A stretch of 64,000 bases of DNA from a virus, in IMG/VR virus record IMGVR_UViG_3300023174_000047, positions 124,001 through 188,000 of that record; one strand, 5' to 3'. The first letter of the stretch is position 1; each line of letters starts with the position of its first letter. Positions 1 to 64,000 of this stretch are shown piece after piece. The notes beneath the pieces are model-generated. The model saw only the letters and a program-made list of their open reading frames with translations. It ran no database searches and was not told where the DNA came from. The position numbers and the translations under genes were made by a program.

Positions 1-786
1 ATCGTCATCTAAGGTAGACGTATTCCATACAGCATCATTCCTCTCATCAAAACCAATCAACGATGCATTTTGCGTTGTTCCAAATACACGCCCCCCATCA
101 ATATTCTTTACTACACCACCTGCTTGATCCCATCCACGAGCAAACAATCCTCTCATGTCAGGCAATTGCCTATAGCTACCATATGTACTTTGTAAAACAG
201 CAATGAGTGCTGAAAAGTCTGCAGTAACACCTTGAATTGTTGCAGGATTACCACTTGGAATTATATCACCATTGCATACAAGATATCCATATGGTCTTGT
301 GTCGCCAGCAAACCATATAACAGTACCTGCAGGCACCAGTGGTGGTAAAGAGCTGCCTGAAATAGACGAAAACAATGTATCAACATATTGTTTAGTTGCT
401 GCATGAAGATTTGCACTGGGGTTACCAAAAAGAGTCAAGTAGCCTGTCATGGTGCTGCCTGAAAGGGCCACAAATGTTGATTTAACATTGGTAAAAACCT
501 GTGCATCACCTGTATCCACATATTGTTTAGTTGCTGCATTGAGATTAATGATGGGATCCCCAGAAAGAGTCAAGTGGCCTGTCATAGTGCCCCCGGATTT
601 ACTCACCTTTGTATTGTAAAGGTCAGGTAAAATTACTGCACTCAGTGATTTATAAAGATTTGAAAAAGTAATTTGCTTGGTATACCCATCTGCACCCATT
701 TGATCTATTGCAAATACATCACCGTTATACAATATAGTTGCTGGAGGTAATTGAGATATATTAACTTGTTGTGCTTGCTGTGCCAT
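1..786 (-). CDS. Tail fibre protein with collar domain (3' end cut by window edge)
   Basis: The reading frame starts at an ATG at 786 and runs off the left edge, so about 262 N-terminal residues are visible. Two copies of a short fibre repeat (…LTLSGDP…NLNAATKQYVD and …LTLFGNP…NLHAATKQYVDT, around residues 70-125) are of the kind common in phage fibres. They are followed by a stretch (VPAGTVIWFAGDTRPYGYLV, then a GLFARGWD-type segment) typical of the phage tail-collar domain. The protein is probably a fibre or short-fibre subunit that sits at the baseplate and contacts the host. ATAAATA lies 5 nt upstream of the ATG, marking a late gene. The C-terminal receptor-binding part is outside the window. 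Confidence 0.8.
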   Translation of the reverse strand, partial: MAQQAQQVNISQLPPATILYNGDVFAIDQMGADGYTKQITFSNLYKSLSAVILPDLYNTKVSKSGGTMTGHLTLSGDPIINLNAATKQYVDTGDAQVFTNVKSTFVALSGSTMTGYLTLFGNPSANLHAATKQYVDTLFSSISGSSLPPLVPAGTVIWFAGDTRPYGYLVCNGDIIPSGNPATIQGVTADFSALIAVLQSTYGSYRQLPDMRGLFARGWDQAGGVVKNIDGGRVFGTTQNASLIGFDERNDAVWNTSTLDDD

Positions 787-791
787 GTGTT

Positions 792-798
792 TATTTAT
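792..798 (-). promoter_or_regulatory. T4-type late promoter box (ATAAATA)
   Basis: ATAAATA on the minus strand, exactly 5 nt before the ATG of the collar-domain fibre gene. Confidence 0.6.
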
Positions 799-801
799 GT
801 G

Positions 802-1452
802 TTAAGTAGAGAGTCGAGGCACAATAGCATATTGAAAAATTCTTGTTGTAATTGGTAGTCCATTGCGGGTTGCAAGTACTTTGCCAGAAATTGATGTAGT
901 ATCATCATTAATTTGTTGCACCGGTAATTCATCTTTACTCAAATATAAATTAAATACATTACCATTTGCATCACTTGCAAGCGCAAAAATATCATGCGAA
1001 GATGTGGGCATGATTTGTGTTGTTAGTATATTCACTTGCCTGACAGAATTATAATATGAATCTTTAGCTAAATTAAACAGTATTTTATGTGTACCAACAT
1101 AACTTGATGTATAATGCATCACAAAAATTGCTGTGAGTGAAGTAGAAAAGGAAGAGGTCTGCTTCACATAAGTATGATTAATATTTTGAGAAACACTCAT
1201 AATTTTGCCAGATTGCGCAATCTCAATGGCACCTGCAGTTTCAATGGTGTTGTGTATATCTAAAGCATCTTCATAAGTCACACCATCGCCAAAATTACCA
1301 GTGACATGCATAATAGGATCCACCTCCTCTGCAATTTGAAACAAATTAAACACAACTGGCGTTGTCCCCTTGATGAAATACGGCCCATACACTGATGTAT
1401 AGTCAGATGTTGGCTTAGCAGCAGATAGATTAATGTTTAGCGTTGTATTCAT
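802..1452 (-). CDS. Putative virion structural protein, 216 aa
   Basis: I do not recognise a named family. The protein is rich in Ser/Thr/Asn and beta-type segments, without membrane segments or enzyme motifs. It lies between the large 991-aa protein and the collar fibre gene; its start codon shares one base with the upstream gene's stop region (1452), so the two are probably co-transcribed and translationally coupled. Position suggests a baseplate or fibre-attachment role. That is inference from context only. Confidence 0.65.
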   Translation of the reverse strand: MNTTLNINLSAAKPTSDYTSVYGPYFIKGTTPVVFNLFQIAEEVDPIMHVTGNFGDGVTYEDALDIHNTIETAGAIEIAQSGKIMSVSQNINHTYVKQTSSFSTSLTAIFVMHYTSSYVGTHKILFNLAKDSYYNSVRQVNILTTQIMPTSSHDIFALASDANGNVFNLYLSKDELPVQQINDDTTSISGKVLATRNGLPITTRIFQYAIVPRLST

Positions 1453-4427
1453 TAGTTGAAGAAAAGAGTTCCACCCGTATTACGAAAAGATGCATTTGCA
1501 GATGATAATGTTTTAATAGTAGAGAACGACGATAGTGCATATGCAAAGTTGTATGTTGTTGCGACATCATCTGGTGCAAACACACCTACAAGATTATGAT
1601 CAAAAGCAACTTCACCGCCCACCACATTAAACCATGCGGTAAAAATATATGACATGTTGTTTAAATCATAGCCTGTCCAAGATGCAGCAAACTTATCATT
1701 TTGTTGTGCATAGGAAATAACTGCATCTGCAACTCTAACAATGTTGATGCTGCTTAGTGGATTCATAAACAGAGTTGATAACACAGGCACATCAGAGTCT
1801 AAAGGATACATTTTTGTTAATTTATTTGCATCAACATCGTATTTATAAATGGTTGGGTAAATAGTCTTTTGATTGCTCGTGCTGAGAGAGTCCTGCAATG
1901 TAGTTGTCTTGAACGTCCATACATTGTTTTGATGTTCAATGAAGAAAGAATTAGATGCAGTTTCGTATGCACCTGTTGCTGCAACTGTGCTGTTGAATGT
2001 GCCTGGTTTTATAAATGCACCAGAATCATCAACTGCAATTTTGTCAAATACAACATAATCAGGTGTTTTAATGATGATACAATCATAAATTAAGTTAAAA
2101 TCTCGCACAGTAGCAGAATATAACTGACTCTTGACGGCAGCTGGATATTTTGAAAATGTTGCTGATAGTGCTGAAGACAATGCCTGTACTTCATTGGTTG
2201 TAATATTCTTGACAAAGATATTGCCCGCTAAGTGTTTAATTTCTTCAATGTTTTCATCACCAATTGCTGCACTCGGTGCAAGCACAGATGTGCAATTTGG
2301 ATTGACTTGCGCAATATAATTGCCTATGGATTGTGAATAATCATAATCTGGTACACTGTAACAATTATTATTAAAATAATTACTATCAAACACCTGATAT
2401 TTGTTGCTTGAAAGAGCAGGCGCTACAATTGTTGCCGTCAAAGCTGCAACCAATCTCCCAGGCAAAAGAACATTTGTTGCACTCAGGCCTGCATCACATA
2501 AAGTTGCATAATAAACCTTAGAAGAAGTATTCCAGGCATTTAAATCAGATGAAACATCTGGCAGCAGGGAATTGTCTGGTGCCGTAAAATATCCACCATC
2601 TCTTGTGATGCAATTGTATGTTGTTTGAATATTTTCACATGCAAAATAAGGTGTATATTCTCTAAAATAAAGAGTATATTTGCTACCCGTCAAAGCAAAC
2701 ATGCCTGCACTTGCAAAGGTATAACCAGTAGAAAATGTACCACCTGCAGGCGGTATTTCATCAATAGTTTTTGCTGTCAATCCAGTTCTAATGGATCCAA
2801 AATAATCGGATTCTACCACCTCATAATCAAAACCAAACCCCTCCGTTAAATCATTAAAAACATGTCCATCAATGGTAATGCATTTTGAGTTGATATTGTT
2901 GATGTTGTTTTGATTTTGATTGTATCTCCTGATGTCTTTGAGCAGGCCATATTCATTGCCATATACATCTTGTTTGTATTGTGTAAATATACCCTGATCA
3001 AAAATACGCTGCAATTTAGAATTAAAACTTGAAACATTGTGAGTTTCTGCGTTTATATACAAAGGTTCTGAGAAGTATGCAAAGTAATTTTGCAAGTATT
3101 CGTTGCTTTTGATGTACCCATATGCCATGCCTGCATCAAGCTTTTTAATGCTGCCGGAATAATCAATGGCATATTGCAGTGGGTATTCGAGATTGCTAAA
3201 ATAGAAATTGGTTACATTACCATAAATGCTTGGATCTGGAAAAATATATACATAATTGGGCTTGAGATTGATCTGATTAACAAAATAACTTTTGTTAGCC
3301 GCAGCAAACTGAATAACACCCATTTTGTCTGGACGGAAAAACAACCCCAACTGTTTTGCTGTTTGTAACTGATTTTCTGCAACAGATGCTGTTGTAACGA
3401 AGCGTTTATTTACCAAATTCGCACTTGGATTATCTGCTTTAAACAATTGACCTGAAACAAATTGACTCTGTGAATTAGTTGATAGATAATAATAATCTGC
3501 TCCAATATACTTCTGCATTAATCTGCGCTTGAGATCATAGTTTGATGAAAGAGCCTGCGTGTCTGCATTTAGTAAACTTGCAATTGGATCAATGGCACAG
3601 TTGAAGTCAAACAATGTCTTCTCAATGAAGCGCTTGGGGTTAATGAATATACCCATGCCAATCTCCTTGAGATAAAATGGCGTTGAAAATATTTCCTGCA
3701 TTACAGCACCATCAAATCCGAGAAATATATTAGCAGAAATTGCATTCACATTGCTCGTAAAATACTGTTTGCGCAATGCATTTGTAATTTCTAGATCTTC
3801 TGCACTTGCAGAAGGATCCAAATCAAAGTAATTGCTATGTGTATCAAAATAATCAATTACATCAATCTGAAGTGTTTGTGCAATTTGATTGACATCTATT
3901 GCATACGAGCTTTCATCTCGCGATGCATACAAATAATCAATGATGTTTTGAAAAATTGTTTTCTCAATTGAAAAGGTAGTACCTTTGCTCTTGACATGCT
4001 GCACTGTATTTTTAATTGCTTCACGCTTTTTAGCATAAAATAAACAAATTTCTTTGAGCTTGCGTGCATAAAACGGAATTGCAATGGCAAGATCCGAAGC
4101 ATCATCATAATTAAGATTGCTTAAAAAACGTTTTTCATCAGCAGTTGTAAAATTAAGAGCAATATCCTTTAATAAATCTACATAACGCTGCCTAATTACA
4201 TCTGTATTATTTGATGGTGCTTCATTAACAAGTGCATACCACTGCTGCAAATAATTATTATAACCCTCTGTAAATTGTTCTGGTGTTGCAATTTGCTTTG
4301 AATATTTTAAGTATTCAAAGAAAGAAAAGGGCTGAAAATTATCCTTTGTATCTACAGCATCAACAGCGGCGTTGGTTATTGAATAATCAACTGTTGCAGA
4401 ACCAAAGCTTGAAAAATTAGATGGCAT
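1452..4427 (-). CDS. Large virion structural protein, 991 aa, unknown
   Basis: A 991-residue protein with no catalytic motif I recognise. The N-terminal ~300 residues are helical and charged; the rest is Asn/Ser/Tyr-rich and beta-like, as in big baseplate or fibre-linked proteins of T4-like phages. It heads a minus-strand run with the 216-aa and collar-fibre genes downstream. TAAATA 6 nt upstream of the ATG (minus strand, just right of 4427) fits late expression. A baseplate wedge or proximal-fibre role is a guess from size, composition and neighbours. Confidence 0.7.
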   Translation of the reverse strand: MPSNFSSFGSATVDYSITNAAVDAVDTKDNFQPFSFFEYLKYSKQIATPEQFTEGYNNYLQQWYALVNEAPSNNTDVIRQRYVDLLKDIALNFTTADEKRFLSNLNYDDASDLAIAIPFYARKLKEICLFYAKKREAIKNTVQHVKSKGTTFSIEKTIFQNIIDYLYASRDESSYAIDVNQIAQTLQIDVIDYFDTHSNYFDLDPSASAEDLEITNALRKQYFTSNVNAISANIFLGFDGAVMQEIFSTPFYLKEIGMGIFINPKRFIEKTLFDFNCAIDPIASLLNADTQALSSNYDLKRRLMQKYIGADYYYLSTNSQSQFVSGQLFKADNPSANLVNKRFVTTASVAENQLQTAKQLGLFFRPDKMGVIQFAAANKSYFVNQINLKPNYVYIFPDPSIYGNVTNFYFSNLEYPLQYAIDYSGSIKKLDAGMAYGYIKSNEYLQNYFAYFSEPLYINAETHNVSSFNSKLQRIFDQGIFTQYKQDVYGNEYGLLKDIRRYNQNQNNINNINSKCITIDGHVFNDLTEGFGFDYEVVESDYFGSIRTGLTAKTIDEIPPAGGTFSTGYTFASAGMFALTGSKYTLYFREYTPYFACENIQTTYNCITRDGGYFTAPDNSLLPDVSSDLNAWNTSSKVYYATLCDAGLSATNVLLPGRLVAALTATIVAPALSSNKYQVFDSNYFNNNCYSVPDYDYSQSIGNYIAQVNPNCTSVLAPSAAIGDENIEEIKHLAGNIFVKNITTNEVQALSSALSATFSKYPAAVKSQLYSATVRDFNLIYDCIIIKTPDYVVFDKIAVDDSGAFIKPGTFNSTVAATGAYETASNSFFIEHQNNVWTFKTTTLQDSLSTSNQKTIYPTIYKYDVDANKLTKMYPLDSDVPVLSTLFMNPLSSINIVRVADAVISYAQQNDKFAASWTGYDLNNMSYIFTAWFNVVGGEVAFDHNLVGVFAPDDVATTYNFAYALSSFSTIKTLSSANASFRNTGGTLFFN

Positions 4428-4459
4428 TTATATTATTTACCATGGCTCATGTATATTGG

Positions 4460-4936
4460 TCATTTATTCCAACTTGATATGCATTTATCAAGCTGTTTTT
4501 CCAAAACATTTTCAACAATCTCCATCTCCTCTGGGGAGAGATTCTCAGTAATATTAATTTTATTTTTATTAGGCTTAGGCACATTATATACCTCAACATC
4601 TTTAAATTCAATGATGTTGTCTACAAAGTATGTGTTTGACATGTTAACATCATCACGTTCTTCTACTACTGTAAAGATGATTTCACCTTTAGCAGTACAA
4701 ACACCAGGTCTTGTGTTTAGTTTTACATCAACATTAGTAAATTTTTCACGATATTTTTTGCTGCGCAACAATTGATCCATATCTTCGTGCTGATAATAAT
4801 CCATATCATCATCGTCTGTTTCTTCTTCTGCCTGTTCTACTGAAGCAGAGTGATCAAACTGCTCCACATCCTCTTCATGTCTTTTTTTATGTTCATTAAT
4901 ACTAGCTGCACGTTTAACTAAAAGATCAAATTTCAT
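4460..4936 (-). CDS. Hypothetical acidic protein, 158 aa
   Basis: No recognised family. Residues ~15-55 are very acidic, with runs of Glu/Asp (EEETDDDDMD). The rest is mixed alpha/beta, with a cluster mentioning an N-terminal 'MKFDLLVKRAA' basic start. ATAAATA is exactly 5 nt before the ATG, so it is a late gene and likely a virion or assembly protein. It lies between the metallopeptidase and the 991-aa structural protein. Confidence 0.65.
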   Translation of the reverse strand: MKFDLLVKRAASINEHKKRHEEDVEQFDHSASVEQAEEETDDDDMDYYQHEDMDQLLRSKKYREKFTNVDVKLNTRPGVCTAKGEIIFTVVEERDDVNMSNTYFVDNIIEFKDVEVYNVPKPNKNKINITENLSPEEMEIVENVLEKQLDKCISSWNK

Positions 4937-4940
4937 AGTG

Positions 4941-5399
4941 CTATTTATAATTTACTTTTTGTATTTTAGTCAAAACTTTATATATCCTCATCATTGAGAC
5001 AACTTGTTTTTCAAATTTGCGACACATTCTCTCAGCACGGCATTTATAATAATCATCAGGAGCAATGGTGTTTTCAGACCATTTATATATGTTAAATTGC
5101 AGCCAATGCATCATTTCATGTAAAATTGTAGCAAACAACTCTTTTTGGGTAAAATTATTCTCATTCATTAAGCCACCACACAAAGTAATTGCATTATCAT
5201 AATTATAATACCCATAATGGGAGTTATTTCTTTTGTCTGTGCGAATGGTTATGCTGTGATGTTTTGTATATTTAATATCATCAATAAAATGCGTGTTATA
5301 AAATGATGTAAATGCATTGCTAAACGCTTTTGCATCAAAACTACATATGCTTAGTGCTTTTTTTGCTGCAGCTGATAGTTTAAAATGGAATATTCGCAT
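4941..5399 (-). CDS. Putative zinc metallopeptidase, 152 aa (HExxH)
   Basis: The motif HEMMHWLQF near residue 89 is a classical HExxH zinc-binding and catalytic motif. The surrounding organisation (ATILHEMMHW) resembles small SprT-like or zincin proteins found in phages. The N-terminus (MRIFHFKLSAAAKKAL) shows no signal peptide, so it should act in the cytoplasm or within the capsid. The gene ends a few bases before the next minus-strand gene and is divergent from the 134-aa gene at 5443. The substrate is unknown; a role in virion maturation is possible but unsupported. Confidence 0.65.
   Translation of the reverse strand: MRIFHFKLSAAAKKALSICSFDAKAFSNAFTSFYNTHFIDDIKYTKHHSITIRTDKRNNSHYGYYNYDNAITLCGGLMNENNFTQKELFATILHEMMHWLQFNIYKWSENTIAPDDYYKCRAERMCRKFEKQVVSMMRIYKVLTKIQKVNYK
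4942..4948 (-). promoter_or_regulatory. T4-type late promoter box (TATAAATA)
   Basis: ATAAATA on the minus strand at 5-nt spacing from the ATG at 4936; the preceding base makes it TATAAATA. Confidence 0.65.
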
Positions 5400-5414
5400 A
5401 GTCAGAGAATTTAG

Positions 5415-5422
5415 ATATAAAT
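5415..5422 (+). promoter_or_regulatory. TATAAATA box in a divergent intergenic region
   Basis: TATAAATA lies on the plus strand between the divergent genes starting at 5399 (minus) and 5443 (plus). Its spacing to the plus-strand ATG (20 nt) is longer than at other genes, so this transcript would carry a short leader. Confidence 0.45.
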
Positions 5423-5442
5423 ATATTCAAATATTATTTACA

Positions 5443-5847
5443 ATGAGATTCCAAACATTTGAAACATTTTTCGAAACTACATCATCTGATCCAAGTACTC
5501 AAAAAATAGCTAATGATGTTGGCTATGGCAACTCATCACATGTGAGAAACAGTCGCATCACCGGATCAAGCGCTAATCAGCATATGGTTTCACAGAGCAA
5601 TATAAACACACAGAATGCAACAAAAAATAATAAAATTGACAAGGTATCAACTAATCCTGCTGCACAAGAAGTCTTGAATGACATGGATCTTCAAGAAATT
5701 CAAAATACACATGGCATTAATTTGAGTCAAATGCAGGACGATCAACCCAAACAAATAAATTCAAAAATTAATGCCGCAGTTGTAAAATCCAAAGATGCAG
5801 CCGGCAAACCAATGTTCAAATTAATCCATTACAAACCAATTTTATAA
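5443..5847 (+). CDS. Hypothetical virion-region protein, 134 aa
   Basis: I place the start at the ATG at 5443 (MRFQTFETFFETT). The frame is open further upstream to 5317, but that extension lies antisense to the metallopeptidase gene and skips the TATAAATA box. The protein is polar, Asn/Gln/Ser-rich and probably largely disordered, with no known domain. Its stop overlaps the start of the neck-protein gene by one base (TAATG), so the pair is coupled. A head or neck assembly role is inferred from the neighbour only. Confidence 0.6.
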   Translation: MRFQTFETFFETTSSDPSTQKIANDVGYGNSSHVRNSRITGSSANQHMVSQSNINTQNATKNNKIDKVSTNPAAQEVLNDMDLQEIQNTHGINLSQMQDDQPKQINSKINAAVVKSKDAAGKPMFKLIHYKPIL

Positions 5848-6647
5848 TGAGCTATTACTCAGGAGCATATCAAGCACCAACCTGCGGTGTTTTTTATTCA
5901 GGTGCTAACAATGGCAACCTTGATTGCCAGGTAAATGTAAACGATCTTAACAGCAATGCTTCAGAACGCGAAACCATTTCTAATTCTATTCGCGAAGCCA
6001 TCAATAGATTTGGATCAACAGTGGCATATTATGTCAATACATACAATGTAAACAATGCAAACAACATATATGGTGAAAATCCAACTAGTGCATTCTATGG
6101 CCCAACAAACATTGTAATGTATGTTCAGCTGTCAGAAAATTCAGTAACACTTCGTAGATTTGGCTTCGATAGCGGTGATACCATCACAGCATATGTTCAC
6201 ATCAGTTCCTATAGCGCTATATTCTCTCCGTTGAGTGTTTATCCGTCACTCAGCCAAGCCATTGAGCCAAAAGCAGGTGATGTATTCCAGATGATCCAAT
6301 ATGGTGCAACACGCCCTGGTGATCGCAATGGTAAATTCTTTGAAATTACAGAGCGCGTTGATCAAGAAATGGATGATACAAGTATGAATCCATTGGGCGG
6401 ACATTACATGTGGAAGTTGCGCGCTCGACGCCTTGACTTCAGCTTTGAACCAGGATTATCCGGTGAAAAAGGTGCAGCACAAGTATTTGATAATGCTCTC
6501 AATGGTATTCTTTCAGGTGGCAGTGGCACTCAGGCTCCATCTCCGAGCAAGAGTTATCCTGGTAGTGCTGATGCAGAAAGCATCAATATTTTTGACCAAA
6601 GAGTAAATAATACAAGTGTTTATGGAGAGTATGGTTATAACACTTGA
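5847..6647 (+). CDS. gp14: Neck protein, T4 gp14-like, 266 aa
   Basis: The protein has the length of T4 gp14 (256 aa) and similar blocks in order: a serial-residue segment ending in a valine/tyrosine strand (GSTVAYYV), a GENPTSAF segment, a beta region, then 'PKAGDVFQMIQY…GKFFEITERVD', which parallels 'PKEGDLIYFP…LFEINWVE' in T4 gp14. In T4, gp14 forms the neck with gp13 and seals the DNA-filled head for tail joining. It starts at TAATG coupled to the upstream gene. Assignment rests on remembered T4 sequence; a gp13 counterpart is not obvious in this window. Confidence 0.65.
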   Translation: MSYYSGAYQAPTCGVFYSGANNGNLDCQVNVNDLNSNASERETISNSIREAINRFGSTVAYYVNTYNVNNANNIYGENPTSAFYGPTNIVMYVQLSENSVTLRRFGFDSGDTITAYVHISSYSAIFSPLSVYPSLSQAIEPKAGDVFQMIQYGATRPGDRNGKFFEITERVDQEMDDTSMNPLGGHYMWKLRARRLDFSFEPGLSGEKGAAQVFDNALNGILSGGSGTQAPSPSKSYPGSADAESINIFDQRVNNTSVYGEYGYNT

Positions 6648-6676
6648 TTTTTATGTTGCACCATCCATAATATATA

Positions 6677-7390
6677 ATGATTACGTTTGATGAAGCCAAT
6701 CACAAATACCACAATGAGACTGGCCAGGAATATATAAGTGTAACAACTTTTCTAAATACATACAAAAAGCCTTTTGATACTGAGTTGCATGCTTCGCGTG
6801 TGGCAGAAAAAAATAATACCACACCAGAATCAGTTAAAGCAGCTTGGAAAGCATTAACCGTTGAATCACAGGATAAAGGCAAGGCTTATCACAAAGCTAT
6901 GGAAGATTACATCAAATTTGGCGAGATTGATTCAAAATATGAAGATCTCATCAAAAGTCTCAACAAAGCAAGTGAAGGTTTCAAGGCAACTAAAAAGACA
7001 GCAGAAGGTTTATTGTGGAATGATGATGCCCAAATTGCAGGTACTGCAGACCTGGTGCTTGAAAATGACAATGAATTCTTAATTCTTGATTTTAAGACCA
7101 ACAAAAAATTTAAATTCACTAATGATTTTGGTGAAAAATTACTTGCACCTTTAGATTATCTAGACTATTGTGAGTTCAACATTTATTCGTTGCAGTTGTC
7201 CTTGTATGCTTATATGAAGCAACAAACAACAGGAAAACATTGCAAAGGCTTAAAAGTTTTATATCTTACCATAAATAACTACAACAATTCAAAATACTGG
7301 AAAGAAATTCCAATTATTTACAACAAACACACCATAGAAAAACTAGTACAAATACGCAAAGCGTTCTTACAGCATGCAAACACACGATAA
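6677..7390 (+). CDS. PD-(D/E)XK (RecB/Cas4-like) nuclease, 237 aa
   Basis: The core motif IAGTADLVL…EFLILDFKTNK (residues ~118-141) is the catalytic D…DxK signature of the PD-(D/E)XK superfamily, with an upstream helix carrying KGKAYHKAMEDYI as the conserved first motif. Such stand-alone exonucleases occur in many phages and process DNA ends during recombination or degrade host DNA. It lies between the neck protein and an unknown gene preceding the terminase block. A TATAAT-like hexamer immediately precedes the ATG. Its link to packaging is positional only. Confidence 0.75.
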   Translation: MITFDEANHKYHNETGQEYISVTTFLNTYKKPFDTELHASRVAEKNNTTPESVKAAWKALTVESQDKGKAYHKAMEDYIKFGEIDSKYEDLIKSLNKASEGFKATKKTAEGLLWNDDAQIAGTADLVLENDNEFLILDFKTNKKFKFTNDFGEKLLAPLDYLDYCEFNIYSLQLSLYAYMKQQTTGKHCKGLKVLYLTINNYNNSKYWKEIPIIYNKHTIEKLVQIRKAFLQHANTR

Positions 7391-7793
7391 TGCAAATAGT
7401 CGGTTCTCAAAAACTAAAGTTGAAGAGTTTTGGAGATTGGTTGATAGTATCAAATGGGAAGATGGCCGCAACGCCGAGTCTGTAAAAACAGATTTGATGA
7501 AATTGGTCTCTTCTACAACTGCAGAAACAAACAAGCGTATTGCAGTTTTCTATGCATTGCAATTGGTAGATGCCTTTAGACAGTGGCATGCAAGCACTCA
7601 GGCAACTGAGCGTTATGATGCTGTTGATCTTGAATTTGCAGCAAGCAATGCAGTGGGTGGAGGCAAATTCAACTACAATCAATTCATGGCAGAGCCCCGA
7701 TGCCTTGCTAGTGAATTAAGCAACACATCAATTGAAGATAATTTTCTCAAATGTCTTCCATCAGAAGATGATTATTATGCAGTAGTCTCTTAA
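7374..7793 (+). CDS. Hypothetical protein, 139 aa
   Basis: Unrecognised. It is a soluble, mixed alpha-helical protein with a conserved-looking N-terminal segment (EEFWRLVDSIKWEDGRN) that vaguely recalls DUF4240-type proteins; I do not claim membership. The gene overlaps the end of the nuclease gene by 17 bases, indicating coupling, and is the last gene before a strong bidirectional terminator. Confidence 0.6.
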   Translation: MQTHDNANSRFSKTKVEEFWRLVDSIKWEDGRNAESVKTDLMKLVSSTTAETNKRIAVFYALQLVDAFRQWHASTQATERYDAVDLEFAASNAVGGGKFNYNQFMAEPRCLASELSNTSIEDNFLKCLPSEDDYYAVVS

Positions 7794-7810
7794 CTATAAA
7801 AAAATAAACA

Positions 7811-7848
7811 AAAAAAGAGCAGCAATAAAGCTGCTCTTTTTTTTAATC
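7811..7848. terminator. Bidirectional intrinsic terminator
   Basis: A perfect 13-bp stem (7811-7823 pairing with 7830-7842, core GAGCAGC/GCTGCTC) with a 6-nt loop is flanked by A-rich sequence on the left and a T-run on the right, so it can stop transcription from both convergent genes (7374-7793 plus, 7865-8662 minus). Confidence 0.85.
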
Positions 7849-7864
7849 TTAATTGCTCTTCTTA

Positions 7865-8662
7865 TTAATCGAAGATTGATTTGCCGGTTGTAAGGTTGCC
7901 TACCTTGTTGTTTTTACCCATGAGAGCCTTGCCTTTGTCACCTAAAGGCTTTGGCTCGGGCTCAACTTTAGCGCCTTTTGCTGATGTATCTGCTTTGCCG
8001 CCTGATTTGCCTGTGACTGTGCTTCTGACTTTGAAACCGCCTTTGCTCATCATTTTGTGACCTCTGTTGCCAACTGGCTTAGGCTCTGGCTTGACTTCGA
8101 TGCTTTCAGGGAATGTATCCTCATCTTCATCTTCATCTTCAAATTCATCTACATCTGCACCGAGATCCTCAGCACCCATTTCTTCATCAGTCATTTCATC
8201 TTCTGCACCACCTTCAAGTTGGCTCATGAGTGCATCGTGCAGTCTTTGTGCAAGTTCACGTGGAAGTGAAATTGTGATTTCTGATTCATCGCCTGCATCG
8301 TCTGAAATATCAATATCAAGAGCATCAATGTCCTGTGTATCTTGGTCCAAATCAGAGGGATTATCCATTACTTCTTCGTATAGAGTGTCAAAAAGAGATT
8401 TCTTTGTCATATGAGTATTTAGGGTCTGTGGCTCTGCTTTTTCAACTCCTAATGAAAATCTTTGTGGGTCATACAAATTATTTTTCTTTGACTTTTTTGA
8501 ATCAAGAGGTGATACGTATCCCGAAGCATTTGCTGGTCCACCGTGATTTTCTACGTCCATGGTTTCAGCACCCATGGTTGGTTTCTTAATTTTAACTGTA
8601 GGAAGTGGTTTACCGCCATGACCTTTTTTGGTTTTGAATTTGACTCTAGTGTTGCGTTGCAT
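7865..8662 (-). CDS. Acidic repeat-containing protein, 265 aa; possible scaffold/head protein
   Basis: I take the ATG at 8662 (MQRNTRVKFKTKKG) because TTAAATA stands exactly 5 nt upstream; the frame is open to 8707. The N-terminus is basic, the middle is strongly acidic (EDEDEDED around residue ~180), and the C-terminus holds two copies of a ~33-residue basic unit (…KPEPKPVGNRG… and …EPEPKPLGDKG…, each followed by a TGKS). Charge-segregated proteins like this are often scaffold or capsid-internal proteins, but I recognise no family. An internal ATG at 8410 has its own CTAAATA box at 5 nt, so a second 181-residue product may be made from the same frame. Confidence 0.65.
   Translation of the reverse strand: MQRNTRVKFKTKKGHGGKPLPTVKIKKPTMGAETMDVENHGGPANASGYVSPLDSKKSKKNNLYDPQRFSLGVEKAEPQTLNTHMTKKSLFDTLYEEVMDNPSDLDQDTQDIDALDIDISDDAGDESEITISLPRELAQRLHDALMSQLEGGAEDEMTDEEMGAEDLGADVDEFEDEDEDEDTFPESIEVKPEPKPVGNRGHKMMSKGGFKVRSTVTGKSGGKADTSAKGAKVEPEPKPLGDKGKALMGKNNKVGNLTTGKSIFD
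8416..8422 (-). promoter_or_regulatory. Internal late-promoter-like box (CTAAATA)
   Basis: CTAAATA on the minus strand, 5 nt upstream of the in-frame internal ATG at 8410 (MTKKSLFDTL) of the acidic protein gene. Confidence 0.45.
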
Positions 8663-8667
8663 GTTTC

Positions 8668-8674
8668 TATTTAA
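8668..8674 (-). promoter_or_regulatory. Late-promoter-like box (TTAAATA)
   Basis: TTAAATA on the minus strand, 5 nt upstream of the ATG at 8662; used to choose that start. Confidence 0.55.
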
Positions 8675-8680
8675 TAAGCG

Positions 8681-8688
8681 TATAAATA
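8681..8688 (+). promoter_or_regulatory. T4-type late promoter (TATAAATA) for terminase
   Basis: Perfect TATAAATA, 8 nt before the terminase ATG at 8697. It is divergent from the box at 8668-8674. Confidence 0.65.
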
Positions 8689-8696
8689 AAAACAGC

Positions 8697-10199
8697 ATGG
8701 CAAACAAAAAAGGCGATTATTATCTCAACAATCCTGCTCTACCCACAAGTAAAGCAGAGTTTGAGTATACATCTGAGATGATTAAAAATATTAAGAAATG
8801 TGAACAAAATTTGCTTTTCTTTGCAGAGAATTATTTTTACATCATAGATCCAGATGAAGGTAGAACCGTAATTAAACTATACAAGTATCAAAAAGATGCA
8901 CTGAGAATGTTGCGAGACAATAGATACAATTTGCTACTTGCAAGTCGTCAAATTGGCAAAGCTCTTGATGTAAATACACCCATCCCCTCACCAGATGGAT
9001 GGAAGACCATGGGCGAACTCAAAGATGGTGATCAAATATATGCAGCAGATGGTAGCATTTGCAATGTAGTAAAAGCACATGATGTGATGCATGATCGCAA
9101 ATGTTACAAAGTTGTTTTTAATAATGGTGAGGAGATTATTGCTGATGCGGATCATTTGTGGTTTACGCAGAGTCGATTGGAGCGACGCGCAAAGCAACAA
9201 GGTACTACAAAAACAACACAACAGTTGTTGAATACTCTTAAGACACATGGTGATGAGCCGAATCATAGAATTCCAGCATGCATTGCTGGTGTTGTAGGCA
9301 AGCACCAGCAATTACCTATGGATCCATATGTATTGGGACTATGGCTTGGAGATGGATGCAGTGATAGCAGATGCATTACAGCTAACAACCTTACAAACAA
9401 TAAACATATTCCTGATGTTTATCTCATGGCTTCAAGAGAGCAAAGATTAGAGCTGCTTAGGGGTCTGATTGATAGTGTTGGATACATGACGAAGTCAGGT
9501 GTTTGTCAGTTTTATAATACAAATCATACACTTGTTGAGCAGACCAAACAACTTGTAGAAAGTTTAGGATATAAAGTAACATCCAAGACCCATGTACCAA
9601 CCTTAAATGGTGTTGAATGCGCTGTTTGTAGCAGCATTACTTTCACTCCCATTGAGCCTCATATAAACAGCTCAAAACATAGAGCACAATGGCACTACAT
9701 CAAAGATATTCAGGAAGTTGAATCAGTTGCTGTTCGATGCATTACTGTTGATAGCAAGGACAATCTCTATTTGTGTGGAAAGCAATACATACCTACACAC
9801 AACACCACCCTGCTAACCATCTATGCATTGTGGATTGCATGTTTCAATCAAGATCAAAACATTATGATTGTTGCTAACAAAGAGAGCACAGCCATTGAAA
9901 TCTTCCGAAGAGTGCGTCTTGCTTATGAACAAATGCCAAACTGGCTCAAGCCTGGTGTTGACGAATATGGCAAGACGAGCATGATGCTCAACAATGGATC
10001 AAGAATTGGTATCAGTACCACAACTGGTTCTGCTGCTCGTGGTACATCTCTAAACTGTGTTAATGGTAATAGCATTATTACGGTTAGAAATAAAACCACG
10101 CAAGAGGTTGAAAATATAACAATTGCTGAGTTGCATCAAAGATTAGAAAAAAATACCTGGAAAACTAATTTAGTGGAAGATTCACCCAGTTTGATATAA
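8697..10199 (+). CDS. terL: Large terminase (gp17-like), N-terminal half with complete intein and split-intein N fragment
   Basis: This 500-aa ORF encodes, in order: extein 1 (residues 1-88, ending in the Walker A start LLLASRQIGK), a complete intein (89-369), extein 2 (370-453, TTLLTIYALW…GSAARGTSLN) and the N-terminal fragment of a second intein (454-500). Joined, the exteins read SRQIGK-TT, matching the T4 gp17 Walker A loop. The ORF stops inside intein 2, and the remainder resumes at 11860. TerL is the ATP-driven DNA-packaging motor and headful nuclease. Active protein needs one cis- and one trans-splicing event. The start at 8697 is preceded by TATAAATA. Confidence 0.92.
   Translation: MANKKGDYYLNNPALPTSKAEFEYTSEMIKNIKKCEQNLLFFAENYFYIIDPDEGRTVIKLYKYQKDALRMLRDNRYNLLLASRQIGKALDVNTPIPSPDGWKTMGELKDGDQIYAADGSICNVVKAHDVMHDRKCYKVVFNNGEEIIADADHLWFTQSRLERRAKQQGTTKTTQQLLNTLKTHGDEPNHRIPACIAGVVGKHQQLPMDPYVLGLWLGDGCSDSRCITANNLTNNKHIPDVYLMASREQRLELLRGLIDSVGYMTKSGVCQFYNTNHTLVEQTKQLVESLGYKVTSKTHVPTLNGVECAVCSSITFTPIEPHINSSKHRAQWHYIKDIQEVESVAVRCITVDSKDNLYLCGKQYIPTHNTTLLTIYALWIACFNQDQNIMIVANKESTAIEIFRRVRLAYEQMPNWLKPGVDEYGKTSMMLNNGSRIGISTTTGSAARGTSLNCVNGNSIITVRNKTTQEVENITIAELHQRLEKNTWKTNLVEDSPSLI
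8961..9803 (+). other. Intein 1: class-3-like intein with degenerate LAGLIDADG endonuclease, inserted in Walker A
   Basis: Residues 89-369 (281 aa) of the terminase N half. The intein starts with Ala, not Cys/Ser. It has block A (LDVNTPIPSPDGW), block B with ADADHLWF (H153, W155), and the C-terminal blocks VRCITVDS (C348) and YIPTHN followed by Thr. Trp in block B, Cys in block F and Thr at +1 form the WCT set of class 3 inteins. Two dodecapeptide motifs are present: VLGLWLGDG (212-220) and RGLIDSVG (255-262). They are only ~34 residues apart, and the second has Val in place of the usual catalytic acid, so the endonuclease looks truncated and dead. Confidence 0.88.
10056..10196 (+). other. 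Split intein N-fragment (IntN), 47 aa
   Basis: Begins at Cys454 of the terminase N half, with the block A pattern CVNGNSIITVRNK, and ends at the ORF stop. It is much shorter than classical split-intein N fragments (~100 aa) and lacks block B, which is instead on the partner ORF at 11860. Short IntN with block B on IntC is the arrangement known from the atypically split AceL-TerL intein, also in a terminase. Confidence 0.85.
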
Positions 10200-10208
10200 A
10201 TAAACTGG
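10186..10208 (+). promoter_or_regulatory. Hairpin with late promoter in its loop, at the endonuclease start
   Basis: CCAGTTT (10186-10192) pairs with AAACTGG (10202-10208). The loop carries TATAAATA (10195-10202), and the GTG start codon begins on the last stem base (10208), 5 nt after the box. Transcripts read through from terminase would carry the hairpin; transcripts from the late promoter would start at the GTG and lack the 5' arm. Confidence 0.5.
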
Positions 10209-11872
10209 TGGTTATAGAAATAAAACAAACTGCAGATGCAGCTGCAAAATTAAGCAAAAAGAGTTTCGATGACCACCAGCTTAGTTTTATAGTAAAACAT
10301 ACACTATACAGTGATGACATAACTTTTGCACAAAATGTTTTTAATATCATCAACGGCAATGTTGTTTGGCTCTGCAAGAATTGCAGCAATGCATTAAAAT
10401 TTAGAGGATACAAAGATGGATATGGGTTGTTTTGTTCAACGAAGTGTGCAAATACAAGCAATGTTGATAAGATTAAACAGACACACATCAACAAATATGG
10501 CAAACCGTGGATAGGTTCAAAAATTTGCAGAGAGTATCAAGCTAAGTTAAACTTGCAGAAGTATGGTACGGAGATTTACCAACAAACTAATGAGTTTAAA
10601 CAAAAATTGCAAGACACATGGATCAACAAAGATAAAGAAGCATTGATGGCAAAGATGGTGCAAAAAAATTTAGAAAAGTATGGGACTGATCACTATTTTG
10701 AAACCGATGAATTCAAAAACAAATCACAACTCACATGTCTTAAAAAATATGGTGTCAGTAATGCAATGCAAAGTGCTGAAATTCAGAACAAAGCAAAAGC
10801 CAACAGTGCACTCAAATATATTGATGATATTCAAGAGCAGTGCAATGTAAAGTTGATTGATGAATATAATGGTTGTGCAAAGTATACAAAATATCAGTGG
10901 CAATGTTTAGTATGCAACAACAGCTTTTATGCAGATATATCCATCGGTCACCGCCCCCGGTGTTTCAATTGCAATCCCAGACAAGGAACAAACATTGAAG
11001 AGCGGTTGTTTGAATTTTTAAATGAATGTGGTATTTCATATATTATTCGCAGCAGACAGGTGATATCGCCCTATGAGGTGGATATTTTTATTCCACAAAG
11101 CAATGTTGCCATTGAAGTCAATGGATTAATTTGGCATAGTCTTAGATCTGGTGGCAAAGATAAATTGTATCATGTTAATAAATTTCAAATGTGTCTAGAC
11201 AAGGGCATAAAACTCATACAGCTATATGAGGATGATATACTTGATGAGGATAAATTTAACATCATCAAAAGTAGATTGTCTGTTGTTCTTAATATGCAAG
11301 GCATGCAGCGAATTTATGCTCGTAAATGTGAATTTAAAAAAATCAATGCAACAGATGCAAAAACATTTTGTAATGAAAACCATCTTGATGCTTACTGCAA
11401 TGCCCAATTTAATTATGGGTTATTCCACAACAATAAACTTGTTTCCGTTGCTTGCTTCTCAACAGTTAAATCGAGAATCATATTTCGCCAAAGCAATCAG
11501 CCTGCTGCACATGAATTAATTAGATTCTGCTGCATAAAAAATACTCAGGTCATAGGTGCATTGAGTAAATTTGTTAAAAATCATGCAAACCTACACCAAA
11601 CCAACATTATTTCATATTGCGATTTGAATTGGGGTAGAAGTACATCTTATATTCATGCAGGATTTGAATATATAAAGCAAACTAGCCCCGGCTTCTACTA
11701 CATTAAAAACAACAAAAGACATCATAGATTTACTTTTGCTAAGCACAAGCAAAAGCAATTATTTGAAAACTTTGACCACAATTTGACAGAATTTCAAAAC
11801 TGTTTTAACAATAATATTGATGTATTGTTTAATGTGGGTTGCGATAAATATATGTATAAATGGCTGACCTAA
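10208..11872 (+). CDS. EDxHD (Vsr-like) homing endonuclease inside the split terminase, 554 aa
   Basis: It starts at a GTG (no ATG fits) 5 nt after TATAAATA. Two cysteine pairs form zinc-finger-like units (C56/C59 with C76/C80, and C233/C236 with C252/C255). Between them lie repeats of the type KYGTDHYFETDEFKNKS, resembling nuclease-associated DNA-binding modules. The catalytic core (residues ~262-350) has IEERLFEF, EVDIFIP (D292), AIEVNGLIWHS (E303, H310) and LIQLYEDD, matching the EDxHD/Vsr-like homing endonucleases found between halves of fractured genes. A C-terminal domain (~365-520) is shared with the endonuclease at 16777. It would cut intein-less terminase alleles to spread the element. 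Confidence 0.85.
   Translation: MVIEIKQTADAAAKLSKKSFDDHQLSFIVKHTLYSDDITFAQNVFNIINGNVVWLCKNCSNALKFRGYKDGYGLFCSTKCANTSNVDKIKQTHINKYGKPWIGSKICREYQAKLNLQKYGTEIYQQTNEFKQKLQDTWINKDKEALMAKMVQKNLEKYGTDHYFETDEFKNKSQLTCLKKYGVSNAMQSAEIQNKAKANSALKYIDDIQEQCNVKLIDEYNGCAKYTKYQWQCLVCNNSFYADISIGHRPRCFNCNPRQGTNIEERLFEFLNECGISYIIRSRQVISPYEVDIFIPQSNVAIEVNGLIWHSLRSGGKDKLYHVNKFQMCLDKGIKLIQLYEDDILDEDKFNIIKSRLSVVLNMQGMQRIYARKCEFKKINATDAKTFCNENHLDAYCNAQFNYGLFHNNKLVSVACFSTVKSRIIFRQSNQPAAHELIRFCCIKNTQVIGALSKFVKNHANLHQTNIISYCDLNWGRSTSYIHAGFEYIKQTSPGFYYIKNNKRHHRFTFAKHKQKQLFENFDHNLTEFQNCFNNNIDVLFNVGCDKYMYKWLT
11844..11850 (+). promoter_or_regulatory. Late promoter box (ATAAATA) for the terminase C half
   Basis: ATAAATA, 9 nt before the ATG at 11860, within the 3' end of the endonuclease gene. 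It would allow independent late expression of the C-terminal half. Confidence 0.5.
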
Positions 11873-12201
11873 ACAATCATATTTCTGTTTTTAATTCTGA
11901 GTATGAAATTTTAACACATGAAGGTTTTAAGGATTTCAAAGGCGTAATTAGGGGCGATAATCACAACAAAATTGAGTTGGAATTGTCAAATGGACGCAAT
12001 TTGATATGCACACCCAAACATAAAATATATAAGCACGATATGCAAATTGCATTTGCAGAAGATTTGCATGCAGGTGATGAATTGTATAATGGCATTGAAA
12101 TTAAGAAGAAAACCCAATTTACAGACAGCAACAGTGTGTATGAAATAATACACATACAAGATAATCATTCATATTTGGTAAATGATGTTTTGTGTCATCA
12201 A
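11860..12201 (+). other. Split intein C-fragment (IntC), 114 aa, ending in His-Gln
   Basis: Residues 1-114 of the terminase C half. Block B (LICTPKHKIY, residues 48-57) and the C-terminal blocks (SVYEIIHIQDNHSYLVN, then DVLCHQ) are followed by Cys as +1 residue. The last intein residue is Gln114 where most inteins have Asn; Gln is a known but uncommon substitute that can still cyclise. Confidence 0.85.
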
Positions 12202-13404
12202 TGTCTCATTCTAGATGAGCTTGCATTCATTGATCCACCTTCCATCATGGATGATTTTTGGCGATCAGTGTGGCCAACCATTTCTCGATCCAAACACTCC
12301 AAAGTCCTCATTGCCTCTACACCCAAAGGCACAGATAACCTGTTTTATCAGCTGTATGACGGGGCCATCAAAGGTGAGAATGGCTTTGCAAGCATGACCA
12401 TCAAATGGGATGCAGTTCCTGGTCATGATGAAAAGTGGAAACGTGAACAAATCAAACAAATCGGTAGCGTGGAATCATTTATGCAAGAATATGATTGCCA
12501 GTTTCTTCAAAGTGGTGAATCGTCCATTGACTTGAGCACATTTGATAAACTCAGGCAATATTGTACAACACCTCAGTTTTTTCTTGAAAGCGACAAATAT
12601 ATGATATGGAAATCACCACTACCAGATCGTCTGTATGCAGTTGGTGTTGATGTTGCTGAAGGAGTAGGTCAGAATTATTCTGTTATTCAAATTCTTGATA
12701 TCACCGATTTGACCAGCATTGAGCAAGTTGCTGTTTACAGAGATAATACCATTGCACCAGCACAATTTACAACAAAATTGCATGAAATAATGCAGCAATG
12801 GGGAAACCCCTTGGTTCTCATTGAAAGAAACAACTGCGGTGCTCAGGTTGTTGATAATCTGCGGAATATACATCAGTATGAAAATATTGTAAGCTATGGG
12901 GCTGAACTAGCTGGCCGCAAAAAAGATTTTTTAGGTGTTGTTGCTCACACCAACACCAAACAGCGCGGTGTTCGCAACATGAGATACTGGGTCAATACAC
13001 TCAACTGTGTGCGTTTCAATCATTTACAGACTATTCTTGAGCTCAAAGACTTTGTATGCAAGCCCAACGGAACATGGAGTGCGCGTGGCAGTGGAGTGGA
13101 CGATTGTGTCATGAGCCTCATTTGGGCACTGGTGTTGCTTGATAATGACCCACAGTATGGCATATGCGGCAATTATTTTGAAGTTGTTGATTTGGATGAA
13201 AATGGCAAACCTAGATCCATCAAGCCTTTGGATTACGGCTTAAAGTACTTCACATCAAACAATAAAAAATATGATTTGTTTGGCAATGCATTGGAAGCCA
13301 CTAAATACTCAGATGCAGCAAGCTTGCCCATTGTGTTTGGCAGTTCTACCAATCAAAGCAGCGAAGTAAGTGACCTTGAATTAGAGGGCTGGACAATATT
13401 ATGA
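11860..13404 (+). CDS. terL: Large terminase (gp17-like), C-terminal half with split-intein C fragment
   Basis: A 514-aa ORF: IntC (1-114), then the extein from Cys115. The extein starts directly at the Walker B strand (CLILDELAFI, D119/E120), continues with the coupling motif region (ASTPKGTDN, ~152-160) and carries the RNase H-fold nuclease (AVGVDVAEGVGQ, D264), an IERN segment and a late DDCVMS motif. The three extein pieces sum to about 572 aa, close to T4 gp17 (610 aa). The start overlaps the endonuclease stop by 13 bases. The protein must trans-splice to the 8697 product to join Walker A and Walker B. Confidence 0.92.
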   Translation: MADLNNHISVFNSEYEILTHEGFKDFKGVIRGDNHNKIELELSNGRNLICTPKHKIYKHDMQIAFAEDLHAGDELYNGIEIKKKTQFTDSNSVYEIIHIQDNHSYLVNDVLCHQCLILDELAFIDPPSIMDDFWRSVWPTISRSKHSKVLIASTPKGTDNLFYQLYDGAIKGENGFASMTIKWDAVPGHDEKWKREQIKQIGSVESFMQEYDCQFLQSGESSIDLSTFDKLRQYCTTPQFFLESDKYMIWKSPLPDRLYAVGVDVAEGVGQNYSVIQILDITDLTSIEQVAVYRDNTIAPAQFTTKLHEIMQQWGNPLVLIERNNCGAQVVDNLRNIHQYENIVSYGAELAGRKKDFLGVVAHTNTKQRGVRNMRYWVNTLNCVRFNHLQTILELKDFVCKPNGTWSARGSGVDDCVMSLIWALVLLDNDPQYGICGNYFEVVDLDENGKPRSIKPLDYGLKYFTSNNKKYDLFGNALEATKYSDAASLPIVFGSSTNQSSEVSDLELEGWTIL

Positions 13405-13979
13405 CTGACATCGTACAATCACCATTTAATAAAGCACGTGTTGATAAGTTTACTATGGTAATAAACTTACCACCTGCATTAAAAAGCATCAACAGCAAAT
13501 TCACACGCAGCAATAAAAATGTAAACATTGATGCTCTGCAATTTTCTGTGTTTGGCACAGTAATTCCTGACATTGTTGTGCCTGCAGTTGAGACAAGATT
13601 TGGAGGCAGCACTATTTATGTATCATCTCACAGCAGACCATCATTCCCGCCTGTAACCATCAACTTCACCATTGATAATGAATTTAATAATTATTGGTGC
13701 ATATATCAGTGGCTTAATTTAATGCGAGATGAGAGAGAAGGTGTATTTGGAGTTGTGAATAGCAGAGGACTTGCAGGTGCAGAAGCCGTTTTAGATGAGT
13801 ACACCACAACTTTTACGTTGTATGCTAAAAATGAATTCAACAACAACATCATTAAATTTGAATTTCTCAAAGCTTTTCCTACAAAATTGGGCAGCATTTC
13901 TTTAAACTATCAAGATAGCAAAGAAATCCCTTGCTCATTCGATTTTGTATTTTCCAACATTACTTCTACTCTGCTTTAA
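13401..13979 (+). CDS. Tail-tube-like (gp19 family) protein, 192 aa
   Basis: The protein has the T4 gp19-like layout: an N-terminal segment with a strand-rich barrel (FSVFGTVIPDIVVPAVE), a central 'SRPSFPPVTINFTIDNEFNNYW…WLNLMRD' segment typical of tube proteins, and a C-terminal EFLKAFPTKLG…ISLNYQD…F motif. It overlaps the terminase stop (ATGA) and precedes the sheath gene. A second, better tube candidate lies at 19910, so this copy may be a tail terminator or an additional tube-type ring. Confidence 0.55.
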   Translation: MTDIVQSPFNKARVDKFTMVINLPPALKSINSKFTRSNKNVNIDALQFSVFGTVIPDIVVPAVETRFGGSTIYVSSHSRPSFPPVTINFTIDNEFNNYWCIYQWLNLMRDEREGVFGVVNSRGLAGAEAVLDEYTTTFTLYAKNEFNNNIIKFEFLKAFPTKLGSISLNYQDSKEIPCSFDFVFSNITSTLL

Positions 13980-13997
13980 ATTTATGCTTGATTTTTC

Positions 13998-14004
13998 ATA
14001 AATA
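13998..14004 (+). promoter_or_regulatory. Late promoter box (CATAAATA) for sheath
   Basis: ATAAATA exactly 5 nt before the sheath ATG at 14010. A weaker 6-bp inverted repeat (CTTGAT/ATCAAG) brackets the box and start codon. Confidence 0.6.
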
Positions 14005-14009
14005 TCTAC

Positions 14010-16682
14010 ATGGCATCAAGAATTATCAATTCCCCCGGGGTACAAATTAATGAAATCGATGAAACAGCTATCCAAGCCAATATTACTGGCACAGATATTC
14101 TGATTACTGGTTTTGCAAGCAAAGGTCCGACAGATGAAATTATCAGCGTCTCTTCTATTACAGAATTTGAGCTAATTTTCGGTGCACCAACTAATGCTGC
14201 AGAGCGTTATTTTTACTATTCTGTAAAGCCCTTGTTTGGTACTGGAGCTAATTTGCTACTCAGCCGTCTTCCTTATGGTGGAGGCAATGGTGATGGTTTT
14301 GGCTCTCAATACAGCGCAATTGTTTATCCAGTTGTTGCAGTATCTGGTAATCCTGTCAACATTAATCTTGCTGATATTACAGCAACAGCTACAGCAGGTA
14401 CTCCACTCACTGTTGCTGGTGGCGTGTCAGCTGTATCAGTGGTATCATCAGGTCGATATTATGCAACTGCACCTGCGGTTACAGTATCAGCACCACAGAC
14501 ACCTGGTACAACAGCAGCATTTACAGCAAATATAACAACTGTTGGTACAGTATCATCACTTTCTATTACACAAGCTGGATCTGGATATACAGCTGCACCA
14601 ACAATAACAATTGCTGCACCAAGCTACAGCAACATCGGTGGTATTGTGTCTACACTTAATTCAACAAGTGTTGATTCATATGTTCTCGGCAAGCCAATTC
14701 ACTTTACGCTAACTAAATCACAATACTTGTCATGCATCAATGGTGAAGCATTCACATGGCAGTCTAATTCACTTGCATCTTCTTCTTTTGGTAGAACAGC
14801 GACTGGTTCAACATCTGGTACAGCAGCTAACATCAGCACATTTGCTGACTTTGGCAAGGCAGGCTTGATCATCTTCAACAAAGCACAAACAACCATCAAT
14901 GACAAGTATGAAGGTTATTACATTGGCGTAATTGACAATTCCAATGCAAATCCTGCAACTCAGTTTGATGGCATTGTAACAGCAACTACTTTTAATACTA
15001 CTGTTACAAATACAGGTAGTGCAGATATAGGCACACCAATTCCTGATGCTCGTCTCAACTTTACACTATCAGGCAGCAATTTAACAAATGGATCACTTTC
15101 TCAGATTATTGAGAATGCTGCATCATTCAACATTGGTACAAAACAATACAACGACTACCTCACAATAGGTGTATTCAAGCTTCGTCAGAGCATCTTCTCA
15201 ACTAATACAGTCAAGCTCGATTACTTGCTTGAAGAGAGGTTTGTTGCAAGCATGGATTATTACCGTCAGCGCACACCAGAGAACGGAGGACCAATTGCAT
15301 CAGCTTACATCGGCAATGAAGTGGAAGATGCATCCCGCAACATTACGGTTATGGTTAATGATAACATATCAAATCGCACTTCATCCACATGGCTTGATGC
15401 AAATGGTATACCAACCAAGAGTGTGAGAATGTTATCACATGAACTTGAAACACAAGTCACAGACAGCACTGTTTTTAATCAAGTATCAGGTACAGTTGGA
15501 ATCACTGCTGCTGCATTCAATGCTGCAAAAACAGCACTTTCAGGCAAGTATGCTGATGATTTAATTGGTCTTGGTGCATATGTAGATCCAACACCAACAA
15601 CCAAGACAATTGGCAGCTTGCCTGGTAAGCTTGATCGTATTTTTCAATTGCTTGAAAATGATGAACTGTATGACATTGATATTTCCATTGAGGCAGGTCT
15701 TGGCACAATTTATGCAACAACATGCGCAGCTCGTACGCCATATTATGATGATACATTGATGAATCCTACGCTGCAGCAAGCAATTGGCTACTTACAGACA
15801 ACCTTCAACTACTCAGCACCAGCAGATGATACTTTGGATTTGAGAGGCAACTACAATACTATATTTGCTAGATTTGCTGACTTTGCACGTGATAGAATGG
15901 ATCACATTTTCATTGCTGACCCAATTCGCCACATTCTTGTAACAGGCATCAACTCAAAGACATTGTATGATTCAAACAAGAGCTGGTCTCAGTATGTGTT
16001 TTCACCGCTGCGTCATCAGTTTGAGCTTGCAAACACAAGCTATGCAGCAGCATATGCTAACTGGGCACGTGTCCAAGATACGTTTGCACAAATAAATGTG
16101 TGGGTGCCATTTTCGGGATATGTTGCAGCAGATTATGCACGCTCGGATAGAGATTTTGCGTATTGGTCTGCACCAGCAGGATTCCGCCGCGGATTAGTAA
16201 GTGAAGTTGATGACATTGCAATCACACCTAATCAGAAACAGCGCGATGATTTGTACAAGTTCAATCTCAATCCAATTACACAGTTTGTGAGAGAAGGCAT
16301 TGTGATATACGGTCAAAAAACTATGCTCCGCACACCAAGTGCATTTGATCGAGTTAATGTGCGCCGCTTGTTTATTATACTTGAGAAGCAAACAAAAGCA
16401 ATTGCACGTTTTTATGTATTTGAACCAAATTCATTATACACACGCACTCGCTTGGTAGATGACTTGACGCCAAACTTTGAAGCTGCCAAGACTGCAACAA
16501 TCAATCAAGGTATTTATGATTACATAATTGTATGCGACGATAGGAATAATACACCTGCAGTCATTGATGCAAATGAATTGGTTGTCGACATTTACATCAA
16601 GCCAGTTCGTACCGCAGAGTTTATCTTGGTAAACTTCCATGCATCAAGAACTGGAGCAAACTTCCAGGAAATCTTACGATAA
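14010..16682 (+). CDS. gp18: Contractile tail sheath protein, gp18-like, 890 aa
   Basis: The N-terminus (SPGVQINEIDET) and the GFASKGPTDE strand are typical of phage tail sheaths, and the C-terminal domain (~700-890) shows the conserved sheath organisation (NPITQFVREGIVIYGQKTM, RVNVRRLFIILEK). At 890 aa it is larger than T4 gp18 (659 aa). Residues ~138-205 hold two similar insertions (…SGRYYATAPAVTV…, …GSGYTAAPTITI…), likely a surface-exposed decoration domain. The sheath polymerises around the tube and contracts on infection. It starts 5 nt after ATAAATA and is followed by a terminator. Confidence 0.93.
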   Translation: MASRIINSPGVQINEIDETAIQANITGTDILITGFASKGPTDEIISVSSITEFELIFGAPTNAAERYFYYSVKPLFGTGANLLLSRLPYGGGNGDGFGSQYSAIVYPVVAVSGNPVNINLADITATATAGTPLTVAGGVSAVSVVSSGRYYATAPAVTVSAPQTPGTTAAFTANITTVGTVSSLSITQAGSGYTAAPTITIAAPSYSNIGGIVSTLNSTSVDSYVLGKPIHFTLTKSQYLSCINGEAFTWQSNSLASSSFGRTATGSTSGTAANISTFADFGKAGLIIFNKAQTTINDKYEGYYIGVIDNSNANPATQFDGIVTATTFNTTVTNTGSADIGTPIPDARLNFTLSGSNLTNGSLSQIIENAASFNIGTKQYNDYLTIGVFKLRQSIFSTNTVKLDYLLEERFVASMDYYRQRTPENGGPIASAYIGNEVEDASRNITVMVNDNISNRTSSTWLDANGIPTKSVRMLSHELETQVTDSTVFNQVSGTVGITAAAFNAAKTALSGKYADDLIGLGAYVDPTPTTKTIGSLPGKLDRIFQLLENDELYDIDISIEAGLGTIYATTCAARTPYYDDTLMNPTLQQAIGYLQTTFNYSAPADDTLDLRGNYNTIFARFADFARDRMDHIFIADPIRHILVTGINSKTLYDSNKSWSQYVFSPLRHQFELANTSYAAAYANWARVQDTFAQINVWVPFSGYVAADYARSDRDFAYWSAPAGFRRGLVSEVDDIAITPNQKQRDDLYKFNLNPITQFVREGIVIYGQKTMLRTPSAFDRVNVRRLFIILEKQTKAIARFYVFEPNSLYTRTRLVDDLTPNFEAAKTATINQGIYDYIIVCDDRNNTPAVIDANELVVDIYIKPVRTAEFILVNFHASRTGANFQEILR

Positions 16683-16696
16683 CAAGCAAATTGAAG

Positions 16697-16732
16697 GGAG
16701 CGGAGCTAACAAAGCTTCGCTCCTTTTTTTTT
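16697..16732 (+). terminator. Intrinsic terminator after sheath
   Basis: An 11-bp stem (16697-16707 with 16713-16723, one G-T pair, 5-nt loop) followed by a run of T residues. It separates the sheath gene from the inserted endonuclease gene. Confidence 0.85.
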
Positions 16733-16764
16733 GTTAAATCTTTATGTTTATATAGTATTATGCA

Positions 16765-16771
16765 ATAAATA
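16765..16771 (+). promoter_or_regulatory. Late promoter box (ATAAATA)
   Basis: ATAAATA exactly 5 nt before the ATG of the endonuclease gene at 16777. Confidence 0.6.
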
Positions 16772-16776
16772 GCAAT

Positions 16777-18534
16777 ATGTCTTTGATAGAAGAAATACAG
16801 AGCAATTTATACACAAAAACAAACAAAATTAATACTGCCATAATAAGGCAAGATTGGTTTAAAAAATCTAATTTGTATGCAGATATAATGAAAGAGACAT
16901 CCTTTCTTGACAATGACGTATGCTTTGCAGCGCGAATATTTTGCATAGTCAATAATATCAAGAGCATGCCAGCGTGCCCTGTAACCGGTAAAAGTGTTAA
17001 GTGGTTACCTACAAAACATAGATTTGCCATTGCTGCTGGCAGATCAAATGCATCTAAAATTAAAAAAATTGATAATGCAAAACTATCTCAAAGCCTCAAA
17101 GCATCAAAAGCATTAATCAAAAGTAACTTCTACAGCCTATACAAAACAAATAAATTTAATATTGTCAGTAGAGAAAAATGCACAGACTTTATAAAGAGCA
17201 GATTGGAACACACCGATCACGGAAGAAAGCATAATTTTGTAGATACATCTATACTTAAAAAATATCATGATGAGTGTTGCAGCATTATTCTACATACACA
17301 GCATCCATTATTAGATGATAATGATATAAACTGGAGTGAAAGGTTTTTTCTTTTGTATAATAATGATGTCCCGAAACTATGTAATTATGATCCCACACAA
17401 AAGGCAAAATTTTGCAATTTCTTAGCTGGGTACAATAACAATAGTTCTGCACAGGCAAGGAATAAAAACACATTAAAAATAATCAAGCAATCCATTGAGT
17501 ATCAAAACTTCTCTATTTTAAATGATATAAACTCACATCAACAAGAGTATCAATTGAGATGCAATGTCTGTAATAGTATTTTACAGCGAAGATTGACAAA
17601 TGCGCGCTGGAAAGATATATTTTGTGCCAAATGCAACAATGTTACCGTGGGATCGTCTCGTGCAGAAGCAGAGATATCTGCTTTTCTGCAAAATGACTGC
17701 AACATGCAGGTTGAGAGATTATATGACTTGCCACCTAGTGGAATAGAAATCGATATATTTCTACCACAGAAAAACGTTGGTATCGAGCATCACGGCTTAT
17801 TGTGGCATAGTTTTGGTTCTTGCTTCCCCGACAATGCAGATGTTGAAAGTGTAAACAAATTTAAGCATAGAAATAAGCGGGATATATGCATGAGCAACAA
17901 TGTACAGTTGTTGCAGATTTTTGAAAATGAATGGATTGATAAAAGAAACATTGTTGAGTCAATGATGCGTAGCAAGTTAGGAATATTGCAAAATAAAATC
18001 TATGCTCGCAATTGCACAATACAATGCATCACAGCAAAACAGAAAAGTATTTTTCTTAATAATAATCACATACAAGGCAATGACAATTCACAAATTGCAA
18101 TTGCTCTAATTCATGAAGGTGACATTGTTGCAGCAATGACTTTTGGTAACCGCAAAATAACTGCAAATAAAACTTTTGAACTCATAAGATTTTGCTGCAA
18201 AACAAACACAAGCGTTATTGGAGGTGCCTCTAAATTATTAAAATACTTTACAAAAAAACATAATGTATCATGCATTACAACATATGCTGATTTGAGATTT
18301 TGCTTTGATGGTTCGTTTTACAAAAACTTAGGCTTTAAGCACATCAGAACAACACCACCTGCATACTGGTACACAGATACAAAGACTGTGATGCACCGCT
18401 CCAACTTTCAAAAACATAAATTAGTAAAACAGGGTGATGATTTGAGTCTTACAGAATGGGAAATTATGAAAGAGCGTGGGTGGCGTAGAATATGGGATTG
18501 TGGTCACATGGTTTTTGAATATAAATATTCATAA
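16777..18534 (+). CDS. Free-standing EDxHD (Vsr-like) homing endonuclease, 585 aa
   Basis: It belongs to the same family as the endonuclease inside the terminase. A Cys4 zinc ribbon (C262, C265, C283, C286) precedes the nuclease core AEAEISAFL, IEIDIFLP (D326), VGIEHHGLLWHS (E337, H344) and LLQIFENEW. The C-terminal ~200 residues (KIYARNC…FELIRFCCKTNTSVIGGASK…YADLRF…NLGF) match the partner's C-terminal domain and look GNAT-like. The N-terminal 250 residues differ from the partner and may set target specificity. It sits between sheath and gp4 and is not in an intein or intron that I can see. Its stop overlaps the gp4 start (TAATG). Confidence 0.8.
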   Translation: MSLIEEIQSNLYTKTNKINTAIIRQDWFKKSNLYADIMKETSFLDNDVCFAARIFCIVNNIKSMPACPVTGKSVKWLPTKHRFAIAAGRSNASKIKKIDNAKLSQSLKASKALIKSNFYSLYKTNKFNIVSREKCTDFIKSRLEHTDHGRKHNFVDTSILKKYHDECCSIILHTQHPLLDDNDINWSERFFLLYNNDVPKLCNYDPTQKAKFCNFLAGYNNNSSAQARNKNTLKIIKQSIEYQNFSILNDINSHQQEYQLRCNVCNSILQRRLTNARWKDIFCAKCNNVTVGSSRAEAEISAFLQNDCNMQVERLYDLPPSGIEIDIFLPQKNVGIEHHGLLWHSFGSCFPDNADVESVNKFKHRNKRDICMSNNVQLLQIFENEWIDKRNIVESMMRSKLGILQNKIYARNCTIQCITAKQKSIFLNNNHIQGNDNSQIAIALIHEGDIVAAMTFGNRKITANKTFELIRFCCKTNTSVIGGASKLLKYFTKKHNVSCITTYADLRFCFDGSFYKNLGFKHIRTTPPAYWYTDTKTVMHRSNFQKHKLVKQGDDLSLTEWEIMKERGWRRIWDCGHMVFEYKYS

Positions 18535-18971
18535 TGCAAAAAGAATATAGACAAGGCATATACAAACCCATCAACAATCAAAAATACATTGGTGATAAAT
18601 TACCTTTTTATCGTTCTGGATACGAGCTCAAATTTATGCGCTGGGCTGATGCAAATCCCAATGTAATCAAATGGGGAAGCGAGAGCATCATTATTCCATA
18701 CAAAAGCCCCATTGACGGAAAAATGCACCGATATTTTGTCGATAATGTTGTCATTATTAAAGAAGGTGAGCAAATTAAAAAATACCTCATTGAGATCAAG
18801 CCATACAAACAGACTCTACCTCCCTCGGAACACGGCAATAAAAAACAATCCACAATATTATATGAGCATGCAACATATGCCATTAACATGCAAAAATGGA
18901 AATGTGCTAAAGAATGGTGCAAGCAACACAATTGGGAATTTTTAATATTAACAGAAAAAGAGCTGCCATAA
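18534..18971 (+). CDS. gp4: Head-completion protein, T4 gp4-like (TnsA-type nuclease fold), 145 aa
   Basis: The length and motif order match T4 gp4: GIYKPINNQKYIGD, the LPFYRSGYELKFMRWAD helix, NPNVIKWGSESIIIPY, a DG(K)MHRYFVD strand, then YLIEIKPYKQTLPP. The D…E-I-K pattern is that of TnsA/PD-(D/E)XK nucleases. In T4, gp4 acts in head completion before tail joining. Translation is coupled to the endonuclease stop. In an endonuclease-free ancestor this gene would directly follow the sheath. Confidence 0.85.
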   Translation: MQKEYRQGIYKPINNQKYIGDKLPFYRSGYELKFMRWADANPNVIKWGSESIIIPYKSPIDGKMHRYFVDNVVIIKEGEQIKKYLIEIKPYKQTLPPSEHGNKKQSTILYEHATYAINMQKWKCAKEWCKQHNWEFLILTEKELP

Positions 18972-18985
18972 ATAATATTATGCAG
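18963..18985 (+). promoter_or_regulatory. Hairpin with late promoter, covering the lysozyme start codon
   Basis: CTGC(C)ATAA (18963-18971, one bulged C) pairs with TTATGCAG (18978-18985). ATAAATA (18968-18974) spans the 5' arm and loop, and the ATG (18980-18982) lies in the 3' arm, 5 nt after the box. Read-through mRNA would hide the start; a late transcript beginning at the ATG would not. Confidence 0.5.
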
Positions 18986-19888
18986 GATTTTAAGAATTTT
19001 TACAAACAAGAGGTTATAAATGAATCAATAAAGGATTTTATTCGCAACCCCAAAGCACTCATTGCAACCGCGTTATTTCTCGGCATTGTTGATCAAGCAT
19101 ATGTTATTCCAAGTATAAAAAGAATCAGCAAAGAGGTGCAGGAAAAATTAAATAAAATGCCACCCGAACGAGCTGCACAGATTCAGCAAAAAGCTATTAA
19201 GACTACCAATACACCATTAGTTGATAAGCTGCTCAAGCAAGCCATTGAAGCATCAACAATTAAAAGAGAAACACCGCAACATGCCATGCCTATAAAAGAT
19301 ACACAACAAATGTCACAACAAATATTACCCATGGATAAGCAAAAGAGTCAGCAGTTCTATAAAGATGCATTGAAATACATCAAACAAAATGAACTTGGTG
19401 GTACAAATATTAATTACCGCATGCCATATAAAGACCACAAAGGTTATGAAACCATTGGAGTAGGACACCTCGTAACAAGCAAAGAGAAAAAAAATAAAAT
19501 ATTTGATAACGGCATTTCCGAGCAGGAAGTTTTAGATTTATTTGAAAAAGATATTCAATCAAAACTAGCAACAGCGCGCCGATTGTTTAAAACATATGAT
19601 GAATATCCTGATTATTTAAAAATTAAACTTTTAGATGGTATTTTTAGAGGTGATGTATCTGGATCCCCAAAAACCATTGCGCTCATCAATGCAGGCAAGT
19701 GGACACAGGCAGCAGCTGAATTTCTAGACAGCAAAGAATATAAAGATGCAGTCGAAAATGGATATGGAACAGGTCCGCGCATGAAAAAAATTGCAGATGC
19801 AATGTTGAGCATGGCAGAAGAACAAAAATCACCTGATGTACCTGCAACAAATTCACCATTACTACCAGAAACAACCCCATTTTTCTAG
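18980..19888 (+). CDS. Tail-associated lysozyme (GH24, T4-lysozyme-like) with N-terminal hydrophobic segment, 302 aa
   Basis: I use the ATG at 18980, 5 nt after ATAAATA, rather than the longer frame from 18914. Residues ~128-290 form a T4-lysozyme-type domain: E138 in KQNELGG, D152 in PYKDHKGYETIGVGH and T158 match the catalytic Glu-Asp-Thr triad, with a short insertion between E and D. A hydrophobic stretch (~25-44) and a Gln/Lys-rich helical region precede it. In T4 the tail lysozyme is part of hub protein gp5. Here it is a separate gene in the tail operon, so it probably digests peptidoglycan during injection; the hydrophobic segment may instead suit a lysis role. Confidence 0.75.
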   Translation: MQDFKNFYKQEVINESIKDFIRNPKALIATALFLGIVDQAYVIPSIKRISKEVQEKLNKMPPERAAQIQQKAIKTTNTPLVDKLLKQAIEASTIKRETPQHAMPIKDTQQMSQQILPMDKQKSQQFYKDALKYIKQNELGGTNINYRMPYKDHKGYETIGVGHLVTSKEKKNKIFDNGISEQEVLDLFEKDIQSKLATARRLFKTYDEYPDYLKIKLLDGIFRGDVSGSPKTIALINAGKWTQAAAEFLDSKEYKDAVENGYGTGPRMKKIADAMLSMAEEQKSPDVPATNSPLLPETTPFF

Positions 19889-19897
19889 TAAGCAACA

Positions 19898-19904
19898 ATA
19901 AATA
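19898..19904 (+). promoter_or_regulatory. Late promoter box (ATAAATA)
   Basis: ATAAATA exactly 5 nt before the tail-tube ATG at 19910. Confidence 0.6.
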
Positions 19905-19909
19905 CTAAC

Positions 19910-20461
19910 ATGGCACAGACTAACCAAACCATTGGAAACTTTTATGAACGCGCAGTATCACGTGAGTTCTCACGTGATTTCTTGTTCCGAGTCCTCAGCA
20001 TTAATTTTGCAGGTGGAGCAGTCTTCAACGAAGACGAGCTCATTTATGCAAAGACAGCAAAGCTCCCTGCTCGAAATATCACTAATACGCAAGCTAAATT
20101 CATGGGTCTCAACTTCAACATTGCAGGTACTGCTACATATCCAGGAAGCGAATCTTATATAATTACCTTTTACTGTGATGCTACTTCTTCACTTAGAAAC
20201 AAATTTTTGCAAGAATCACGTAGAGTGTTTGATGATGCAACCAGTACAGGTGATTACAACATTGCAGGCCGCGCCAGCGCAATCACATTGCTGCAGTTAG
20301 ATAAAGCACTCAACCCTGTCTCAACATTCCGTTTAGTTGGTGCAAGCGTAAGAAATGTTGGTGAAATTGGATATAGCATGGCAGATGGAACTGGCCAGCC
20401 TGTTACATTTGATGCAACGATTGCATATCACTTCTTTGAAGAGAATGCACCTGTGCAATAA
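19910..20461 (+). CDS. Tail tube protein, gp19-like, 183 aa
   Basis: The size is near T4 gp19 (163 aa). The protein has an N-terminal 'EFSRDFLFRVLSINF' start typical of T4-like tube subunits, a KTAKLPARNITNTQAKFMG loop, a GLNFNIAGTATYPGS strand and a C-terminal 'VRNVGEIGYSMADG…PVTFDATIAYHFFE' pair of strands. It would form hexameric rings inside the sheath. It begins a run of tail genes on the plus strand. It is one of four tube-type proteins in the window (13401, 19910, 20470, 24790). Confidence 0.7.
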   Translation: MAQTNQTIGNFYERAVSREFSRDFLFRVLSINFAGGAVFNEDELIYAKTAKLPARNITNTQAKFMGLNFNIAGTATYPGSESYIITFYCDATSSLRNKFLQESRRVFDDATSTGDYNIAGRASAITLLQLDKALNPVSTFRLVGASVRNVGEIGYSMADGTGQPVTFDATIAYHFFEENAPVQ

Positions 20462-20464
20462 ATA
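20458..20464 (+). promoter_or_regulatory. Late promoter box (ATAAATA)
   Basis: ATAAATA exactly 5 nt before the GTG start at 20470. It overlaps the stop codon of the tube gene. The spacing supports the GTG as a real start. Confidence 0.6.
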
Positions 20465-20469
20465 ATTAG

Positions 20470-21177
20470 GTGCCACAATCACCTAGAGAAACGTATCTTA
20501 GTCTATTTGAAAAATGGGAATACAATCTTGCGCTAAATTCGCAGTGGATTCTTATTATTCATGATTTGCCTCGCATCAGAAACATTGTTAGTAAAGTATC
20601 AACACTAGAATCATGGGTTCCAAACACAGATTGGAACATAAACACAGCAACATATGAAGCACTCACCAAAGAACAGGTGCAGAGTACAGATGCAATGGGT
20701 TGCTTTTTTGTAGATAATGTTGTTATTCCTGGTGAAGGCTACAACCAAGAGGAAGCAACTATAAACAACAGTGGCGGTTTCATTAATGTTGGGGTATCAG
20801 GCAAGAGATCGACTTTTTCTGGCAAAAGAATAGCCACATCATTCAGAGAAACAAACATCGACTTTGTGGAGACTGTTTTGAGGCCATGGGTTATTGCATG
20901 CTCACACATTGGATATTTTGCTTTTCAATCTGCGCAAAACAATGTTAAAATTCCGAGAATGCAGCTTATACATTTTTCCCGCCTAAAACACACACCCATT
21001 GCACCATATAGTGATGAAACATTTAGGCCCATCAGAAAAATTTACAATTTTTACAATGTAGCACCTGTTGAGGTTGACGCAAAGACATATACATATGCTG
21101 AAGATCAAGGTACCCCACAGTCCAGACAAGTGGGGTGGATTTTTGATAGTTACAGCATACAATATTCTAAAAAATAA
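20470..21177 (+). CDS. Tail-tube/baseplate protein (gp19/gp54-like fold), 235 aa
   Basis: It starts at GTG 20470 with ATAAATA 5 nt upstream. The pattern of strands, with VDNVVIPGEGYNQEEATI and a TSFRETNIDFVETVLRPWVI helix, resembles gp19-type tube proteins with an insertion. It ends with 'VGWIFDSYSIQY', like a tube C-terminus. It may be a tube-initiation or baseplate-proximal ring (as gp54 in T4). The stop overlaps the next start (TAATG). Family level is moderately supported; the exact gp number is not. Confidence 0.5.
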   Translation: MPQSPRETYLSLFEKWEYNLALNSQWILIIHDLPRIRNIVSKVSTLESWVPNTDWNINTATYEALTKEQVQSTDAMGCFFVDNVVIPGEGYNQEEATINNSGGFINVGVSGKRSTFSGKRIATSFRETNIDFVETVLRPWVIACSHIGYFAFQSAQNNVKIPRMQLIHFSRLKHTPIAPYSDETFRPIRKIYNFYNVAPVEVDAKTYTYAEDQGTPQSRQVGWIFDSYSIQYSKK

Positions 21178-22049
21178 TGTTATCTACTTTTTATTCTGCA
21201 TTGCATTTGCCTGCATGCAAACAAATTGTTCATCTAAAACAGATGAACAGCAATGCATTTTTGCAATTGCAGAAATACATCATTGAAGATAGTGATGAAC
21301 TTATAAACGAATTTTTGATGAATCTCATCAAAGAATGCATGAGAGAGCAGGAGATTTTTGATTCTCTCAACTGCATCGATAAGCTTGCATGCTTAATGAA
21401 AATACGCAGCATAAGCTGCGGCGATACAGTTGTTTTCAGCAACCAACAGAACGTGCAAGGACAAATAAGCATGAATCATATCTTAAATTGCATGCATGAT
21501 ATCAATTTCAATGTAAGTGCATTGCATAACAACAACCAAGTGCAGGTAATGATATCCTTGCCGCATACACTTTTGCTGCCAAACATTTCATCAGTAATTC
21601 AAAGCTGTTTGAATGCAATTATTTTTAATGATTCAAAAATTGAAATGCAAAAAATGCCCAACGAACATGTCGTAGAAATACTCAACAATTTAGATTCACA
21701 CACAGCCAGTTATATTTATAAATTTATTAATAATTATGCTGATGATCTCACTTTAACTGTATTTACTGGTAATGCAACGTTGCAATTGGAAAGCATCATA
21801 TTATCCCCATTCAATAATTCTATGCTAGATTTTTGTAAATTTATTTTAAAAGATGATTTGCTAAATCTCTACAAAAACATACACACACTCTGTAGCAAAT
21901 CACATCTAACACCTGAATTTTTAATGAATATTCCACCCATTGAACAGCAACTCTACACTAAATTATTAATAGATGAGATTGAGCAGACTAATAAGCAGTT
22001 GACAGAGGAGCACGGAGGAATAAATATGCCAGCATATGGACAAGTATAA
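21177..22049 (+). CDS. Baseplate hub assembly protein (gp26-like), 290 aa
   Basis: The N-terminus has a hub-chaperone-like pattern: LP…K+IV, a helix pair, then 'FDSLNCIDKLACLMKIRSISCGDTVVF', which resembles the leucine/aspartate helix and K/R-IRSxSxG strand of T4-like gp26 baseplate-hub proteins. The rest is alpha-helical. It is translationally coupled to the preceding tube-like gene and overlaps the next gene by 14 bases. Placement just before the tape measure fits a hub or tape-measure assembly function. Confidence 0.5.
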   Translation: MLSTFYSALHLPACKQIVHLKQMNSNAFLQLQKYIIEDSDELINEFLMNLIKECMREQEIFDSLNCIDKLACLMKIRSISCGDTVVFSNQQNVQGQISMNHILNCMHDINFNVSALHNNNQVQVMISLPHTLLLPNISSVIQSCLNAIIFNDSKIEMQKMPNEHVVEILNNLDSHTASYIYKFINNYADDLTLTVFTGNATLQLESIILSPFNNSMLDFCKFILKDDLLNLYKNIHTLCSKSHLTPEFLMNIPPIEQQLYTKLLIDEIEQTNKQLTEEHGGINMPAYGQV

Positions 22050-22752
22050 CAGTGTTTTAAGTCACCTCAAAAAAATTAATGAAGAGACAGTCATCAGCTG
22101 TTTTATTCCATCTTTATTGAGAGAAGTAAATTTTAAACCCATGAATGTTGCGCAACAGCAGCAGCTCATTAAAAACATTTCGAATGAAGCAACTGATAAT
22201 CTTAAAATTGCCAACAGCATCAATGATATGCTGCAAACAAACTGCATGGAAGATATTGATTTGTGTGTGATAGATAGAGAGATTGTTTTATTACAGTACA
22301 GAATGCATGATGTATCCATTGATGAAAATGAGCGCACAAAAATTGCAGAAGCAATTGAAGCAATCAAGCAAACTAATGATTTAAACACTAAAAAAACAAT
22401 TGAAGCATACGGCATCACTGTCAATTGCAGCGCACCATCACTCAGACGCGATGCTGTTATCAATGCTGCAACCATCAAAGCCATTGAATCAAATAATAGT
22501 AAAAAGCAGCAAGATCTTATACCATTAATATATACACACCAGATAATCAAATACATAAACAACATACACATAGGTGAAGATGTACTTGTTTCTTTCGATG
22601 ATCCCACTGATCTCCCCAATTTGACTACAATTGTTAACAACATACCTGTTGATATAAACAATGGTGTTATTTCTTTTGCAAACAGCATGCAAACAATGTT
22701 TAAACACGTGCTCAAAGACAAAAACATCTCTTTGCAGACCCCAACCATGTGA
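22036..22752 (+). CDS. Probable baseplate hub/tape-measure assembly protein, 238 aa
   Basis: The segment CFIPSLLREVNFKPMNVAQQQQLIKNIS (residues ~22-50) follows a pattern seen in T4-like baseplate hub subunits, where a conserved proline-rich strand precedes a Gln-rich helix. The remainder is alpha/beta without enzyme motifs. It overlaps the upstream gene and lies 20 bases before the tape measure, the position where tail chaperones usually sit. I cannot decide between gp26-, gp51- or chaperone-type function. Confidence 0.45.
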   Translation: MDKYNSVLSHLKKINEETVISCFIPSLLREVNFKPMNVAQQQQLIKNISNEATDNLKIANSINDMLQTNCMEDIDLCVIDREIVLLQYRMHDVSIDENERTKIAEAIEAIKQTNDLNTKKTIEAYGITVNCSAPSLRRDAVINAATIKAIESNNSKKQQDLIPLIYTHQIIKYINNIHIGEDVLVSFDDPTDLPNLTTIVNNIPVDINNGVISFANSMQTMFKHVLKDKNISLQTPTM

Positions 22753-22759
22753 GTGTCTC

Positions 22760-22766
22760 ATAAATA
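22760..22766 (+). promoter_or_regulatory. Late promoter box (ATAAATA)
   Basis: ATAAATA 6 nt before the ATG of the tape-measure gene at 22773. Confidence 0.55.
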
Positions 22767-22772
22767 ATCTGG

Positions 22773-24755
22773 ATGACCCCAGAGGAGATCCAGAATATCC
22801 TTGATACACTTAAAAAATCAATTGAGAGCTTTGCTGCTCAAATTGGTACCATTGCTACTGGCGTCGAAAAACCGAAAACAGTACAATCTGTTATCACAAC
22901 GCAAGATCAAGGTGATAGTAAAGAGCAAACTGCACGTCTAAACGATAGTATCGGGCTAGGTGATGTAAAATTCATTGATGCTCTATACAAAAAGTTTCAG
23001 CCCCTGCTTGAGAGTCTTGTTCCCAAAACCGCAGCACCTGCAAATCAATCAGAAGACTCAGCTAGTGATACTGCTAGCGGTGCAGGGTTTATTGATTATT
23101 TTAATAAACAGTTTCAACCGATACTTGAGAGGTTTTTTCCTAAGACAGCTTCACCTGTTAATGAAAAAGAAGACTTAGCAGATGTTTTAGCTGGTGATGA
23201 GACAGAAAAAGTTACAAAAGTTTCTGTTGTGGGTATTAGTAGTGATGTACTCAAAATGCTCAATGGTGTTACAGCTCCACCAACCCCCGAAAAGGGTGGT
23301 GGCTTTTTAAGTGGTATCATGGGGTTATTAGGCGGTGTTGGTGCAACTGCTGCTGGCGGCGGCATACTTGCAATGATTACTGGTCTACCTGCTGCAATAC
23401 CAGGCATCTTAACAGCGCTAGGTGCCATTGTTCTTGGTGCTGCTGCATTAAGTTTGGCTATTGGCATTGTTGTTAAAACAATAAGCTTATTAAAGGATGA
23501 TTTTATAGAAATATTTCCTATCATTGATAAATTCGCCGAATTATTTATTAAGGTTGCTAAAGAAATTATTCCTGTAGTGTATAAAGCATTGGCTGATTTT
23601 GTTGCTACAATATTACCACCGCTACTTGATGGTCTCACAAAGTTTGCTTCTGTTGTAATTCCTGCAATCATTGGTGCAATAGCTGAACTTATTGGCTCAC
23701 CTGGCTTTAAATTTATTACCGGTGCACTTGTTCCGGTGCTTTCTCAAATCATTGATGTTATTAGCAATTTGCTGTCTGAATTAATAGGCGGTATAAAATC
23801 CATTTTTACAGATACAAAAGACTTTTTGGTGAGTCTATTTGAAAATATTAAACAAATTGTTGTGCCGATTATAAATGGCATCAGGGATATCATCGTTGCC
23901 ATTGCAGAGCCTGTCAAGGAAGTGTTTATCTCTAGTTTTGAGAATATTAAAAAAGTGGTTCTTGCTGTCTTGCCCGTTGTTTCATCTGCCATTGACAGGA
24001 TTTTTGATACCTTTGATAATTTTGTTGGCAAGGCTAAAGAAATACTTGAAGGTTTGCCCACCATCTTAGATAAGATTCTAAACAGCATTAAAGATTTTGC
24101 AAACAATGTTATAATTGGCAGGATTGGCGCAGTTGCAGTAGAGTTAACAGCACTTGGTGCTGCACTTATAGGCTTAACTGGAGGTAGCTTAGTCGCAAGC
24201 ATTACAAATTTCTTTACCGGGGGAGGCCCATTTGAAAAAATCATTGAGTTTCAAAACAATTTAAATGAAAGCAAACTCAAATTACTCGAGAATTTAGCAC
24301 CATCACTGCAAAAACTTACAGACATTGATATAAGCCAACTCAAAGGCTTGTCTACAATCTTAAATGAATTGATGGATCAAAGCTTGCAAGTTGCATCAAC
24401 AGTAGAAAAGATTTTTGCCGGAAAAGGATTATTTAACAAGTCAGGTGGAATTCTTGAGTTAGTTGACAAACTCGAAAAATCAAAACAAGGCGCCGAAAAC
24501 ACCATCTCTAATGTTATTATCAAGACATCTGAAGCACAAAAGCAGATTGCTGAGCTACACCTCAAAGAAGCGATGATAACCAACAAAATTCTGTCCGAAA
24601 TTTACAAAAAGATGGATGCTTTTGCAGATATGCCGCAAAAAAGCAATGTTACTGCAAAGAAGCTTGCTGGCCTCGATATCGATGCAACCATGGCGCTGCA
24701 ATTTACATCCAACAACACCAGACAACAAATAGTGCAGTCTGGTAATAGCATATGA
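22773..24755 (+). CDS. gp29: Tail tape-measure protein, gp29-like, 660 aa
   Basis: The length is close to T4 gp29 (590 aa). Residues ~170-240 form glycine/alanine-rich hydrophobic helices (GLLGGVGATAAGGG…ALGAIVLGAAALSLAIGIVV) that can cross a membrane. Long amphipathic helices (to ~450) and a coiled C-terminal part follow. This hydrophobic-centre, helical profile is the signature of tape measures. The protein sets tail length inside the tube and is ejected into the host envelope. It lies between hub assembly genes and the gp48-like cap. Confidence 0.8.
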   Translation: MTPEEIQNILDTLKKSIESFAAQIGTIATGVEKPKTVQSVITTQDQGDSKEQTARLNDSIGLGDVKFIDALYKKFQPLLESLVPKTAAPANQSEDSASDTASGAGFIDYFNKQFQPILERFFPKTASPVNEKEDLADVLAGDETEKVTKVSVVGISSDVLKMLNGVTAPPTPEKGGGFLSGIMGLLGGVGATAAGGGILAMITGLPAAIPGILTALGAIVLGAAALSLAIGIVVKTISLLKDDFIEIFPIIDKFAELFIKVAKEIIPVVYKALADFVATILPPLLDGLTKFASVVIPAIIGAIAELIGSPGFKFITGALVPVLSQIIDVISNLLSELIGGIKSIFTDTKDFLVSLFENIKQIVVPIINGIRDIIVAIAEPVKEVFISSFENIKKVVLAVLPVVSSAIDRIFDTFDNFVGKAKEILEGLPTILDKILNSIKDFANNVIIGRIGAVAVELTALGAALIGLTGGSLVASITNFFTGGGPFEKIIEFQNNLNESKLKLLENLAPSLQKLTDIDISQLKGLSTILNELMDQSLQVASTVEKIFAGKGLFNKSGGILELVDKLEKSKQGAENTISNVIIKTSEAQKQIAELHLKEAMITNKILSEIYKKMDAFADMPQKSNVTAKKLAGLDIDATMALQFTSNNTRQQIVQSGNSI

Positions 24756-24777
24756 GCCGCGAGTTACATATGATGTT

Positions 24778-24784
24778 ATAAATA
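24778..24784 (+). promoter_or_regulatory. Late promoter box (TATAAATA)
   Basis: ATAAATA (TATAAATA with the preceding base) exactly 5 nt before the ATG at 24790. Confidence 0.65.
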
Positions 24785-24789
24785 TATGC

Positions 24790-25890
24790 ATGGCTTTATT
24801 TAAAATCGAACCCGCAACAATGCCTGTTACTAAACTGCAATATTATGCAGCAGTACCAGACTCAGTAAATGCAGGCACGAAATCTGTTGCCTCACCTGTC
24901 AATGGACAGCCCGTCATTGCAAGAAAAGTGCCTAGAGCTTTATCTAAAATAGGAAGCATTGATGTATATAATACTTTTGACTGGACTGCTTCACCTATTA
25001 ACAATGCTGGCTTTGCTAATATAACAAAGCCTCCATTTGCTAAATTAACAGAATATAGACTGGATGATAGAGCCGTAATTAATTCAATCTTGTATTATGT
25101 TCAAGCAGCTGGTGATCAAATTGGAGCAATTGCTGGTGTAGTTGCGCCTAGTGTAGCGGGCACAATTAAAAATTTAGCAGATACAGTGCGTGACGGTGTT
25201 CTAGGAGCAACTGGTGTAGATGTTAACAAGGAAAAAATAGAAGAAGCATCGGCAAGCCCATGGATTACACCATATGAAGGGCTATACTTGATGAAACCAA
25301 CACAATTTACTTACTTCTTGCCATACTTCGAGAATGATGCATTTGCACCTGCAAGAAGCTCATATAGTGAAATGTCATATCCTGGTGTATCAATAATACG
25401 CGGAGCCAGGGATACAACTACAGAGATGAGCAGAATAGTTTCACCTGGGCAGTACATTGAATCACCCAAACTCTTTACATTGAGTGACGGAAACTCTCCA
25501 TCCTTAGAAATAAATTTTCCTTTACTTAACACCATTTCGTTTGAGAGTGCAGTTAGGAATTATCAATTTCTGTGGTTGTTAATGTTTCAGAACACACCGC
25601 AGCGTGTAACAAAGTCCGTTGTAGAGATGCCTCGCATGTATGATGTACAAATTCCCGGTGTAGCATTTTTAAAATATGCATACATTGAAAGCATGGTGGT
25701 AAACTTCATAGGTGTTCGTCGCCGTGTAATCATTCCCATGCCAGCATGCCCTAACAATCCTCCAGAGGTTGAAGTTATTATGCCTGATGCCTATAGTGTC
25801 AAATTGACTGTAAAATCTTTAGTCATGAATGCAAATAATATGATGTTAGAAAATTGGAGACTGTCGGACACAAAATTCAAAAGCCCATGA
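24790..25890 (+). CDS. gp48: Baseplate tail-tube cap protein, gp48-like, 366 aa
   Basis: The size equals T4 gp48 (364 aa), and it directly follows the tape-measure gene. The sequence combines an N-terminal disordered arm, a helical region (~90-130, AAGDQIGAIAGVVAPSVAGT) and a C-terminal tube-like barrel (residues ~150-366) with LNTISFESAVRNYQFLWLLMF and MVVNFIGVRRRVIIPMP. Cap proteins nucleate tube polymerisation on the hub. Its stop overlaps the gp53-like start by ATGA. Confidence 0.65.
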   Translation: MALFKIEPATMPVTKLQYYAAVPDSVNAGTKSVASPVNGQPVIARKVPRALSKIGSIDVYNTFDWTASPINNAGFANITKPPFAKLTEYRLDDRAVINSILYYVQAAGDQIGAIAGVVAPSVAGTIKNLADTVRDGVLGATGVDVNKEKIEEASASPWITPYEGLYLMKPTQFTYFLPYFENDAFAPARSSYSEMSYPGVSIIRGARDTTTEMSRIVSPGQYIESPKLFTLSDGNSPSLEINFPLLNTISFESAVRNYQFLWLLMFQNTPQRVTKSVVEMPRMYDVQIPGVAFLKYAYIESMVVNFIGVRRRVIIPMPACPNNPPEVEVIMPDAYSVKLTVKSLVMNANNMMLENWRLSDTKFKSP

Positions 25891-26264
25891 GTAATTTTAT
25901 TACAGATAGACCCATTGATGCACTAACAGTTCCCGATATTCCAACTGTAGCTGGGGAGTATTATGAAAATATACTCAACATGTATCAGACTCAAGATGAT
26001 AGCAATTACTACTACTATAACATAAGTAACAAAGTAGTCATTAATATTGCTAATATTAATGCTGATTATATCGATTATTATTATTTGGATACACCGATGC
26101 CTCTTACAACACTGAGCTACAGAATTTTTGGAACACAACACTTGTGGTGGCTCATTGTTGCAATGAATAAACTCAACCCCATTGATATTCCACCTGCAGG
26201 CACAGTCATTGTTGTGCCAAAGACGCAGTACTTGGCAAATGTCTTACAAACCATCAAGCAATGA
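25887..26264 (+). CDS. gp53: Baseplate wedge protein, gp53-like with LysM-type motif, 125 aa
   Basis: I choose the ATG at 25887 (MSNFITDRP), which forms an ATGA overlap with the upstream stop; the frame is open from 25854. The C-terminal half contains LSYRIFGTQHLWWLIVAMN…IPPAGTVIVVPK, the LysM-like pattern by which T4 gp53 is recognised. gp53 joins wedges during baseplate assembly. The protein is shorter than T4 gp53 (196 aa). Confidence 0.8.
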   Translation: MSNFITDRPIDALTVPDIPTVAGEYYENILNMYQTQDDSNYYYYNISNKVVINIANINADYIDYYYLDTPMPLTTLSYRIFGTQHLWWLIVAMNKLNPIDIPPAGTVIVVPKTQYLANVLQTIKQ

Positions 26265-27703
26265 GCAATATTAACGTTGAACGGTTTAATGATACGCCAT
26301 ATAAATTCAATGTAGCAATTTATGATGCGGATGGTAATTATATGACTTTAAATGCAGGTGCATTTCAAAATCTGACCATTGAAGACAGTATTTTTATTCC
26401 ATTTTCCATTGGAACAATGAGTGTCGTTAATGTCAATGAAGTATTGCAATCTTCATCTACTCCTGATTTACCTGCACTCAATTTTGCAGGTAATAATCAT
26501 GATTTACTTGCCATTGACATTATGCCTACCATAACCAGCCAGGGCATTGATGCAGACGCATCAAATGAAAAATTGATGAAAATTTTTAATCTTAATTCTC
26601 TGTATTGCATTAATGAATTGCAAGACTCTGATGAAAAAGCTGGTCGAGTCAATAATGTAATGAATTTCCGTGATGCATACCAGCAAATAATGTTAGAAAA
26701 CTCCGCACAGATTAGTTCTGTTGATGTTTTGCAAAAACTAGGCAGACTCAAAGGAGATGTTGAAAATCTCAACAATTCCGAGCGTGCTGTTGAAATGGGT
26801 GAATTGTTGATGTATTTGCTGGAAAAAACTTTCCCTGATGCTGATGTTATTGATAAACCAAATTTTGACATAGGATATGGCAAGCTATTGTTTCACAGCC
26901 AAGGCAATTCCAATGCATTTCAGGATATGATGCACATCAACTCCTTACAGATGTCAGAGCAAAATCACGATGCATGCATCATTAATCTTGATAGATATAC
27001 CAAAAAATTTACTAACATAGCATTTAGCAAATACTTCGAACTACAACAAACGAACCCGCAGGAGTATGTGCTTGAAACTTTCATTGTGTCAGATGGTCAA
27101 AGCGGTGCAGGTCAGAACAAGCCACCAGCAAGTTCAGGTGGTTTTGATACAACAAGTAACATCATCGAATATAAACTATCACCCATCAATGGCAATGAGT
27201 TTACCCGCAAGATAACGAATGCTGTTTATAATGCAACTGCAGGTGCAGATAAAAATCATTATGTCGGAATGAAACAAAATAACATGAAGACAATTTTAGA
27301 AAAATACAAACAATTGTATGTTGAACCTTTCAACAGCATTGCGCCTAATGCTACACCAAGCATTGATTTTAATAAATTCATTGATCAAGGTGACAAAAAA
27401 CAATTGAGACCGCGTGTTGTCAATGCAACGTTGCCTTTCAAATACGAAGAGCAACCAAGAAATTCCATGTTCATTGACTTGCTTATATCAGGTGGTGATA
27501 ACATTGTGTTTAGATCATTAGGCTCAACTCACCGCCGCAGCGGTCGGTTCATTGACATTACTTCCTTGTCTCAAATTGCTGATAACAAGCTCGCAGATTC
27601 ATTGTTGGGTAGATGGTTTGTTGTAAAGGTCAAACACATCTTCTCAGGCAATAAATACTACAACATAATAGAGGCAGTAAAAACCTACAAACAATCAAAA
27701 TGA
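26261..27703 (+). CDS. Baseplate hub protein (gp27-like), 480 aa
   Basis: The N-terminal strand-rich domain (FQNLTIEDSIFIPFSIGTM) and the C-terminal 'RSGRFIDITSLSQ…LLGRWFVVKVKHIF…YYNIIEAVKTYK' fit the hub fold shared by gp27 and Mu gp44, where the last strands read G-x-W-x-V-x-x-V-x-H. A Gly/Pro-rich linker sits near residues 280-300. The gene is coupled to both neighbours by ATGA overlaps. It would form the trimeric ring under the tube. The exact T4 counterpart is inferred. Confidence 0.55.
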   Translation: MSNINVERFNDTPYKFNVAIYDADGNYMTLNAGAFQNLTIEDSIFIPFSIGTMSVVNVNEVLQSSSTPDLPALNFAGNNHDLLAIDIMPTITSQGIDADASNEKLMKIFNLNSLYCINELQDSDEKAGRVNNVMNFRDAYQQIMLENSAQISSVDVLQKLGRLKGDVENLNNSERAVEMGELLMYLLEKTFPDADVIDKPNFDIGYGKLLFHSQGNSNAFQDMMHINSLQMSEQNHDACIINLDRYTKKFTNIAFSKYFELQQTNPQEYVLETFIVSDGQSGAGQNKPPASSGGFDTTSNIIEYKLSPINGNEFTRKITNAVYNATAGADKNHYVGMKQNNMKTILEKYKQLYVEPFNSIAPNATPSIDFNKFIDQGDKKQLRPRVVNATLPFKYEEQPRNSMFIDLLISGGDNIVFRSLGSTHRRSGRFIDITSLSQIADNKLADSLLGRWFVVKVKHIFSGNKYYNIIEAVKTYKQSK

Positions 27704-29250
27704 TTCTCATCAAGACCAACGCACCGTATTTGATTGAAGCTACTGCGCTGCATAGCATTGATTTTGTGCAGAACAATACCAATCTATGTACATTTACCAA
27801 TGTGTTGAGCGCAGAATATGATCTTGCATTTGCATACAATGCAATTAATTCATCTCCTGATCCAGTTGATGCATTAAGAAAATACATGCAAAAAATAATG
27901 CTTGTTGGAAATCAACTGGATCCACAAACGCTCATTCTACAGATTAATAATGTCCTTGCATATCCATCTCAGATGAGAGATCCTCTCATAAGAGAAATTG
28001 ATGAAGCAATTGCAGCAGCTCAAAAATATAGAAAGCCGCCCGATGATACTGAATTTCCAAGCCTATTATCAAGAATCATCAATGACTGTTCTAGCCCATG
28101 CAATTACTTCAGCACACTTGGTGATGTTTTAGGACTTATGGGTGCATCCACACAGATGAACACCGACAACACAAATGTTGCATGGGATAAAGACTCTACA
28201 TTTATGCATGCTCCTCTAAACGTTGCTAATACAACGTTTAATAAAATCGCAAATACCACTCAACTAATTTTAGCTGGTGCTGCTACTGCTGTAAAAAGTA
28301 TATATAGCAATGGACTTGAGCCGCTATTCAATAACACCCGCCGCGAAACGGAGGAAGAACTTGTCACCCAAGGTAAAAGCATGAGTTTTGTTTCACATGG
28401 CTCGTATCTCGCAACTGATCCTTTTCCATATTTTCAAACACAAAACAATGCAAGTAATATTCTTGCTCGCGCAAAATCATCTCTTAGAGATTGTGCTAGG
28501 CTCAGTGAGTTTAAATACAGATATAATCCTGCAGATCCAGAGATGAATCTTTCTGTTGTATCTCCTGTTACCATATCTGTAAATACTGAAGGAACAACAG
28601 TACAGGTTGATGCATTTGGCAAGATTATTTTGCCCGACAAAAAGCCTAATAAGATGAGCATCAAAGAAGCACTTGACTACAAAGAAAGCAACTATGAAGT
28701 TGACGACGAAGAAAATTGGAATACAAACCCTACAACTGGCATGACAGAAAAAGAACCATCTAACCCCAATGCAGCACAAACTGCGCCTGCCGCAGCTGCG
28801 CAAAAAGAACCACGTGCAAATGTGCGAGGCAGCAGGGTAACAGATTACGGCCAGCTAACAGATCCTTATCTTGATGCCAACACTGCCAAAGGCATAGGAA
28901 TTGCAGGCATCGGTGAAGGCAACGGACCAGCAAGCCTGCAAGGAGGCAATTATTTACTCAAAGATTACTCCATGGCTGTATCACCAGATGTAGAGGCACA
29001 AATGAGATCTACTGGCATAAAGCCTGGCGATTGGGTAAGTGTCAGTACATCCAGCGGACAGACACTTACCAAGCGATGGGATGATGTAACGTCTAGCTCG
29101 CTTGCTGGGCGTGTAGATTTTTACAACCCGGTAGGCAAATCACCGCAGTTGGATGCAAATGTTGTTACCATTGTCAAAGCATCTGGACCACCACTTGGGT
29201 ATGTGCAGCCGCCGAGATATGTCTATGGTAAACCAGCAGGTTTTAAGTAA
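27700..29250 (+). CDS. Baseplate/spike-region structural protein, 516 aa
   Basis: It follows the hub gene with a 4-base overlap, the usual place of gp5-type spike proteins, but it has no lysozyme domain. Residues ~330-380 are a disordered, Pro/Ala/Glu-rich linker (PNAAQTAPAAAAQKEP). The C-terminal ~130 residues form a compact domain with RVTDYGQLTDPYLDANTAKG and IKPGDWVSVSTSSGQ that looks like a small beta-barrel, possibly enzymatic, which I do not recognise. It ends by overlapping a convergent gene by 8 bases. Confidence 0.55.
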   Translation: MILIKTNAPYLIEATALHSIDFVQNNTNLCTFTNVLSAEYDLAFAYNAINSSPDPVDALRKYMQKIMLVGNQLDPQTLILQINNVLAYPSQMRDPLIREIDEAIAAAQKYRKPPDDTEFPSLLSRIINDCSSPCNYFSTLGDVLGLMGASTQMNTDNTNVAWDKDSTFMHAPLNVANTTFNKIANTTQLILAGAATAVKSIYSNGLEPLFNNTRRETEEELVTQGKSMSFVSHGSYLATDPFPYFQTQNNASNILARAKSSLRDCARLSEFKYRYNPADPEMNLSVVSPVTISVNTEGTTVQVDAFGKIILPDKKPNKMSIKEALDYKESNYEVDDEENWNTNPTTGMTEKEPSNPNAAQTAPAAAAQKEPRANVRGSRVTDYGQLTDPYLDANTAKGIGIAGIGEGNGPASLQGGNYLLKDYSMAVSPDVEAQMRSTGIKPGDWVSVSTSSGQTLTKRWDDVTSSSLAGRVDFYNPVGKSPQLDANVVTIVKASGPPLGYVQPPRYVYGKPAGFK

Positions 29251-29722
29251 CTGCAGTTGTTTCTGCCTCAATGATGTTTGTAGAGTGCTGCTCTTTTGCT
29301 GCATCAGTAAGCATTTTCATTACCTCATTGCGAGTCAGCATTAGCCGTGTTATATTGTCACGCTCATTGTTTTGATTGCGTGATGCAACGTCCATCTCTT
29401 TAATTTTAATGGATGTTGCTGCTTTCTTATTAGTTGCCATCACCCTGTTTAGAGTCTCAATTGCTGAAGAAGCAGCAGTAATGAGACCTGCCATGGCTTC
29501 AGCTGATTCTTCAGAAGGTGATGCTGTTAATACAGTTTGGTAATCATCCAATACAGATAAACTTTTGTTGATGAGTTCGCTTGCCTTGTCAATGACAAAT
29601 TGTTCTAAATTCTCCGGTAAAACTTGTTCCACAGGCACAATCTGTGTCTCTTTTTTTGTATCAATGCCTTTGAGTTGACTCAAAATGTTGTCTACAGCAT
29701 GCTGTGTATCCACATCACTCAT
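29243..29722 (-). CDS. Possible small terminase subunit (gp16-like), 159 aa
   Basis: I place the start at 29722 (MSDVDTQHAVDNIL); the frame is open to 29770. The protein is wholly helical. The segment LTASPSEESAEAMAGLITAASSAIETLNRVM (~72-102) resembles the SP…LEVLANLMKA…N block of T4 gp16, and the length matches (164 aa). gp16 forms the ring that recognises DNA ends and regulates gp17. It lies 16 kb from the large subunit and on the opposite strand, unlike T4 where 16 and 17 adjoin, so I keep the call tentative. Confidence 0.45.
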   Translation of the reverse strand: MSDVDTQHAVDNILSQLKGIDTKKETQIVPVEQVLPENLEQFVIDKASELINKSLSVLDDYQTVLTASPSEESAEAMAGLITAASSAIETLNRVMATNKKAATSIKIKEMDVASRNQNNERDNITRLMLTRNEVMKMLTDAAKEQHSTNIIEAETTAVT

Positions 29723-29752
29723 TTTTTTATTATCTTTATTTATTTTTATATC

Positions 29753-29780
29753 TTGAAAACTCAAATGCATATATTATATT
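29753..29780 (+). promoter_or_regulatory. Sigma70-like promoter for dUTPase
   Basis: TTGAAA (29753-29758), 16-bp spacer and TATATT (29775-29780), with the ATG 6 nt further on. It lacks an ATAAATA box, which suits an early or middle metabolic gene. Confidence 0.45.
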
Positions 29781-29786
29781 GTATAG

Positions 29787-30236
29787 ATGAATAAAATCAA
29801 ACTACCAAATAGTGCACTGACATTTGTTAAAACTCATGAAAATGCAAAGCTACCACAGAAGAACAATCACAATGACACAGGATATGATGTTTTTTGTGTA
29901 GAAGACAAGGTAATTGCAGCTCGTGGATCTGCAGTTGTTGATGTGGGTCTGAAATTTGCAAACATTCCTGAAGGTGTTTGGATTAAAGTAGAGGGCCGCT
30001 CCGGAATTGGCTTTAAACATGGCATTACACCCCATCCAGGAATTATTGACAATGGCTATAGATCTGATGCGGGAATTAAATTGTACAATTTTACAGACAC
30101 TGACTATCACATTAAAGCCGGTGATCGCATTGCACAATTTGTTCTATATCCCCTAATTCATGCATCATCAGTTGAATTTGGTGAACCAACTGAATCAAGT
30201 CGTGGTGAAAACGGTTTTGGATCTTCTGGGAAGTAA
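29787..30236 (+). CDS. dut: dUTP diphosphatase (dUTPase), 149 aa
   Basis: The canonical trimeric dUTPase motifs are present: NDTGYDVF (motif 1), EGRSGIGFKHGITPHPGIID plus NGYRSD (motifs 2-3), KAGDRIAQFVLYP (motif 4) and SSRGENGFGSSGK (motif 5). The enzyme hydrolyses dUTP to dUMP and PPi in the cytoplasm, keeping uracil out of phage DNA. It opens a short plus-strand run with the clamp-loader gene. Confidence 0.97.
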   Translation: MNKIKLPNSALTFVKTHENAKLPQKNNHNDTGYDVFCVEDKVIAARGSAVVDVGLKFANIPEGVWIKVEGRSGIGFKHGITPHPGIIDNGYRSDAGIKLYNFTDTDYHIKAGDRIAQFVLYPLIHASSVEFGEPTESSRGENGFGSSGK

Positions 30237-30240
30237 TATT

Positions 30241-30333
30241 ATGTTGACACAACAACAAGCAAAAGGAATTGTTCGCATAGGCGATCGCACAGGAGATACA
30301 GGTACTACTACAACGACAACCAAGCCAGTATAG
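30241..30333 (+). CDS. Small ORF, 30 aa
   Basis: A 30-codon ORF starting 4 nt after the dUTPase stop, with a basic/polar start (MLTQQQAKGIVRIGDRTG) and a Thr-rich tail. No family is recognised. The tight spacing and in-operon position are the only support; it may be non-coding. Confidence 0.35.
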   Translation: MLTQQQAKGIVRIGDRTGDTGTTTTTTKPV

Positions 30334-30359
30334 AAAACTAAAATACCTCAAACGCAAGC

Positions 30360-31289
30360 ATGAATTTACAAGGACTGTGGATCGAGAAATATCGCCCCAA
30401 ACGAATGAATGATTTATGCTTGAGTGATGAGCTCAAGGATCTCATCATCAATTATACCAACAAGCAGGAAATTCCTAATTTGCTGCTTGTTGGTAAGCCT
30501 GGCATTGGTAAAACAAGTCTTGCACGCATCATTGTGCAAGACTTGTTGGACTGCCAGTATCTATACATCAATGCTTCTGATGAAAATGGCATTGATACTG
30601 TGCGCGGCAAAATCATGAATTTTGCTCAGACCAAAAGCATTGATGGCAAGATCAAAGTGATTCTACTGGATGAAGTAGATGGTTTTACCGAGCAGGGCCA
30701 GAATGCATTGCGCAACACCATGGAGGAGTATGCAAAGTATACTCGATTTATTCTGACTGCAAATTATTTGCATCGCATCAAACCTGCATTGCAAAGTCGT
30801 TGTCAGAGCATTCACGTTGAAACAACCATTGCTGATGTAATTGCTCGCTGTGCACATATTCTCCGGCATGAGAACATCAAAATTGGCGAAGATGCCAAGT
30901 CACTCAAGCACATCATCAAGTCTCAATATCCTGACATTCGCAAAATTATTGGAAGCCTGCAACGCATGTGTGCCTCTGGTGAGTTGATTGTTGCTCAAGA
31001 CAATGCATCAAGCATTGGTATAGATTTAGTCAATAAAATCATTGCACAAACTGACTGTACAACCATCAGACAGTTCATCATTGATAATGAAGAAAAGTTT
31101 GCAAGTGACTATAGCAACCTACTGAAACTAATGCTCAATGAAATTTATGAACATCGACTTTTGCAAGAAAACAAAAAGCAGATGTTAATTTGCATCATTG
31201 CAGATCACATGTATAGATCAGTTAGTGCCATGGATGCAGAAATTAATGCATTTCATTGCTGCTTAAACATGATGAATGCTCTTACTTGA
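30360..31289 (+). CDS. gp44: Sliding-clamp loader ATPase (gp44/RFC small-subunit-like), 309 aa
   Basis: An AAA+ protein with WIEKYRPKRMNDL, Walker A GKPGIGKTS (~44-52), Walker B VILLDEVDGF, the sensor 1 region TANYLHRIKP and the SRC arginine-finger motif, in the order seen in T4 gp44 (319 aa) and RFC small subunits. With a gp62 partner (not in the window) it loads the gp45-type clamp at primer ends. It ends convergently with the next gene, with an 8-base overlap. Confidence 0.95.
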   Translation: MNLQGLWIEKYRPKRMNDLCLSDELKDLIINYTNKQEIPNLLLVGKPGIGKTSLARIIVQDLLDCQYLYINASDENGIDTVRGKIMNFAQTKSIDGKIKVILLDEVDGFTEQGQNALRNTMEEYAKYTRFILTANYLHRIKPALQSRCQSIHVETTIADVIARCAHILRHENIKIGEDAKSLKHIIKSQYPDIRKIIGSLQRMCASGELIVAQDNASSIGIDLVNKIIAQTDCTTIRQFIIDNEEKFASDYSNLLKLMLNEIYEHRLLQENKKQMLICIIADHMYRSVSAMDAEINAFHCCLNMMNALT

Positions 31290-31845
31290 GGTACTTAACA
31301 TACCCTTTAGCAGAAGATGCTGGTATTTTCTCATTCTTATTTTTGAGTGAGTCATCAGAATCTTTTATTTTGCCACCCTGATCTGTCATGCGTGTCTGCT
31401 TGTATGTGTCAGTATTAGCATCCATTTCAACTGGCTCTGGTTTAATGGTAATCATGTTGTCTCTCTTTAATGCAGCTGGAAGCGGTGCATAATTTACACC
31501 ATAATCTAAGCGAGTAACAACTCCAGTTGGAACAGTAATGACATTGTAGTAACGACCACCACCATAATCCAATGCGATATCAAGAACTACGCTGCCGTTT
31601 GTATTAAATTCATTGCCGGGTGCTCTGGACGGGCTTTCATTCTTTACAGCAACAACACGAAGATTCATATTTTTGCCCATGTCAGCAACATCGTCAATGG
31701 CTTGTTGCATGGTTGGAGGCATTTCCTTGTAACATTTGGTAGATTTATAATTATCAGCAAATTTAACATAATCACCCATCAAATAGCCTGCAATTTGATA
31801 GCGTCTTTGATGGTTTTCTAATAGACTTAGATATCTGCTTTTCAT
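31282..31845 (-). CDS. Hypothetical protein, 187 aa
   Basis: I choose the ATG at 31845 because it lies 6 nt from ATAAATA; an ATG two codons upstream abuts the box itself. A helical N-terminus (~1-60) is followed by a strand region (RVVAVKNESPSRAPGNEF…) and a Lys/Asp-rich disordered tail. No family is recognised. A late box and neighbouring wedge genes suggest a virion or assembly protein. Confidence 0.55.
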   Translation of the reverse strand: MKSRYLSLLENHQRRYQIAGYLMGDYVKFADNYKSTKCYKEMPPTMQQAIDDVADMGKNMNLRVVAVKNESPSRAPGNEFNTNGSVVLDIALDYGGGRYYNVITVPTGVVTRLDYGVNYAPLPAALKRDNMITIKPEPVEMDANTDTYKQTRMTDQGGKIKDSDDSLKNKNEKIPASSAKGYVKYLK

Positions 31846-31851
31846 TAACAT

Positions 31852-31858
31852 TATTTAT
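31852..31858 (-). promoter_or_regulatory. Late promoter box (CATAAATA)
   Basis: ATAAATA on the minus strand, 6 nt before the ATG at 31845. Confidence 0.55.
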
Positions 31859-31869
31859 GGTACTGGCTG

Positions 31870-31876
31870 TTAAATA
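31870..31876 (+). promoter_or_regulatory. Late-promoter-like box (TTAAATA)
   Basis: TTAAATA, 6 nt before the ATG of the gp25-like gene at 31883; divergent from the box at 31852-31858. Confidence 0.5.
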
Positions 31877-31882
31877 ATAGCA

Positions 31883-32359
31883 ATGGCCAATGTTAATATT
31901 ACATTTCCTAAAGTGGAAAAAGTGAATGATAATTTCACCTTTTCTGATTTGCATCTCGATTTGCAAATAAAACAGCTTGTCACCAATGAAGCTGCAAAAA
32001 AAGTGCAGCAACAGGATATTGTTGCTGATTATGATTTAGGTGCAATTCGCAACAGCATCGTCAACATCTTTCTTACTTCGCCAGGCGACAAACTGCTCAA
32101 TCCGGTATTTGGCATTGATTTGAGAGATTACTTGTTTGAAGGTGTTACTGACACAATTGCATTTAGCATTTATAATGATATATACAATAACATTACTAGA
32201 TTTGAGCCTAGAATCACACTCAATAACCTTCAGGTGATTCCTGATTATAATAACCATCAGTATACGATAAATATGTCCATAGGCGTCCCTTTTCTGCGTG
32301 TAGATGAGTATATTCTTAACTTATACCTCAACAGCCAAGGATACGTTGTTTTTGCATAA
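31883..32359 (+). CDS. gp25: Baseplate wedge protein, gp25-like, 158 aa
   Basis: It contains the GPW/gp25 domain: 'AIRNSIVNIFLTSPGDKLLNPVFGIDLRDYLFE' followed by a helix and the strand pair 'RITLNNLQVIPDYNNHQYTINMSI'. The glutamate-containing 'core' segment that contacts the sheath (…FE…) is retained. gp25 links the wedge to the first sheath ring. It lies 2 bases before the gp6-like gene, as in T4. Confidence 0.92.
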   Translation: MANVNITFPKVEKVNDNFTFSDLHLDLQIKQLVTNEAAKKVQQQDIVADYDLGAIRNSIVNIFLTSPGDKLLNPVFGIDLRDYLFEGVTDTIAFSIYNDIYNNITRFEPRITLNNLQVIPDYNNHQYTINMSIGVPFLRVDEYILNLYLNSQGYVVFA

Positions 32360-32361
32360 TT

Positions 32362-34179
32362 ATGGCTGCTCAAAATTTCACAGAATTTAATTTACCTAAA
32401 AACGCTTATGCAGCATTTGATGCAGTAAGTTTAAAAAGCCTCATCATTAATAGGCTTAAAACTTCCAATGTGTTTACGGATCAGGCATATGAAGGCAGTA
32501 ATTTGTCGAGCATCATTGACATCATTGCATATGCTTATCACGTCTCTTTGTTTTATCTCAACAATCAAGCATCAGAAGCATATTTTAATCAAGCTACTTT
32601 GTATGAGAATATGAACAAGCTTGTTGCACTCATTGGTTATAATCCGCTTGGATCTCAAACTTCCATTGCACCCTTCAAGGCAACAGCACTCAACGGACTC
32701 GACATTGGATCTTATATGATTCCAAGATATTCTTTTGTTGCAATAAATGGCGCAATCTACTCCATAACACAAGACATTTTCTTTGACAAGACCATTGCTG
32801 GCATTGAAGCAATTGAATCCATTGGTGATCGAAATTTATTATATCAAGGGCAGATTAGAGAATATGCCACACAAACAGCCATTGGTGAAGATTTTGAAAT
32901 TGTAACTCTCACTGTCAATAGTCAAGTTACGACTAATGAACCATTTGTTGACAACAATAGCATTTTTGTGTTTATAAAAGATGCTAATACTAAAAAATGG
33001 AGTGAATGGAACGCAACAGCTTCCATCTATAGCGAGTCTCCATATGCTAAAGTATTTGAAAAAAGACTCAATGATCAAGGTTTATTTGAGCTTAAATTTG
33101 GTGATAACATCACAGGTAAAAAGCTAAATGCAGGTGATGAGATAGCGATATACTATTTATTGAGCACAGGATCTGCAGGTGTAATTTCTGCTGAAGCAAT
33201 TAGCGATGCAAGATTTGTGAGATATGTTACTCCCAAGTATAGAACCATCATAAGTGACATCTATGATTCTGATGCTCCTGTGGCTACACAGACACAACTC
33301 AATGCTGTAGCAATCACTAATACCAACAGATCAACTGACGTCAAACCACTTGAGAGCATTGCAGACATTAGAATAAATGCACCTAAAACATTTGCTTCAC
33401 AAAACAGAGTTGTAACAGAAGCTGATTTCAATGGCTACATTGAGCGCAATTTTACGAACATCATTAGAGATGTTCAATCCATCAACAACAGCACATACTT
33501 GAATGAATACATCAAGTATTTCTATGACATTGGATTGGCGCAGCCTAATGATGATTCAAATGTATTGCTGAATCAAGTTACATTTGCTGATGCATGTGAT
33601 TTCAACAATGTTTATGCATTTGTTGTACCAAGAAACTTCCTGGTAGGTGAAAGTATACCACAGACATTACCAATTGCATTCAAGCAGCTCATTGTTAACA
33701 GCTTGCAAACTGTCAAGATGCAAAACATTGAAGTTGTTCCATCTGATCCAGTTTATATTGCTGTTGATATTGGCGTTGCAGCAATAGGAGAGGCATTAAA
33801 TGAAACTGTGCGGAATGATTCTGTTTTAGTCATTAAAAAGAATTCAAATTCAAGAATTTCGAGCAATCAAATTAAAACAAGCGTATATAATGCAATTGTG
33901 CAGTATTTTTCTGTTGATTCCATGAGACTTGGTCAGCAACTCAATTTTTATGATTTAACAAGAAATATTCTTAACATTGAAGGTGTACAAAACATTACTA
34001 CAACAAGAACTACAGCCAATGCAAGTGCTTCTACACCAGGGTTGAGTTTTGTTTTATGGAACCCACAATATGCGAAAGAAGATGTTGTGATTACTACACA
34101 AAACATCAAGTTACCCCTGTTTAAGTATCCATTTTTGATAAACAAAACAAGCCTACTAAACAAGATTCGTGTTGAATGA
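32362..34179 (+). CDS. gp6: Baseplate wedge protein, gp6-like, 605 aa
   Basis: It follows gp25 as in T4 and has the expected length (T4 gp6 is 660 aa). The N-terminal ~130 residues (…SLSSIIDIIAYAYHVSLFYLNNQASEAYFNQATLYENM) and RNLLYQGQ-type strand regions are typical of gp6/J-type wedge proteins; the central 'AITNTNRSTDVKPLESIADIRINAPKTFASQNRVVTEADFN' is the most recognisable block. gp6 dimers form the core ring of the baseplate. Confidence 0.85.
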   Translation: MAAQNFTEFNLPKNAYAAFDAVSLKSLIINRLKTSNVFTDQAYEGSNLSSIIDIIAYAYHVSLFYLNNQASEAYFNQATLYENMNKLVALIGYNPLGSQTSIAPFKATALNGLDIGSYMIPRYSFVAINGAIYSITQDIFFDKTIAGIEAIESIGDRNLLYQGQIREYATQTAIGEDFEIVTLTVNSQVTTNEPFVDNNSIFVFIKDANTKKWSEWNATASIYSESPYAKVFEKRLNDQGLFELKFGDNITGKKLNAGDEIAIYYLLSTGSAGVISAEAISDARFVRYVTPKYRTIISDIYDSDAPVATQTQLNAVAITNTNRSTDVKPLESIADIRINAPKTFASQNRVVTEADFNGYIERNFTNIIRDVQSINNSTYLNEYIKYFYDIGLAQPNDDSNVLLNQVTFADACDFNNVYAFVVPRNFLVGESIPQTLPIAFKQLIVNSLQTVKMQNIEVVPSDPVYIAVDIGVAAIGEALNETVRNDSVLVIKKNSNSRISSNQIKTSVYNAIVQYFSVDSMRLGQQLNFYDLTRNILNIEGVQNITTTRTTANASASTPGLSFVLWNPQYAKEDVVITTQNIKLPLFKYPFLINKTSLLNKIRVE

Positions 34180-36305
34180 GTGAAGTACTTTACAGATATG
34201 TGTATTTTGACACATTAAATTTTACAAATGCCTCTTCTACAACAGGATATGCATTGAGTATTTGTCCTTTTACATTTTCACCAAGAGTACAAAACAGTGT
34301 GACGGTATCCAACAAGAGAATTCTGTGGGATTTTGGTGATGGTACAACCTCAACTGCAGTCACTGCACAGCATGCATATAGTCTGCCGGGTACATATCTT
34401 GTTACCATGTATTTGTATGATGCAGAAGGTAATGCTTATTACAATGCATATGACTCAGCAGTTACTGTTTACAACTATATAAGCGATTCAATTGTTCTAT
34501 CAGCAGGTAATCTCAAATACATTGTTTCTGACATTGACAGCAATGCTTTTGATGTGTATAGATTCAATTCATGGCAGGGTGCAGACAAAGCCAATTCAAC
34601 TGTTTTATTGTATGTGAGTGGCAACAATGCTCCTTACATTGATGAGCAGCAATACAATCGAGACAAATACAGTCACCTTAAAAAGTATAGCCAATTCTAC
34701 CAGCTTCGTTTTAACAATAATCTTCAAATTTATGAACATGTTCCTACAAACAACATCATTACAACATCTGTTGATTTGTATGCTCGTTTGTCAGCAACAG
34801 CAATAGTACCATGCGCAAAGCATGATGCAGGAGCAATCTTTGTGGGTACATCTGGCTATGCATCATGTGCTTATCGTGACGATATGCCAACAGGTGCATA
34901 TCCGACATTAATTTTTGCTTCATTTGAGAACATTGATTTTAAGGATCCAAACAATGATGCTTTACCGGTTGATGTAAATGCAAAACAAACGCTGCAGACT
35001 AATGCGCAATCATTTTACTGCACACTCTCTACGCTTGCACCCAACAGCATTTTCATATCTAGCATTGGTCTGAGTGCTGTGCCTGTTAATGCAGTTCAAT
35101 TTACAAATGCACGCATACCCTTTGTTGTGCAAATATCCAATGCAGCAGAGGCACCATGCAAATATTGCACCAATTTGAAGCGCGTCAATGCAGTGAGCAG
35201 TCTTTCTGCAAATACAATTAAATTGTATGCATTTGATGCAACTACTAATGCATCTCTGTCAGTCGCCGTTGTGGATGATTTTGGCGAATTTACCAATTAC
35301 AACACAGGAATATACAAAGGATATTGTGCATTCTCTGCACCCTTAACTGGTGTAAAACTGGCTGCCGTTGCAAGCGTTTCATCAATTTTTGGCATTGCAA
35401 CATTATCAGCAACAACCAATGCACTTGAAATTATTGACAGTGATTTTGCCATAACTAAAATAAACGAAAATTTTGATCAATCTGCAAAATATAAAAGTTA
35501 TCGCTTCCAAGAAACTCTGCTAGATAAAAATGTATTTTTTGATTCATTTTTAGGCACCATAGTTGGTAATGCTGAAGCACCACCAAATGTTCTAGGCAAA
35601 AGAATACATGAAAAGCAGGCAAATTTTGTAGATAATACACAACTCATTGATGCATGCAACATTGAAGCCTTATACTCATTAAAGAGCATGTTAAATGCAA
35701 ATGTTTATCAATTTGAGCGGTTTAATTTTGGCACACCAGCTGAGATATCACGCATCATGGATATGCTCAGCATCAAACAGAGCAAGCTCTGGGGCGCAAA
35801 AAATGAGTATGCAGAAAACTTTGATAAAAAAGGTTTAGTGCACAGCAATGTATATGGCATTAATTTGGGCAATGCACTGAATTCTCAGACCACAATTTTA
35901 ACAGCAGGTTCTGGTGCCGGCTACATTGTTGCTTATGAAAAATTTAGCGGCAATTATAAGCTCATTAACACAGACTTGTTGAGTTCAATGTACATTAGGT
36001 TCATTGACGCAAACAAACAAACATATGCATTAAGCGCATATAATAATTTCTGGGGATGGGGGTTGGTGATACCAGATGAATTTGATGCAACAATCTTTGA
36101 TCATTACTATGATTTTTATGAATATATTGCTACACCACAAGGCTCTATTTTAAATTCCATCGTCAACTGGGATGATGATGTAAACACCATCACAAGATCA
36201 CAAAGTTCGCATGATGCATGGGCTGGAGCCAATGGAACCATGGAGAAACTACTGAGACAATCTTTATTGCAGGGTCTTACAATTTTTGGTGTAATAACTG
36301 GTTAG
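34176..36305 (+). CDS. Wedge/fibre-attachment structural protein with PKD domain, 709 aa
   Basis: It overlaps the gp6-like stop by 4 bases. Residues ~48-100 (ILWDFGDGTTSTAVTAQHAY…YLVTMYLYDAEGN) form a PKD-type beta-sandwich, a module common on phage and bacterial surfaces. The rest is Ala/Asn/Ser-rich and strand-like with no motif I recognise. In T4 the gene after gp6 is gp7, a large wedge protein, so this may be its positional equivalent. The PKD module may contact host glycans. Confidence 0.6.
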   Translation: MSEVLYRYVYFDTLNFTNASSTTGYALSICPFTFSPRVQNSVTVSNKRILWDFGDGTTSTAVTAQHAYSLPGTYLVTMYLYDAEGNAYYNAYDSAVTVYNYISDSIVLSAGNLKYIVSDIDSNAFDVYRFNSWQGADKANSTVLLYVSGNNAPYIDEQQYNRDKYSHLKKYSQFYQLRFNNNLQIYEHVPTNNIITTSVDLYARLSATAIVPCAKHDAGAIFVGTSGYASCAYRDDMPTGAYPTLIFASFENIDFKDPNNDALPVDVNAKQTLQTNAQSFYCTLSTLAPNSIFISSIGLSAVPVNAVQFTNARIPFVVQISNAAEAPCKYCTNLKRVNAVSSLSANTIKLYAFDATTNASLSVAVVDDFGEFTNYNTGIYKGYCAFSAPLTGVKLAAVASVSSIFGIATLSATTNALEIIDSDFAITKINENFDQSAKYKSYRFQETLLDKNVFFDSFLGTIVGNAEAPPNVLGKRIHEKQANFVDNTQLIDACNIEALYSLKSMLNANVYQFERFNFGTPAEISRIMDMLSIKQSKLWGAKNEYAENFDKKGLVHSNVYGINLGNALNSQTTILTAGSGAGYIVAYEKFSGNYKLINTDLLSSMYIRFIDANKQTYALSAYNNFWGWGLVIPDEFDATIFDHYYDFYEYIATPQGSILNSIVNWDDDVNTITRSQSSHDAWAGANGTMEKLLRQSLLQGLTIFGVITG

Positions 36306-36338
36306 AATATAAGCTATATCCCAACCAGCTTTATAGAA

Positions 36339-36755
36339 CTAAATTGATACAACTCTTATTGCTTTAATGTGCATGGAATTATCATCGCTACAGCCGCAAT
36401 CACTATTTTTACTTGTTTCATAGTCCATATACTGAGCAACATCCGTAATGTTGTTATTAGCAATGGTAATTTTAGCCTGTACCCAGCCTGGAATGCTATG
36501 TGCCGTTCTGAGCTGATGCATCAATTGATGTGAGAGCTTTGTAATAGCTTGCAAATCTGCTAATGCCATGTGTATTTCTTTTGCTTCGCCTGTTGGCTCA
36601 CTGTTCATTTGCTCTAAATCTTCGCAGTTTTCATCAACAGCAGGTGAACCACCATATGGCATGCCTAATGCTGGATCTGCTTTGAGTGGCAGCCCACCCT
36701 CTTTGGGGCTGAGATAATTTTCCCAGATGAGATTCAATTCTTGTGTATATTTCAT
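36339..36755 (-). CDS. Conserved phage virion protein, 138 aa
   Basis: The helical C-terminus 'LSHQLMHQLRTAHSIPGWVQAKITIANNNITDVAQYMDYE' follows a pattern found in small structural proteins of T4-like phages, where an LPxWVQSKIT motif is conserved. The N-terminal half has a Gly/Pro-rich loop. The function is unknown. Confidence 0.55.
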   Translation of the reverse strand: MKYTQELNLIWENYLSPKEGGLPLKADPALGMPYGGSPAVDENCEDLEQMNSEPTGEAKEIHMALADLQAITKLSHQLMHQLRTAHSIPGWVQAKITIANNNITDVAQYMDYETSKNSDCGCSDDNSMHIKAIRVVSI

Positions 36756-36781
36756 TAATTTAAAATTAGTGAGGTGTTTTA

Positions 36782-37126
36782 TTATTCTATAATTTCTACC
36801 TGTGTTGTTAATGCAGCATCAAGTTGATTTTTTACTGCATTGGCTTGAGTTTGCATTACAATTCCATAATATTTATTAACCACAGGTGTTATGATATTCT
36901 TTAATCTTTGTGTATAGTCAAGAGATAAAAATGCTTTGATAAATGCATTTGATGATACATCTAAATCATCAGCATTAAACTCTACATTATCTGTGCGAGC
37001 TTTTTCTCTGGCATCATTTATAGTTGTTAGTCTCCATTGCTCGTATCCAATATCGTTGCTTACTAGAGGTATCAATGGTTTATTTTCTTCTGATATATTT
37101 AATGTTGTTGTTATTTTTATTTGCAT
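36782..37126 (-). CDS. Hypothetical protein, 114 aa
   Basis: A small, helical, soluble protein with no recognised motif. Its ATG at 37126 lies 6 nt after a TATAAATA box, which overlaps the 3' end of the upstream fibre gene; a late virion or chaperone-like protein is plausible. Confidence 0.5.
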   Translation of the reverse strand: MQIKITTTLNISEENKPLIPLVSNDIGYEQWRLTTINDAREKARTDNVEFNADDLDVSSNAFIKAFLSLDYTQRLKNIITPVVNKYYGIVMQTQANAVKNQLDAALTTQVEIIE

Positions 37127-37132
37127 ATTTTT

Positions 37133-37140
37133 TATTTATA
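37133..37140 (-). promoter_or_regulatory. Late promoter box (TATAAATA)
   Basis: TATAAATA on the minus strand, 6 nt before the ATG at 37126; it overlaps the stop of the 856-aa fibre gene. Confidence 0.6.
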
Positions 37141-39706
37141 CTGATGTTGCTTTAGTGTAGGTCATTCGTGTGCCTGCGTAAATTGTAGCTACGTTACTAG
37201 TAACTGTTGCACATTGCAATGTAATGTTGCCCGCAGTTGAACCATTTATGACTCGGAACTCTAAGCGGAATGTTACCTGGATACCGATACCAGTAGCAAA
37301 TGTTGTTCCTAATGTATTTATTGCAGTGATTAGAGACGGAGTTTGAAACGCCGCCAATGTAGCAAGGCTACCATATTGTTCACCACTTATAGTACATCCT
37401 GTTGGTGCGCCAATAGCAAGTTTTAAACCTGTATTCGTTGTTGCTTTTGATGCTGTTCCGGTAATAGTAACGACATAAGCTTCATTTGCCGCAATCGCAA
37501 AACCTAAATTAGTTGATACTGCTGTTGTGCTAGATGTTGTGAAGTCAGATGCTAGAAATTCTGATCCACCAGTTTGCATTAATTGTAACTGATCATAGAC
37601 TGCATTTTTAGATGGAGCTATTGCCGATACACCATTCCAACTCGAATCATATGCCGCATCACTTATCATTAATTGTAACTGATCATAGACTGCATTTTTA
37701 GATGGAGCTATTGCCGATACACCATTCCAACTAGAATCATATGTCGCATCACTTATAGCAGAACCACCTACAGATGCCCATGAGCCACCACTACTCTTTA
37801 TTTCTACCGCACCAGCATTATCTCTAAATCCATATCCTGCTGATCCATCAGTTGTTCCGAAGTTATAATAACCACTTGCAGGGACTTGAATATTTTCAGA
37901 AAATCTATGAACTGCACCAGATCCTACTGCATCATATGTCACTATACCAGTTGATCCAACATCAATATTCAAATAATTCGATGTATCATAACCTGCACGG
38001 AAAAGATTGCTTGTGTCAATTAGGTGCAGGCGTGTAACTGGTGAGGTAGTGTTGAGTCCCAACTTTCCGCTTATGTAATTTTTACCACCCGTTGAGTATA
38101 AAGCATAACCTGAAAGACTATATTGCTCTGCAAACAAAGCATAACTATTTGCCGCAATTGCCACGCCTCTAACACCTGTACCAAATTCTCTTTCAGATCG
38201 GCCTCGCACACCATCGCTTGCACCAAGACCGTATACTCCAATCTGTGTTCCAGCTGAACTTGTAGGGCCAACAGAAGTTCCTTGAACACCATAAGCAGTT
38301 CCATTCCAATTAATATATGCTGAACCGTGAATTCCAGTAATTATTCCAGAAGGTTTAGAGCTGTTGTCGATTGCCTCTACTCGTAATCCAGTAACATATT
38401 CTTCATATAATTCTGGATTTGTCTGTTGTGCTAAAATGTAGGCACCTCTAAGCGATTGGTCTGTGCTATTACCATAATAAAATCCCGTTTCAGGATCATA
38501 AATCCCTGTTACGTTTTTTATATTTTGAGTTGAGAATTTATAATATTCTTGGATACCACCAACACCTACCTGTTGATTAGTTGTATCAACTGTAACAATA
38601 TCAGTTGTGCCGTCAGCTTTCAGAATTCTGACTGCTGATATACTATCTGTTGCTGGATATATTTTAGGAGTAATCACACCAACACCATGCACAGTTGACG
38701 CAGAATTAAACGTTTGTTGACCTGTCCATGTATTAGCCTTTGCAAGGTTTATATCTGCCGTAAATATACCTGATCCAGTGATGGGTGTTGAACCAATTGT
38801 AAGTGTTGAATAAACTGAAGACAATCCTACTGATGTAACAGTTCCTGGTGCCCAACCTGCACTATTACTATTAACGGTGGTGTATACACTTATATTCTTA
38901 GCAGATTGCGTAGAAAAATTGGTGTACGTACCCTGCCAGTTACCTGTTAAACTTTTTATATCTGTTCCTTGATAATTCCAATTTGTAGCACTATTAGTTT
39001 GAACAGTAGTATAAACAGAAAGATTATTAGCAGATTGCGTAGAAAAATTAGTATATGTATTCTGCCAATTAGCACTATTAGAATTTACAGTTGAGTATGT
39101 ATTTTGCCAATTGCCTGTTAAAGCTTTAATATCTGTTCCCTGGTAATTCCAATTTGTAGCACTACTAGAATTTACAGTTGAGTATACACTTAAATTATTA
39201 GCAGATTGCGTAGAAAAATTAGTATAAGTATCCTGCCAGTTACCTGTTAAACTTTTTATATCTGTTCCTTGATAATTCCAGGCAACACCACTATTTGTAT
39301 TAACAGTAGTATAAACAGAAAGATTATTAGCAGATTGAGTAGAAAAATTAGTGTATGTATTTTGCCAATTACCTGTTAAAGCTTTAATATCTGTTCCCTG
39401 GTAATTCCAATTAGTAGCAGAGTTAGTATTAACAGTAGTATAAGAACTATTCCACTGGTCACTGTTGCCACCGTTTGCATATATTACATTTGTTGTGGAT
39501 AAAACACCTGTTAATGTACCACCAGATAACGGTAAATAAGCACCAGATCCACCACCCCCACCACCTAATGCAGTTTCCACGCCAGTATCATCCTTAGTAT
39601 ACAAAAACCCATCAGTTTTAGCATAAACAATCACCAATCCAGCATCAGGAGTTGCTGTAGCAGATACTTCCTTAAAAGCAGCAAAAGTTGAAAAGTTGGG
39701 ATTCAT
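37136..39706 (-). CDS. Tail fibre protein with repeat module, 856 aa
   Basis: A typical modular fibre. There is a short N-terminal adaptor (NPNFSTFAAFKEVSATATPDAGLVIVYAKTD), then a Gly/Ser-rich hinge and 'AYLPLSGGTLTGVLST'. Four copies of a repeat containing WNYQGTDIK and (A/S)LTGNWQ follow (residues ~95-270), and a distal domain with glycine-rich turns (~400-560) and 'VKIYPATDSISAV'-type strands is next. Near the C-terminus (~655-715) a 30-residue unit (SDATYDSSWNGVSAIA…) occurs twice in tandem. It is probably receptor-binding. It shares repeats with the 1396-aa protein at 41480. Confidence 0.8.
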   Translation of the reverse strand: MNPNFSTFAAFKEVSATATPDAGLVIVYAKTDGFLYTKDDTGVETALGGGGGGSGAYLPLSGGTLTGVLSTTNVIYANGGNSDQWNSSYTTVNTNSATNWNYQGTDIKALTGNWQNTYTNFSTQSANNLSVYTTVNTNSGVAWNYQGTDIKSLTGNWQDTYTNFSTQSANNLSVYSTVNSSSATNWNYQGTDIKALTGNWQNTYSTVNSNSANWQNTYTNFSTQSANNLSVYTTVQTNSATNWNYQGTDIKSLTGNWQGTYTNFSTQSAKNISVYTTVNSNSAGWAPGTVTSVGLSSVYSTLTIGSTPITGSGIFTADINLAKANTWTGQQTFNSASTVHGVGVITPKIYPATDSISAVRILKADGTTDIVTVDTTNQQVGVGGIQEYYKFSTQNIKNVTGIYDPETGFYYGNSTDQSLRGAYILAQQTNPELYEEYVTGLRVEAIDNSSKPSGIITGIHGSAYINWNGTAYGVQGTSVGPTSSAGTQIGVYGLGASDGVRGRSEREFGTGVRGVAIAANSYALFAEQYSLSGYALYSTGGKNYISGKLGLNTTSPVTRLHLIDTSNLFRAGYDTSNYLNIDVGSTGIVTYDAVGSGAVHRFSENIQVPASGYYNFGTTDGSAGYGFRDNAGAVEIKSSGGSWASVGGSAISDATYDSSWNGVSAIAPSKNAVYDQLQLMISDAAYDSSWNGVSAIAPSKNAVYDQLQLMQTGGSEFLASDFTTSSTTAVSTNLGFAIAANEAYVVTITGTASKATTNTGLKLAIGAPTGCTISGEQYGSLATLAAFQTPSLITAINTLGTTFATGIGIQVTFRLEFRVINGSTAGNITLQCATVTSNVATIYAGTRMTYTKATSV
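37577..37756 (-). repeat. Tandem 90-bp duplication in fibre gene
   Basis: Two near-identical 90-bp units (37577-37666 and 37667-37756) encode the doubled 'SDATYDSSWNGVSAI' segment; they differ at only a few bases, implying a recent in-frame duplication. Confidence 0.85.
38880..39450 (-). repeat. Fibre repeat block 1 (4 copies of the YQGTDI unit)
   Basis: Degenerate in-frame repeats, with four YQGTDI copies at residues ~95-270 of the 856-aa fibre, homologous to the eight copies in the 1396-aa fibre. Confidence 0.8.
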
Positions 39707-39709
39707 AAA

Positions 39710-40033
39710 TTATGGGTCTGAAATTACTACTGATCCATCATCCGCAAATACATATGCATAAGGAGGAACTGTATATTTTTCTTCCAATTCAATGCCTTGT
39801 GATGTAAGAAATGCAACCGTTTCTGCATGTTGGGTAAATGCGAATATTGCATTATTCCCGAATACATCAGCAATTTGCTGAGGTGTTACACCTTCATTTG
39901 GATACCAAAAACTATTGAATAAATCGGTGGTAGTTTTTTTAAGTGCATCTAGTGCTGATCTACGACGCTCTTCAATAGCAATAGCCTGCTTAGTAGCAAG
40001 CGGAACTTCTGGAGGTTCAGGTATTAGGTTCAT
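39710..40033 (-). CDS. Hypothetical small protein in the fibre locus, 107 aa
   Basis: A mostly helical, charged N-terminus (LATKQAIAIEERRRSALDALKKT) is followed by a C-terminal 'VTPQQIADVFGNNA…FAFTQH' helix and strands. I recognise no family; similar small proteins are common between fibre genes and may be fibre chaperones or trimerisation helpers. The start at 40033 has CTAAATA 6 nt upstream. Confidence 0.5.
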   Translation of the reverse strand: MNLIPEPPEVPLATKQAIAIEERRRSALDALKKTTTDLFNSFWYPNEGVTPQQIADVFGNNAIFAFTQHAETVAFLTSQGIELEEKYTVPPYAYVFADDGSVVISDP

Positions 40034-40039
40034 AATGAG

Positions 40040-40046
40040 TATTTAG
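40040..40046 (-). promoter_or_regulatory. Late-promoter-like box (CTAAATA)
   Basis: CTAAATA on the minus strand, 6 nt before the ATG at 40033, near the end of the next upstream gene. Confidence 0.4.
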
Positions 40047-40985
40047 TTAAAAAGCATGTCGATTGAGTCCTGAAATGATGCATTTCCATTTCCAAGTTTC
40101 AGCAGTAACTCCTGTGACAGTAATGGCTAATGCATCATTGGTATCATCAGCAGTGAGTGTGACATCTGGTGTTGGCACATCTTTTATATCAGAGCCAATT
40201 GTTTCTACTGTTCCAACAATAGAAGTTGTTGAACCCACACGTTTAATACAGAATTTACGTGCAAACATACAGACTGCACTACCATCTGATTTAACTCCTG
40301 TGATTGTCGCAATACCAGAAACAACTGTGCTGGTATTGATGCTTAGTCTTGTTGAAGTGCCATTAAGGAAAAGTTCGGTTGGTGTTGTGCCAGTAGATGT
40401 GTTAGTCAACCCGACTGAGTTACCTACAGAATATTCATTACCCGCCCCGTCCATGGTGTGCATTTCAGCGGTCCCATTAATATTTTTAGCGTATATTTGT
40501 GCACAATCTGTCAGCGGGTTACTCGGTGTGCTTTGCTGTAAAAATTGATGCGGAGCCTTGGAATAAATATTTGAGATGTATCTAGAAGAACCTGAACTCT
40601 GTCCTAAATCTAAATTACCAATCAATGGATATAATTGACCGCCCAATACGGTAGTTCCTCCACTATGAGTAAAAAGTATATCTGCTGATGTTGCTTGTAT
40701 TACCAAGCCATAATTGGTCCACCAATAAAACTTGGCAGAACGGGATAGTGCAGGAAAAGAAAAATTAATCAAATCTACATTCACGCCAGTTGTAACATTA
40801 ATGAATGAAATGTTTACGGGTGAAATTGTGATGTTGTTGGCGGATGATTCGTTTGGTGTATTTCCGATAATTATTCTTGAATTTTCTGCTAGTTTTGTAT
40901 AGCTTTGTCCTTTAAATCGGCCCAATCGACTTTTCACTGTTTGTAATGGGGCAGTTCCCAATGCACCTAGTATTCCACTATTCAT
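40047..40985 (-). CDS. Tail fibre or virion surface protein, 312 aa
   Basis: A strand-rich Gly/Ser/Thr protein. 'GGQLYPLIGNLDLGQSSGSSRYISNIYS' (~115-143) is a segment seen in fibre-type proteins that list structural outlines before a distal domain, and the C-terminus (VTLTADDTNDALAITVTG) looks like a beta-sandwich ending in a WKWKC motif. It lies between two small genes in the fibre locus. Probably a fibre component; no enzyme motifs seen. Confidence 0.6.
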   Translation of the reverse strand: MNSGILGALGTAPLQTVKSRLGRFKGQSYTKLAENSRIIIGNTPNESSANNITISPVNISFINVTTGVNVDLINFSFPALSRSAKFYWWTNYGLVIQATSADILFTHSGGTTVLGGQLYPLIGNLDLGQSSGSSRYISNIYSKAPHQFLQQSTPSNPLTDCAQIYAKNINGTAEMHTMDGAGNEYSVGNSVGLTNTSTGTTPTELFLNGTSTRLSINTSTVVSGIATITGVKSDGSAVCMFARKFCIKRVGSTTSIVGTVETIGSDIKDVPTPDVTLTADDTNDALAITVTGVTAETWKWKCIISGLNRHAF

Positions 40986-40988
40986 AAA

Positions 40989-41447
40989 TTAAAAGTCTTC
41001 CACATTGCATGTAATATACAATGTTCTACCTGATGTAACAGCAGCAGTAATAACACCAACATAGATTTCTTCATTAGCTTCTAGTGGTAAAATGGGTCTT
41101 CCGCTCTGATCAATGGGTAATCCCTGAACAAATGCATTATTTAAAACATCAACATTAATTGTTGTTCCATTAACACCAGAGGTTGCTGCAACAGGAACAG
41201 TAAACAACAAAAATTTTGTAGTTCCTGCATTTGTTGAAATGTAAAATGATATACTGCGAGCAGAAGAATCATCACTTGCAACAATAATTGATTTAACAAT
41301 GCTGCCTTCACTTCCCGCTGTTAAAAGTTTTGTTGTATTAGTAGGAGCTGTTCCGCCATTTGCAGCAATAAATGAGTTAGCATTAACAAGAGCAAGAGCA
41401 GGAGATTTAACTGTTTGCGTAAAAGGATTTGATGTAGTTTTAGCCAT
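40989..41447 (-). CDS. Virion structural protein, 152 aa
   Basis: A compact strand-rich protein (LLTAGSEGSIVKSIIVASDDSSARSISFYISTNA, then …LEANEEIYVGVITAAV) of a type often found beside fibre genes as a head or tail decoration protein. No signal peptide and no enzyme motif. A GTAAATA box lies 4 nt upstream of the ATG. Confidence 0.55.
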   Translation of the reverse strand: MAKTTSNPFTQTVKSPALALVNANSFIAANGGTAPTNTTKLLTAGSEGSIVKSIIVASDDSSARSISFYISTNAGTTKFLLFTVPVAATSGVNGTTINVDVLNNAFVQGLPIDQSGRPILPLEANEEIYVGVITAAVTSGRTLYITCNVEDF

Positions 41448-41451
41448 TGTT

Positions 41452-41458
41452 TATTTAC
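41452..41458 (-). promoter_or_regulatory. Late-promoter-like box (GTAAATA)
   Basis: GTAAATA on the minus strand, 4 nt before the ATG at 41447. Spacing is shorter than at most other genes. Confidence 0.35.
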
Positions 41459-41479
41459 TTATTTATTAAAGGTATTATA

Positions 41480-44400
41480 TCAAGACCAGATTGCAGAGAT
41501 TAAAGGTATTGGGTCTGATGTTGCTGCATTCCCCAGCGTGCTCTGCATTTGCATATTGGTCCCGTCATAAACCAAATCTACCCACTGACCTACCCTAATA
41601 TCATTATCAGCAAGTGTCGTAGTAATTCCACCAGCCGCTTTTACAATAGTTTTAGCACCCAGAGAATTAAAATTGATGGTAGCAGCACCAGTATTGGCTG
41701 TATTTGCTTTGAATCTGTAATGAGCACCAGTCGTATAAGCTGATGGAGCGGGGGATAATGTAGCTGCATATGCATCAGTGCTTCCTGCATCTGCGGCGAA
41801 AGCAACGAGCCGAGTATCATTCGTATTAACCCAACTAGCACTATTTGTATTAACAGTAGTATAAACATTTAGATTATTAGCAGATTGAGTAGAAAAATTG
41901 GTATATGTATTTTGCCAATTGCCCGTTAAACTCTTTATGTCTGTTCCCTGATAATTCCAATTTGTAGCACTATTACTATTGACAGTAGTATAAGAATTAT
42001 TCCATTGGTCACTGTTGCCACCGTTTGCATATATTACATTTGTTGTGGATAAAACACCTGTAACAGTTCCGCCTGAAAGAGGCAAATATGCACCTACTGT
42101 TGGAACAAGCTGAACATTAGTAACTTGTTTTACTGTTACAATAACACCAGGAGTATCTGGAATTGTTGGGTTGGTATGTGTAGTAAATGTTTCTACAGTT
42201 ACTTCTGTAGCATTACAATGCCAATATATTTCTATAAAATCATTAGCAGCTAGAGTAGCTATAAATGGTGTTACTGCAATTAACTGTGCAGGTATACCTG
42301 CACTTTTTCTTGCTGGTATGGTAAATACAGAACTACTGTCCGATACATCAACACCATTTTTTCTGAACCAGACATAAATATCTTCTTGAGTTGCACTTGT
42401 ATTTTTATACTGAATACTGAAAATTATTTCATAAGTACCAATATTATTGAATACAATTTTATTACTACTTAAACTAACTCCGTTAGCTTCAAATGTGTCT
42501 GCTATACTAAGTCTTTTAGCCTGATTAGCCCCAGTAAGAGTTTGCGCAGTGGTATCATAAAATGAGCCATAATAACCTGTTTGATTTGATGCAGAAGTTG
42601 GTGAACCAGTTGTCCATTTTTGTAATACACTACTATATGTTAATACTTGACCATTAGCAGGAGACGGTATATACACATCTTTAAGTGCAGATAGATAACT
42701 TACACCTGAAGATCCATTACCACCACTTAATGCTGATAATGAAACTGTATTACCATCACTAATAGTGAGTTGTGCATTACTTGCATTAAATGATAATGTT
42801 TGTCTTCCCCATGTTGCAGAAAAAGAACTAACTGTAGAGTATGTATTCTGCCAATTGCCCGTTAAAGCTTTGATATCTGTTCCTTGATAATTCCAATTTG
42901 TAGCAGAATTAGTATTAACAGAACTATATACACTATTCCATTGATTCGAGTTACCACCTGTAACAGTAATGACCCCATTAACATCCAATTTTGTGGTAGG
43001 CGTCATTGTTCCAATACCAACGTTACCGATAGTCTCTGTTAATATTACATTTTCATTAGGATTTATTATAATATTATTACTTGACCCTATACCAAAATTT
43101 CCATAGGAATTTCCTATATTTGCTGAATCTATATTAAAATATAAAGGATCGTTATTAATTCCTATATTACCATTTAATTTACCACCAGTTAAAGGGAAAA
43201 ATTTTGAATCAACATTCCATGTTGCAGAATAAGAATTAACTGTAGAATATGTACTCTGCCAATTGCCTGTTAAAGCTTTAATGTCTGTTCCTTGATAATT
43301 CCAATTTGTAGCACTATTTGTATTAACAGTTGAGTATACACTTAAATTACTAGCAGATTGTGCTAAAAAATTGGTATATGTATTCTGCCAATTTGAACTG
43401 TTAGCATTTACTGTAGTGTATGTATTTTGCCAATTAGCAGTCAATGCACGCACGCCTGCGTCAATGCTGGTACCACTTAATGCACTCAATGATATGGTAT
43501 TACCATTTGAGATAGTTAACTGAGCATTACTTTCATTGAAAGCAATGGTCTGAATCCATGTAGCAGACGATGCATTTACTGCAGTATATGTGTTTTGCCA
43601 ATTAGCGGTTAAGCTCTTGATGTCTGTTCCTTGATAATTCCAACTGCCGCTGTTAGCATTTACCGTAGTGTATGTATTCTGCCAGTTGCCTGTTAAGCTC
43701 TTGATGTCTGTTCCTTGATAATTCCAACTGCCGCTGTTAGCATTTACCGTAGTGTATACACTTATATTATTAGCAGATTGTGCTGAAAAATTAGTATATG
43801 TATTCTGCCAATTAGCGGTTAAGCCCCTTATATCCGTTCCTTGATAATTCCAACTGCCGCTGTTGGCATTTACCGTAGTATATGTACTCTGCCAATTAGC
43901 AGTCAATGCGCGTACACCTGTATCAATGCCTGTACCACTATTTGATGATGTGCCACTTAATGCACTCAATGATATGGTGTTTCCGTTTGAGATAGTTAAC
44001 TGAGCATTACTTTCATTGAAAGTAATGGTCTGAATCCATGCAGCAGACGATGCATTTACTGTTGCATATACACTAGCATTATTTGCACTCTGCGCATTAA
44101 AACTAGTATATGTACTCTGCCAATTAGCGGTTAAGCTCTTGATGTCTGTTCCTTGATAATTCCAACTGCCGCTGTTAGCATTTACTGTTGCATATACACT
44201 AGCATTATTTGCACTCTGCGCATTAAAACTAGTATATGTATTCTGCCAGTTGCCTGTTAAGCTCTTGATGTCTGTTCCTTGATAATTCCAACTGCCGCTG
44301 TTAGCATTTACTGTAGTGTATGTACTCTGCCAATTAGCAGTCAATGCACGCACACCTGTGTCAATGCCAGCACCGCCACCTGTTGAAGCACCACTCAATG

Positions 44401-45670
44401 CACTTAGTGAGATTGTATTACCGTTGGGTGCAATGGTTAATGCAGCTGTATTTGCATTAAATGCAAGAGTCTGATAACCAGATGCACCTGTTGTAGAAAA
44501 GATGTTGAGCAAATCAATGCCGCCTGATAGAATCTGACCTGTAGAGACATTAAGCGTACCGTTCATGTTGCCACCATCAGCAAACTGTACTGCTACTGAT
44601 CCTCCACCTGCATATGACTGAGCATAAATTGCAAACTTTTTGTAAAGATCTTGCTGTAAATTTGCAACATGAGCTTTCATCTCTGAAGACATTTCAGTCT
44701 TGATGTTACTAATAGTATCTTTGAATAAATTTTTCTGCGTACCACGAGCTTCTGTGACAATGACTTCAGTTGCAGGCTGTAGCGTTGTAATCTGCTCGGA
44801 AAGAACCTGATCTACACACTGCCGTACATTTTGCAAATGCTCTTGATGCAGTGTTTTCGTTTCTTCTATAATTTTATTAGAAACAGATGCAATAACTACT
44901 TCGACGTGCTCAGTTAATTTTTGAGCAAGTGAATCCTGTTGTTGCTCTTGAACAAGTACTTCAAACTGGCTTTCAATTGCATTACGCGCTTCATCAATTG
45001 CATCAATGATGTAGCTAGATATCTTAGCTTCTGCGGCGTGCTCCCATTGTGATATGCTTTCATTGAGTTTATTAGAAGTTGACTCAAGCTTGCTACCAAT
45101 GGCATTCTGTGCATTGTTTTGAATGTTAATGTATTCAGCAAGGATGCTCTGACGCGCAGCATAAAGAGAGTCGTCAATGCGGTTAGAAAGTTGCTGTTCA
45201 ATTTGCTTGATTAAACCTGCAATTTTGTTTTCATTAATTTGTCTAGACTGCTGCTTAATGCTGCTCCAATTAACTTCAGGCTGCATGCGTTCGTCAATCT
45301 CAACAGACACATCAACAGTCTCTGAAAGCAATTCAATTTGTTCCTCAATAGTTGCAACTTTTGGTTTTGCAGGCTCAAAAATACATCCATTGTCTAATGT
45401 GTATTCATCAAGAAAAACACACGGCTCATCTCCGTTTGCTGCAACAACTCTGAATTCTACATCTTCATATAATATGCCACCATATTCAACATTGAGTCTA
45501 ACAATGGGACACCCATCAATGTATTTCTCTGCAGGCTTGATGAATGAAATCTGTTCATCAAGAGTAATGTTAAAAATATTAAAAAACGCTTCTTCTACTT
45601 TACTGCAGCGAATAATATTTTCACCCGTTTTGATGAAATTGAAATTATACTCTTGATTATCCAGACGCAT
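41480..45670 (-). CDS. Long tail fibre with coiled-coil and repeat module, 1396 aa
   Basis: Largest protein in the window. The N-terminal ~130 residues form a globular adaptor. Residues ~140-360 are Gln/Glu-rich helices likely to make a coiled coil. From ~400 a beta-rich shaft follows, with eight copies of a unit containing WNYQGTDIK, SLTGNWQ and ANSGSW, then a distal domain near residue ~1100-1250 (SYYGSFYDTTAQTLTGA…) and a C-terminal globular domain. It is likely the long fibre carrying host specificity. The start lies 7 nt after TATAAATA; the start codon sits in the loop of a small palindrome (CAGAC-ATGC-GTCTG). Confidence 0.85.
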   Translation of the reverse strand: MRLDNQEYNFNFIKTGENIIRCSKVEEAFFNIFNITLDEQISFIKPAEKYIDGCPIVRLNVEYGGILYEDVEFRVVAANGDEPCVFLDEYTLDNGCIFEPAKPKVATIEEQIELLSETVDVSVEIDERMQPEVNWSSIKQQSRQINENKIAGLIKQIEQQLSNRIDDSLYAARQSILAEYINIQNNAQNAIGSKLESTSNKLNESISQWEHAAEAKISSYIIDAIDEARNAIESQFEVLVQEQQQDSLAQKLTEHVEVVIASVSNKIIEETKTLHQEHLQNVRQCVDQVLSEQITTLQPATEVIVTEARGTQKNLFKDTISNIKTEMSSEMKAHVANLQQDLYKKFAIYAQSYAGGGSVAVQFADGGNMNGTLNVSTGQILSGGIDLLNIFSTTGASGYQTLAFNANTAALTIAPNGNTISLSALSGASTGGGAGIDTGVRALTANWQSTYTTVNANSGSWNYQGTDIKSLTGNWQNTYTSFNAQSANNASVYATVNANSGSWNYQGTDIKSLTANWQSTYTSFNAQSANNASVYATVNASSAAWIQTITFNESNAQLTISNGNTISLSALSGTSSNSGTGIDTGVRALTANWQSTYTTVNANSGSWNYQGTDIRGLTANWQNTYTNFSAQSANNISVYTTVNANSGSWNYQGTDIKSLTGNWQNTYTTVNANSGSWNYQGTDIKSLTANWQNTYTAVNASSATWIQTIAFNESNAQLTISNGNTISLSALSGTSIDAGVRALTANWQNTYTTVNANSSNWQNTYTNFLAQSASNLSVYSTVNTNSATNWNYQGTDIKALTGNWQSTYSTVNSYSATWNVDSKFFPLTGGKLNGNIGINNDPLYFNIDSANIGNSYGNFGIGSSNNIIINPNENVILTETIGNVGIGTMTPTTKLDVNGVITVTGGNSNQWNSVYSSVNTNSATNWNYQGTDIKALTGNWQNTYSTVSSFSATWGRQTLSFNASNAQLTISDGNTVSLSALSGGNGSSGVSYLSALKDVYIPSPANGQVLTYSSVLQKWTTGSPTSASNQTGYYGSFYDTTAQTLTGANQAKRLSIADTFEANGVSLSSNKIVFNNIGTYEIIFSIQYKNTSATQEDIYVWFRKNGVDVSDSSSVFTIPARKSAGIPAQLIAVTPFIATLAANDFIEIYWHCNATEVTVETFTTHTNPTIPDTPGVIVTVKQVTNVQLVPTVGAYLPLSGGTVTGVLSTTNVIYANGGNSDQWNNSYTTVNSNSATNWNYQGTDIKSLTGNWQNTYTNFSTQSANNLNVYTTVNTNSASWVNTNDTRLVAFAADAGSTDAYAATLSPAPSAYTTGAHYRFKANTANTGAATINFNSLGAKTIVKAAGGITTTLADNDIRVGQWVDLVYDGTNMQMQSTLGNAATSDPIPLISAIWS
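41830..44350 (-). repeat. Fibre repeat block 2 (8 copies of the YQGTDI unit)
   Basis: Imperfect in-frame repeats that encode WNYQGTDI-containing units, repeated across most of the shaft of the 1396-aa fibre. A 56-bp stretch (42006-42061) is identical to 39456-39511 in the neighbouring fibre gene. Confidence 0.85.
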
Positions 45671-45677
45671 GTCTGTT

Positions 45678-45684
45678 TATTTAT
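45678..45684 (-). promoter_or_regulatory. Late promoter box (TATAAATA)
   Basis: ATAAATA (TATAAATA with the preceding base) on the minus strand, 7 nt before the ATG at 45670 of the long fibre. Confidence 0.55.
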
Positions 45685-45693
45685 ACACCTTTT

Positions 45694-45906
45694 CTATAAA
45701 CTACACGGCAAAACCTCAAATGAATCATCATCCAGCCACTGTATTTCATAGTTTTCACGGAACGATTTTAATTGTTCTGCAGTAGGAGCTTTCTTGATGC
45801 GCATGATGCGTTCGCATTGAGCCCGTGCAACCATAAATTTGTGTGGATGAGCTACAAACTCACACCACATTACTAAATCATCATAATCAACTTTACATTT
45901 AGTCAT
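45694..45906 (-). CDS. Hypothetical protein, 70 aa
   Basis: A short soluble protein (MTKCKVDYDDLVMWCEFV) with a helix and a C-terminal WLDDDSFEV. It overlaps the downstream end of the epimerase gene by 4 bases, so the two are coupled. No family recognised. Confidence 0.5.
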   Translation of the reverse strand: MTKCKVDYDDLVMWCEFVAHPHKFMVARAQCERIMRIKKAPTAEQLKSFRENYEIQWLDDDSFEVLPCSL

Positions 45907-46793
45907 ACAAACGATAGATTATATGCAAGCTCTTCAATTGCAATGTTAATCGCATCTTCTATGGGAGTTAATTTTACCCCACAGCTAAGAGCATATGAAA
46001 CATCCAATGCACAGTTGGATCGCGGAGCCTTAATTGCTGCACCGATGTCTTCTAAGCTCTTAAAAAACGATTTGCTCTCAGTTACTTTATGCTTGATGAG
46101 TGCATCTACAACTTGTGCTGTAGTCATGAAACCGGGCTGCGTCATGTTGAATATTCTTTTGTTCTCTGGTGCTTCAACATTACGTGCAATGTGCACTATG
46201 CCTTGTGAAAATTCTTGCAGCTGCGAAAATGAATTTGTTACATTGAGCAGCATTTTGTAATTTTTCATTTTGCATAAATAGTTGCGTTCACTAACCTTGC
46301 CATCAAACGGAATTCGCAGTCTACAGATGTATGCTTGCTTACACAATGCTTCGCCTAGTGCTTTGGTGCCGCTATACCATGAGCACTTGCCTGTTGTGAA
46401 GCTAAAATTCGGTGCATCTGTTTCTTTGTAAATAACTGTAGGTAATTGTGCTTGTTCGCATGCATAATCATTGTATATACAGCCTGATGAAACATGAATG
46501 AATTTAATATGCAACTCATTACAAATATTCATGACTTGTAGCGGTAAGAATGCATTTGACTCAATGCAAGGCTGCTTATTTTGTTGCAGCTCACATGCAT
46601 CTATGTTTGGAAACCCTGTATAGCCTGCACAATTAATCACCACATTAATTTCATTGTTAATCAATAGCCGCTCAAATTGTTGTTTATCAAAGCAATATCG
46701 AACAGATGTGCATATAAAATTTGCATTTATGTTTGTCAATGCCCGTTTAACAGCATTGCCTACATAACCAGAGGACCCTAAAAGAAGTATCAT
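45903..46793 (-). CDS. NAD(P)-dependent epimerase/reductase, rhamnose-synthesis-like (extended SDR), 296 aa
   Basis: The N-terminus LLLGSSGYVGNAV is a Rossmann GxxGxxG cofactor site. 'VVINCAGYTGFPNIDACE' and 'FIHVSSGCIYNDY' are the conserved strand blocks, and WYSGTKALGE contains the catalytic Y-x-x-x-K. The overall order and the segment RLRIPFDGKVSERNYLCKMKNY most resemble the bifunctional 3,5-epimerase/4-reductase used to make dTDP- or UDP-L-rhamnose. Likely role: modifying a nucleotide sugar for host or virion glycans. No other sugar gene is in the window. A start-codon hairpin may control it. Confidence 0.65.
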   Translation of the reverse strand: MILLLGSSGYVGNAVKRALTNINANFICTSVRYCFDKQQFERLLINNEINVVINCAGYTGFPNIDACELQQNKQPCIESNAFLPLQVMNICNELHIKFIHVSSGCIYNDYACEQAQLPTVIYKETDAPNFSFTTGKCSWYSGTKALGEALCKQAYICRLRIPFDGKVSERNYLCKMKNYKMLLNVTNSFSQLQEFSQGIVHIARNVEAPENKRIFNMTQPGFMTTAQVVDALIKHKVTESKSFFKSLEDIGAAIKAPRSNCALDVSYALSCGVKLTPIEDAINIAIEELAYNLSFV

Positions 46794-46807
46794 ATATGAA
46801 TGATACT
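46786..46807 (-). promoter_or_regulatory. Start-codon hairpin of the epimerase gene
   Basis: AGTATCAT pairs with ATGATACT (plus coordinates 46786-46793 and 46800-46807, 8 bp, 6-nt loop); on the minus strand the ATG at 46793 is the start of the 3' arm. Late box GTAAATA (46807-46813) abuts the 5' arm. With T4 spacing, transcription would begin at ~46801, inside the arm, so late mRNA cannot form the hairpin. Confidence 0.45.
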
Positions 46808-46842
46808 ATTTACCGCTGCAACAAAAGAGATCAAGCTTGCAT

Positions 46843-49539
46843 CTAAAATCTAATTTTCTCAATCAAAAATGCAAATGTATTTTTTGCTGGTTTTTTGTGA
46901 GTGTATTTTTCAAACATCTGTCCACGCAACTGTTGTTCGTATTCACCATATGAATCAGCAGAAGAATATAATTCATTGCCCGGTTTTGTGAAAATAATGA
47001 TTCCATTTTCGTCAACGGCAATTTTGTTATCACCGATTGTTCCAATGACCACCATTTTTATTTCATCAAATTCTTTGCGTGTTGTTCCAGCAAGGCGCAT
47101 AATAGTTTCAAGTCTAGCATCGGAGGTGGTATCCCTGTAAGCACCTCGCAAATAAATATAAAGGTGTTGTGGAATGAAATTTTCATTGCTCATTAACAAC
47201 GTAATACTTCCAGTAAAATTATAAAATTTGCTCACATTATAAGAACGATTTAACATATCATAACAGCTCTGCAGATTTTCCGATGTTGCAGGTACTTTGA
47301 GTGTATATAAATCTGATAATATTGCCTCACTGTATGGGTCTGGCAGCAGGCGAGCATCATCTTCATCACGCTTAATACTACCATTGGGTGATTGCCGTAT
47401 AAGAGACTTAGCTGCCTGCAATCGTTTTGCTGCAACTACAGCTCTACGAATTGCACTAAATTTTGCAATATTAGGATACTGCTTATTAAACACAGATTTT
47501 GGTAAAAAAGATGCTAAGATTTGCGCAACAAATGGTGTTTTTTTTATTATGTATTTGTAATGTTTTGTAATGTCATCAGTAATATCATTATAATTTATCA
47601 AATAGTTAATTGATTCAACAGCAGTAGTTACTGATGCTTTGTTTGAAACACCAAAGATGTTATTCAACATTTTAAACGCATTACCAACGCTATCTTCAAA
47701 TGATATGTTTAGCTTTTTAGCTGATTTGTATAAATCCACAATTGTTGTGACTCTGTATGATTGCGGAAGACGTCTCATATTATTAACGTTGCCGCTAAAA
47801 AGTGTGTTGAAGAATTTTTTCTTTGTGTCATCAGATGCACCAGAGGCTAACTCAATGAGGTTTTCATGAGCAGGTGTATCGAATATTGCCTCATTTGCCT
47901 CATCTGTCCAGTTAAGCAGCCCACCTAAATTTAAATAAGTAGTAAATGATTCCATTAGTGCCTTGTATGCTGCACTGCTTGTAGCTTTAGTACTTTCTAG
48001 TTTCATAGTTGCGAGCGTTGCAATGTAACTAAGTGTAGCTAGCTCTATCTTTGATTCAAAGTATAAACGATCTTGCTCAATTAATGACGCAATCTGTTTA
48101 TCAATCTTATCACCAACTGTTGTGTTTACGTCTTTGATTATGGGTAAACTATTGTATATGAATTTGATGAGTTCTTTAAATCCAAAACCATCATTAGCAA
48201 GCAAGTCAGTATCTTGCGTAAAAGATTGTTTGAACGATGCAAGCAATTGTGGTATGTATGATGCTGCATATGATGCATAGCTGAGTTCACCTGTGAGTAG
48301 GTCTTCTCGAGGCACTGCTAGTGCTTTAATCAGAGGAAAATTGGAAAGATTGCGTGGAAATTTTTTAAAAGCAGATATAACAGCATCACTTGCTGTTGAA
48401 ATTACTCGTTCATAATCTCCACGATCCAACATTCTCCCCAATGAGTTAACCCCACTGGCTCTCATAATAACCTGAAATGCAGAAGTAAAATCTGTTTGTG
48501 CAAGATTATTAAAGATGTTTAAATTTTTAGATCTCAATAAGAACTGATGATAATCACCTGATATGCTTGGTATCTTTTTATTATCTGCAGTAGGTACAAA
48601 AATACTTATCTGCAATGACCTGAATGATTTAAATCTATCTCTTAGTATGTTACTGAACTCACCGTTATAATTTGCAATGAAATCATAAATAGAATCATAA
48701 TCTTTTTCCTCCATGGATAGACAGCTAGTTGGGGAGTTGGTACGGTTTTTTATTTCTCCCAAAGCCCACTCACCACTCTTTGGAACTATAGCATAATCAA
48801 AAAATCCATAAACATCCATGGCAAGCCATGCAGGAAAATAAGAATCGCCTATGTTCGGCAAACACCAATACCCCGAACATCTGTTCGGTTTTTGGCTCGT
48901 TTTAAAATCAGGATCTTTCAAGCCACCCAATGCAATTTTACTGCGTGCGAGATTTTCTATCAAATAAAATTTATGCTCAGTTGTTTCATAAACCATCTTA
49001 AAATCATTGTCACGCATAAACGTCTCCGTTTCAACAAGATTAGGAATTTTATTATTATAAAAATCATAAGGCATAGTAAATGCCTTCATAACTTTAAACA
49101 ATCCAGGCAATACATTTCCTTGACGATCTTTTACATTAGGATCTTCATTAAATACTTTGTAGCTATGAAATTCTTTGCTGATGGTTGGATTGTTTCTTGC
49201 AGTCTGTGCTCTATATGCTTCAAGTGTATCATATACCTCCTTAGCATCGCCTAAGCTAATATTACCACTGAACAAATTATCAAATATAAAATCCAGGTAT
49301 TTTGAATCACCACTAATAATCTCTTTTGTTGTACCGTCAGCTTGTGGTTCATTAATAATAGAAATGCTCTTGGCAGTTGGATCAAATTTTTTAGCAATGG
49401 TATTAATAAACTCTTCTCTAGTAAATGCTTCACCACCAAAAATTTGTGATGTATTTTCATCCCAAAAATCTCTAAATTGTGAGGTATTGAGAATTTTTAT
49501 TCTTTTGGTTTTATAGTCTTCTAAAAGCAAGTGATCCAT
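46843..49539 (-). CDS. Large protein of unknown function, 898 aa
   Basis: I use the ATG at 49539 (MDHLLLEDYKTKRI) because ATAAATA is 5 nt upstream; an ATG at 49566 lies upstream of the hairpin. No domain is recognised. A cluster CSGYWCLPNIGDSYFPAWLAMD (~230-250) stands out, with other long helical blocks and no membrane segment. The C-terminus has a small beta region and basic tail. Size and late control suggest a virion or injected protein, which is only inference. Its start is covered by a strong hairpin. Confidence 0.6.
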   Translation of the reverse strand: MDHLLLEDYKTKRIKILNTSQFRDFWDENTSQIFGGEAFTREEFINTIAKKFDPTAKSISIINEPQADGTTKEIISGDSKYLDFIFDNLFSGNISLGDAKEVYDTLEAYRAQTARNNPTISKEFHSYKVFNEDPNVKDRQGNVLPGLFKVMKAFTMPYDFYNNKIPNLVETETFMRDNDFKMVYETTEHKFYLIENLARSKIALGGLKDPDFKTSQKPNRCSGYWCLPNIGDSYFPAWLAMDVYGFFDYAIVPKSGEWALGEIKNRTNSPTSCLSMEEKDYDSIYDFIANYNGEFSNILRDRFKSFRSLQISIFVPTADNKKIPSISGDYHQFLLRSKNLNIFNNLAQTDFTSAFQVIMRASGVNSLGRMLDRGDYERVISTASDAVISAFKKFPRNLSNFPLIKALAVPREDLLTGELSYASYAASYIPQLLASFKQSFTQDTDLLANDGFGFKELIKFIYNSLPIIKDVNTTVGDKIDKQIASLIEQDRLYFESKIELATLSYIATLATMKLESTKATSSAAYKALMESFTTYLNLGGLLNWTDEANEAIFDTPAHENLIELASGASDDTKKKFFNTLFSGNVNNMRRLPQSYRVTTIVDLYKSAKKLNISFEDSVGNAFKMLNNIFGVSNKASVTTAVESINYLINYNDITDDITKHYKYIIKKTPFVAQILASFLPKSVFNKQYPNIAKFSAIRRAVVAAKRLQAAKSLIRQSPNGSIKRDEDDARLLPDPYSEAILSDLYTLKVPATSENLQSCYDMLNRSYNVSKFYNFTGSITLLMSNENFIPQHLYIYLRGAYRDTTSDARLETIMRLAGTTRKEFDEIKMVVIGTIGDNKIAVDENGIIIFTKPGNELYSSADSYGEYEQQLRGQMFEKYTHKKPAKNTFAFLIEKIRF

Positions 49540-49561
49540 GCAGTTATTTATGCATGGATCA
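49532..49561 (-). promoter_or_regulatory. Hairpin with late promoter in loop at an 898-aa gene start
   Basis: TGATCCATGC (49532-49541) and GCATGGATCA (49552-49561) are perfect 10-bp reverse complements. The 10-nt loop (minus strand ATAAATAACT) contains the late box, and the ATG at 49539 lies in the 3' arm, 5 nt after it. Confidence 0.6.
49545..49551 (-). promoter_or_regulatory. Late promoter box (CATAAATA)
   Basis: ATAAATA on the minus strand, exactly 5 nt before the ATG at 49539, in the loop of the hairpin. Confidence 0.6.
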
Positions 49562-49658
49562 TTCAAAATAAATAAATTGTGATGGACTTATATGAACTGT
49601 ATTGTCAATATTCTTTGCTCTTCTTCAGAGTTTCTAAATTAAATTTGCTACCTATTAT

Positions 49659-50117
49659 TCATATATTTAAAAGTTCTTTATTTTCCATAATATTTCCAAC
49701 CACTTCCATAGTTGGCAGCGAAGTAAGTGGCCATGAACTACTTTCCGTTCCATCAAAATGAAGAAGCACCCAACCATAATGCTCCCATGCTACTAAGTCA
49801 ACAAAATCCGCTTTTGGATCATCAAAATAGTATTTCACAATGTCACCTTCATAAATCTCAACTCCTTTGGGGTCTTTTAATCCAGTGTATTGCTGGATAA
49901 CATATCTTGGTTCTTTGATTAGTTTTCCATCTTCCCAATAATAATCAGCAGCAGGGGTAGATGTAAAGTGATCGCAGGTATATTCTCCAACATAATCTGC
50001 AACATTGCCTGTGAATGGGCAGATTGTCCAACGGCTAAAACAATGAAGACTGCTGCTGTTTTCTATCCACTTTTTATTCTGTTTATCCCAGATTCGGAAT
50101 TTAATTTCTCTATTCAT
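49659..50117 (-). CDS. YopX-like protein, copy 1, 152 aa
   Basis: The start 'NREIKFRIWDKQNKKW' and the block 'QQYTGLKDPKGVEIYEGDIVKY' define the YopX family, common in phages and of unknown function. It is the last of three adjacent paralogues (49659, 50114, 50535), each overlapping the next by a few bases. No late box is seen, so early or middle expression is possible. Confidence 0.8.
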   Translation of the reverse strand: MNREIKFRIWDKQNKKWIENSSSLHCFSRWTICPFTGNVADYVGEYTCDHFTSTPAADYYWEDGKLIKEPRYVIQQYTGLKDPKGVEIYEGDIVKYYFDDPKADFVDLVAWEHYGWVLLHFDGTESSSWPLTSLPTMEVVGNIMENKELLNI

Positions 50118-50542
50118 TTATTTTTAAAATAGTCAGGATTTTCAAAAATGTTGCCAATAATTTCTGGACAAAATTCATCACCAAGAGCGAAAAACATATC
50201 ATTGAATCCTTTTAAATCAAATCCAAATTGCCCATTATAAAAATAAACAACCGACTTTAAAATTAAATCGTAGGCAGAGTCACAACGATCGTACTGGATA
50301 ATATCACCTTCGTAGATTTCTTTTTCATTTTTGTCTTTCAATCCAGTGTATTGCTGTAGAACGAAACGATCGCCATGATCTTGCAGAATAATATCTCCAT
50401 CATAAGAGCCATCTTCTCTTTGAACTCTTTCCCAAAAGAAAATTTGACCATGCGAGGTATCAAAAAATGGATCACGGTTTGTCCATTCGGCAAATTGTTT
50501 TAATTGTTTATCCCAAGTGCGGAATTTTATTTCTCTATTCAT
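50114..50542 (-). CDS. YopX-like protein, copy 2, 142 aa
   Basis: It begins 'NREIKFRTWDKQLKQF' and has 'QQYTGLKDKNEKEIYEGDIIQY', matching YopX. It overlaps copy 1 by an ATGA junction. It differs from copies 1 and 3 mainly in the middle region and the C-terminal half. Its start is within the same cluster. Confidence 0.8.
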   Translation of the reverse strand: MNREIKFRTWDKQLKQFAEWTNRDPFFDTSHGQIFFWERVQREDGSYDGDIILQDHGDRFVLQQYTGLKDKNEKEIYEGDIIQYDRCDSAYDLILKSVVYFYNGQFGFDLKGFNDMFFALGDEFCPEIIGNIFENPDYFKNK

Positions 50543-50924
50543 TTGTTTTAATTAGTTCAGGATTTTCCATGATATTTCCGACGATTTCAATAGGAAAGCC
50601 GCTCTCTACAATTCCTAAGAATGTTCCGTTTAAAGATTTAGAATTAAAGCAGAATCCTCCTCGGTCAAAAGTAATCTCACCAATTTCTTCGGTTTTTAGA
50701 TACACTTTCACTAAGTCGCCCTCAAAAATAGGAATTCCATTCTTATCCTTCAATCCAGTGTATTGCTGAATTATACATTTACCACTTTCAGCAGCAATAA
50801 AAACACTCTCCAAACTTAATGCAGTAGATTCATTGTGAATAAAATAACTAAATCCACCACAGTATTCCTGCATATAAAGTTTATTTTTATAAAATGCTCG
50901 AAATTTTAATTCTCTATTATTCAT
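50535..50924 (-). CDS. YopX-like protein, copy 3, 129 aa
   Basis: Contains 'QQYTGLKDKNGIPIFEGDLVKVY' and the N-terminal 'RELKFRAFYKNKLYMQ'. It overlaps copy 2 by 8 bases and the 97-aa gene by 8. It is the most divergent of the three copies. Confidence 0.8.
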   Translation of the reverse strand: MNNRELKFRAFYKNKLYMQEYCGGFSYFIHNESTALSLESVFIAAESGKCIIQQYTGLKDKNGIPIFEGDLVKVYLKTEEIGEITFDRGGFCFNSKSLNGTFLGIVESGFPIEIVGNIMENPELIKTNE

Positions 50925-51210
50925 TTGTTTCCCCCTTTATTGGCCATTCAAACATAGAGCGGTGAAAGAAATGATCACCTTCGATTTCATCTAACCAAAT
51001 TGCACACCAGCTAGAGTAAACTTCACAATTGTGAACTGTATAAATTTCTCCAGTCTTCAAGTTGTCTTTGGCAAATTGAATGACGTTGGTGTAATGTGGA
51101 TAGAACATTCCTTCAGCATTTTTGAATTTTACTTTATCACCAACATTAGGCCATTTGCTTTCTTGCAAATGCTTAAACATTTTTAGGTTGTTATTCATTT
51201 GTTCAGTCAT
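50917..51210 (-). CDS. Small phage protein, 97 aa (SH3-like?)
   Basis: Contains 'WPNVGDKVKFKNAEGMFYPHYTNVI…NLKTGEIYTV' and ends 'DHFFHRSMFEWP', a pattern seen in small phage proteins with an SH3/KOW-like barrel. Its product precedes the YopX cluster and overlaps copy 3. The function is unknown; the barrel call is weak. Confidence 0.5.
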   Translation of the reverse strand: MTEQMNNNLKMFKHLQESKWPNVGDKVKFKNAEGMFYPHYTNVIQFAKDNLKTGEIYTVHNCEVYSSWCAIWLDEIEGDHFFHRSMFEWPIKGETNE

Positions 51211-51253
51211 CGGTCAAAAGGATTAAAGTTTTTAAATTAGCGTCACAAAAGTT

Positions 51254-51643
51254 TTAAATTAAATTCGTTGTATATTTTTCTAAGATACCGGATAAACCTT
51301 CTACGTCAGTCTTATAGTCAATAAGCAACTGACTACCCTTTTTAATATCTTTTGACGCTTGAAACCTCATTATTTTTCTATTATTCCATTCAATCAAATT
51401 ATAGAGTACGTTTGCATCATCACTGTGATTAAATATCTCACCAATACCCAAGACTAAGCAGTCTTGTTTTGTATTTTTGTCAAAAATAAAGGTATAACAC
51501 TTTAAATCGGTTTCATTAACTCTTGCGGTATCATTTGGTGATAGGACTAAAATCTCACAATCTGATATAATCTCGCCTTGCTTGATGTTTCTCTCAGCAA
51601 TAATGCCTCGTCCCATGCCTTCAATTATTTGAATAGAATGCAT
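51254..51643 (-). CDS. SET-domain lysine methyltransferase-like protein, 129 aa
   Basis: It has the compact SET domain: N-terminal strand 'GRGIIAERNIKQGEII', the FNHSDDANV motif (SAM and catalytic loop, N-H-S) and the C-terminal 'KDIKKGSQLLIDY', in the correct order. The catalytic Tyr of the DY motif is present. At 129 aa it is a bare SET domain without pre-/post-SET. It may methylate a host or phage lysine. Phage SET proteins are uncommon. Confidence 0.75.
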   Translation of the reverse strand: MHSIQIIEGMGRGIIAERNIKQGEIISDCEILVLSPNDTARVNETDLKCYTFIFDKNTKQDCLVLGIGEIFNHSDDANVLYNLIEWNNRKIMRFQASKDIKKGSQLLIDYKTDVEGLSGILEKYTTNLI

Positions 51644-51698
51644 AAGTCATTTGTTTTTCTTTGAGTTCTCTGTTTCTGTTCATAATCGTAGTAAATCA

Positions 51699-52307
51699 CT
51701 AAGAATTATCCTTTTTTACGGGAATAAATCTTTTGTAGATCTCCGTGTTGCGAGCGTTACTTGAAAGAGTCTTATACCACCCACCACTAGAGCAAAGCTC
51801 TCCTTTCTCACCCGAAACTTCACAGGTTCTTTCACAGAGATATTCTGTTAATCGCACCATGCCCGCTACCTCTTTATCACCACCAGTGTAGTAGAATCTC
51901 AATCCTCCAAATTTTTCTTTGATCTGATTAATTTTTACAGCAGGAGGATATTCATTATAAAATTTAGCACACTTAAGCTCTTTATTTCTAATGTAGCGAA
52001 TAAATGCATTAATATGACTATTGAACCAATTTTTATTTAAACACGGTGCAATTTTTTTAATAAGTACCATATGGCTGCTTTCAACAACACTTTTAAAATA
52101 ATGCCAGAAATAATATTGCGGGTTCGCAGCTTTGCGCTTTATTACAAATACTCGTCTCGTATAGTCAGAAATGCAACCACATAATTCTTCTATATTGGAT
52201 TCCCAACCCGGCGGTACCCATACACCACCAGAACATGTAGGAGACCCATCTTCGTCTACATAAAAAAGACTGGGATAGTTTTTCATTAATTTTTGTTCTA
52301 GGTCCAT
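51699..52307 (-). CDS. Conserved phage protein with Cys cluster, 202 aa
   Basis: The C-terminal block 'IKEKFGGLRFYYTGGDKEVAGMVRLTEYLCERTCEVSGEKGEL' is widely found in tailed phages; two cysteines on each side suggest a zinc site in the region ~155-175. The function is unknown. The start at 52307 has a TATAAATA box (52312-52319) 4 nt upstream. Confidence 0.65.
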   Translation of the reverse strand: MDLEQKLMKNYPSLFYVDEDGSPTCSGGVWVPPGWESNIEELCGCISDYTRRVFVIKRKAANPQYYFWHYFKSVVESSHMVLIKKIAPCLNKNWFNSHINAFIRYIRNKELKCAKFYNEYPPAVKINQIKEKFGGLRFYYTGGDKEVAGMVRLTEYLCERTCEVSGEKGELCSSGGWYKTLSSNARNTEIYKRFIPVKKDNS

Positions 52308-52311
52308 ATTA

Positions 52312-52319
52312 TATTTATA
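52312..52319 (-). promoter_or_regulatory. Late promoter box (TATAAATA)
   Basis: TATAAATA on the minus strand, 4 nt before the ATG at 52307. Confidence 0.5.
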
Positions 52320-52321
52320 TA

Positions 52322-53071
52322 TTAGTTTTGAATAACATCTCTATGCTCATAATGCTCATTAATATCAAGGCATCTAAAGATGGTACCATTTGTTTCAATT
52401 GAATTGCTGTCATGAAAATGACCGTAATACCAGTATGCTGGTTTAGTTTTATTCCACAGACGTTCTACATCTTCGCTCTCTTTGATTAGTTCTTCTTTGA
52501 GAGTATCATTATTAGCAATAAACCGCTCGATGTTATCAAAACCCTTGTACATACCGCAGTTAGCCGGGCGTGTATGAGTCACTACAATGTCATACTGCTT
52601 GTATTCAAAATCATCATTATAAATAAATGGCTCATCAGCCCACCAAAGACGTTTGGCTTCGTTCTGTTGCTGCATCTTATTATTTTCAATGATGCGCCAA
52701 TTTCTATCGATGCTAATTGCACCACCTACTAACAATATATTCTTGCCAAGCATATTCAATTCTGAATAATCTTTAAGCAAAGTAATGTTGATGTAATCAA
52801 AAGGGTTGTGTGTTTCTTTAAACCATTCGGGATCATCGTGATTGCCGCGAATAGCATATAAATGGCAGTTCGCATTTTGTAGAGTCTGATCTAGTTTCTT
52901 AAAGGATTGCTCATAATAACCTCGCTTGTGGAAGCCAGCTCCAAAATCACCCACTTGAATGATGTATGCATCTTGGTAAAGGCGGCGAATATCATAAGAG
53001 AGTTGATTAAATTCACCGTGCACGTCACCTACGACAACAATCTTATTTTTTTGTGGTATGTTACTGCTCAT
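52322..53071 (-). CDS. Metallophosphoesterase (calcineurin-like), 249 aa
   Basis: All five phosphoesterase motifs are visible: VVGDVHGEFNQL, GDFGAGFH, IRGNHDDPEW, VVTHTRPAN and YYGHFHDSN. The enzyme binds two metals and cleaves phosphoesters; the substrate may be a nucleotide or cyclic dinucleotide. It overlaps no gene; an adjacent small ORF ends one base before its ATG. Confidence 0.92.
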   Translation of the reverse strand: MSSNIPQKNKIVVVGDVHGEFNQLSYDIRRLYQDAYIIQVGDFGAGFHKRGYYEQSFKKLDQTLQNANCHLYAIRGNHDDPEWFKETHNPFDYINITLLKDYSELNMLGKNILLVGGAISIDRNWRIIENNKMQQQNEAKRLWWADEPFIYNDDFEYKQYDIVVTHTRPANCGMYKGFDNIERFIANNDTLKEELIKESEDVERLWNKTKPAYWYYGHFHDSNSIETNGTIFRCLDINEHYEHRDVIQN

Positions 53072-53206
53072 TCAAATAAATATATGTATGAAAAACGATT
53101 TATCAACTGAAAAATCATTCATTATTTGATCATTAAGTAATTGTGCAGCATGATCTTTGGCATATTTTTTCGCATCAGTGATGTTAGTGTGGTGGTTGGT
53201 TGTCAT
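53072..53206 (-). CDS. Small ORF, 44 aa
   Basis: ATG at 53206, stop TGA ending at 53072, directly adjacent to the ATG of the phosphoesterase gene. The sequence is polar at the N-terminus (MTTNHHTNITDAKKYAKDHA) and hydrophobic at the C-terminus. There is no family; position alone suggests translational coupling. Confidence 0.4.
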   Translation of the reverse strand: MTTNHHTNITDAKKYAKDHAAQLLNDQIMNDFSVDKSFFIHIFI

Positions 53207-53234
53207 TTACAGGTGCATTTTTGCTTTTCCAAAA

Positions 53235-53819
53235 TCATGTCCACATGAATTCACGGTAATCAATCATCTGCTTAATGATGCGTGTATCTGTTTCGGAAAT
53301 GAGGCTCTCCAAGCGATTAACTTCACCATAAAGCTTATCATAGCTACAGTCTTCTAAATCATGAACAAGTGGATATTTCGGATAAGAGTTATCCCGCTGC
53401 TTTTCTAATTCAGGTCGCTGAGTTGAAATCCAATGTGCAGCATCATCTAGCCAGTTCTTAAACTCGCGATGACCTGTAGAACTGTCCCAGTTTATACAAG
53501 ATGCATCTGCTTCTTTTTTGAATGAAATAATCATTACAAAATTAAGGCTCACTACAAGGCTTGTAATATCAGCCCATGTGCGAGGTATTGCTTTGTGTAT
53601 TTCTGAATGTTTGGGAAAGAAAAAACACTGAATGTTGTACTTGATGCTCTTGATTTGCGCCCATTTGCGTTGAAATAACATGCGCACATTTTCTCTAAGA
53701 AAATACTGAACGGGATAGTTTTTGCGCGTTTCTTTTTCCCATGCGCCCCAGCCTATTGTTTCATCAAAAGGATTCCACTCTAAACTATTAGGTACGCTAT
53801 ACCAAAAAGGCTTTTTCAT
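53235..53819 (-). CDS. Conserved T4-like phage protein, 194 aa, unknown
   Basis: Start at ATG 53819 (MKKPFWYSVPNS); upstream frame is open to 53879. Contains 'NYPVQYFLRENVR', 'EIHKAIPRTWADITSLVVSLNFVMIISF' and a C-terminal 'RIIKQMIDYREFMWT'. This pattern is widespread in tailed phages and lacks a known function. It follows the HNH endonuclease gene on the minus strand. Confidence 0.65.
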   Translation of the reverse strand: MKKPFWYSVPNSLEWNPFDETIGWGAWEKETRKNYPVQYFLRENVRMLFQRKWAQIKSIKYNIQCFFFPKHSEIHKAIPRTWADITSLVVSLNFVMIISFKKEADASCINWDSSTGHREFKNWLDDAAHWISTQRPELEKQRDNSYPKYPLVHDLEDCSYDKLYGEVNRLESLISETDTRIIKQMIDYREFMWT

Positions 53820-53850
53820 ATCTTTATAATAGAGGCTGTTGGAGTGAAAA

Positions 53851-54474
53851 TCAACTATGAAGGAACATTTTCCAATCACTTCTCATGTCTTCAAAGACAA
53901 GACTCTCAACACCATTGGCAGGCTTAGTTGGCTTCCACAGCAGCTTAAGACCACATTCTTCTGGTGTTCTATCGTCTTTAAATGTGTTGGTTGACTTAGA
54001 ACATGTGATTAGATTTTCCCATTCATTCTTACCGCCTCGGCTTTGCGGCAAGATATGATCTACAGAAAGCTCATGTTTCTGAAGTTTTCTGCCAGTGTAA
54101 CCGCAAGTATATTTATCACGTTTAAAGATATTTTGTTTGGTAGGAAACACTACATTCTTATACACAACACGATTGAAACGTGCACACACTGCAACACTTG
54201 GCAGGCGAACTGGTCCGCTGGTGGTATGCAAATAATCATCACATGAGCGAATGGGCAACTTGCTCCATTCTTTCCAATTTCTTATTACGGCAAATCCCTC
54301 GACTATGCCATCATCGAGGTGACCATCACTATTTTCACCATAGTAAATGTCAAGTGGATGTGCAGCACCAGAAAAAATATTGACTACAATATCATCCCAG
54401 TTACCAACGCCAATAGGAAAGAAGCTTGCATTGAGCCGCAGAATGGGACGTTTATGCTTTAAACTACTGAGCAT
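53851..54474 (-). CDS. HNH endonuclease, 207 aa
   Basis: I use the ATG at 54474 (MLSSLKHKRP), which overlaps the preceding gene's stop. The C-terminal block RDKYTCGYTGRKLQKHELSVDHILPQSRGG, then WENLITCSKSTN, is the HNH motif (D-H…P-x-S-x-G-G…N). Such HNH proteins in phages are homing or packaging-associated nucleases. It is not within an intein or intron here, so possibly a free-standing homing endonuclease or a general nuclease. Confidence 0.85.
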   Translation of the reverse strand: MLSSLKHKRPILRLNASFFPIGVGNWDDIVVNIFSGAAHPLDIYYGENSDGHLDDGIVEGFAVIRNWKEWSKLPIRSCDDYLHTTSGPVRLPSVAVCARFNRVVYKNVVFPTKQNIFKRDKYTCGYTGRKLQKHELSVDHILPQSRGGKNEWENLITCSKSTNTFKDDRTPEECGLKLLWKPTKPANGVESLVFEDMRSDWKMFLHS

Positions 54475-54973
54475 TAGCATGTTTAGGAAAAAAAGTATTT
54501 GCATCTGCACTCCACAGCATTTGCGCTTGATAAATTTCCGGAGAATTTTCTTTGTGTCTCAGAGCAATGTCCCTAAACCAGCCCATTTGATAATCGTGCT
54601 TGCGGATCTTGAGTTTTGGTCGATTTGCATCATCAAACTTAATGCTTTCCTCTTTATCTCGAGCAACAATGAGGTGATGAAGCTCATGATCAATGAGAGC
54701 AATGCGCTGCAAATCATTCATTGCATTGTATGCATCACCATCAATGGTGATTTCCGCATCAGCCATGCCCTTGATTCTGTTCTTCAATGATGTGATTTTG
54801 ATGTATGCAAGTGCGGGGTAGCCACCATGTTTAATAGGATTTTCACCCTTGTCATCAAATGCAAACATTGCATCAACAGTTACACCTGCATTATGCAATT
54901 CTTCATGGTGTTGCTCCATGGTGCTCTTGATGGTGTCAAGTACTTCAGAAGGTGGGGTATCATATGTGGTCAT
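54464..54973 (-). CDS. Putative phage metallopeptidase, 169 aa
   Basis: Contains IDHELHHL (H-E-x-x-H) with the C-terminal extension 'FDDANRPKLKIRKHDYQMGWF', a pattern of the putative phage metallopeptidase family. It has no secretion signal. It overlaps the HNH gene start by 11 bases. An ATAAAC-like box lies 7 nt upstream of the ATG, only weakly late-promoter-like. Confidence 0.75.
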   Translation of the reverse strand: MTTYDTPPSEVLDTIKSTMEQHHEELHNAGVTVDAMFAFDDKGENPIKHGGYPALAYIKITSLKNRIKGMADAEITIDGDAYNAMNDLQRIALIDHELHHLIVARDKEESIKFDDANRPKLKIRKHDYQMGWFRDIALRHKENSPEIYQAQMLWSADANTFFPKHANAQ

Positions 54974-55032
54974 AATAGAGTTTATACGCTAATGCACGAT
55001 GTTCAACTTTTTTAATGCATTGTATTTATGAG

Positions 55033-55908
55033 TTAAAAATCTCCCAACTGTACTTGCAGGCATTTGAGACCGATTTCACGCCATTTAGCGCAAACCGAAT
55101 TTCTATCGTCAAGTACAAACTCCACATTGAATCTATCTCTAATGAGTGTATTGTAAATTTCCTCCTTGACAATAGAATCTCGGCGATGGTCACCCTCGTT
55201 GCGCATATAGAGAGCATGATGCTTAAACCCATTTTCGTTGAGCCAGCGCTGTGTAAGCTCTTTACACACTTCTGTTCCCTCTCTACCTGAAACAAACAGA
55301 ATTGTATACCCCTTGTCATAAAAAGCATTCACAATATTTCTCACTGCAAAATCTGGCTCATCAGCCATGACTTTTTCATACTCAAACCAGTTGCGATTAG
55401 TCCTGTGAGCTGCACAGCCGTCGATGTCACAAATGATTGCATTGCCATTTTTTACATTAATAAACCGATCTTGTAGGGTTGGAAGAATGTATCGATGATG
55501 CATGTCTTTAATGACCCTCTCACCAACAGGCTTGGCTCGTAATGCATCACGCTCAATGCACGTATCGAGTGTCACATCCAAAAAGTCTTTGTATTCAACT
55601 GCAACATTAGAATAAAGCTGCGCAATATTCGTCATTGTTTCAAAATGCTTTTCTTCAAAATTAGTATCATCAACAATTACAGTCTCAACACCGTTATCGA
55701 GCCAGAGACTTACCATCTCATTACGAACCCCAATAATCATCTGCTCGCTAACCCTGGAGTAAATTCCTGCATCAATCATTTCGCGAAGCGAATCCTTATT
55801 CACTCGCTTTGCTCTGCCATTTGATTTGTTTACATATTCAATGGCCCATGTACTTTTTCCCGAACCTGGGAGCCCTCTTGTGAGTATAATTTTTTGTTGT
55901 TTGCTCAT
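55033..55908 (-). CDS. pseT: Polynucleotide 5'-kinase / 3'-phosphatase, PseT-like, 291 aa
   Basis: Walker A RGLPGSGKST at residues 11-20 and 'RVNKDSLREM' represent the kinase; the HAD-type phosphatase motif DIDGCAA (D161 and D163) and 'FVSGREGTE' and 'VLDDRNSV' complete the T4 Pnkp architecture (301 aa). The second Asp-x-Asp is followed by Cys-Ala instead of the usual Gly-Thr. With an RnlA-type ligase (63021) it forms an RNA-repair pair that heals and seals tRNAs cut by host anticodon nucleases. Confidence 0.92.
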   Translation of the reverse strand: MSKQQKIILTRGLPGSGKSTWAIEYVNKSNGRAKRVNKDSLREMIDAGIYSRVSEQMIIGVRNEMVSLWLDNGVETVIVDDTNFEEKHFETMTNIAQLYSNVAVEYKDFLDVTLDTCIERDALRAKPVGERVIKDMHHRYILPTLQDRFINVKNGNAIICDIDGCAAHRTNRNWFEYEKVMADEPDFAVRNIVNAFYDKGYTILFVSGREGTEVCKELTQRWLNENGFKHHALYMRNEGDHRRDSIVKEEIYNTLIRDRFNVEFVLDDRNSVCAKWREIGLKCLQVQLGDF

Positions 55909-55937
55909 GCCTTACAGTATAAGCATATAGAATTTAT

Positions 55938-56702
55938 TCAACGTTTTTTTGCAATTTGTTGCAATTCAGAGAGCGGTGCTACAGTTGCTCCCTGTTTAGC
56001 ATCATATGATGCGCCTTCGAGCCAATCATTGTTGAAGAAGAACATTCCCTTTTTGTTGGTGAGAAGCTTAATTGCTGCAGCTTCTGTATAGCCGCAATTT
56101 TTAACTACATAGTCAATGACAGGAAGTTTTTCAAAGTTGTTTGCTTCAATTGGTTTAATTGTAGCAGGTACATCAAAAGCAGTATCAATGAGGTTGAGCA
56201 ACCACTTCTTTGTAATCTTGGTACCAGGGCATGTTTTGCTTGTTTTGGGATCCTCTCTGTGAAATCTTATGGTTGTTTCATTGATTGGAAGCTTTAGCCA
56301 CTCCATGATCACTTTAATTGTTTCTGCAGTCATTGACCAGCATGCTGCACCGCGACCCGAGAATGGATCTTCATAGTCATAATCACCCAACACTTCAACG
56401 CCAATGGAGTTAGAATTAAATGCAATTGCGTGCACCCCCTTTATTGTAGGTGGTGTCATGCCCCATATTTGATCATCATCTGTGTAAAAGTGCGGCCCTG
56501 CAGACCACCCCCTGTCATGCACATAACCATATTTCATGTTTTCAATGTGCTGTGCCGTATATCCCTGAGGTCTTTGCTTTAAAGATGGTGCTGCTGTATG
56601 ATGAATGCATATGCCTGTACACCATTTAGGTGGTGAAATTTTGCTAAGATACTCTTTAAGACCACTAGCAGTCCATACCTTGCCGACATTTGCAAAACTC
56701 AT
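55938..56702 (-). CDS. Endolysin, N-acetylmuramoyl-L-alanine amidase (amidase_2 type), 254 aa
   Basis: Residues ~25-160 carry the amidase_2 signatures: ICIHHTAAP (first Zn His), IKGVHAIAFNSNSIGVE (second His), and FHREDPKTSKTCPGTKI (third ligand region with Cys). Zinc-dependent cleavage of the amide bond between muramic acid and L-Ala releases peptidoglycan strands. A C-terminal helical domain (~195-254) may bind cell wall. It is the last gene of the lysis cassette. Confidence 0.9.
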   Translation of the reverse strand: MSFANVGKVWTASGLKEYLSKISPPKWCTGICIHHTAAPSLKQRPQGYTAQHIENMKYGYVHDRGWSAGPHFYTDDDQIWGMTPPTIKGVHAIAFNSNSIGVEVLGDYDYEDPFSGRGAACWSMTAETIKVIMEWLKLPINETTIRFHREDPKTSKTCPGTKITKKWLLNLIDTAFDVPATIKPIEANNFEKLPVIDYVVKNCGYTEAAAIKLLTNKKGMFFFNNDWLEGASYDAKQGATVAPLSELQQIAKKR

Positions 56703-56710
56703 GATGATGT

Positions 56711-56968
56711 TTAAACGCGCTTAGATTTTTTTCTACCTGCAGCAGGGATAGCTTTAATTTTTGCAACTGCTTTTTTAACTTTTTGATTATGCACAAACAC
56801 ATCTACATCTTTGGATTCATCTGCAGAGTTATCAACGATGGCTTGCTCGTGTGTATCCTTAGATAATGCTTTGGTTACAACACTATCAGTGATTTTGTGG
56901 CTAAGCTTATGCACTACAGCAGCAGTGATTATAAAACAAACTACTAAAAGTATAATGGCGGATGTCAT
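56711..56968 (-). CDS. Small membrane protein in lysis cassette, 85 aa
   Basis: Residues ~3-20 (SAIILLVVCFIITAAVV) form a single transmembrane helix; the remainder is charged and ends with a Lys/Arg-rich tail (IPAAGRKKSKRV). Adjacent to the spanins and endolysin it may be a second holin-type, antiholin or lysis accessory protein. ATAAATA is exactly 5 nt upstream. Confidence 0.55.
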   Translation of the reverse strand: MTSAIILLVVCFIITAAVVHKLSHKITDSVVTKALSKDTHEQAIVDNSADESKDVDVFVHNQKVKKAVAKIKAIPAAGRKKSKRV

Positions 56969-56972
56969 ATTA

Positions 56973-57257
56973 TTATTTATAGTAAAGCTGTCGTTCTAAC
57001 TCCCTAAATCGTCGATCAGAGTGCCAAATTTCTTCTCCACATGGTGTATTTTGTGTATTATATACACCATCGCATGTTTTAATTTGCTGATAAGGTAGGA
57101 GTCGTAGCATAGGCGGCTGATATATGCTTATAGAACCGCTTTTCTTCGAGCAATTGCATTCGCATGAAGTCAGCATCATCAGCATCATAAGGACTGCGAC
57201 TGTTGCGCAATTTCTCAATCTGCAAAATATAATCTTTTTGTTTGTCGCGTGATTCAT
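56973..57257 (-). CDS. o-spanin (outer-membrane lipoprotein, Rz1-like), 94 aa
   Basis: The N-terminus KKIIFCRLRNCATVAVLMMLMM is a lipoprotein signal peptide and is followed by a lipobox LTSC. After cleavage the acylated Cys would anchor the short Pro- and Tyr-containing chain in the outer membrane. The gene starts inside the i-spanin gene in a different frame, the classic Rz/Rz1 nesting. Together they fuse the inner and outer membranes at lysis. Confidence 0.7.
   Translation of the reverse strand: MNHATNKKIIFCRLRNCATVAVLMMLMMLTSCECNCSKKSGSISIYQPPMLRLLPYQQIKTCDGVYNTQNTPCGEEIWHSDRRFRELERQLYYK
56974..56980 (-). promoter_or_regulatory. Late promoter box (TATAAATA)
   Basis: ATAAATA (with T upstream) on the minus strand, exactly 5 nt before the ATG at 56968; lies within the o-spanin gene 3' end. 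Confidence 0.6.
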
Positions 57258-57348
57258 TTAATACCTTATAATAAAAGCTCCTATTTTTTAGCTCAAAATA
57301 TAGAGCTATAGCACGCAGCAAATTTGCAATTGCCGCAGTCCAGCTCAT
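57079..57348 (-). CDS. i-spanin (Rz-like inner-membrane protein), 89 aa
   Basis: An N-terminal hydrophobic segment (WTAAIANLLRAIALYFEL) acts as the signal anchor. It is followed by a Lys/Glu-rich coiled-coil-prone helix (LNESRDKQKDYILQIEKLRNS). Its start overlaps the holin stop (ATGA). The o-spanin gene overlaps it for 179 bases in another frame. Confidence 0.65.
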   Translation of the reverse strand: MSWTAAIANLLRAIALYFELKNRSFYYKVLNESRDKQKDYILQIEKLRNSRSPYDADDADFMRMQLLEEKRFYKHISAAYATTPTLSAN

Positions 57349-57569
57349 TGAGCTGCAATCTTAGAAGCAAGCTTAGAGAGCACAAGCTCTAACCCACCAG
57401 CTATACCTGCAATTGCTCCGGCTACGATGGTAGTAGCATGCTCTGCACCATACCCTTGCGCAACGAGCCATGTTGTAGCTGCAGCTGCACTGACTGTTGT
57501 ATATTTGAGTACCTGACGGACTATCCAACCTCTATTAGTTGAAATTACGGAAAAGATTATTGATTTCAT
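57345..57569 (-). CDS. Putative holin, 74 aa
   Basis: I prefer the ATG at 57569 (MKSIIFSVISTNRG) because TTAAATA lies 7 nt upstream; the frame is open to 57599. It has two hydrophobic helical regions (~VSAAAATTWLVAQ and ~ATTIVAGAIAGIAGGLELVL) with a short turn, and a charged C-terminus (SKLASKIA). The pattern RGW-VRQVLKY…ATTIVAGA is known from phage holin-like proteins. It would form the inner membrane hole that releases the endolysin. Confidence 0.65.
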   Translation of the reverse strand: MKSIIFSVISTNRGWIVRQVLKYTTVSAAAATTWLVAQGYGAEHATTIVAGAIAGIAGGLELVLSKLASKIAAQ

Positions 57570-57576
57570 ATAAAAG

Positions 57577-57583
57577 TATTTAA
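57577..57583 (-). promoter_or_regulatory. Late-promoter-like box (TTAAATA)
   Basis: TTAAATA on the minus strand, 7 nt before the preferred holin ATG at 57569; within the preceding gene. Confidence 0.4.
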
Positions 57584-57840
57584 TCTCCTTTTGTGGCATT
57601 ATTCCATTTTATTACCCAAAAATCAAATCCTCTCTCATTATTATCATAATAAACTTCATAACCGTGCGTTTCTAGCTCACGCATTATATCCAATGTAATA
57701 TTAGCATCACATGTAATGGCAGTAAGGCCCTTCAAACATGCTTCATATATTTTGTTAAAGATAAATTGAAGGGTATTTTCGAATGCATCTTCTGCAAGTA
57801 GCTTTGCTTCATATGCAGATATGTTAAGCGCTGTTGTCAT
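57580..57840 (-). CDS. Hypothetical protein, 86 aa
   Basis: A helical N-terminus and a strand C-terminus (LETHGYEVYYDNNERGFDFWVIKWNN), a pattern seen in short phage proteins with no function. It is the first gene of the lysis-directed run. Its start codon is in the 3' arm of a perfect 15-bp hairpin. Confidence 0.55.
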   Translation of the reverse strand: MTTALNISAYEAKLLAEDAFENTLQFIFNKIYEACLKGLTAITCDANITLDIMRELETHGYEVYYDNNERGFDFWVIKWNNATKGD

Positions 57841-57866
57841 ATATGTTAATTTATGACAACAGCGCT
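57827..57866 (-). promoter_or_regulatory. Perfect 15-bp start-codon hairpin with late-box-like loop
   Basis: AGCGCTGTTGTCATA (57827-57841) and TATGACAACAGCGCT (57852-57866) are perfect reverse complements. On the minus-strand mRNA the ATG at 57840 is in the 3' arm. ATAAATT (57848-57854) lies at the arm/loop border, 7 nt before the ATG, and is a late-box variant. The start is locked in read-through transcripts from the upstream HREDGPA genes. Confidence 0.6.
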
Positions 57867-57903
57867 ATTTGCAATGTAAGGAGTGTTAATAATGATCAAA
57901 TAC

Positions 57904-58341
57904 TTAATCCAATATACTTGATGATGTCACTCGCTGCATTACATCACTAATATCATCTTCAGATGGGTTGTTATTACCTTTTAATTCGAGCAATGCTTTG
58001 GTCCATTCATATACATTTTCATACTTTTTATTATGTAAAAACCATGATTTATGTCCGTCTGCCCGTACAATGGCAGGTCCATCTTCTCTATGCCGCATGT
58101 CATTTAAATACCATGATTTACTTCCATCTGCCCATTCATCAGCAGGTCCATCTTCTCTATGCCGCATGTCATTTAAAAACCATGATTTACTTCCATCTGC
58201 CCATTCAATAGCAGGACCATCTTCTCTATGCCGTTTGCCATTGAGCATCCATATTTTATTGCCATATCTATCAACAGTCATAGTTGGCCGCTGCATTGCA
58301 TTTTCATATAACATTACAATGTTTTTACAGTCTTTGTTCAT
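57904..58341 (-). CDS. HREDGPA-repeat (MORN-variant-like) protein, copy 1, 145 aa
   Basis: The N-terminus 'QRPTMTVDRYGNKIWMLNGK' and three repeats each ending in RHREDGPA(x)EWADGSKSW(Y/F)LND form a beta-hairpin repeat array resembling MORN-variant repeats of phages and giant viruses. The C-terminus 'VYEWTKALLELKG…PSEDDISDVMQRVTSSSILD' is shared with the two neighbours. The function is unknown. TTAAATA lies 7 nt upstream. Confidence 0.7.
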   Translation of the reverse strand: MNKDCKNIVMLYENAMQRPTMTVDRYGNKIWMLNGKRHREDGPAIEWADGSKSWFLNDMRHREDGPADEWADGSKSWYLNDMRHREDGPAIVRADGHKSWFLHNKKYENVYEWTKALLELKGNNNPSEDDISDVMQRVTSSSILD

Positions 58342-58348
58342 ATGCGTA

Positions 58349-58355
58349 TATTTAA
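58349..58355 (-). promoter_or_regulatory. Late-promoter-like box (TTAAATA)
   Basis: TTAAATA on the minus strand, 7 nt before the ATG at 58341; the surrounding region is repeated upstream of copy 3. It forms part of a small inverted repeat (GTATATT/AATATAC). Confidence 0.4.
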
Positions 58356-58897
58356 TCCAATATACTTGATGAAGTCACTTGCTGCACTACATCATTGATT
58401 TGATCTTCAGAAGGTTTTTTGATGCCTTTTAATTTTAAAAGTGCTTTAGCCCATGCAAATACATCTTCATATCGGCTGCTGTTCAAATACCAACCTTTGT
58501 ATCCATCTGCACGTTCAACAGCGGGCCCATCTTCTCTATGCACCTTGCCATGCAAATACCACGCTTTATCTCCATCTGCTTGCTCAACAGCAGGACCATC
58601 CTCTCTATGCGCCTTGTCATTCAAATACCAATATTTATCTCCATTTGCACATTCAATGGCAGGACCATCTTCTCTATGCAACCTACCGTGTAAAAACCAT
58701 TCTTTACGTCCATCTGTAAACTCAACAGCAGGACCATCTTCTCTATGAAACTCTCCATGCAAATACCATGCTCTATTTCCATTTGTATATTCATGAGCAG
58801 GTCCATCTGTTCTATGCAATTTGTTTTTGATCATCCATTTTGTATTACCATGCTTATCAACAGTCATAGTTGGCTGCTGCATTATATTTTCATTCAT
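58352..58897 (-). CDS. HREDGPA-repeat protein, copy 2, 181 aa
   Basis: I use the ATG at 58897 (MNENIMQQPTMTVD) to match the paralogues; the frame is open to 58933. It has about five HREDGPAVE-type repeats, more than its neighbours, so it expanded by repeat duplication. The C-terminal 'YEDVFAWAKALLKLKG…VQQVTSSSILD' is conserved in all three. Confidence 0.7.
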   Translation of the reverse strand: MNENIMQQPTMTVDKHGNTKWMIKNKLHRTDGPAHEYTNGNRAWYLHGEFHREDGPAVEFTDGRKEWFLHGRLHREDGPAIECANGDKYWYLNDKAHREDGPAVEQADGDKAWYLHGKVHREDGPAVERADGYKGWYLNSSRYEDVFAWAKALLKLKGIKKPSEDQINDVVQQVTSSSILD

Positions 58898-58938
58898 TGC
58901 TTTCAATATAAAGTATATGTTGTAGATGTTCAAGCACT

Positions 58939-59307
58939 TTAATCCAATATACTTGAAGATGTTACTTGCTGCACTTTATCATTGATCTCATCTTCAGAAG
59001 GATCATTAATGCCTTTTAATTTAAGTAAGGCTTCAGCCCATGCAACTACATCTTCATATCGGCTGTTGTTCAAATACCAACTTTTGTATCCATCTGCATG
59101 CTCAACGGCAGGACCATCTTCTCTATGCCGCATGTCATGCAACCACCACGCTTTACTTCCATCTGCATATTCTACAGCAGGTCCATCTTCCCGGTGCCAT
59201 TTGCCATTGAGTCTCCATATTTTAGTGCCATCTTTATCAACAGTCATAGTTGGCTGCTGCATTGCATTTTCATACAGCATCGCAATGTTTTTGTTGTCTC
59301 TGTTCAT
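58939..59307 (-). CDS. HREDGPA-repeat protein, copy 3, 122 aa
   Basis: It has the N-terminal 'MQQPTMTVDKDGTKIWRLNGK' and two full repeats (EYADGSKAWWLHD, EHADGYKSWYLNN), and the same C-terminus as the others. The upstream region (TTAAATA, 7 nt) is the same as for copy 1. A sequence similar to the shared 3' end (TTAACCTAATATGCTTGA) reappears at 59318-59335, possibly a remnant of a fourth copy. Confidence 0.7.
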   Translation of the reverse strand: MNRDNKNIAMLYENAMQQPTMTVDKDGTKIWRLNGKWHREDGPAVEYADGSKAWWLHDMRHREDGPAVEHADGYKSWYLNNSRYEDVVAWAEALLKLKGINDPSEDEINDKVQQVTSSSILD

Positions 59308-59314
59308 ATGCGTA

Positions 59315-59321
59315 TATTTAA
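59315..59321 (-). promoter_or_regulatory. Late-promoter-like box (TTAAATA)
   Basis: TTAAATA on the minus strand, 7 nt before the ATG at 59307. Confidence 0.4.
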
Positions 59322-59356
59322 CCTAATATGCTTGATTAAATCGCATGATATACTCA

Positions 59357-60094
59357 TTATTGTTGCATTTCGGTGGGAATTTGAATAGGCATTGGAGCTC
59401 CTGAGGCCTTCCATGCAGATATACGAGTCTCATCAGCATCAGAAATTACATAGTCTTTATCGTTGATATTGATTGCTACGATGCTTGCAAGGCTTATATT
59501 TCGAATATGTACGCCAGTCTGTAACCCTTGATACACCCCCGGGTTAATACGGTTGATGTACTGCTCATAATCAGCCTTGTCTACTACTTCAAAATTGTCA
59601 TTACCATTATTTTTAAGCAATACAGGCTTAAAGGAGGCTGCAACAGCAATGGGCTTATATCGGAGATACAACTGACCATCCAACTCGACGAAAGCATCTG
59701 TATCTGGAATGGACTTATACTTGCTGTCTTTTGCAACAAAATTAGCTTCTGCACCTTCTCGCTCGCGTTGTTTGTTGACCTCTACAGAATATGAATGACC
59801 ATACATGCCATTGAGTTGCGATACCTTGATTAGATATGTTTTACTAACTTTAAGCCCTGTCAAAACAAAAGGCGCGATGTTAGGAATTTTATTAGTATTT
59901 TCTCTGGTCACTTGAGTGACACTAAAGAAATTAGTACCAGGGTGGCTGGTTTTGAGCTGTTTAGTAAGATCAACCAAGCCCTGCTGTGTAATGCTGTGCT
60001 GCGACTGCGGTGTTTGTGCGATGCCAAATGCCATTTCAGTATATAGGTTGTAAATGTTTGTGCTGTCAGTATTATTCAGCAATGATGTATTCAT
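59357..60094 (-). CDS. Conserved phage protein of unknown function, 245 aa
   Basis: Polar N-terminus; 'GLKVSKTYLIKVSQLNGMYGHSYSVEVNKQREREG' (~78-112) and 'LDGQLYLRYKPIAVAASFKPVLL' (~140-162) form a strand-rich body. I recognise it as a recurrent phage protein type but know no function. It is transcribed divergently from the RadA-like gene with a sigma70-like promoter. Confidence 0.6.
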   Translation of the reverse strand: MNTSLLNNTDSTNIYNLYTEMAFGIAQTPQSQHSITQQGLVDLTKQLKTSHPGTNFFSVTQVTRENTNKIPNIAPFVLTGLKVSKTYLIKVSQLNGMYGHSYSVEVNKQREREGAEANFVAKDSKYKSIPDTDAFVELDGQLYLRYKPIAVAASFKPVLLKNNGNDNFEVVDKADYEQYINRINPGVYQGLQTGVHIRNISLASIVAININDKDYVISDADETRISAWKASGAPMPIQIPTEMQQ

Positions 60095-60105
60095 ATGCTT
60101 TACTT

Positions 60106-60133
60106 ATTATATGTCACTTAAAGATACAGGCAA
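60106..60133 (-). promoter_or_regulatory. Sigma70-like promoter (minus)
   Basis: On the minus strand TTGCCT (60133-60128), 16-bp spacer and TATAAT (60111-60106), 11 nt from the ATG at 60094. Perfect -10 hexamer. Confidence 0.55.
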
Positions 60134-60157
60134 CTATAATTCTTAAATAAAAAATAG

Positions 60158-60184
60158 TTGCACAAAACCTGAAACACATATAAG
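60158..60184 (+). promoter_or_regulatory. Possible sigma70-like promoter (plus)
   Basis: TTGCAC (60158-60163), 15-bp spacer and TATAAG (60179-60184), 8 nt before the ATG at 60193; divergent from the minus-strand promoter. The spacer is short. Confidence 0.4.
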
Positions 60185-60192
60185 ATGCACAC

Positions 60193-61137
60193 ATGAACCT
60201 ACTCGCTGAATTCACTGCTCTTGCAACTGTATCGGATATTAATATTCCTGCTGAATATTTTAATCGAATTAAAACTAATCGCGTTAATGTTGATAATATT
60301 TTTGGTGATGGCATCCTCCCTGGCAGCATATTCACAGTTGCTGCTCCTGGTGGCACTGGCAAATCAGTGTTTTTGCTTCAAATCTGTCAGAATCTCGCTC
60401 AAAATTACCGCGTCGGTTACATGAGTGGTGAAGAAAACATTTATATGATTGCCATTGCTGCCCGACGCTTGCAATGCAATGATGTCCGTGTTGCGTCTGA
60501 GAGTCGGTTGTCAAAGATTCTTGAATGCATTGAAAATCATGATGTGTTGATTTTGGATAGCTTTCCGTGCATTGTGTATGATTTGCCAGATGCAGATGAA
60601 TACAGCAAAGTTAAACAAAGTACACGTAATCTCGAGCTCATTATTAAAGCAGCTAAAAAGCACAAGTGTGCCATTGGATTGGTACTACACATGACCAAGG
60701 ACGGCAATTTTAAAGGCAGTACTGATCTCAATCATGCTGTTGAATGCAACATCTTCATTACCAAAGATGAAGAAGATGAAAGCATCCGAGTAATTGAAAC
60801 ACGTAAAAATCGTCTGGGTGCATGCGGTACATGGCGCTTTTCATTTGATATGCACGGCTACAACTTTGATGCATTGCGTACAGAAGAGCAAGATGCATCA
60901 CAAGAATTGCAGCAAACAGCTCGCGGCAAAAATCGCAACAATCAAATCCAAATGATTATGGAAATGCGCGAGCCACCGCATATTACTGTGGAGCGTGTGT
61001 GTAATGAGCTTGACTGTGATGCCCAGCGTGCTAAGTATTTGTTGTGGTTGCTGGTTAGCGAAAATAAACTGGTTAAATTTGGTCGGGGGGCAGACTGTGT
61101 GTGGAAGCACAACATTCACGTCGAGCAATGTGTTTAA
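60193..61137 (+). CDS. RadA/RecA-like ATPase with C-terminal winged helix, 314 aa
   Basis: 'FGDGILPGSIFTVAAPGGTGKSVFLLQ' (Walker A), 'RVGYMSGEENIYMIAIAARRL' and 'DVLILDSFP' (Walker B) are the order of RadA/Sms and KaiC-type ATPases; 'GSTDLNHAVECNIF' and 'TRKNRLG' resemble later RadA motifs. The C-terminal ~70 residues (NNQIQMIMEMREPPHITVERV…) look like a winged helix. It is likely a recombination or helicase-type ATPase acting on DNA; I cannot distinguish a DnaB-like or UvsX-like role. Confidence 0.75.
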   Translation: MNLLAEFTALATVSDINIPAEYFNRIKTNRVNVDNIFGDGILPGSIFTVAAPGGTGKSVFLLQICQNLAQNYRVGYMSGEENIYMIAIAARRLQCNDVRVASESRLSKILECIENHDVLILDSFPCIVYDLPDADEYSKVKQSTRNLELIIKAAKKHKCAIGLVLHMTKDGNFKGSTDLNHAVECNIFITKDEEDESIRVIETRKNRLGACGTWRFSFDMHGYNFDALRTEEQDASQELQQTARGKNRNNQIQMIMEMREPPHITVERVCNELDCDAQRAKYLLWLLVSENKLVKFGRGADCVWKHNIHVEQCV

Positions 61138-61177
61138 TGTTGCAAATAATAGCAGCGCAGATATAAATTATGTCAAT

Positions 61178-61423
61178 ATGACGTTTGATAAATATTTTGC
61201 CATCAAGCTCAAGGACGATACGCTTGTATATGTTTCCTTAAGCATCCAAGGCATCAACATGCAGAGTGTGGATGATAGTGACTTTACATATGAATTTGAT
61301 GACGCAGGATTATCTGAGCAGCAAATCTGTGAAGCAGAAGAATATATTAATGCCAACATTAACTATTGGGTTGAATTAATCATTGCAGGAGAGGATATTG
61401 AAGATTATGAATGCATTCGTTAA
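61178..61423 (+). CDS. Hypothetical protein, 81 aa
   Basis: I place the start at ATG 61178 (MTFDKYFAIKLKDD); the open frame extends into the preceding gene. Small, acidic, with 'FTYEFDDAGLSEQQICEAEEYINANINYWVEL' as a helical C-terminus. It is followed by a 17-base overlap with the next ORF. Function unknown. Confidence 0.5.
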   Translation: MTFDKYFAIKLKDDTLVYVSLSIQGINMQSVDDSDFTYEFDDAGLSEQQICEAEEYINANINYWVELIIAGEDIEDYECIR

Positions 61424-61580
61424 TTGCCTAATGTATATAATGTGCTTGTTTGCATATTTTATAATAACCTGCCTATACAACATCATTGACGTGCTGGCAT
61501 ATTTTCTGTGGTGTGCCATTCAGCTTGTGAATACGTGCTGCGAGAAGCTTGATAGTATATTGAGTAGATATTCAGATTAA
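61407..61580 (+). CDS. Small membrane protein, 57 aa
   Basis: Starts at ATG 61407 (MNAFVNCLMYIMCLFAYFIITCL). Nearly the whole protein is hydrophobic with several Cys, so one or two transmembrane helices are likely. Its overlap with the previous gene supports translation. Function unknown. Confidence 0.5.
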   Translation: MNAFVNCLMYIMCLFAYFIITCLYNIIDVLAYFLWCAIQLVNTCCEKLDSILSRYSD

Positions 61581-61630
61581 CTAAATGCATTTTTAAGTTG
61601 ATTTTATAATATTCACAAGCATCATTAAAG

Positions 61631-62182
61631 ATGAAAAAAATTCTATTTATACACATTAAAGATCCCACTACTGATTTTCTTGAAACAGTATATGAAGATC
61701 GTAGAGATTGCACCATTGTACGTGGCAACCTATCCGTTACATTAATGAACGACCTCATTGATTATCATGATCAAGTAGTTATGATGGGACACGGCTCATC
61801 TAATGGCCTGTTTGGCGTAAATGGTCAATACATCATTAATTACAGTAATGCTGAAGCTCTCCGTAGTAAAAATAACAATATTTTTATTTGGTGCTATGCC
61901 AAAGCTTTTGCTAAACAATTTAATCTGCCAGGCTTTTGCACCAATATGTTCATTTCTGAAGATGCAGAGGCTCGATATATTCTTGGTAAAGACAAATATG
62001 TTGAAGCGCCTGAGAGCATTCTGGAGTCAAATAATTTGTTTGTTACACTTGTGAAGCGATATCTCGATAGTCCAATTGCAGTTATGAGTGAGAGTATTAT
62101 TAGAGAATACTGCGCTGAAAATCTTGCATCTGAATATAAAGAGGTTATCAATTACAACAATCATGGTCTAACACTTTTTTAA
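61631..62182 (+). CDS. Conserved phage protein, possible caspase-fold protein, 183 aa
   Basis: The strand-helix organisation with 'VVMMGHGSSNGLFGV' (H-G after a hydrophobic strand) and 'NNIFIWCYAKAFAK' (Cys after a hydrophobic strand) recalls the His/Cys dyad of clan CD (caspase/CHAT-type) peptidases. The remainder includes 'GFCTNMFISEDAEARYIL', common to related phage proteins of unknown function. Active-site identity is inference; it may be a non-peptidase relative. Confidence 0.55.
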   Translation: MKKILFIHIKDPTTDFLETVYEDRRDCTIVRGNLSVTLMNDLIDYHDQVVMMGHGSSNGLFGVNGQYIINYSNAEALRSKNNNIFIWCYAKAFAKQFNLPGFCTNMFISEDAEARYILGKDKYVEAPESILESNNLFVTLVKRYLDSPIAVMSESIIREYCAENLASEYKEVINYNNHGLTLF

Positions 62183-62186
62183 TAAC

Positions 62187-62360
62187 ATGGCAGGCAAAGG
62201 AGACAAATTAAGAAAAGGCGCTAATATGCAAGCATTTTGGAATAATTATGATAATATTTTTCATAAAAAAAATATTAAGTTATTACCAGCAGATCATAAA
62301 ACAGAACACATCAAATATGAAAAACAACCCACATCACAACCTGCAACAAAAACCAAATAA
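62187..62360 (+). CDS. Small conserved phage protein (GKGDxxR…NYDxIF type), 57 aa
   Basis: It begins 'MAGKGDKLRKGANMQAFWNNYDNIF', a pattern I know from short proteins of many tailed phages (G-K-G-D-x-x-R…F-x-x-N-Y-D-x-I-F). The rest is basic and disordered. It starts 4 nt after the preceding stop. Function unknown. Confidence 0.6.
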   Translation: MAGKGDKLRKGANMQAFWNNYDNIFHKKNIKLLPADHKTEHIKYEKQPTSQPATKTK

Positions 62361-62499
62361 ACTTTTTCTCTTGTTGTTTATTTGTATTTTTTCTCTATCC
62401 CTAGCCATATACATTGGATACAATTCAATCCTGCCAGTTCATATGGATCCAATCGAATTTGATAACATCTACACCAACGACATTGCACGTATATCTTAA
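62317..62499 (+). CDS. Small single-pass membrane protein, 60 aa
   Basis: Start at ATG 62317 (MKNNPHHNLQQKPNK); a hydrophobic helix (LFLLLFICIFSLSLAIYIGY) follows. The C-terminus is acidic. It overlaps the previous small gene by 44 bases in another frame, so either start could be wrong. Confidence 0.4.
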   Translation: MKNNPHHNLQQKPNKLFLLLFICIFSLSLAIYIGYNSILPVHMDPIEFDNIYTNDIARIS

Positions 62500-62548
62500 C
62501 ATGCACATCAGTTATTTGCTAAAATAAATTTATTAAAATTTAAATTTC

Positions 62549-62893
62549 ATGAACGATCATAATACATCAGATGTTCCCACACCACCTAAAACTACTAGAG
62601 TAATGCACGGCATCCATGCAGACGCTCACTTGTGGATAGGGATTATAGTAGGTGTTTTAATATGTGTAGGTGTATACTTAAACACCGAAATTAATCGCAG
62701 TGCTCAACAGTCACCACCATATAACATTGATACCATTGTCGAATATGTATCAAAAGATATGACAGATAGCCCTTTGCGTAATAATCTGCTCATTGTATTT
62801 GGTACAGAATACAATGGCGATTCACAAGAGCTCAATAAATTGCTGAGCAAGTATGCAGAAATAAAGCTGAGCCAGATTAACCCTAGCATTTAA
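62549..62893 (+). CDS. Single-pass membrane protein, 114 aa
   Basis: A polar N-terminus, one transmembrane helix (LWIGIIVGVLICVGVYL, residues ~28-44), then a periplasmic or cytoplasmic polar domain with a helical C-terminus (SQELNKLLSKYAEIKLSQ). No known family. Confidence 0.5.
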   Translation: MNDHNTSDVPTPPKTTRVMHGIHADAHLWIGIIVGVLICVGVYLNTEINRSAQQSPPYNIDTIVEYVSKDMTDSPLRNNLLIVFGTEYNGDSQELNKLLSKYAEIKLSQINPSI

Positions 62894-63020
62894 TAATACA
62901 TCTATGTCTCATACTGACTGCCCCGAATGCGCGGCCAGATCCTCCGCGCAATGGGTAAAAGCATACAGCACAGCAAACCTCGGAGTCGAGCGAGCATTGC
63001 CAGAACACGGATTAAACATA

Positions 63021-64000
63021 TGAATTACATATCACAACACTTCTGGAATACTGAAACTAATTGCATTGATGGTTTTAAGCTATGGAGCGCTCTGCAGCTT
63101 CATATTAAAAGGGGCGAGCTTATTGTTAATGCTGGTAAAGGTGAACGTGAAGGTCTCGAGCTTGTAACTTATTCTAAAACTTATCAATATGAGCACAATT
63201 CCGTGCCTTGGGATCCTCTTGTACAGCATTGCCGTGGCATCATCTTTGATGCTGCTGATGACTATAAGATTGTAGCACTTCCTTTCTCCAAGTTTTTCAA
63301 CTACGGCGAGGGTGGTATTCATTACCCGTCTGCAGATGCAGATATTACCAGCGTATATGAAAAAATGGATGGGTCTCTTGGTATTTGTTTCTTCTGGCAC
63401 GGCAGATGGCACTTGACTACTCGTGGTTCTCTTAACTCTGATATTGGAGTTGTGGGTCAAAAGCTACTTGACCTTGCTCTTACGCGTAAAACTGCAGGAG
63501 TCTGGGATGAGACTCCTGGTGTTGAACTTGATATACATCGCACATACTTATTTGAGATCATCGATCCAATCTGTCAAATTGTCGTGAAATATAATTCGAG
63601 CATGCTTGTTGCTCTCGGTTCACGCAACAAGCATACAGGTGTGTGTTCTTATGGACGCTACAGCATTTATAATTGGCCAGACTATGCTACATCGTATCAT
63701 TTTACAAACAAAGAAGAAATGACTGCATGGCTTAGTCTGACCAAGGGAACCGACTTTGAAGGCTTTGTGGTTCATTTTTCAGACGGATCCATCTTTAAGT
63801 TTAAGTCTGAAGACTACATGCATCTACATCGCATCATTTCTCATTTCACATTCAAGCGGGTGCTTGAAGCTGTACAAAAAAATGAACAAGAAGAAATTCG
63901 CAAAGTATTGCCAGAAGAGCTCATTCCTGAGTTTGATCGTTACTGCCGAATGATTGAAGATAAAGTAGAACACATCATTGCTAATGTTGATAAGGCAGTT
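63021..64000 (+). CDS. rnlA: RNA ligase 1 (RnlA-like), 3' end cut by window edge
   Basis: Motif I KMDGSLG with the nucleotidyl lysine K115, 'CRGIIFD' upstream, TRGSL (motif III-like), 'DFEGFVVHF' (motif IV) and 'IFKFKSEDY' (motif V) define an ATP-dependent RNA ligase of the T4 Rnl1 type. The start at 63021 (MNYISQHFWN) is chosen on homology; the frame is open from an ATG at 62904 with a CPEC segment. It seals RNA ends prepared by the PseT-like enzyme at 55033. At least 326 residues are visible. Confidence 0.88.

What the first reader, a model, noticed from the sequence alone, without database searches (positions are those of the whole stretch)
8697..13404. Large terminase needs two splicing events: one cis intein in Walker A and one trans split intein at Walker B
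The two catalytic Walker motifs are each interrupted: intein 1 lies between SRQIGK and TT, and the split intein lies between …GTSLN and CLILDE. The gene is broken into two ORFs separated by a 1.7-kb endonuclease gene. Active motor protein requires cis-splicing plus trans-splicing. Two inteins in one terminase, one of them split and carrying a fractured-gene endonuclease, is an exceptionally layered arrangement that would make packaging dependent on protein splicing.
Basis: partly seen in the sequence, partly recalled or inferred. Interest (0 to 1): 0.93.

Follow-up and report, generated by a model that had tools for sequence, protein, structure and literature searches.

The report
Phage packaging motor with two inteins
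A T4-like phage's DNA-packaging motor gene is interrupted at both halves of its ATP-burning centre by self-removing protein inserts, one of which cuts the gene in two so the halves must be stitched together; the reading is right, but the same layout recurs in other phages and each part has known relatives.

Summary
TerL is encoded by two ORFs (8697-10199 and 11860-13404) with a homing-endonuclease-type gene (10208-11872) between them. A 281-aa cis intein sits at Walker A (GK|TT). A split intein (47 + 114 aa) sits just before Walker B (SLN|CLILDE). Removing both gives 572 aa that align without missing or duplicated residues at either junction with seven intein-free relatives.

Refinements: intein 1 is class 3 (A1, W67/C260/T279) with a dead LAGLIDADG endonuclease (DSVG). 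The split intein is class 1, atypically split (short N half), related to the Cat/VidaL group, and ends in Gln instead of Asn. The gene between the halves encodes a Vsr-like nuclease with a Mom-like C-terminal domain.

It is not unique. The Walker B allele has 31 non-redundant IMG/VR copies; 27 end in Gln and all 27 with a readable N half are split. About six other lineages also carry the Walker A class 3 intein. Campylobacter phages CP21 and IBB_35 already show a more layered TerL. Several relatives are split with almost no DNA between the halves, which excludes an intron there.

Splicing itself was not shown. Verdict: real and well supported, a new variant of a known kind; regulation has no positive support.

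The parts
8697..10199 (+). TerL N-terminal ORF: N-extein + intein 1 + middle extein + intein N-half
   Evidence: (PHROG terminase large subunit)
8697..8960 (+). extein A (88 aa), ends ...SRQIGK (first part of Walker A)
8961..9803 (+). intein 1, cis, 281 aa, class 3 (Ala1; W67, C260, T279; N281 | Thr+1), with a degenerate LAGLIDADG domain (DSVG)
9804..10055 (+). extein B (84 aa), TTLLTIYA...AARGTSLN
10056..10196 (+). split intein N-half (47 aa, Cys1), followed by stop codon TAA 10197-10199
10208..11872 (+). homing-endonuclease-type gene (554 aa): treble-clef and NUMOD-like N part, Vsr/EDxHD-like nuclease, Mom-like C-terminal domain (GTG start as listed; true start uncertain)
   Evidence: the domain names NUMOD and EDxHD are read from the sequence and general knowledge
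11860..13404 (+). TerL C-terminal ORF: intein C-half + C-extein; start overlaps the HEG stop by 13 nt
11860..12201 (+). split intein C-half (114 aa; conserved MADL start; ends CHQ | C+1)
12202..13404 (+). extein C (400 aa): Walker B CLILDE, rest of the ATPase and the nuclease domain

Best explanation
This is a fractured gp17-type large terminase gene carrying two independent inteins, each next to a catalytic motif of the ATPase. Intein 1 (Walker A, GK|TT) is a class 3 cis intein. Its internal Cys260 attacks the N-junction, the chain passes to Thr+1, Asn281 cyclises, and SRQIGK is joined to TTLL. Intein 2 (before Walker B) is an atypically split class 1 intein. The 47-aa N-half on ORF 1 and the 114-aa C-half on ORF 2 associate, Cys1 and Cys+1 exchange the thioester, the C-terminal Gln (not Asn) cyclises, and SLN is joined to CLILDE. 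The product is a 572-aa TerL. The gene between the halves is a Vsr-like homing endonuclease that would spread the split locus; intein 1's own endonuclease is dead. Shown here: anatomy, gapless junctions, predicted intein folds, conserved catalytic residues, purifying selection on the C-half in relatives, and persistence of the split without intron space in relatives. Inferred: the splicing chemistry, its need for packaging, and homing by the Vsr-like gene.
For: Gapless extein alignment at both junctions. HMM of TerL inteins matches both halves as one intein. AlphaFold models: C-half pLDDT 95, best PDB match the Cat atypically split intein 6dsl (TM 0.82), also VidaL 6vgv; intein 1 pLDDT 90, matching PI-SceI and class 3 DnaB inteins 6bs8/6rix. 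W67, C260, T279 and N281 are invariant in an alignment of 33 intein 1 sequences. The Walker B allele has 31 non-redundant copies. All 27 with a readable N-half start with Cys1 and stop about 36-55 aa later. C-half dN/dS is 0.10-0.16. In L043, N-half and C-half ORFs lie 2 bp apart. No intron family in Rfam. No second TerL in the record.
Against: No RNA or protein data. C-terminal Gln splices slowly in some inteins, although CIV RNR splices better with Gln (PMC4031507). The record may be incomplete. No close relative of this exact two-intein copy was found, so selection on this copy itself was not measured.
Confidence: 0.9

Rival explanations
1. RNA splicing: the endonuclease gene lies in a group I or II intron that interrupts a cis intein, so intein 2 is translated in one piece. 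This is how IBB_35 terL was described, and ICP1 terL does use transcript splicing.
For: Published precedents: PMC3322345 for IBB_35; PMC10448857 for ICP1 terL.
Against: No intron family in Rfam even at E<5. The HEG ORF starts 9 nt after the N-ORF stop and overlaps the C-ORF start by 13 nt, leaving little non-coding room for an intron core. Relatives of the same allele are split with a gap of 2 bp (L043) or no HEG (L049, L057, L061, L062), where no intron fits. Each C-half has its own conserved ATG (MAD start).
Confidence: 0.05
2. Decayed gene: the insertions have killed terL, and the phage packages with another terminase or is a defective assembly.
For: HEN of intein 1 is dead and the C-terminal residue is Gln, signs one could read as decay.
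Against: All extein and splicing residues are intact. The Gln is conserved in 27 of 31 non-redundant alleles, with purifying selection on C-halves. No other TerL in the record.
Confidence: 0.04
3. Conditional assembly: the splicing happens as described, but it also serves as a timing switch for packaging, since both inteins sit in the ATPase centre.
For: Both catalytic motifs are interrupted; the Walker B allele stays split after HEG loss in relatives.
Against: Distribution is patchy (at least 14 and 13 changes on a tree of 59 TerLs). Near-identical phages exist with and without intein 1. ATPase motifs are general intein targets (PMC5050341). Selfish homing explains the same facts.
Confidence: 0.1

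Closest known systems
AceL-TerL / GOS-TerL / Cat (6dsl) / VidaL (6vgv) atypically split inteins
   Same: Short N-half, long C-half; best fold match of the C-half is Cat. AceL-TerL 25+104 aa, GOS-TerL 37+115 aa, Cat-TerL 30+104 aa (PMC11766414).
   Different: This allele sits before Walker B and ends in Gln. The sequence-level Cat match found here is to a TerL intein at another site (HN|CEF in L084).
Fractured genes (Dassa et al. 2009, NAR 37:2560)
   Same: Split intein halves on two ORFs with a free-standing homing-endonuclease-type gene between them. The paper was not held; known from citing papers and general knowledge.
   Different: Second, cis intein in the same gene.
Campylobacter phages CP21 (HE815464) and vB_CcoM-IBB_35 (HM246721) terL
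   Same: Cis intein in Walker A, split intein with HEG just before Walker B, T4-like TerL.
   Different: Their Walker A intein starts with Cys, three residues earlier (PRQ|C); split site is two residues earlier with a C-terminal Asn; a third intein at DE|C; the gene between the halves looks GIY-YIG-like in CP21.
Class 3 phage/mycobacterial inteins (TerL1-a site, DnaB; 6bs8, 6rix)
   Same: WCT motif, Ala1; P-loop Lys|Thr insertion as at the mycobacteriophage TerL1-a site (PMC5050341).
   Different: Here in a gp17-type TerL; endonuclease inactivated and about 50-70 aa shorter than its relatives.

Membership tests
Class 3 intein (intein 1) | No nucleophile at position 1; Trp B:12, Cys F:4, Thr G:5 | tested here: met
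   Ala1, W67, C260, T279; last three invariant in an alignment of 33 sequences; class 3 DnaB inteins are the best PDB sequence hits
Class 3 intein (intein 1) | Splices through a branched thioester on the internal Cys | not testable with these tools
   needs C260A mutant assay
LAGLIDADG homing intein (intein 1) | Two intact LAGLIDADG motifs with catalytic Asp | tested here: not met
   Second motif reads DSVG in the window; 36 of 38 nonredundant copies read D(S/T/A)DG, one was not scored and the window is the exception; 281 aa against 327-356
Atypically split class 1 TerL intein (intein 2) | Cys1/Ser1, split between blocks A and B, block B TxxH, Cys+1, HINT fold | tested here: met
Atypically split class 1 TerL intein (intein 2) | C-terminal His-Asn (usual, not strictly required) | tested here: not met
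   His-Gln; Gln in 27 of 31 non-redundant alleles at this site. Known functional inteins with Gln exist (PMC4031507)
Fractured gene with split intein and HEG | Two ORFs with complementary intein halves and an endonuclease gene between | tested here: met
Fractured gene with split intein and HEG | Protein trans-splicing of the halves | not testable with these tools
   needs co-expression
Group I/II intron | Conserved intron core at the break | tested here: not met
   no Rfam intron hit at E<5

The most novel reading that the evidence does not exclude
The Walker B allele is a stable, always-split, Gln-terminated intein lineage that survives loss of its endonuclease, so that many uncultured T4-like phages permanently build their packaging motor by trans-splicing, perhaps with slow Gln cyclisation delaying motor assembly until late in infection.
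Probability: 0.15. Interest if true: 0.75.

Novelty: new variant of a known kind. Interest (0 to 1): 0.5.

Why it matters
It gives a clean case of two unrelated splicing chemistries (class 3 cis, class 1 trans with Gln) needed for one essential motor, and shows that the Walker B split allele is widespread and usually Gln-terminated, offering many new natural short-N-half split inteins for protein labelling. Near-isogenic phage sequences with and without intein 1, differing only by silent changes beside the insertion site, make natural homing directly testable.

Tried and rejected
Intron in the break: Rfam negative, and relatives split with a 2-bp gap. Second intact TerL in the record: none. 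Sequencing error behind the Gln: rejected, since CAA to an Asn codon (AAT/AAC) needs two changes and the Gln recurs in 27 of 31 alleles. Dassa 2009, Tori and Perler 2011, and two DOIs tried from memory for the GOS-TerL and AceL-TerL papers are not held, so those comparisons rest on citing papers.

Full report
What is there. The window is positions 124001-188000 of a 203,774-bp IMG/VR virus record. TerL is encoded by two ORFs, 8697-10199 and 11860-13404, with a 554-codon gene 10208-11872 between them. PHROG and Pfam place both ORFs in the terminase large subunit, T4 type, and the next gene downstream is a tail tube protein. Cutting out 8961-9803 and joining 10055 to 12202 gives 572 aa.

Junction test. 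Seven intein-free TerLs from IMG/VR (43-71% identical) align with no gap at either junction. L004 reads SRQIGK|TTML and RGTSLN|VLILDE. The only change at the second site relative to L004 is V to C at +1; other intein-free relatives (L005, L013) already have C there.

Intein 1. It has no nucleophile at position 1 (Ala1) but has the class 3 triplet: W67, C260, T279, all invariant in an alignment of 33 sequences. The nearest solved sequences are class 3 DnaB inteins. The AlphaFold model (pLDDT 90) matches PI-SceI and the class 3 inteins 6bs8/6rix. The Lys|Thr P-loop site is the classic TerL1-a type site of mycobacteriophages (PMC5050341). The endonuclease is judged dead: the second LAGLIDADG motif reads DSVG where the other scored relatives read D(S/T/A)DG, and the intein is 281 aa against 327-356 aa.

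Intein 2. The N-half (47 aa) has Cys1 and block A; the C-half (114 aa) has blocks B, F and G. An HMM from five other TerL inteins, window left out, matches the joined halves at E=9e-24 and each half alone. The C-half model (pLDDT 95) best matches Cat, the consensus atypically split intein (6dsl, TM 0.82), and also VidaL. Its last residue is Gln. Inteins with Gln can splice, some slowly, one better than with Asn (PMC4031507).

How common. A scan with a C-half profile returned 228 relatives, of which 80 were kept. At this site there are 31 non-redundant alleles, 27 ending in Gln. All 27 whose N-half was read have Cys1 and a stop about 36-55 residues later, and none of these is in one frame with its C-half; two look-alikes in a single frame (L089, L092) end in Asn and were not resolved. 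C-halves of the allele start with MAD. Where an endonuclease lies between the halves in relatives it is a 250-300-aa GIY-YIG protein; the window instead has a Vsr-like nuclease with a Mom-like domain. Several relatives have no endonuclease (L043, L047, L049, L057, L061, L062), and L040 keeps only a tail-like remnant. In L043 the halves are 2 bp apart. This excludes an intron there and supports trans-splicing for the allele. C-half dN/dS in pairs of relatives is 0.10-0.16.

The pair. Both inteins occur together in L040, L047, L052/L055, L058/L138, L080/L081/L132 and L129/L130. On a tree of 59 TerLs the Walker B split needs at least 14 changes and intein 1 at least 13 (L129 was scored as lacking the split there and L082 is a distant row, so counts are approximate; the loci were also collected by searching for these inteins, so the tree says nothing about their true frequency). 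Some relatives carry a further intein half at a QEF|C-type or DEC site (L056, L057, L062, L075, L083).

Natural empty site for intein 1. L058 (with intein 1) and L059 (without) were compared over 4,141 bp. They differ at 5 positions only: -16, -7, -4, +3 and +6 around the insertion point, all third codon positions and all silent (sequences). This is what co-conversion during homing would leave; a mis-assembly of two strains is not excluded. L053/L052 are a second, more diverged empty/occupied pair (473 of 501 bases alike in the flanking exteins).

Precedents. Campylobacter phage CP21 has a cis intein in Walker A (PRQ|C...HN|SSKST), a split intein with a GIY-YIG-like gene at RGFS|C, and a third intein at DE|C. 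In IBB_35 the third is itself interrupted by a MobE-like gene; its authors described an intein plus an intron (PMC3322345). Vibrio phage vB_VmeM-32 has a C-half at Walker A and a cis intein at DE|C. Shewanella phage Thanatos-2 is split at DE|C. Krischvirus ELT3, Synechococcus phage B23 and Alishewanella phage Slicko01 have the Walker A class 3 intein alone; RaK2-like phages match across the same intein.

Judgement. Protein cis plus trans splicing is the best reading (0.90). The arrangement is a new variant of a known kind. What seems new, within the papers I could search, is the predominance of Gln at the end of this split allele and its persistence without an endonuclease. Regulation by splicing has no positive support; selfish homing into ATPase motifs explains the pattern.

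Noticed in passing
G000:C1:88401-90909 (L028:1902-4410), outside the window: The same phage has a fractured DNA polymerase: N-half ending in a Ser1 split intein at GDTD|S, a 332-aa endonuclease-like gene, and a C-half ending HN|SVYLS. Similar to the split PolB intein of phage MIJ3 (PMC6892783).
   Followed up: partly
G000:C1:86507-88401 (L028:8-1902), outside the window: The polymerase is broken a second time upstream, with a minus-strand endonuclease-like ORF (L028:605-1486) between pieces matching PHROG 262 up to position 496 and from 527. How these pieces are joined is unknown.
   Followed up: no
window 16777-18534: A second 585-aa homing-endonuclease-type gene with Mom-like C-terminal domain just after the tail sheath gene, 32-35% identical to the one inside terL.
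   Followed up: partly
L058 and L059: Near-isogenic phage sequences with and without intein 1; the only 5 differences in 4,141 bp are silent and within 16 bp of the insertion site.
   Followed up: yes
L013:5500-6270 and L014: A 256-aa TerL-like ATPase-domain ORF with a changed Walker A (ARQTGIS) directly upstream of an intact terL.
   Followed up: no
L012:5485-8186: A close relative (71-74% identical) has its own atypically split intein at another TerL site, EFN|CQF, with a different gene between the halves.
   Followed up: partly
L018 (Campylobacter phage Los1): Only the C-half ORF of a split TerL (intein C-half + C-extein) is next to the neck genes; no N-half is annotated within the 4 kb fetched on either side, so it may lie elsewhere.
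   Followed up: no
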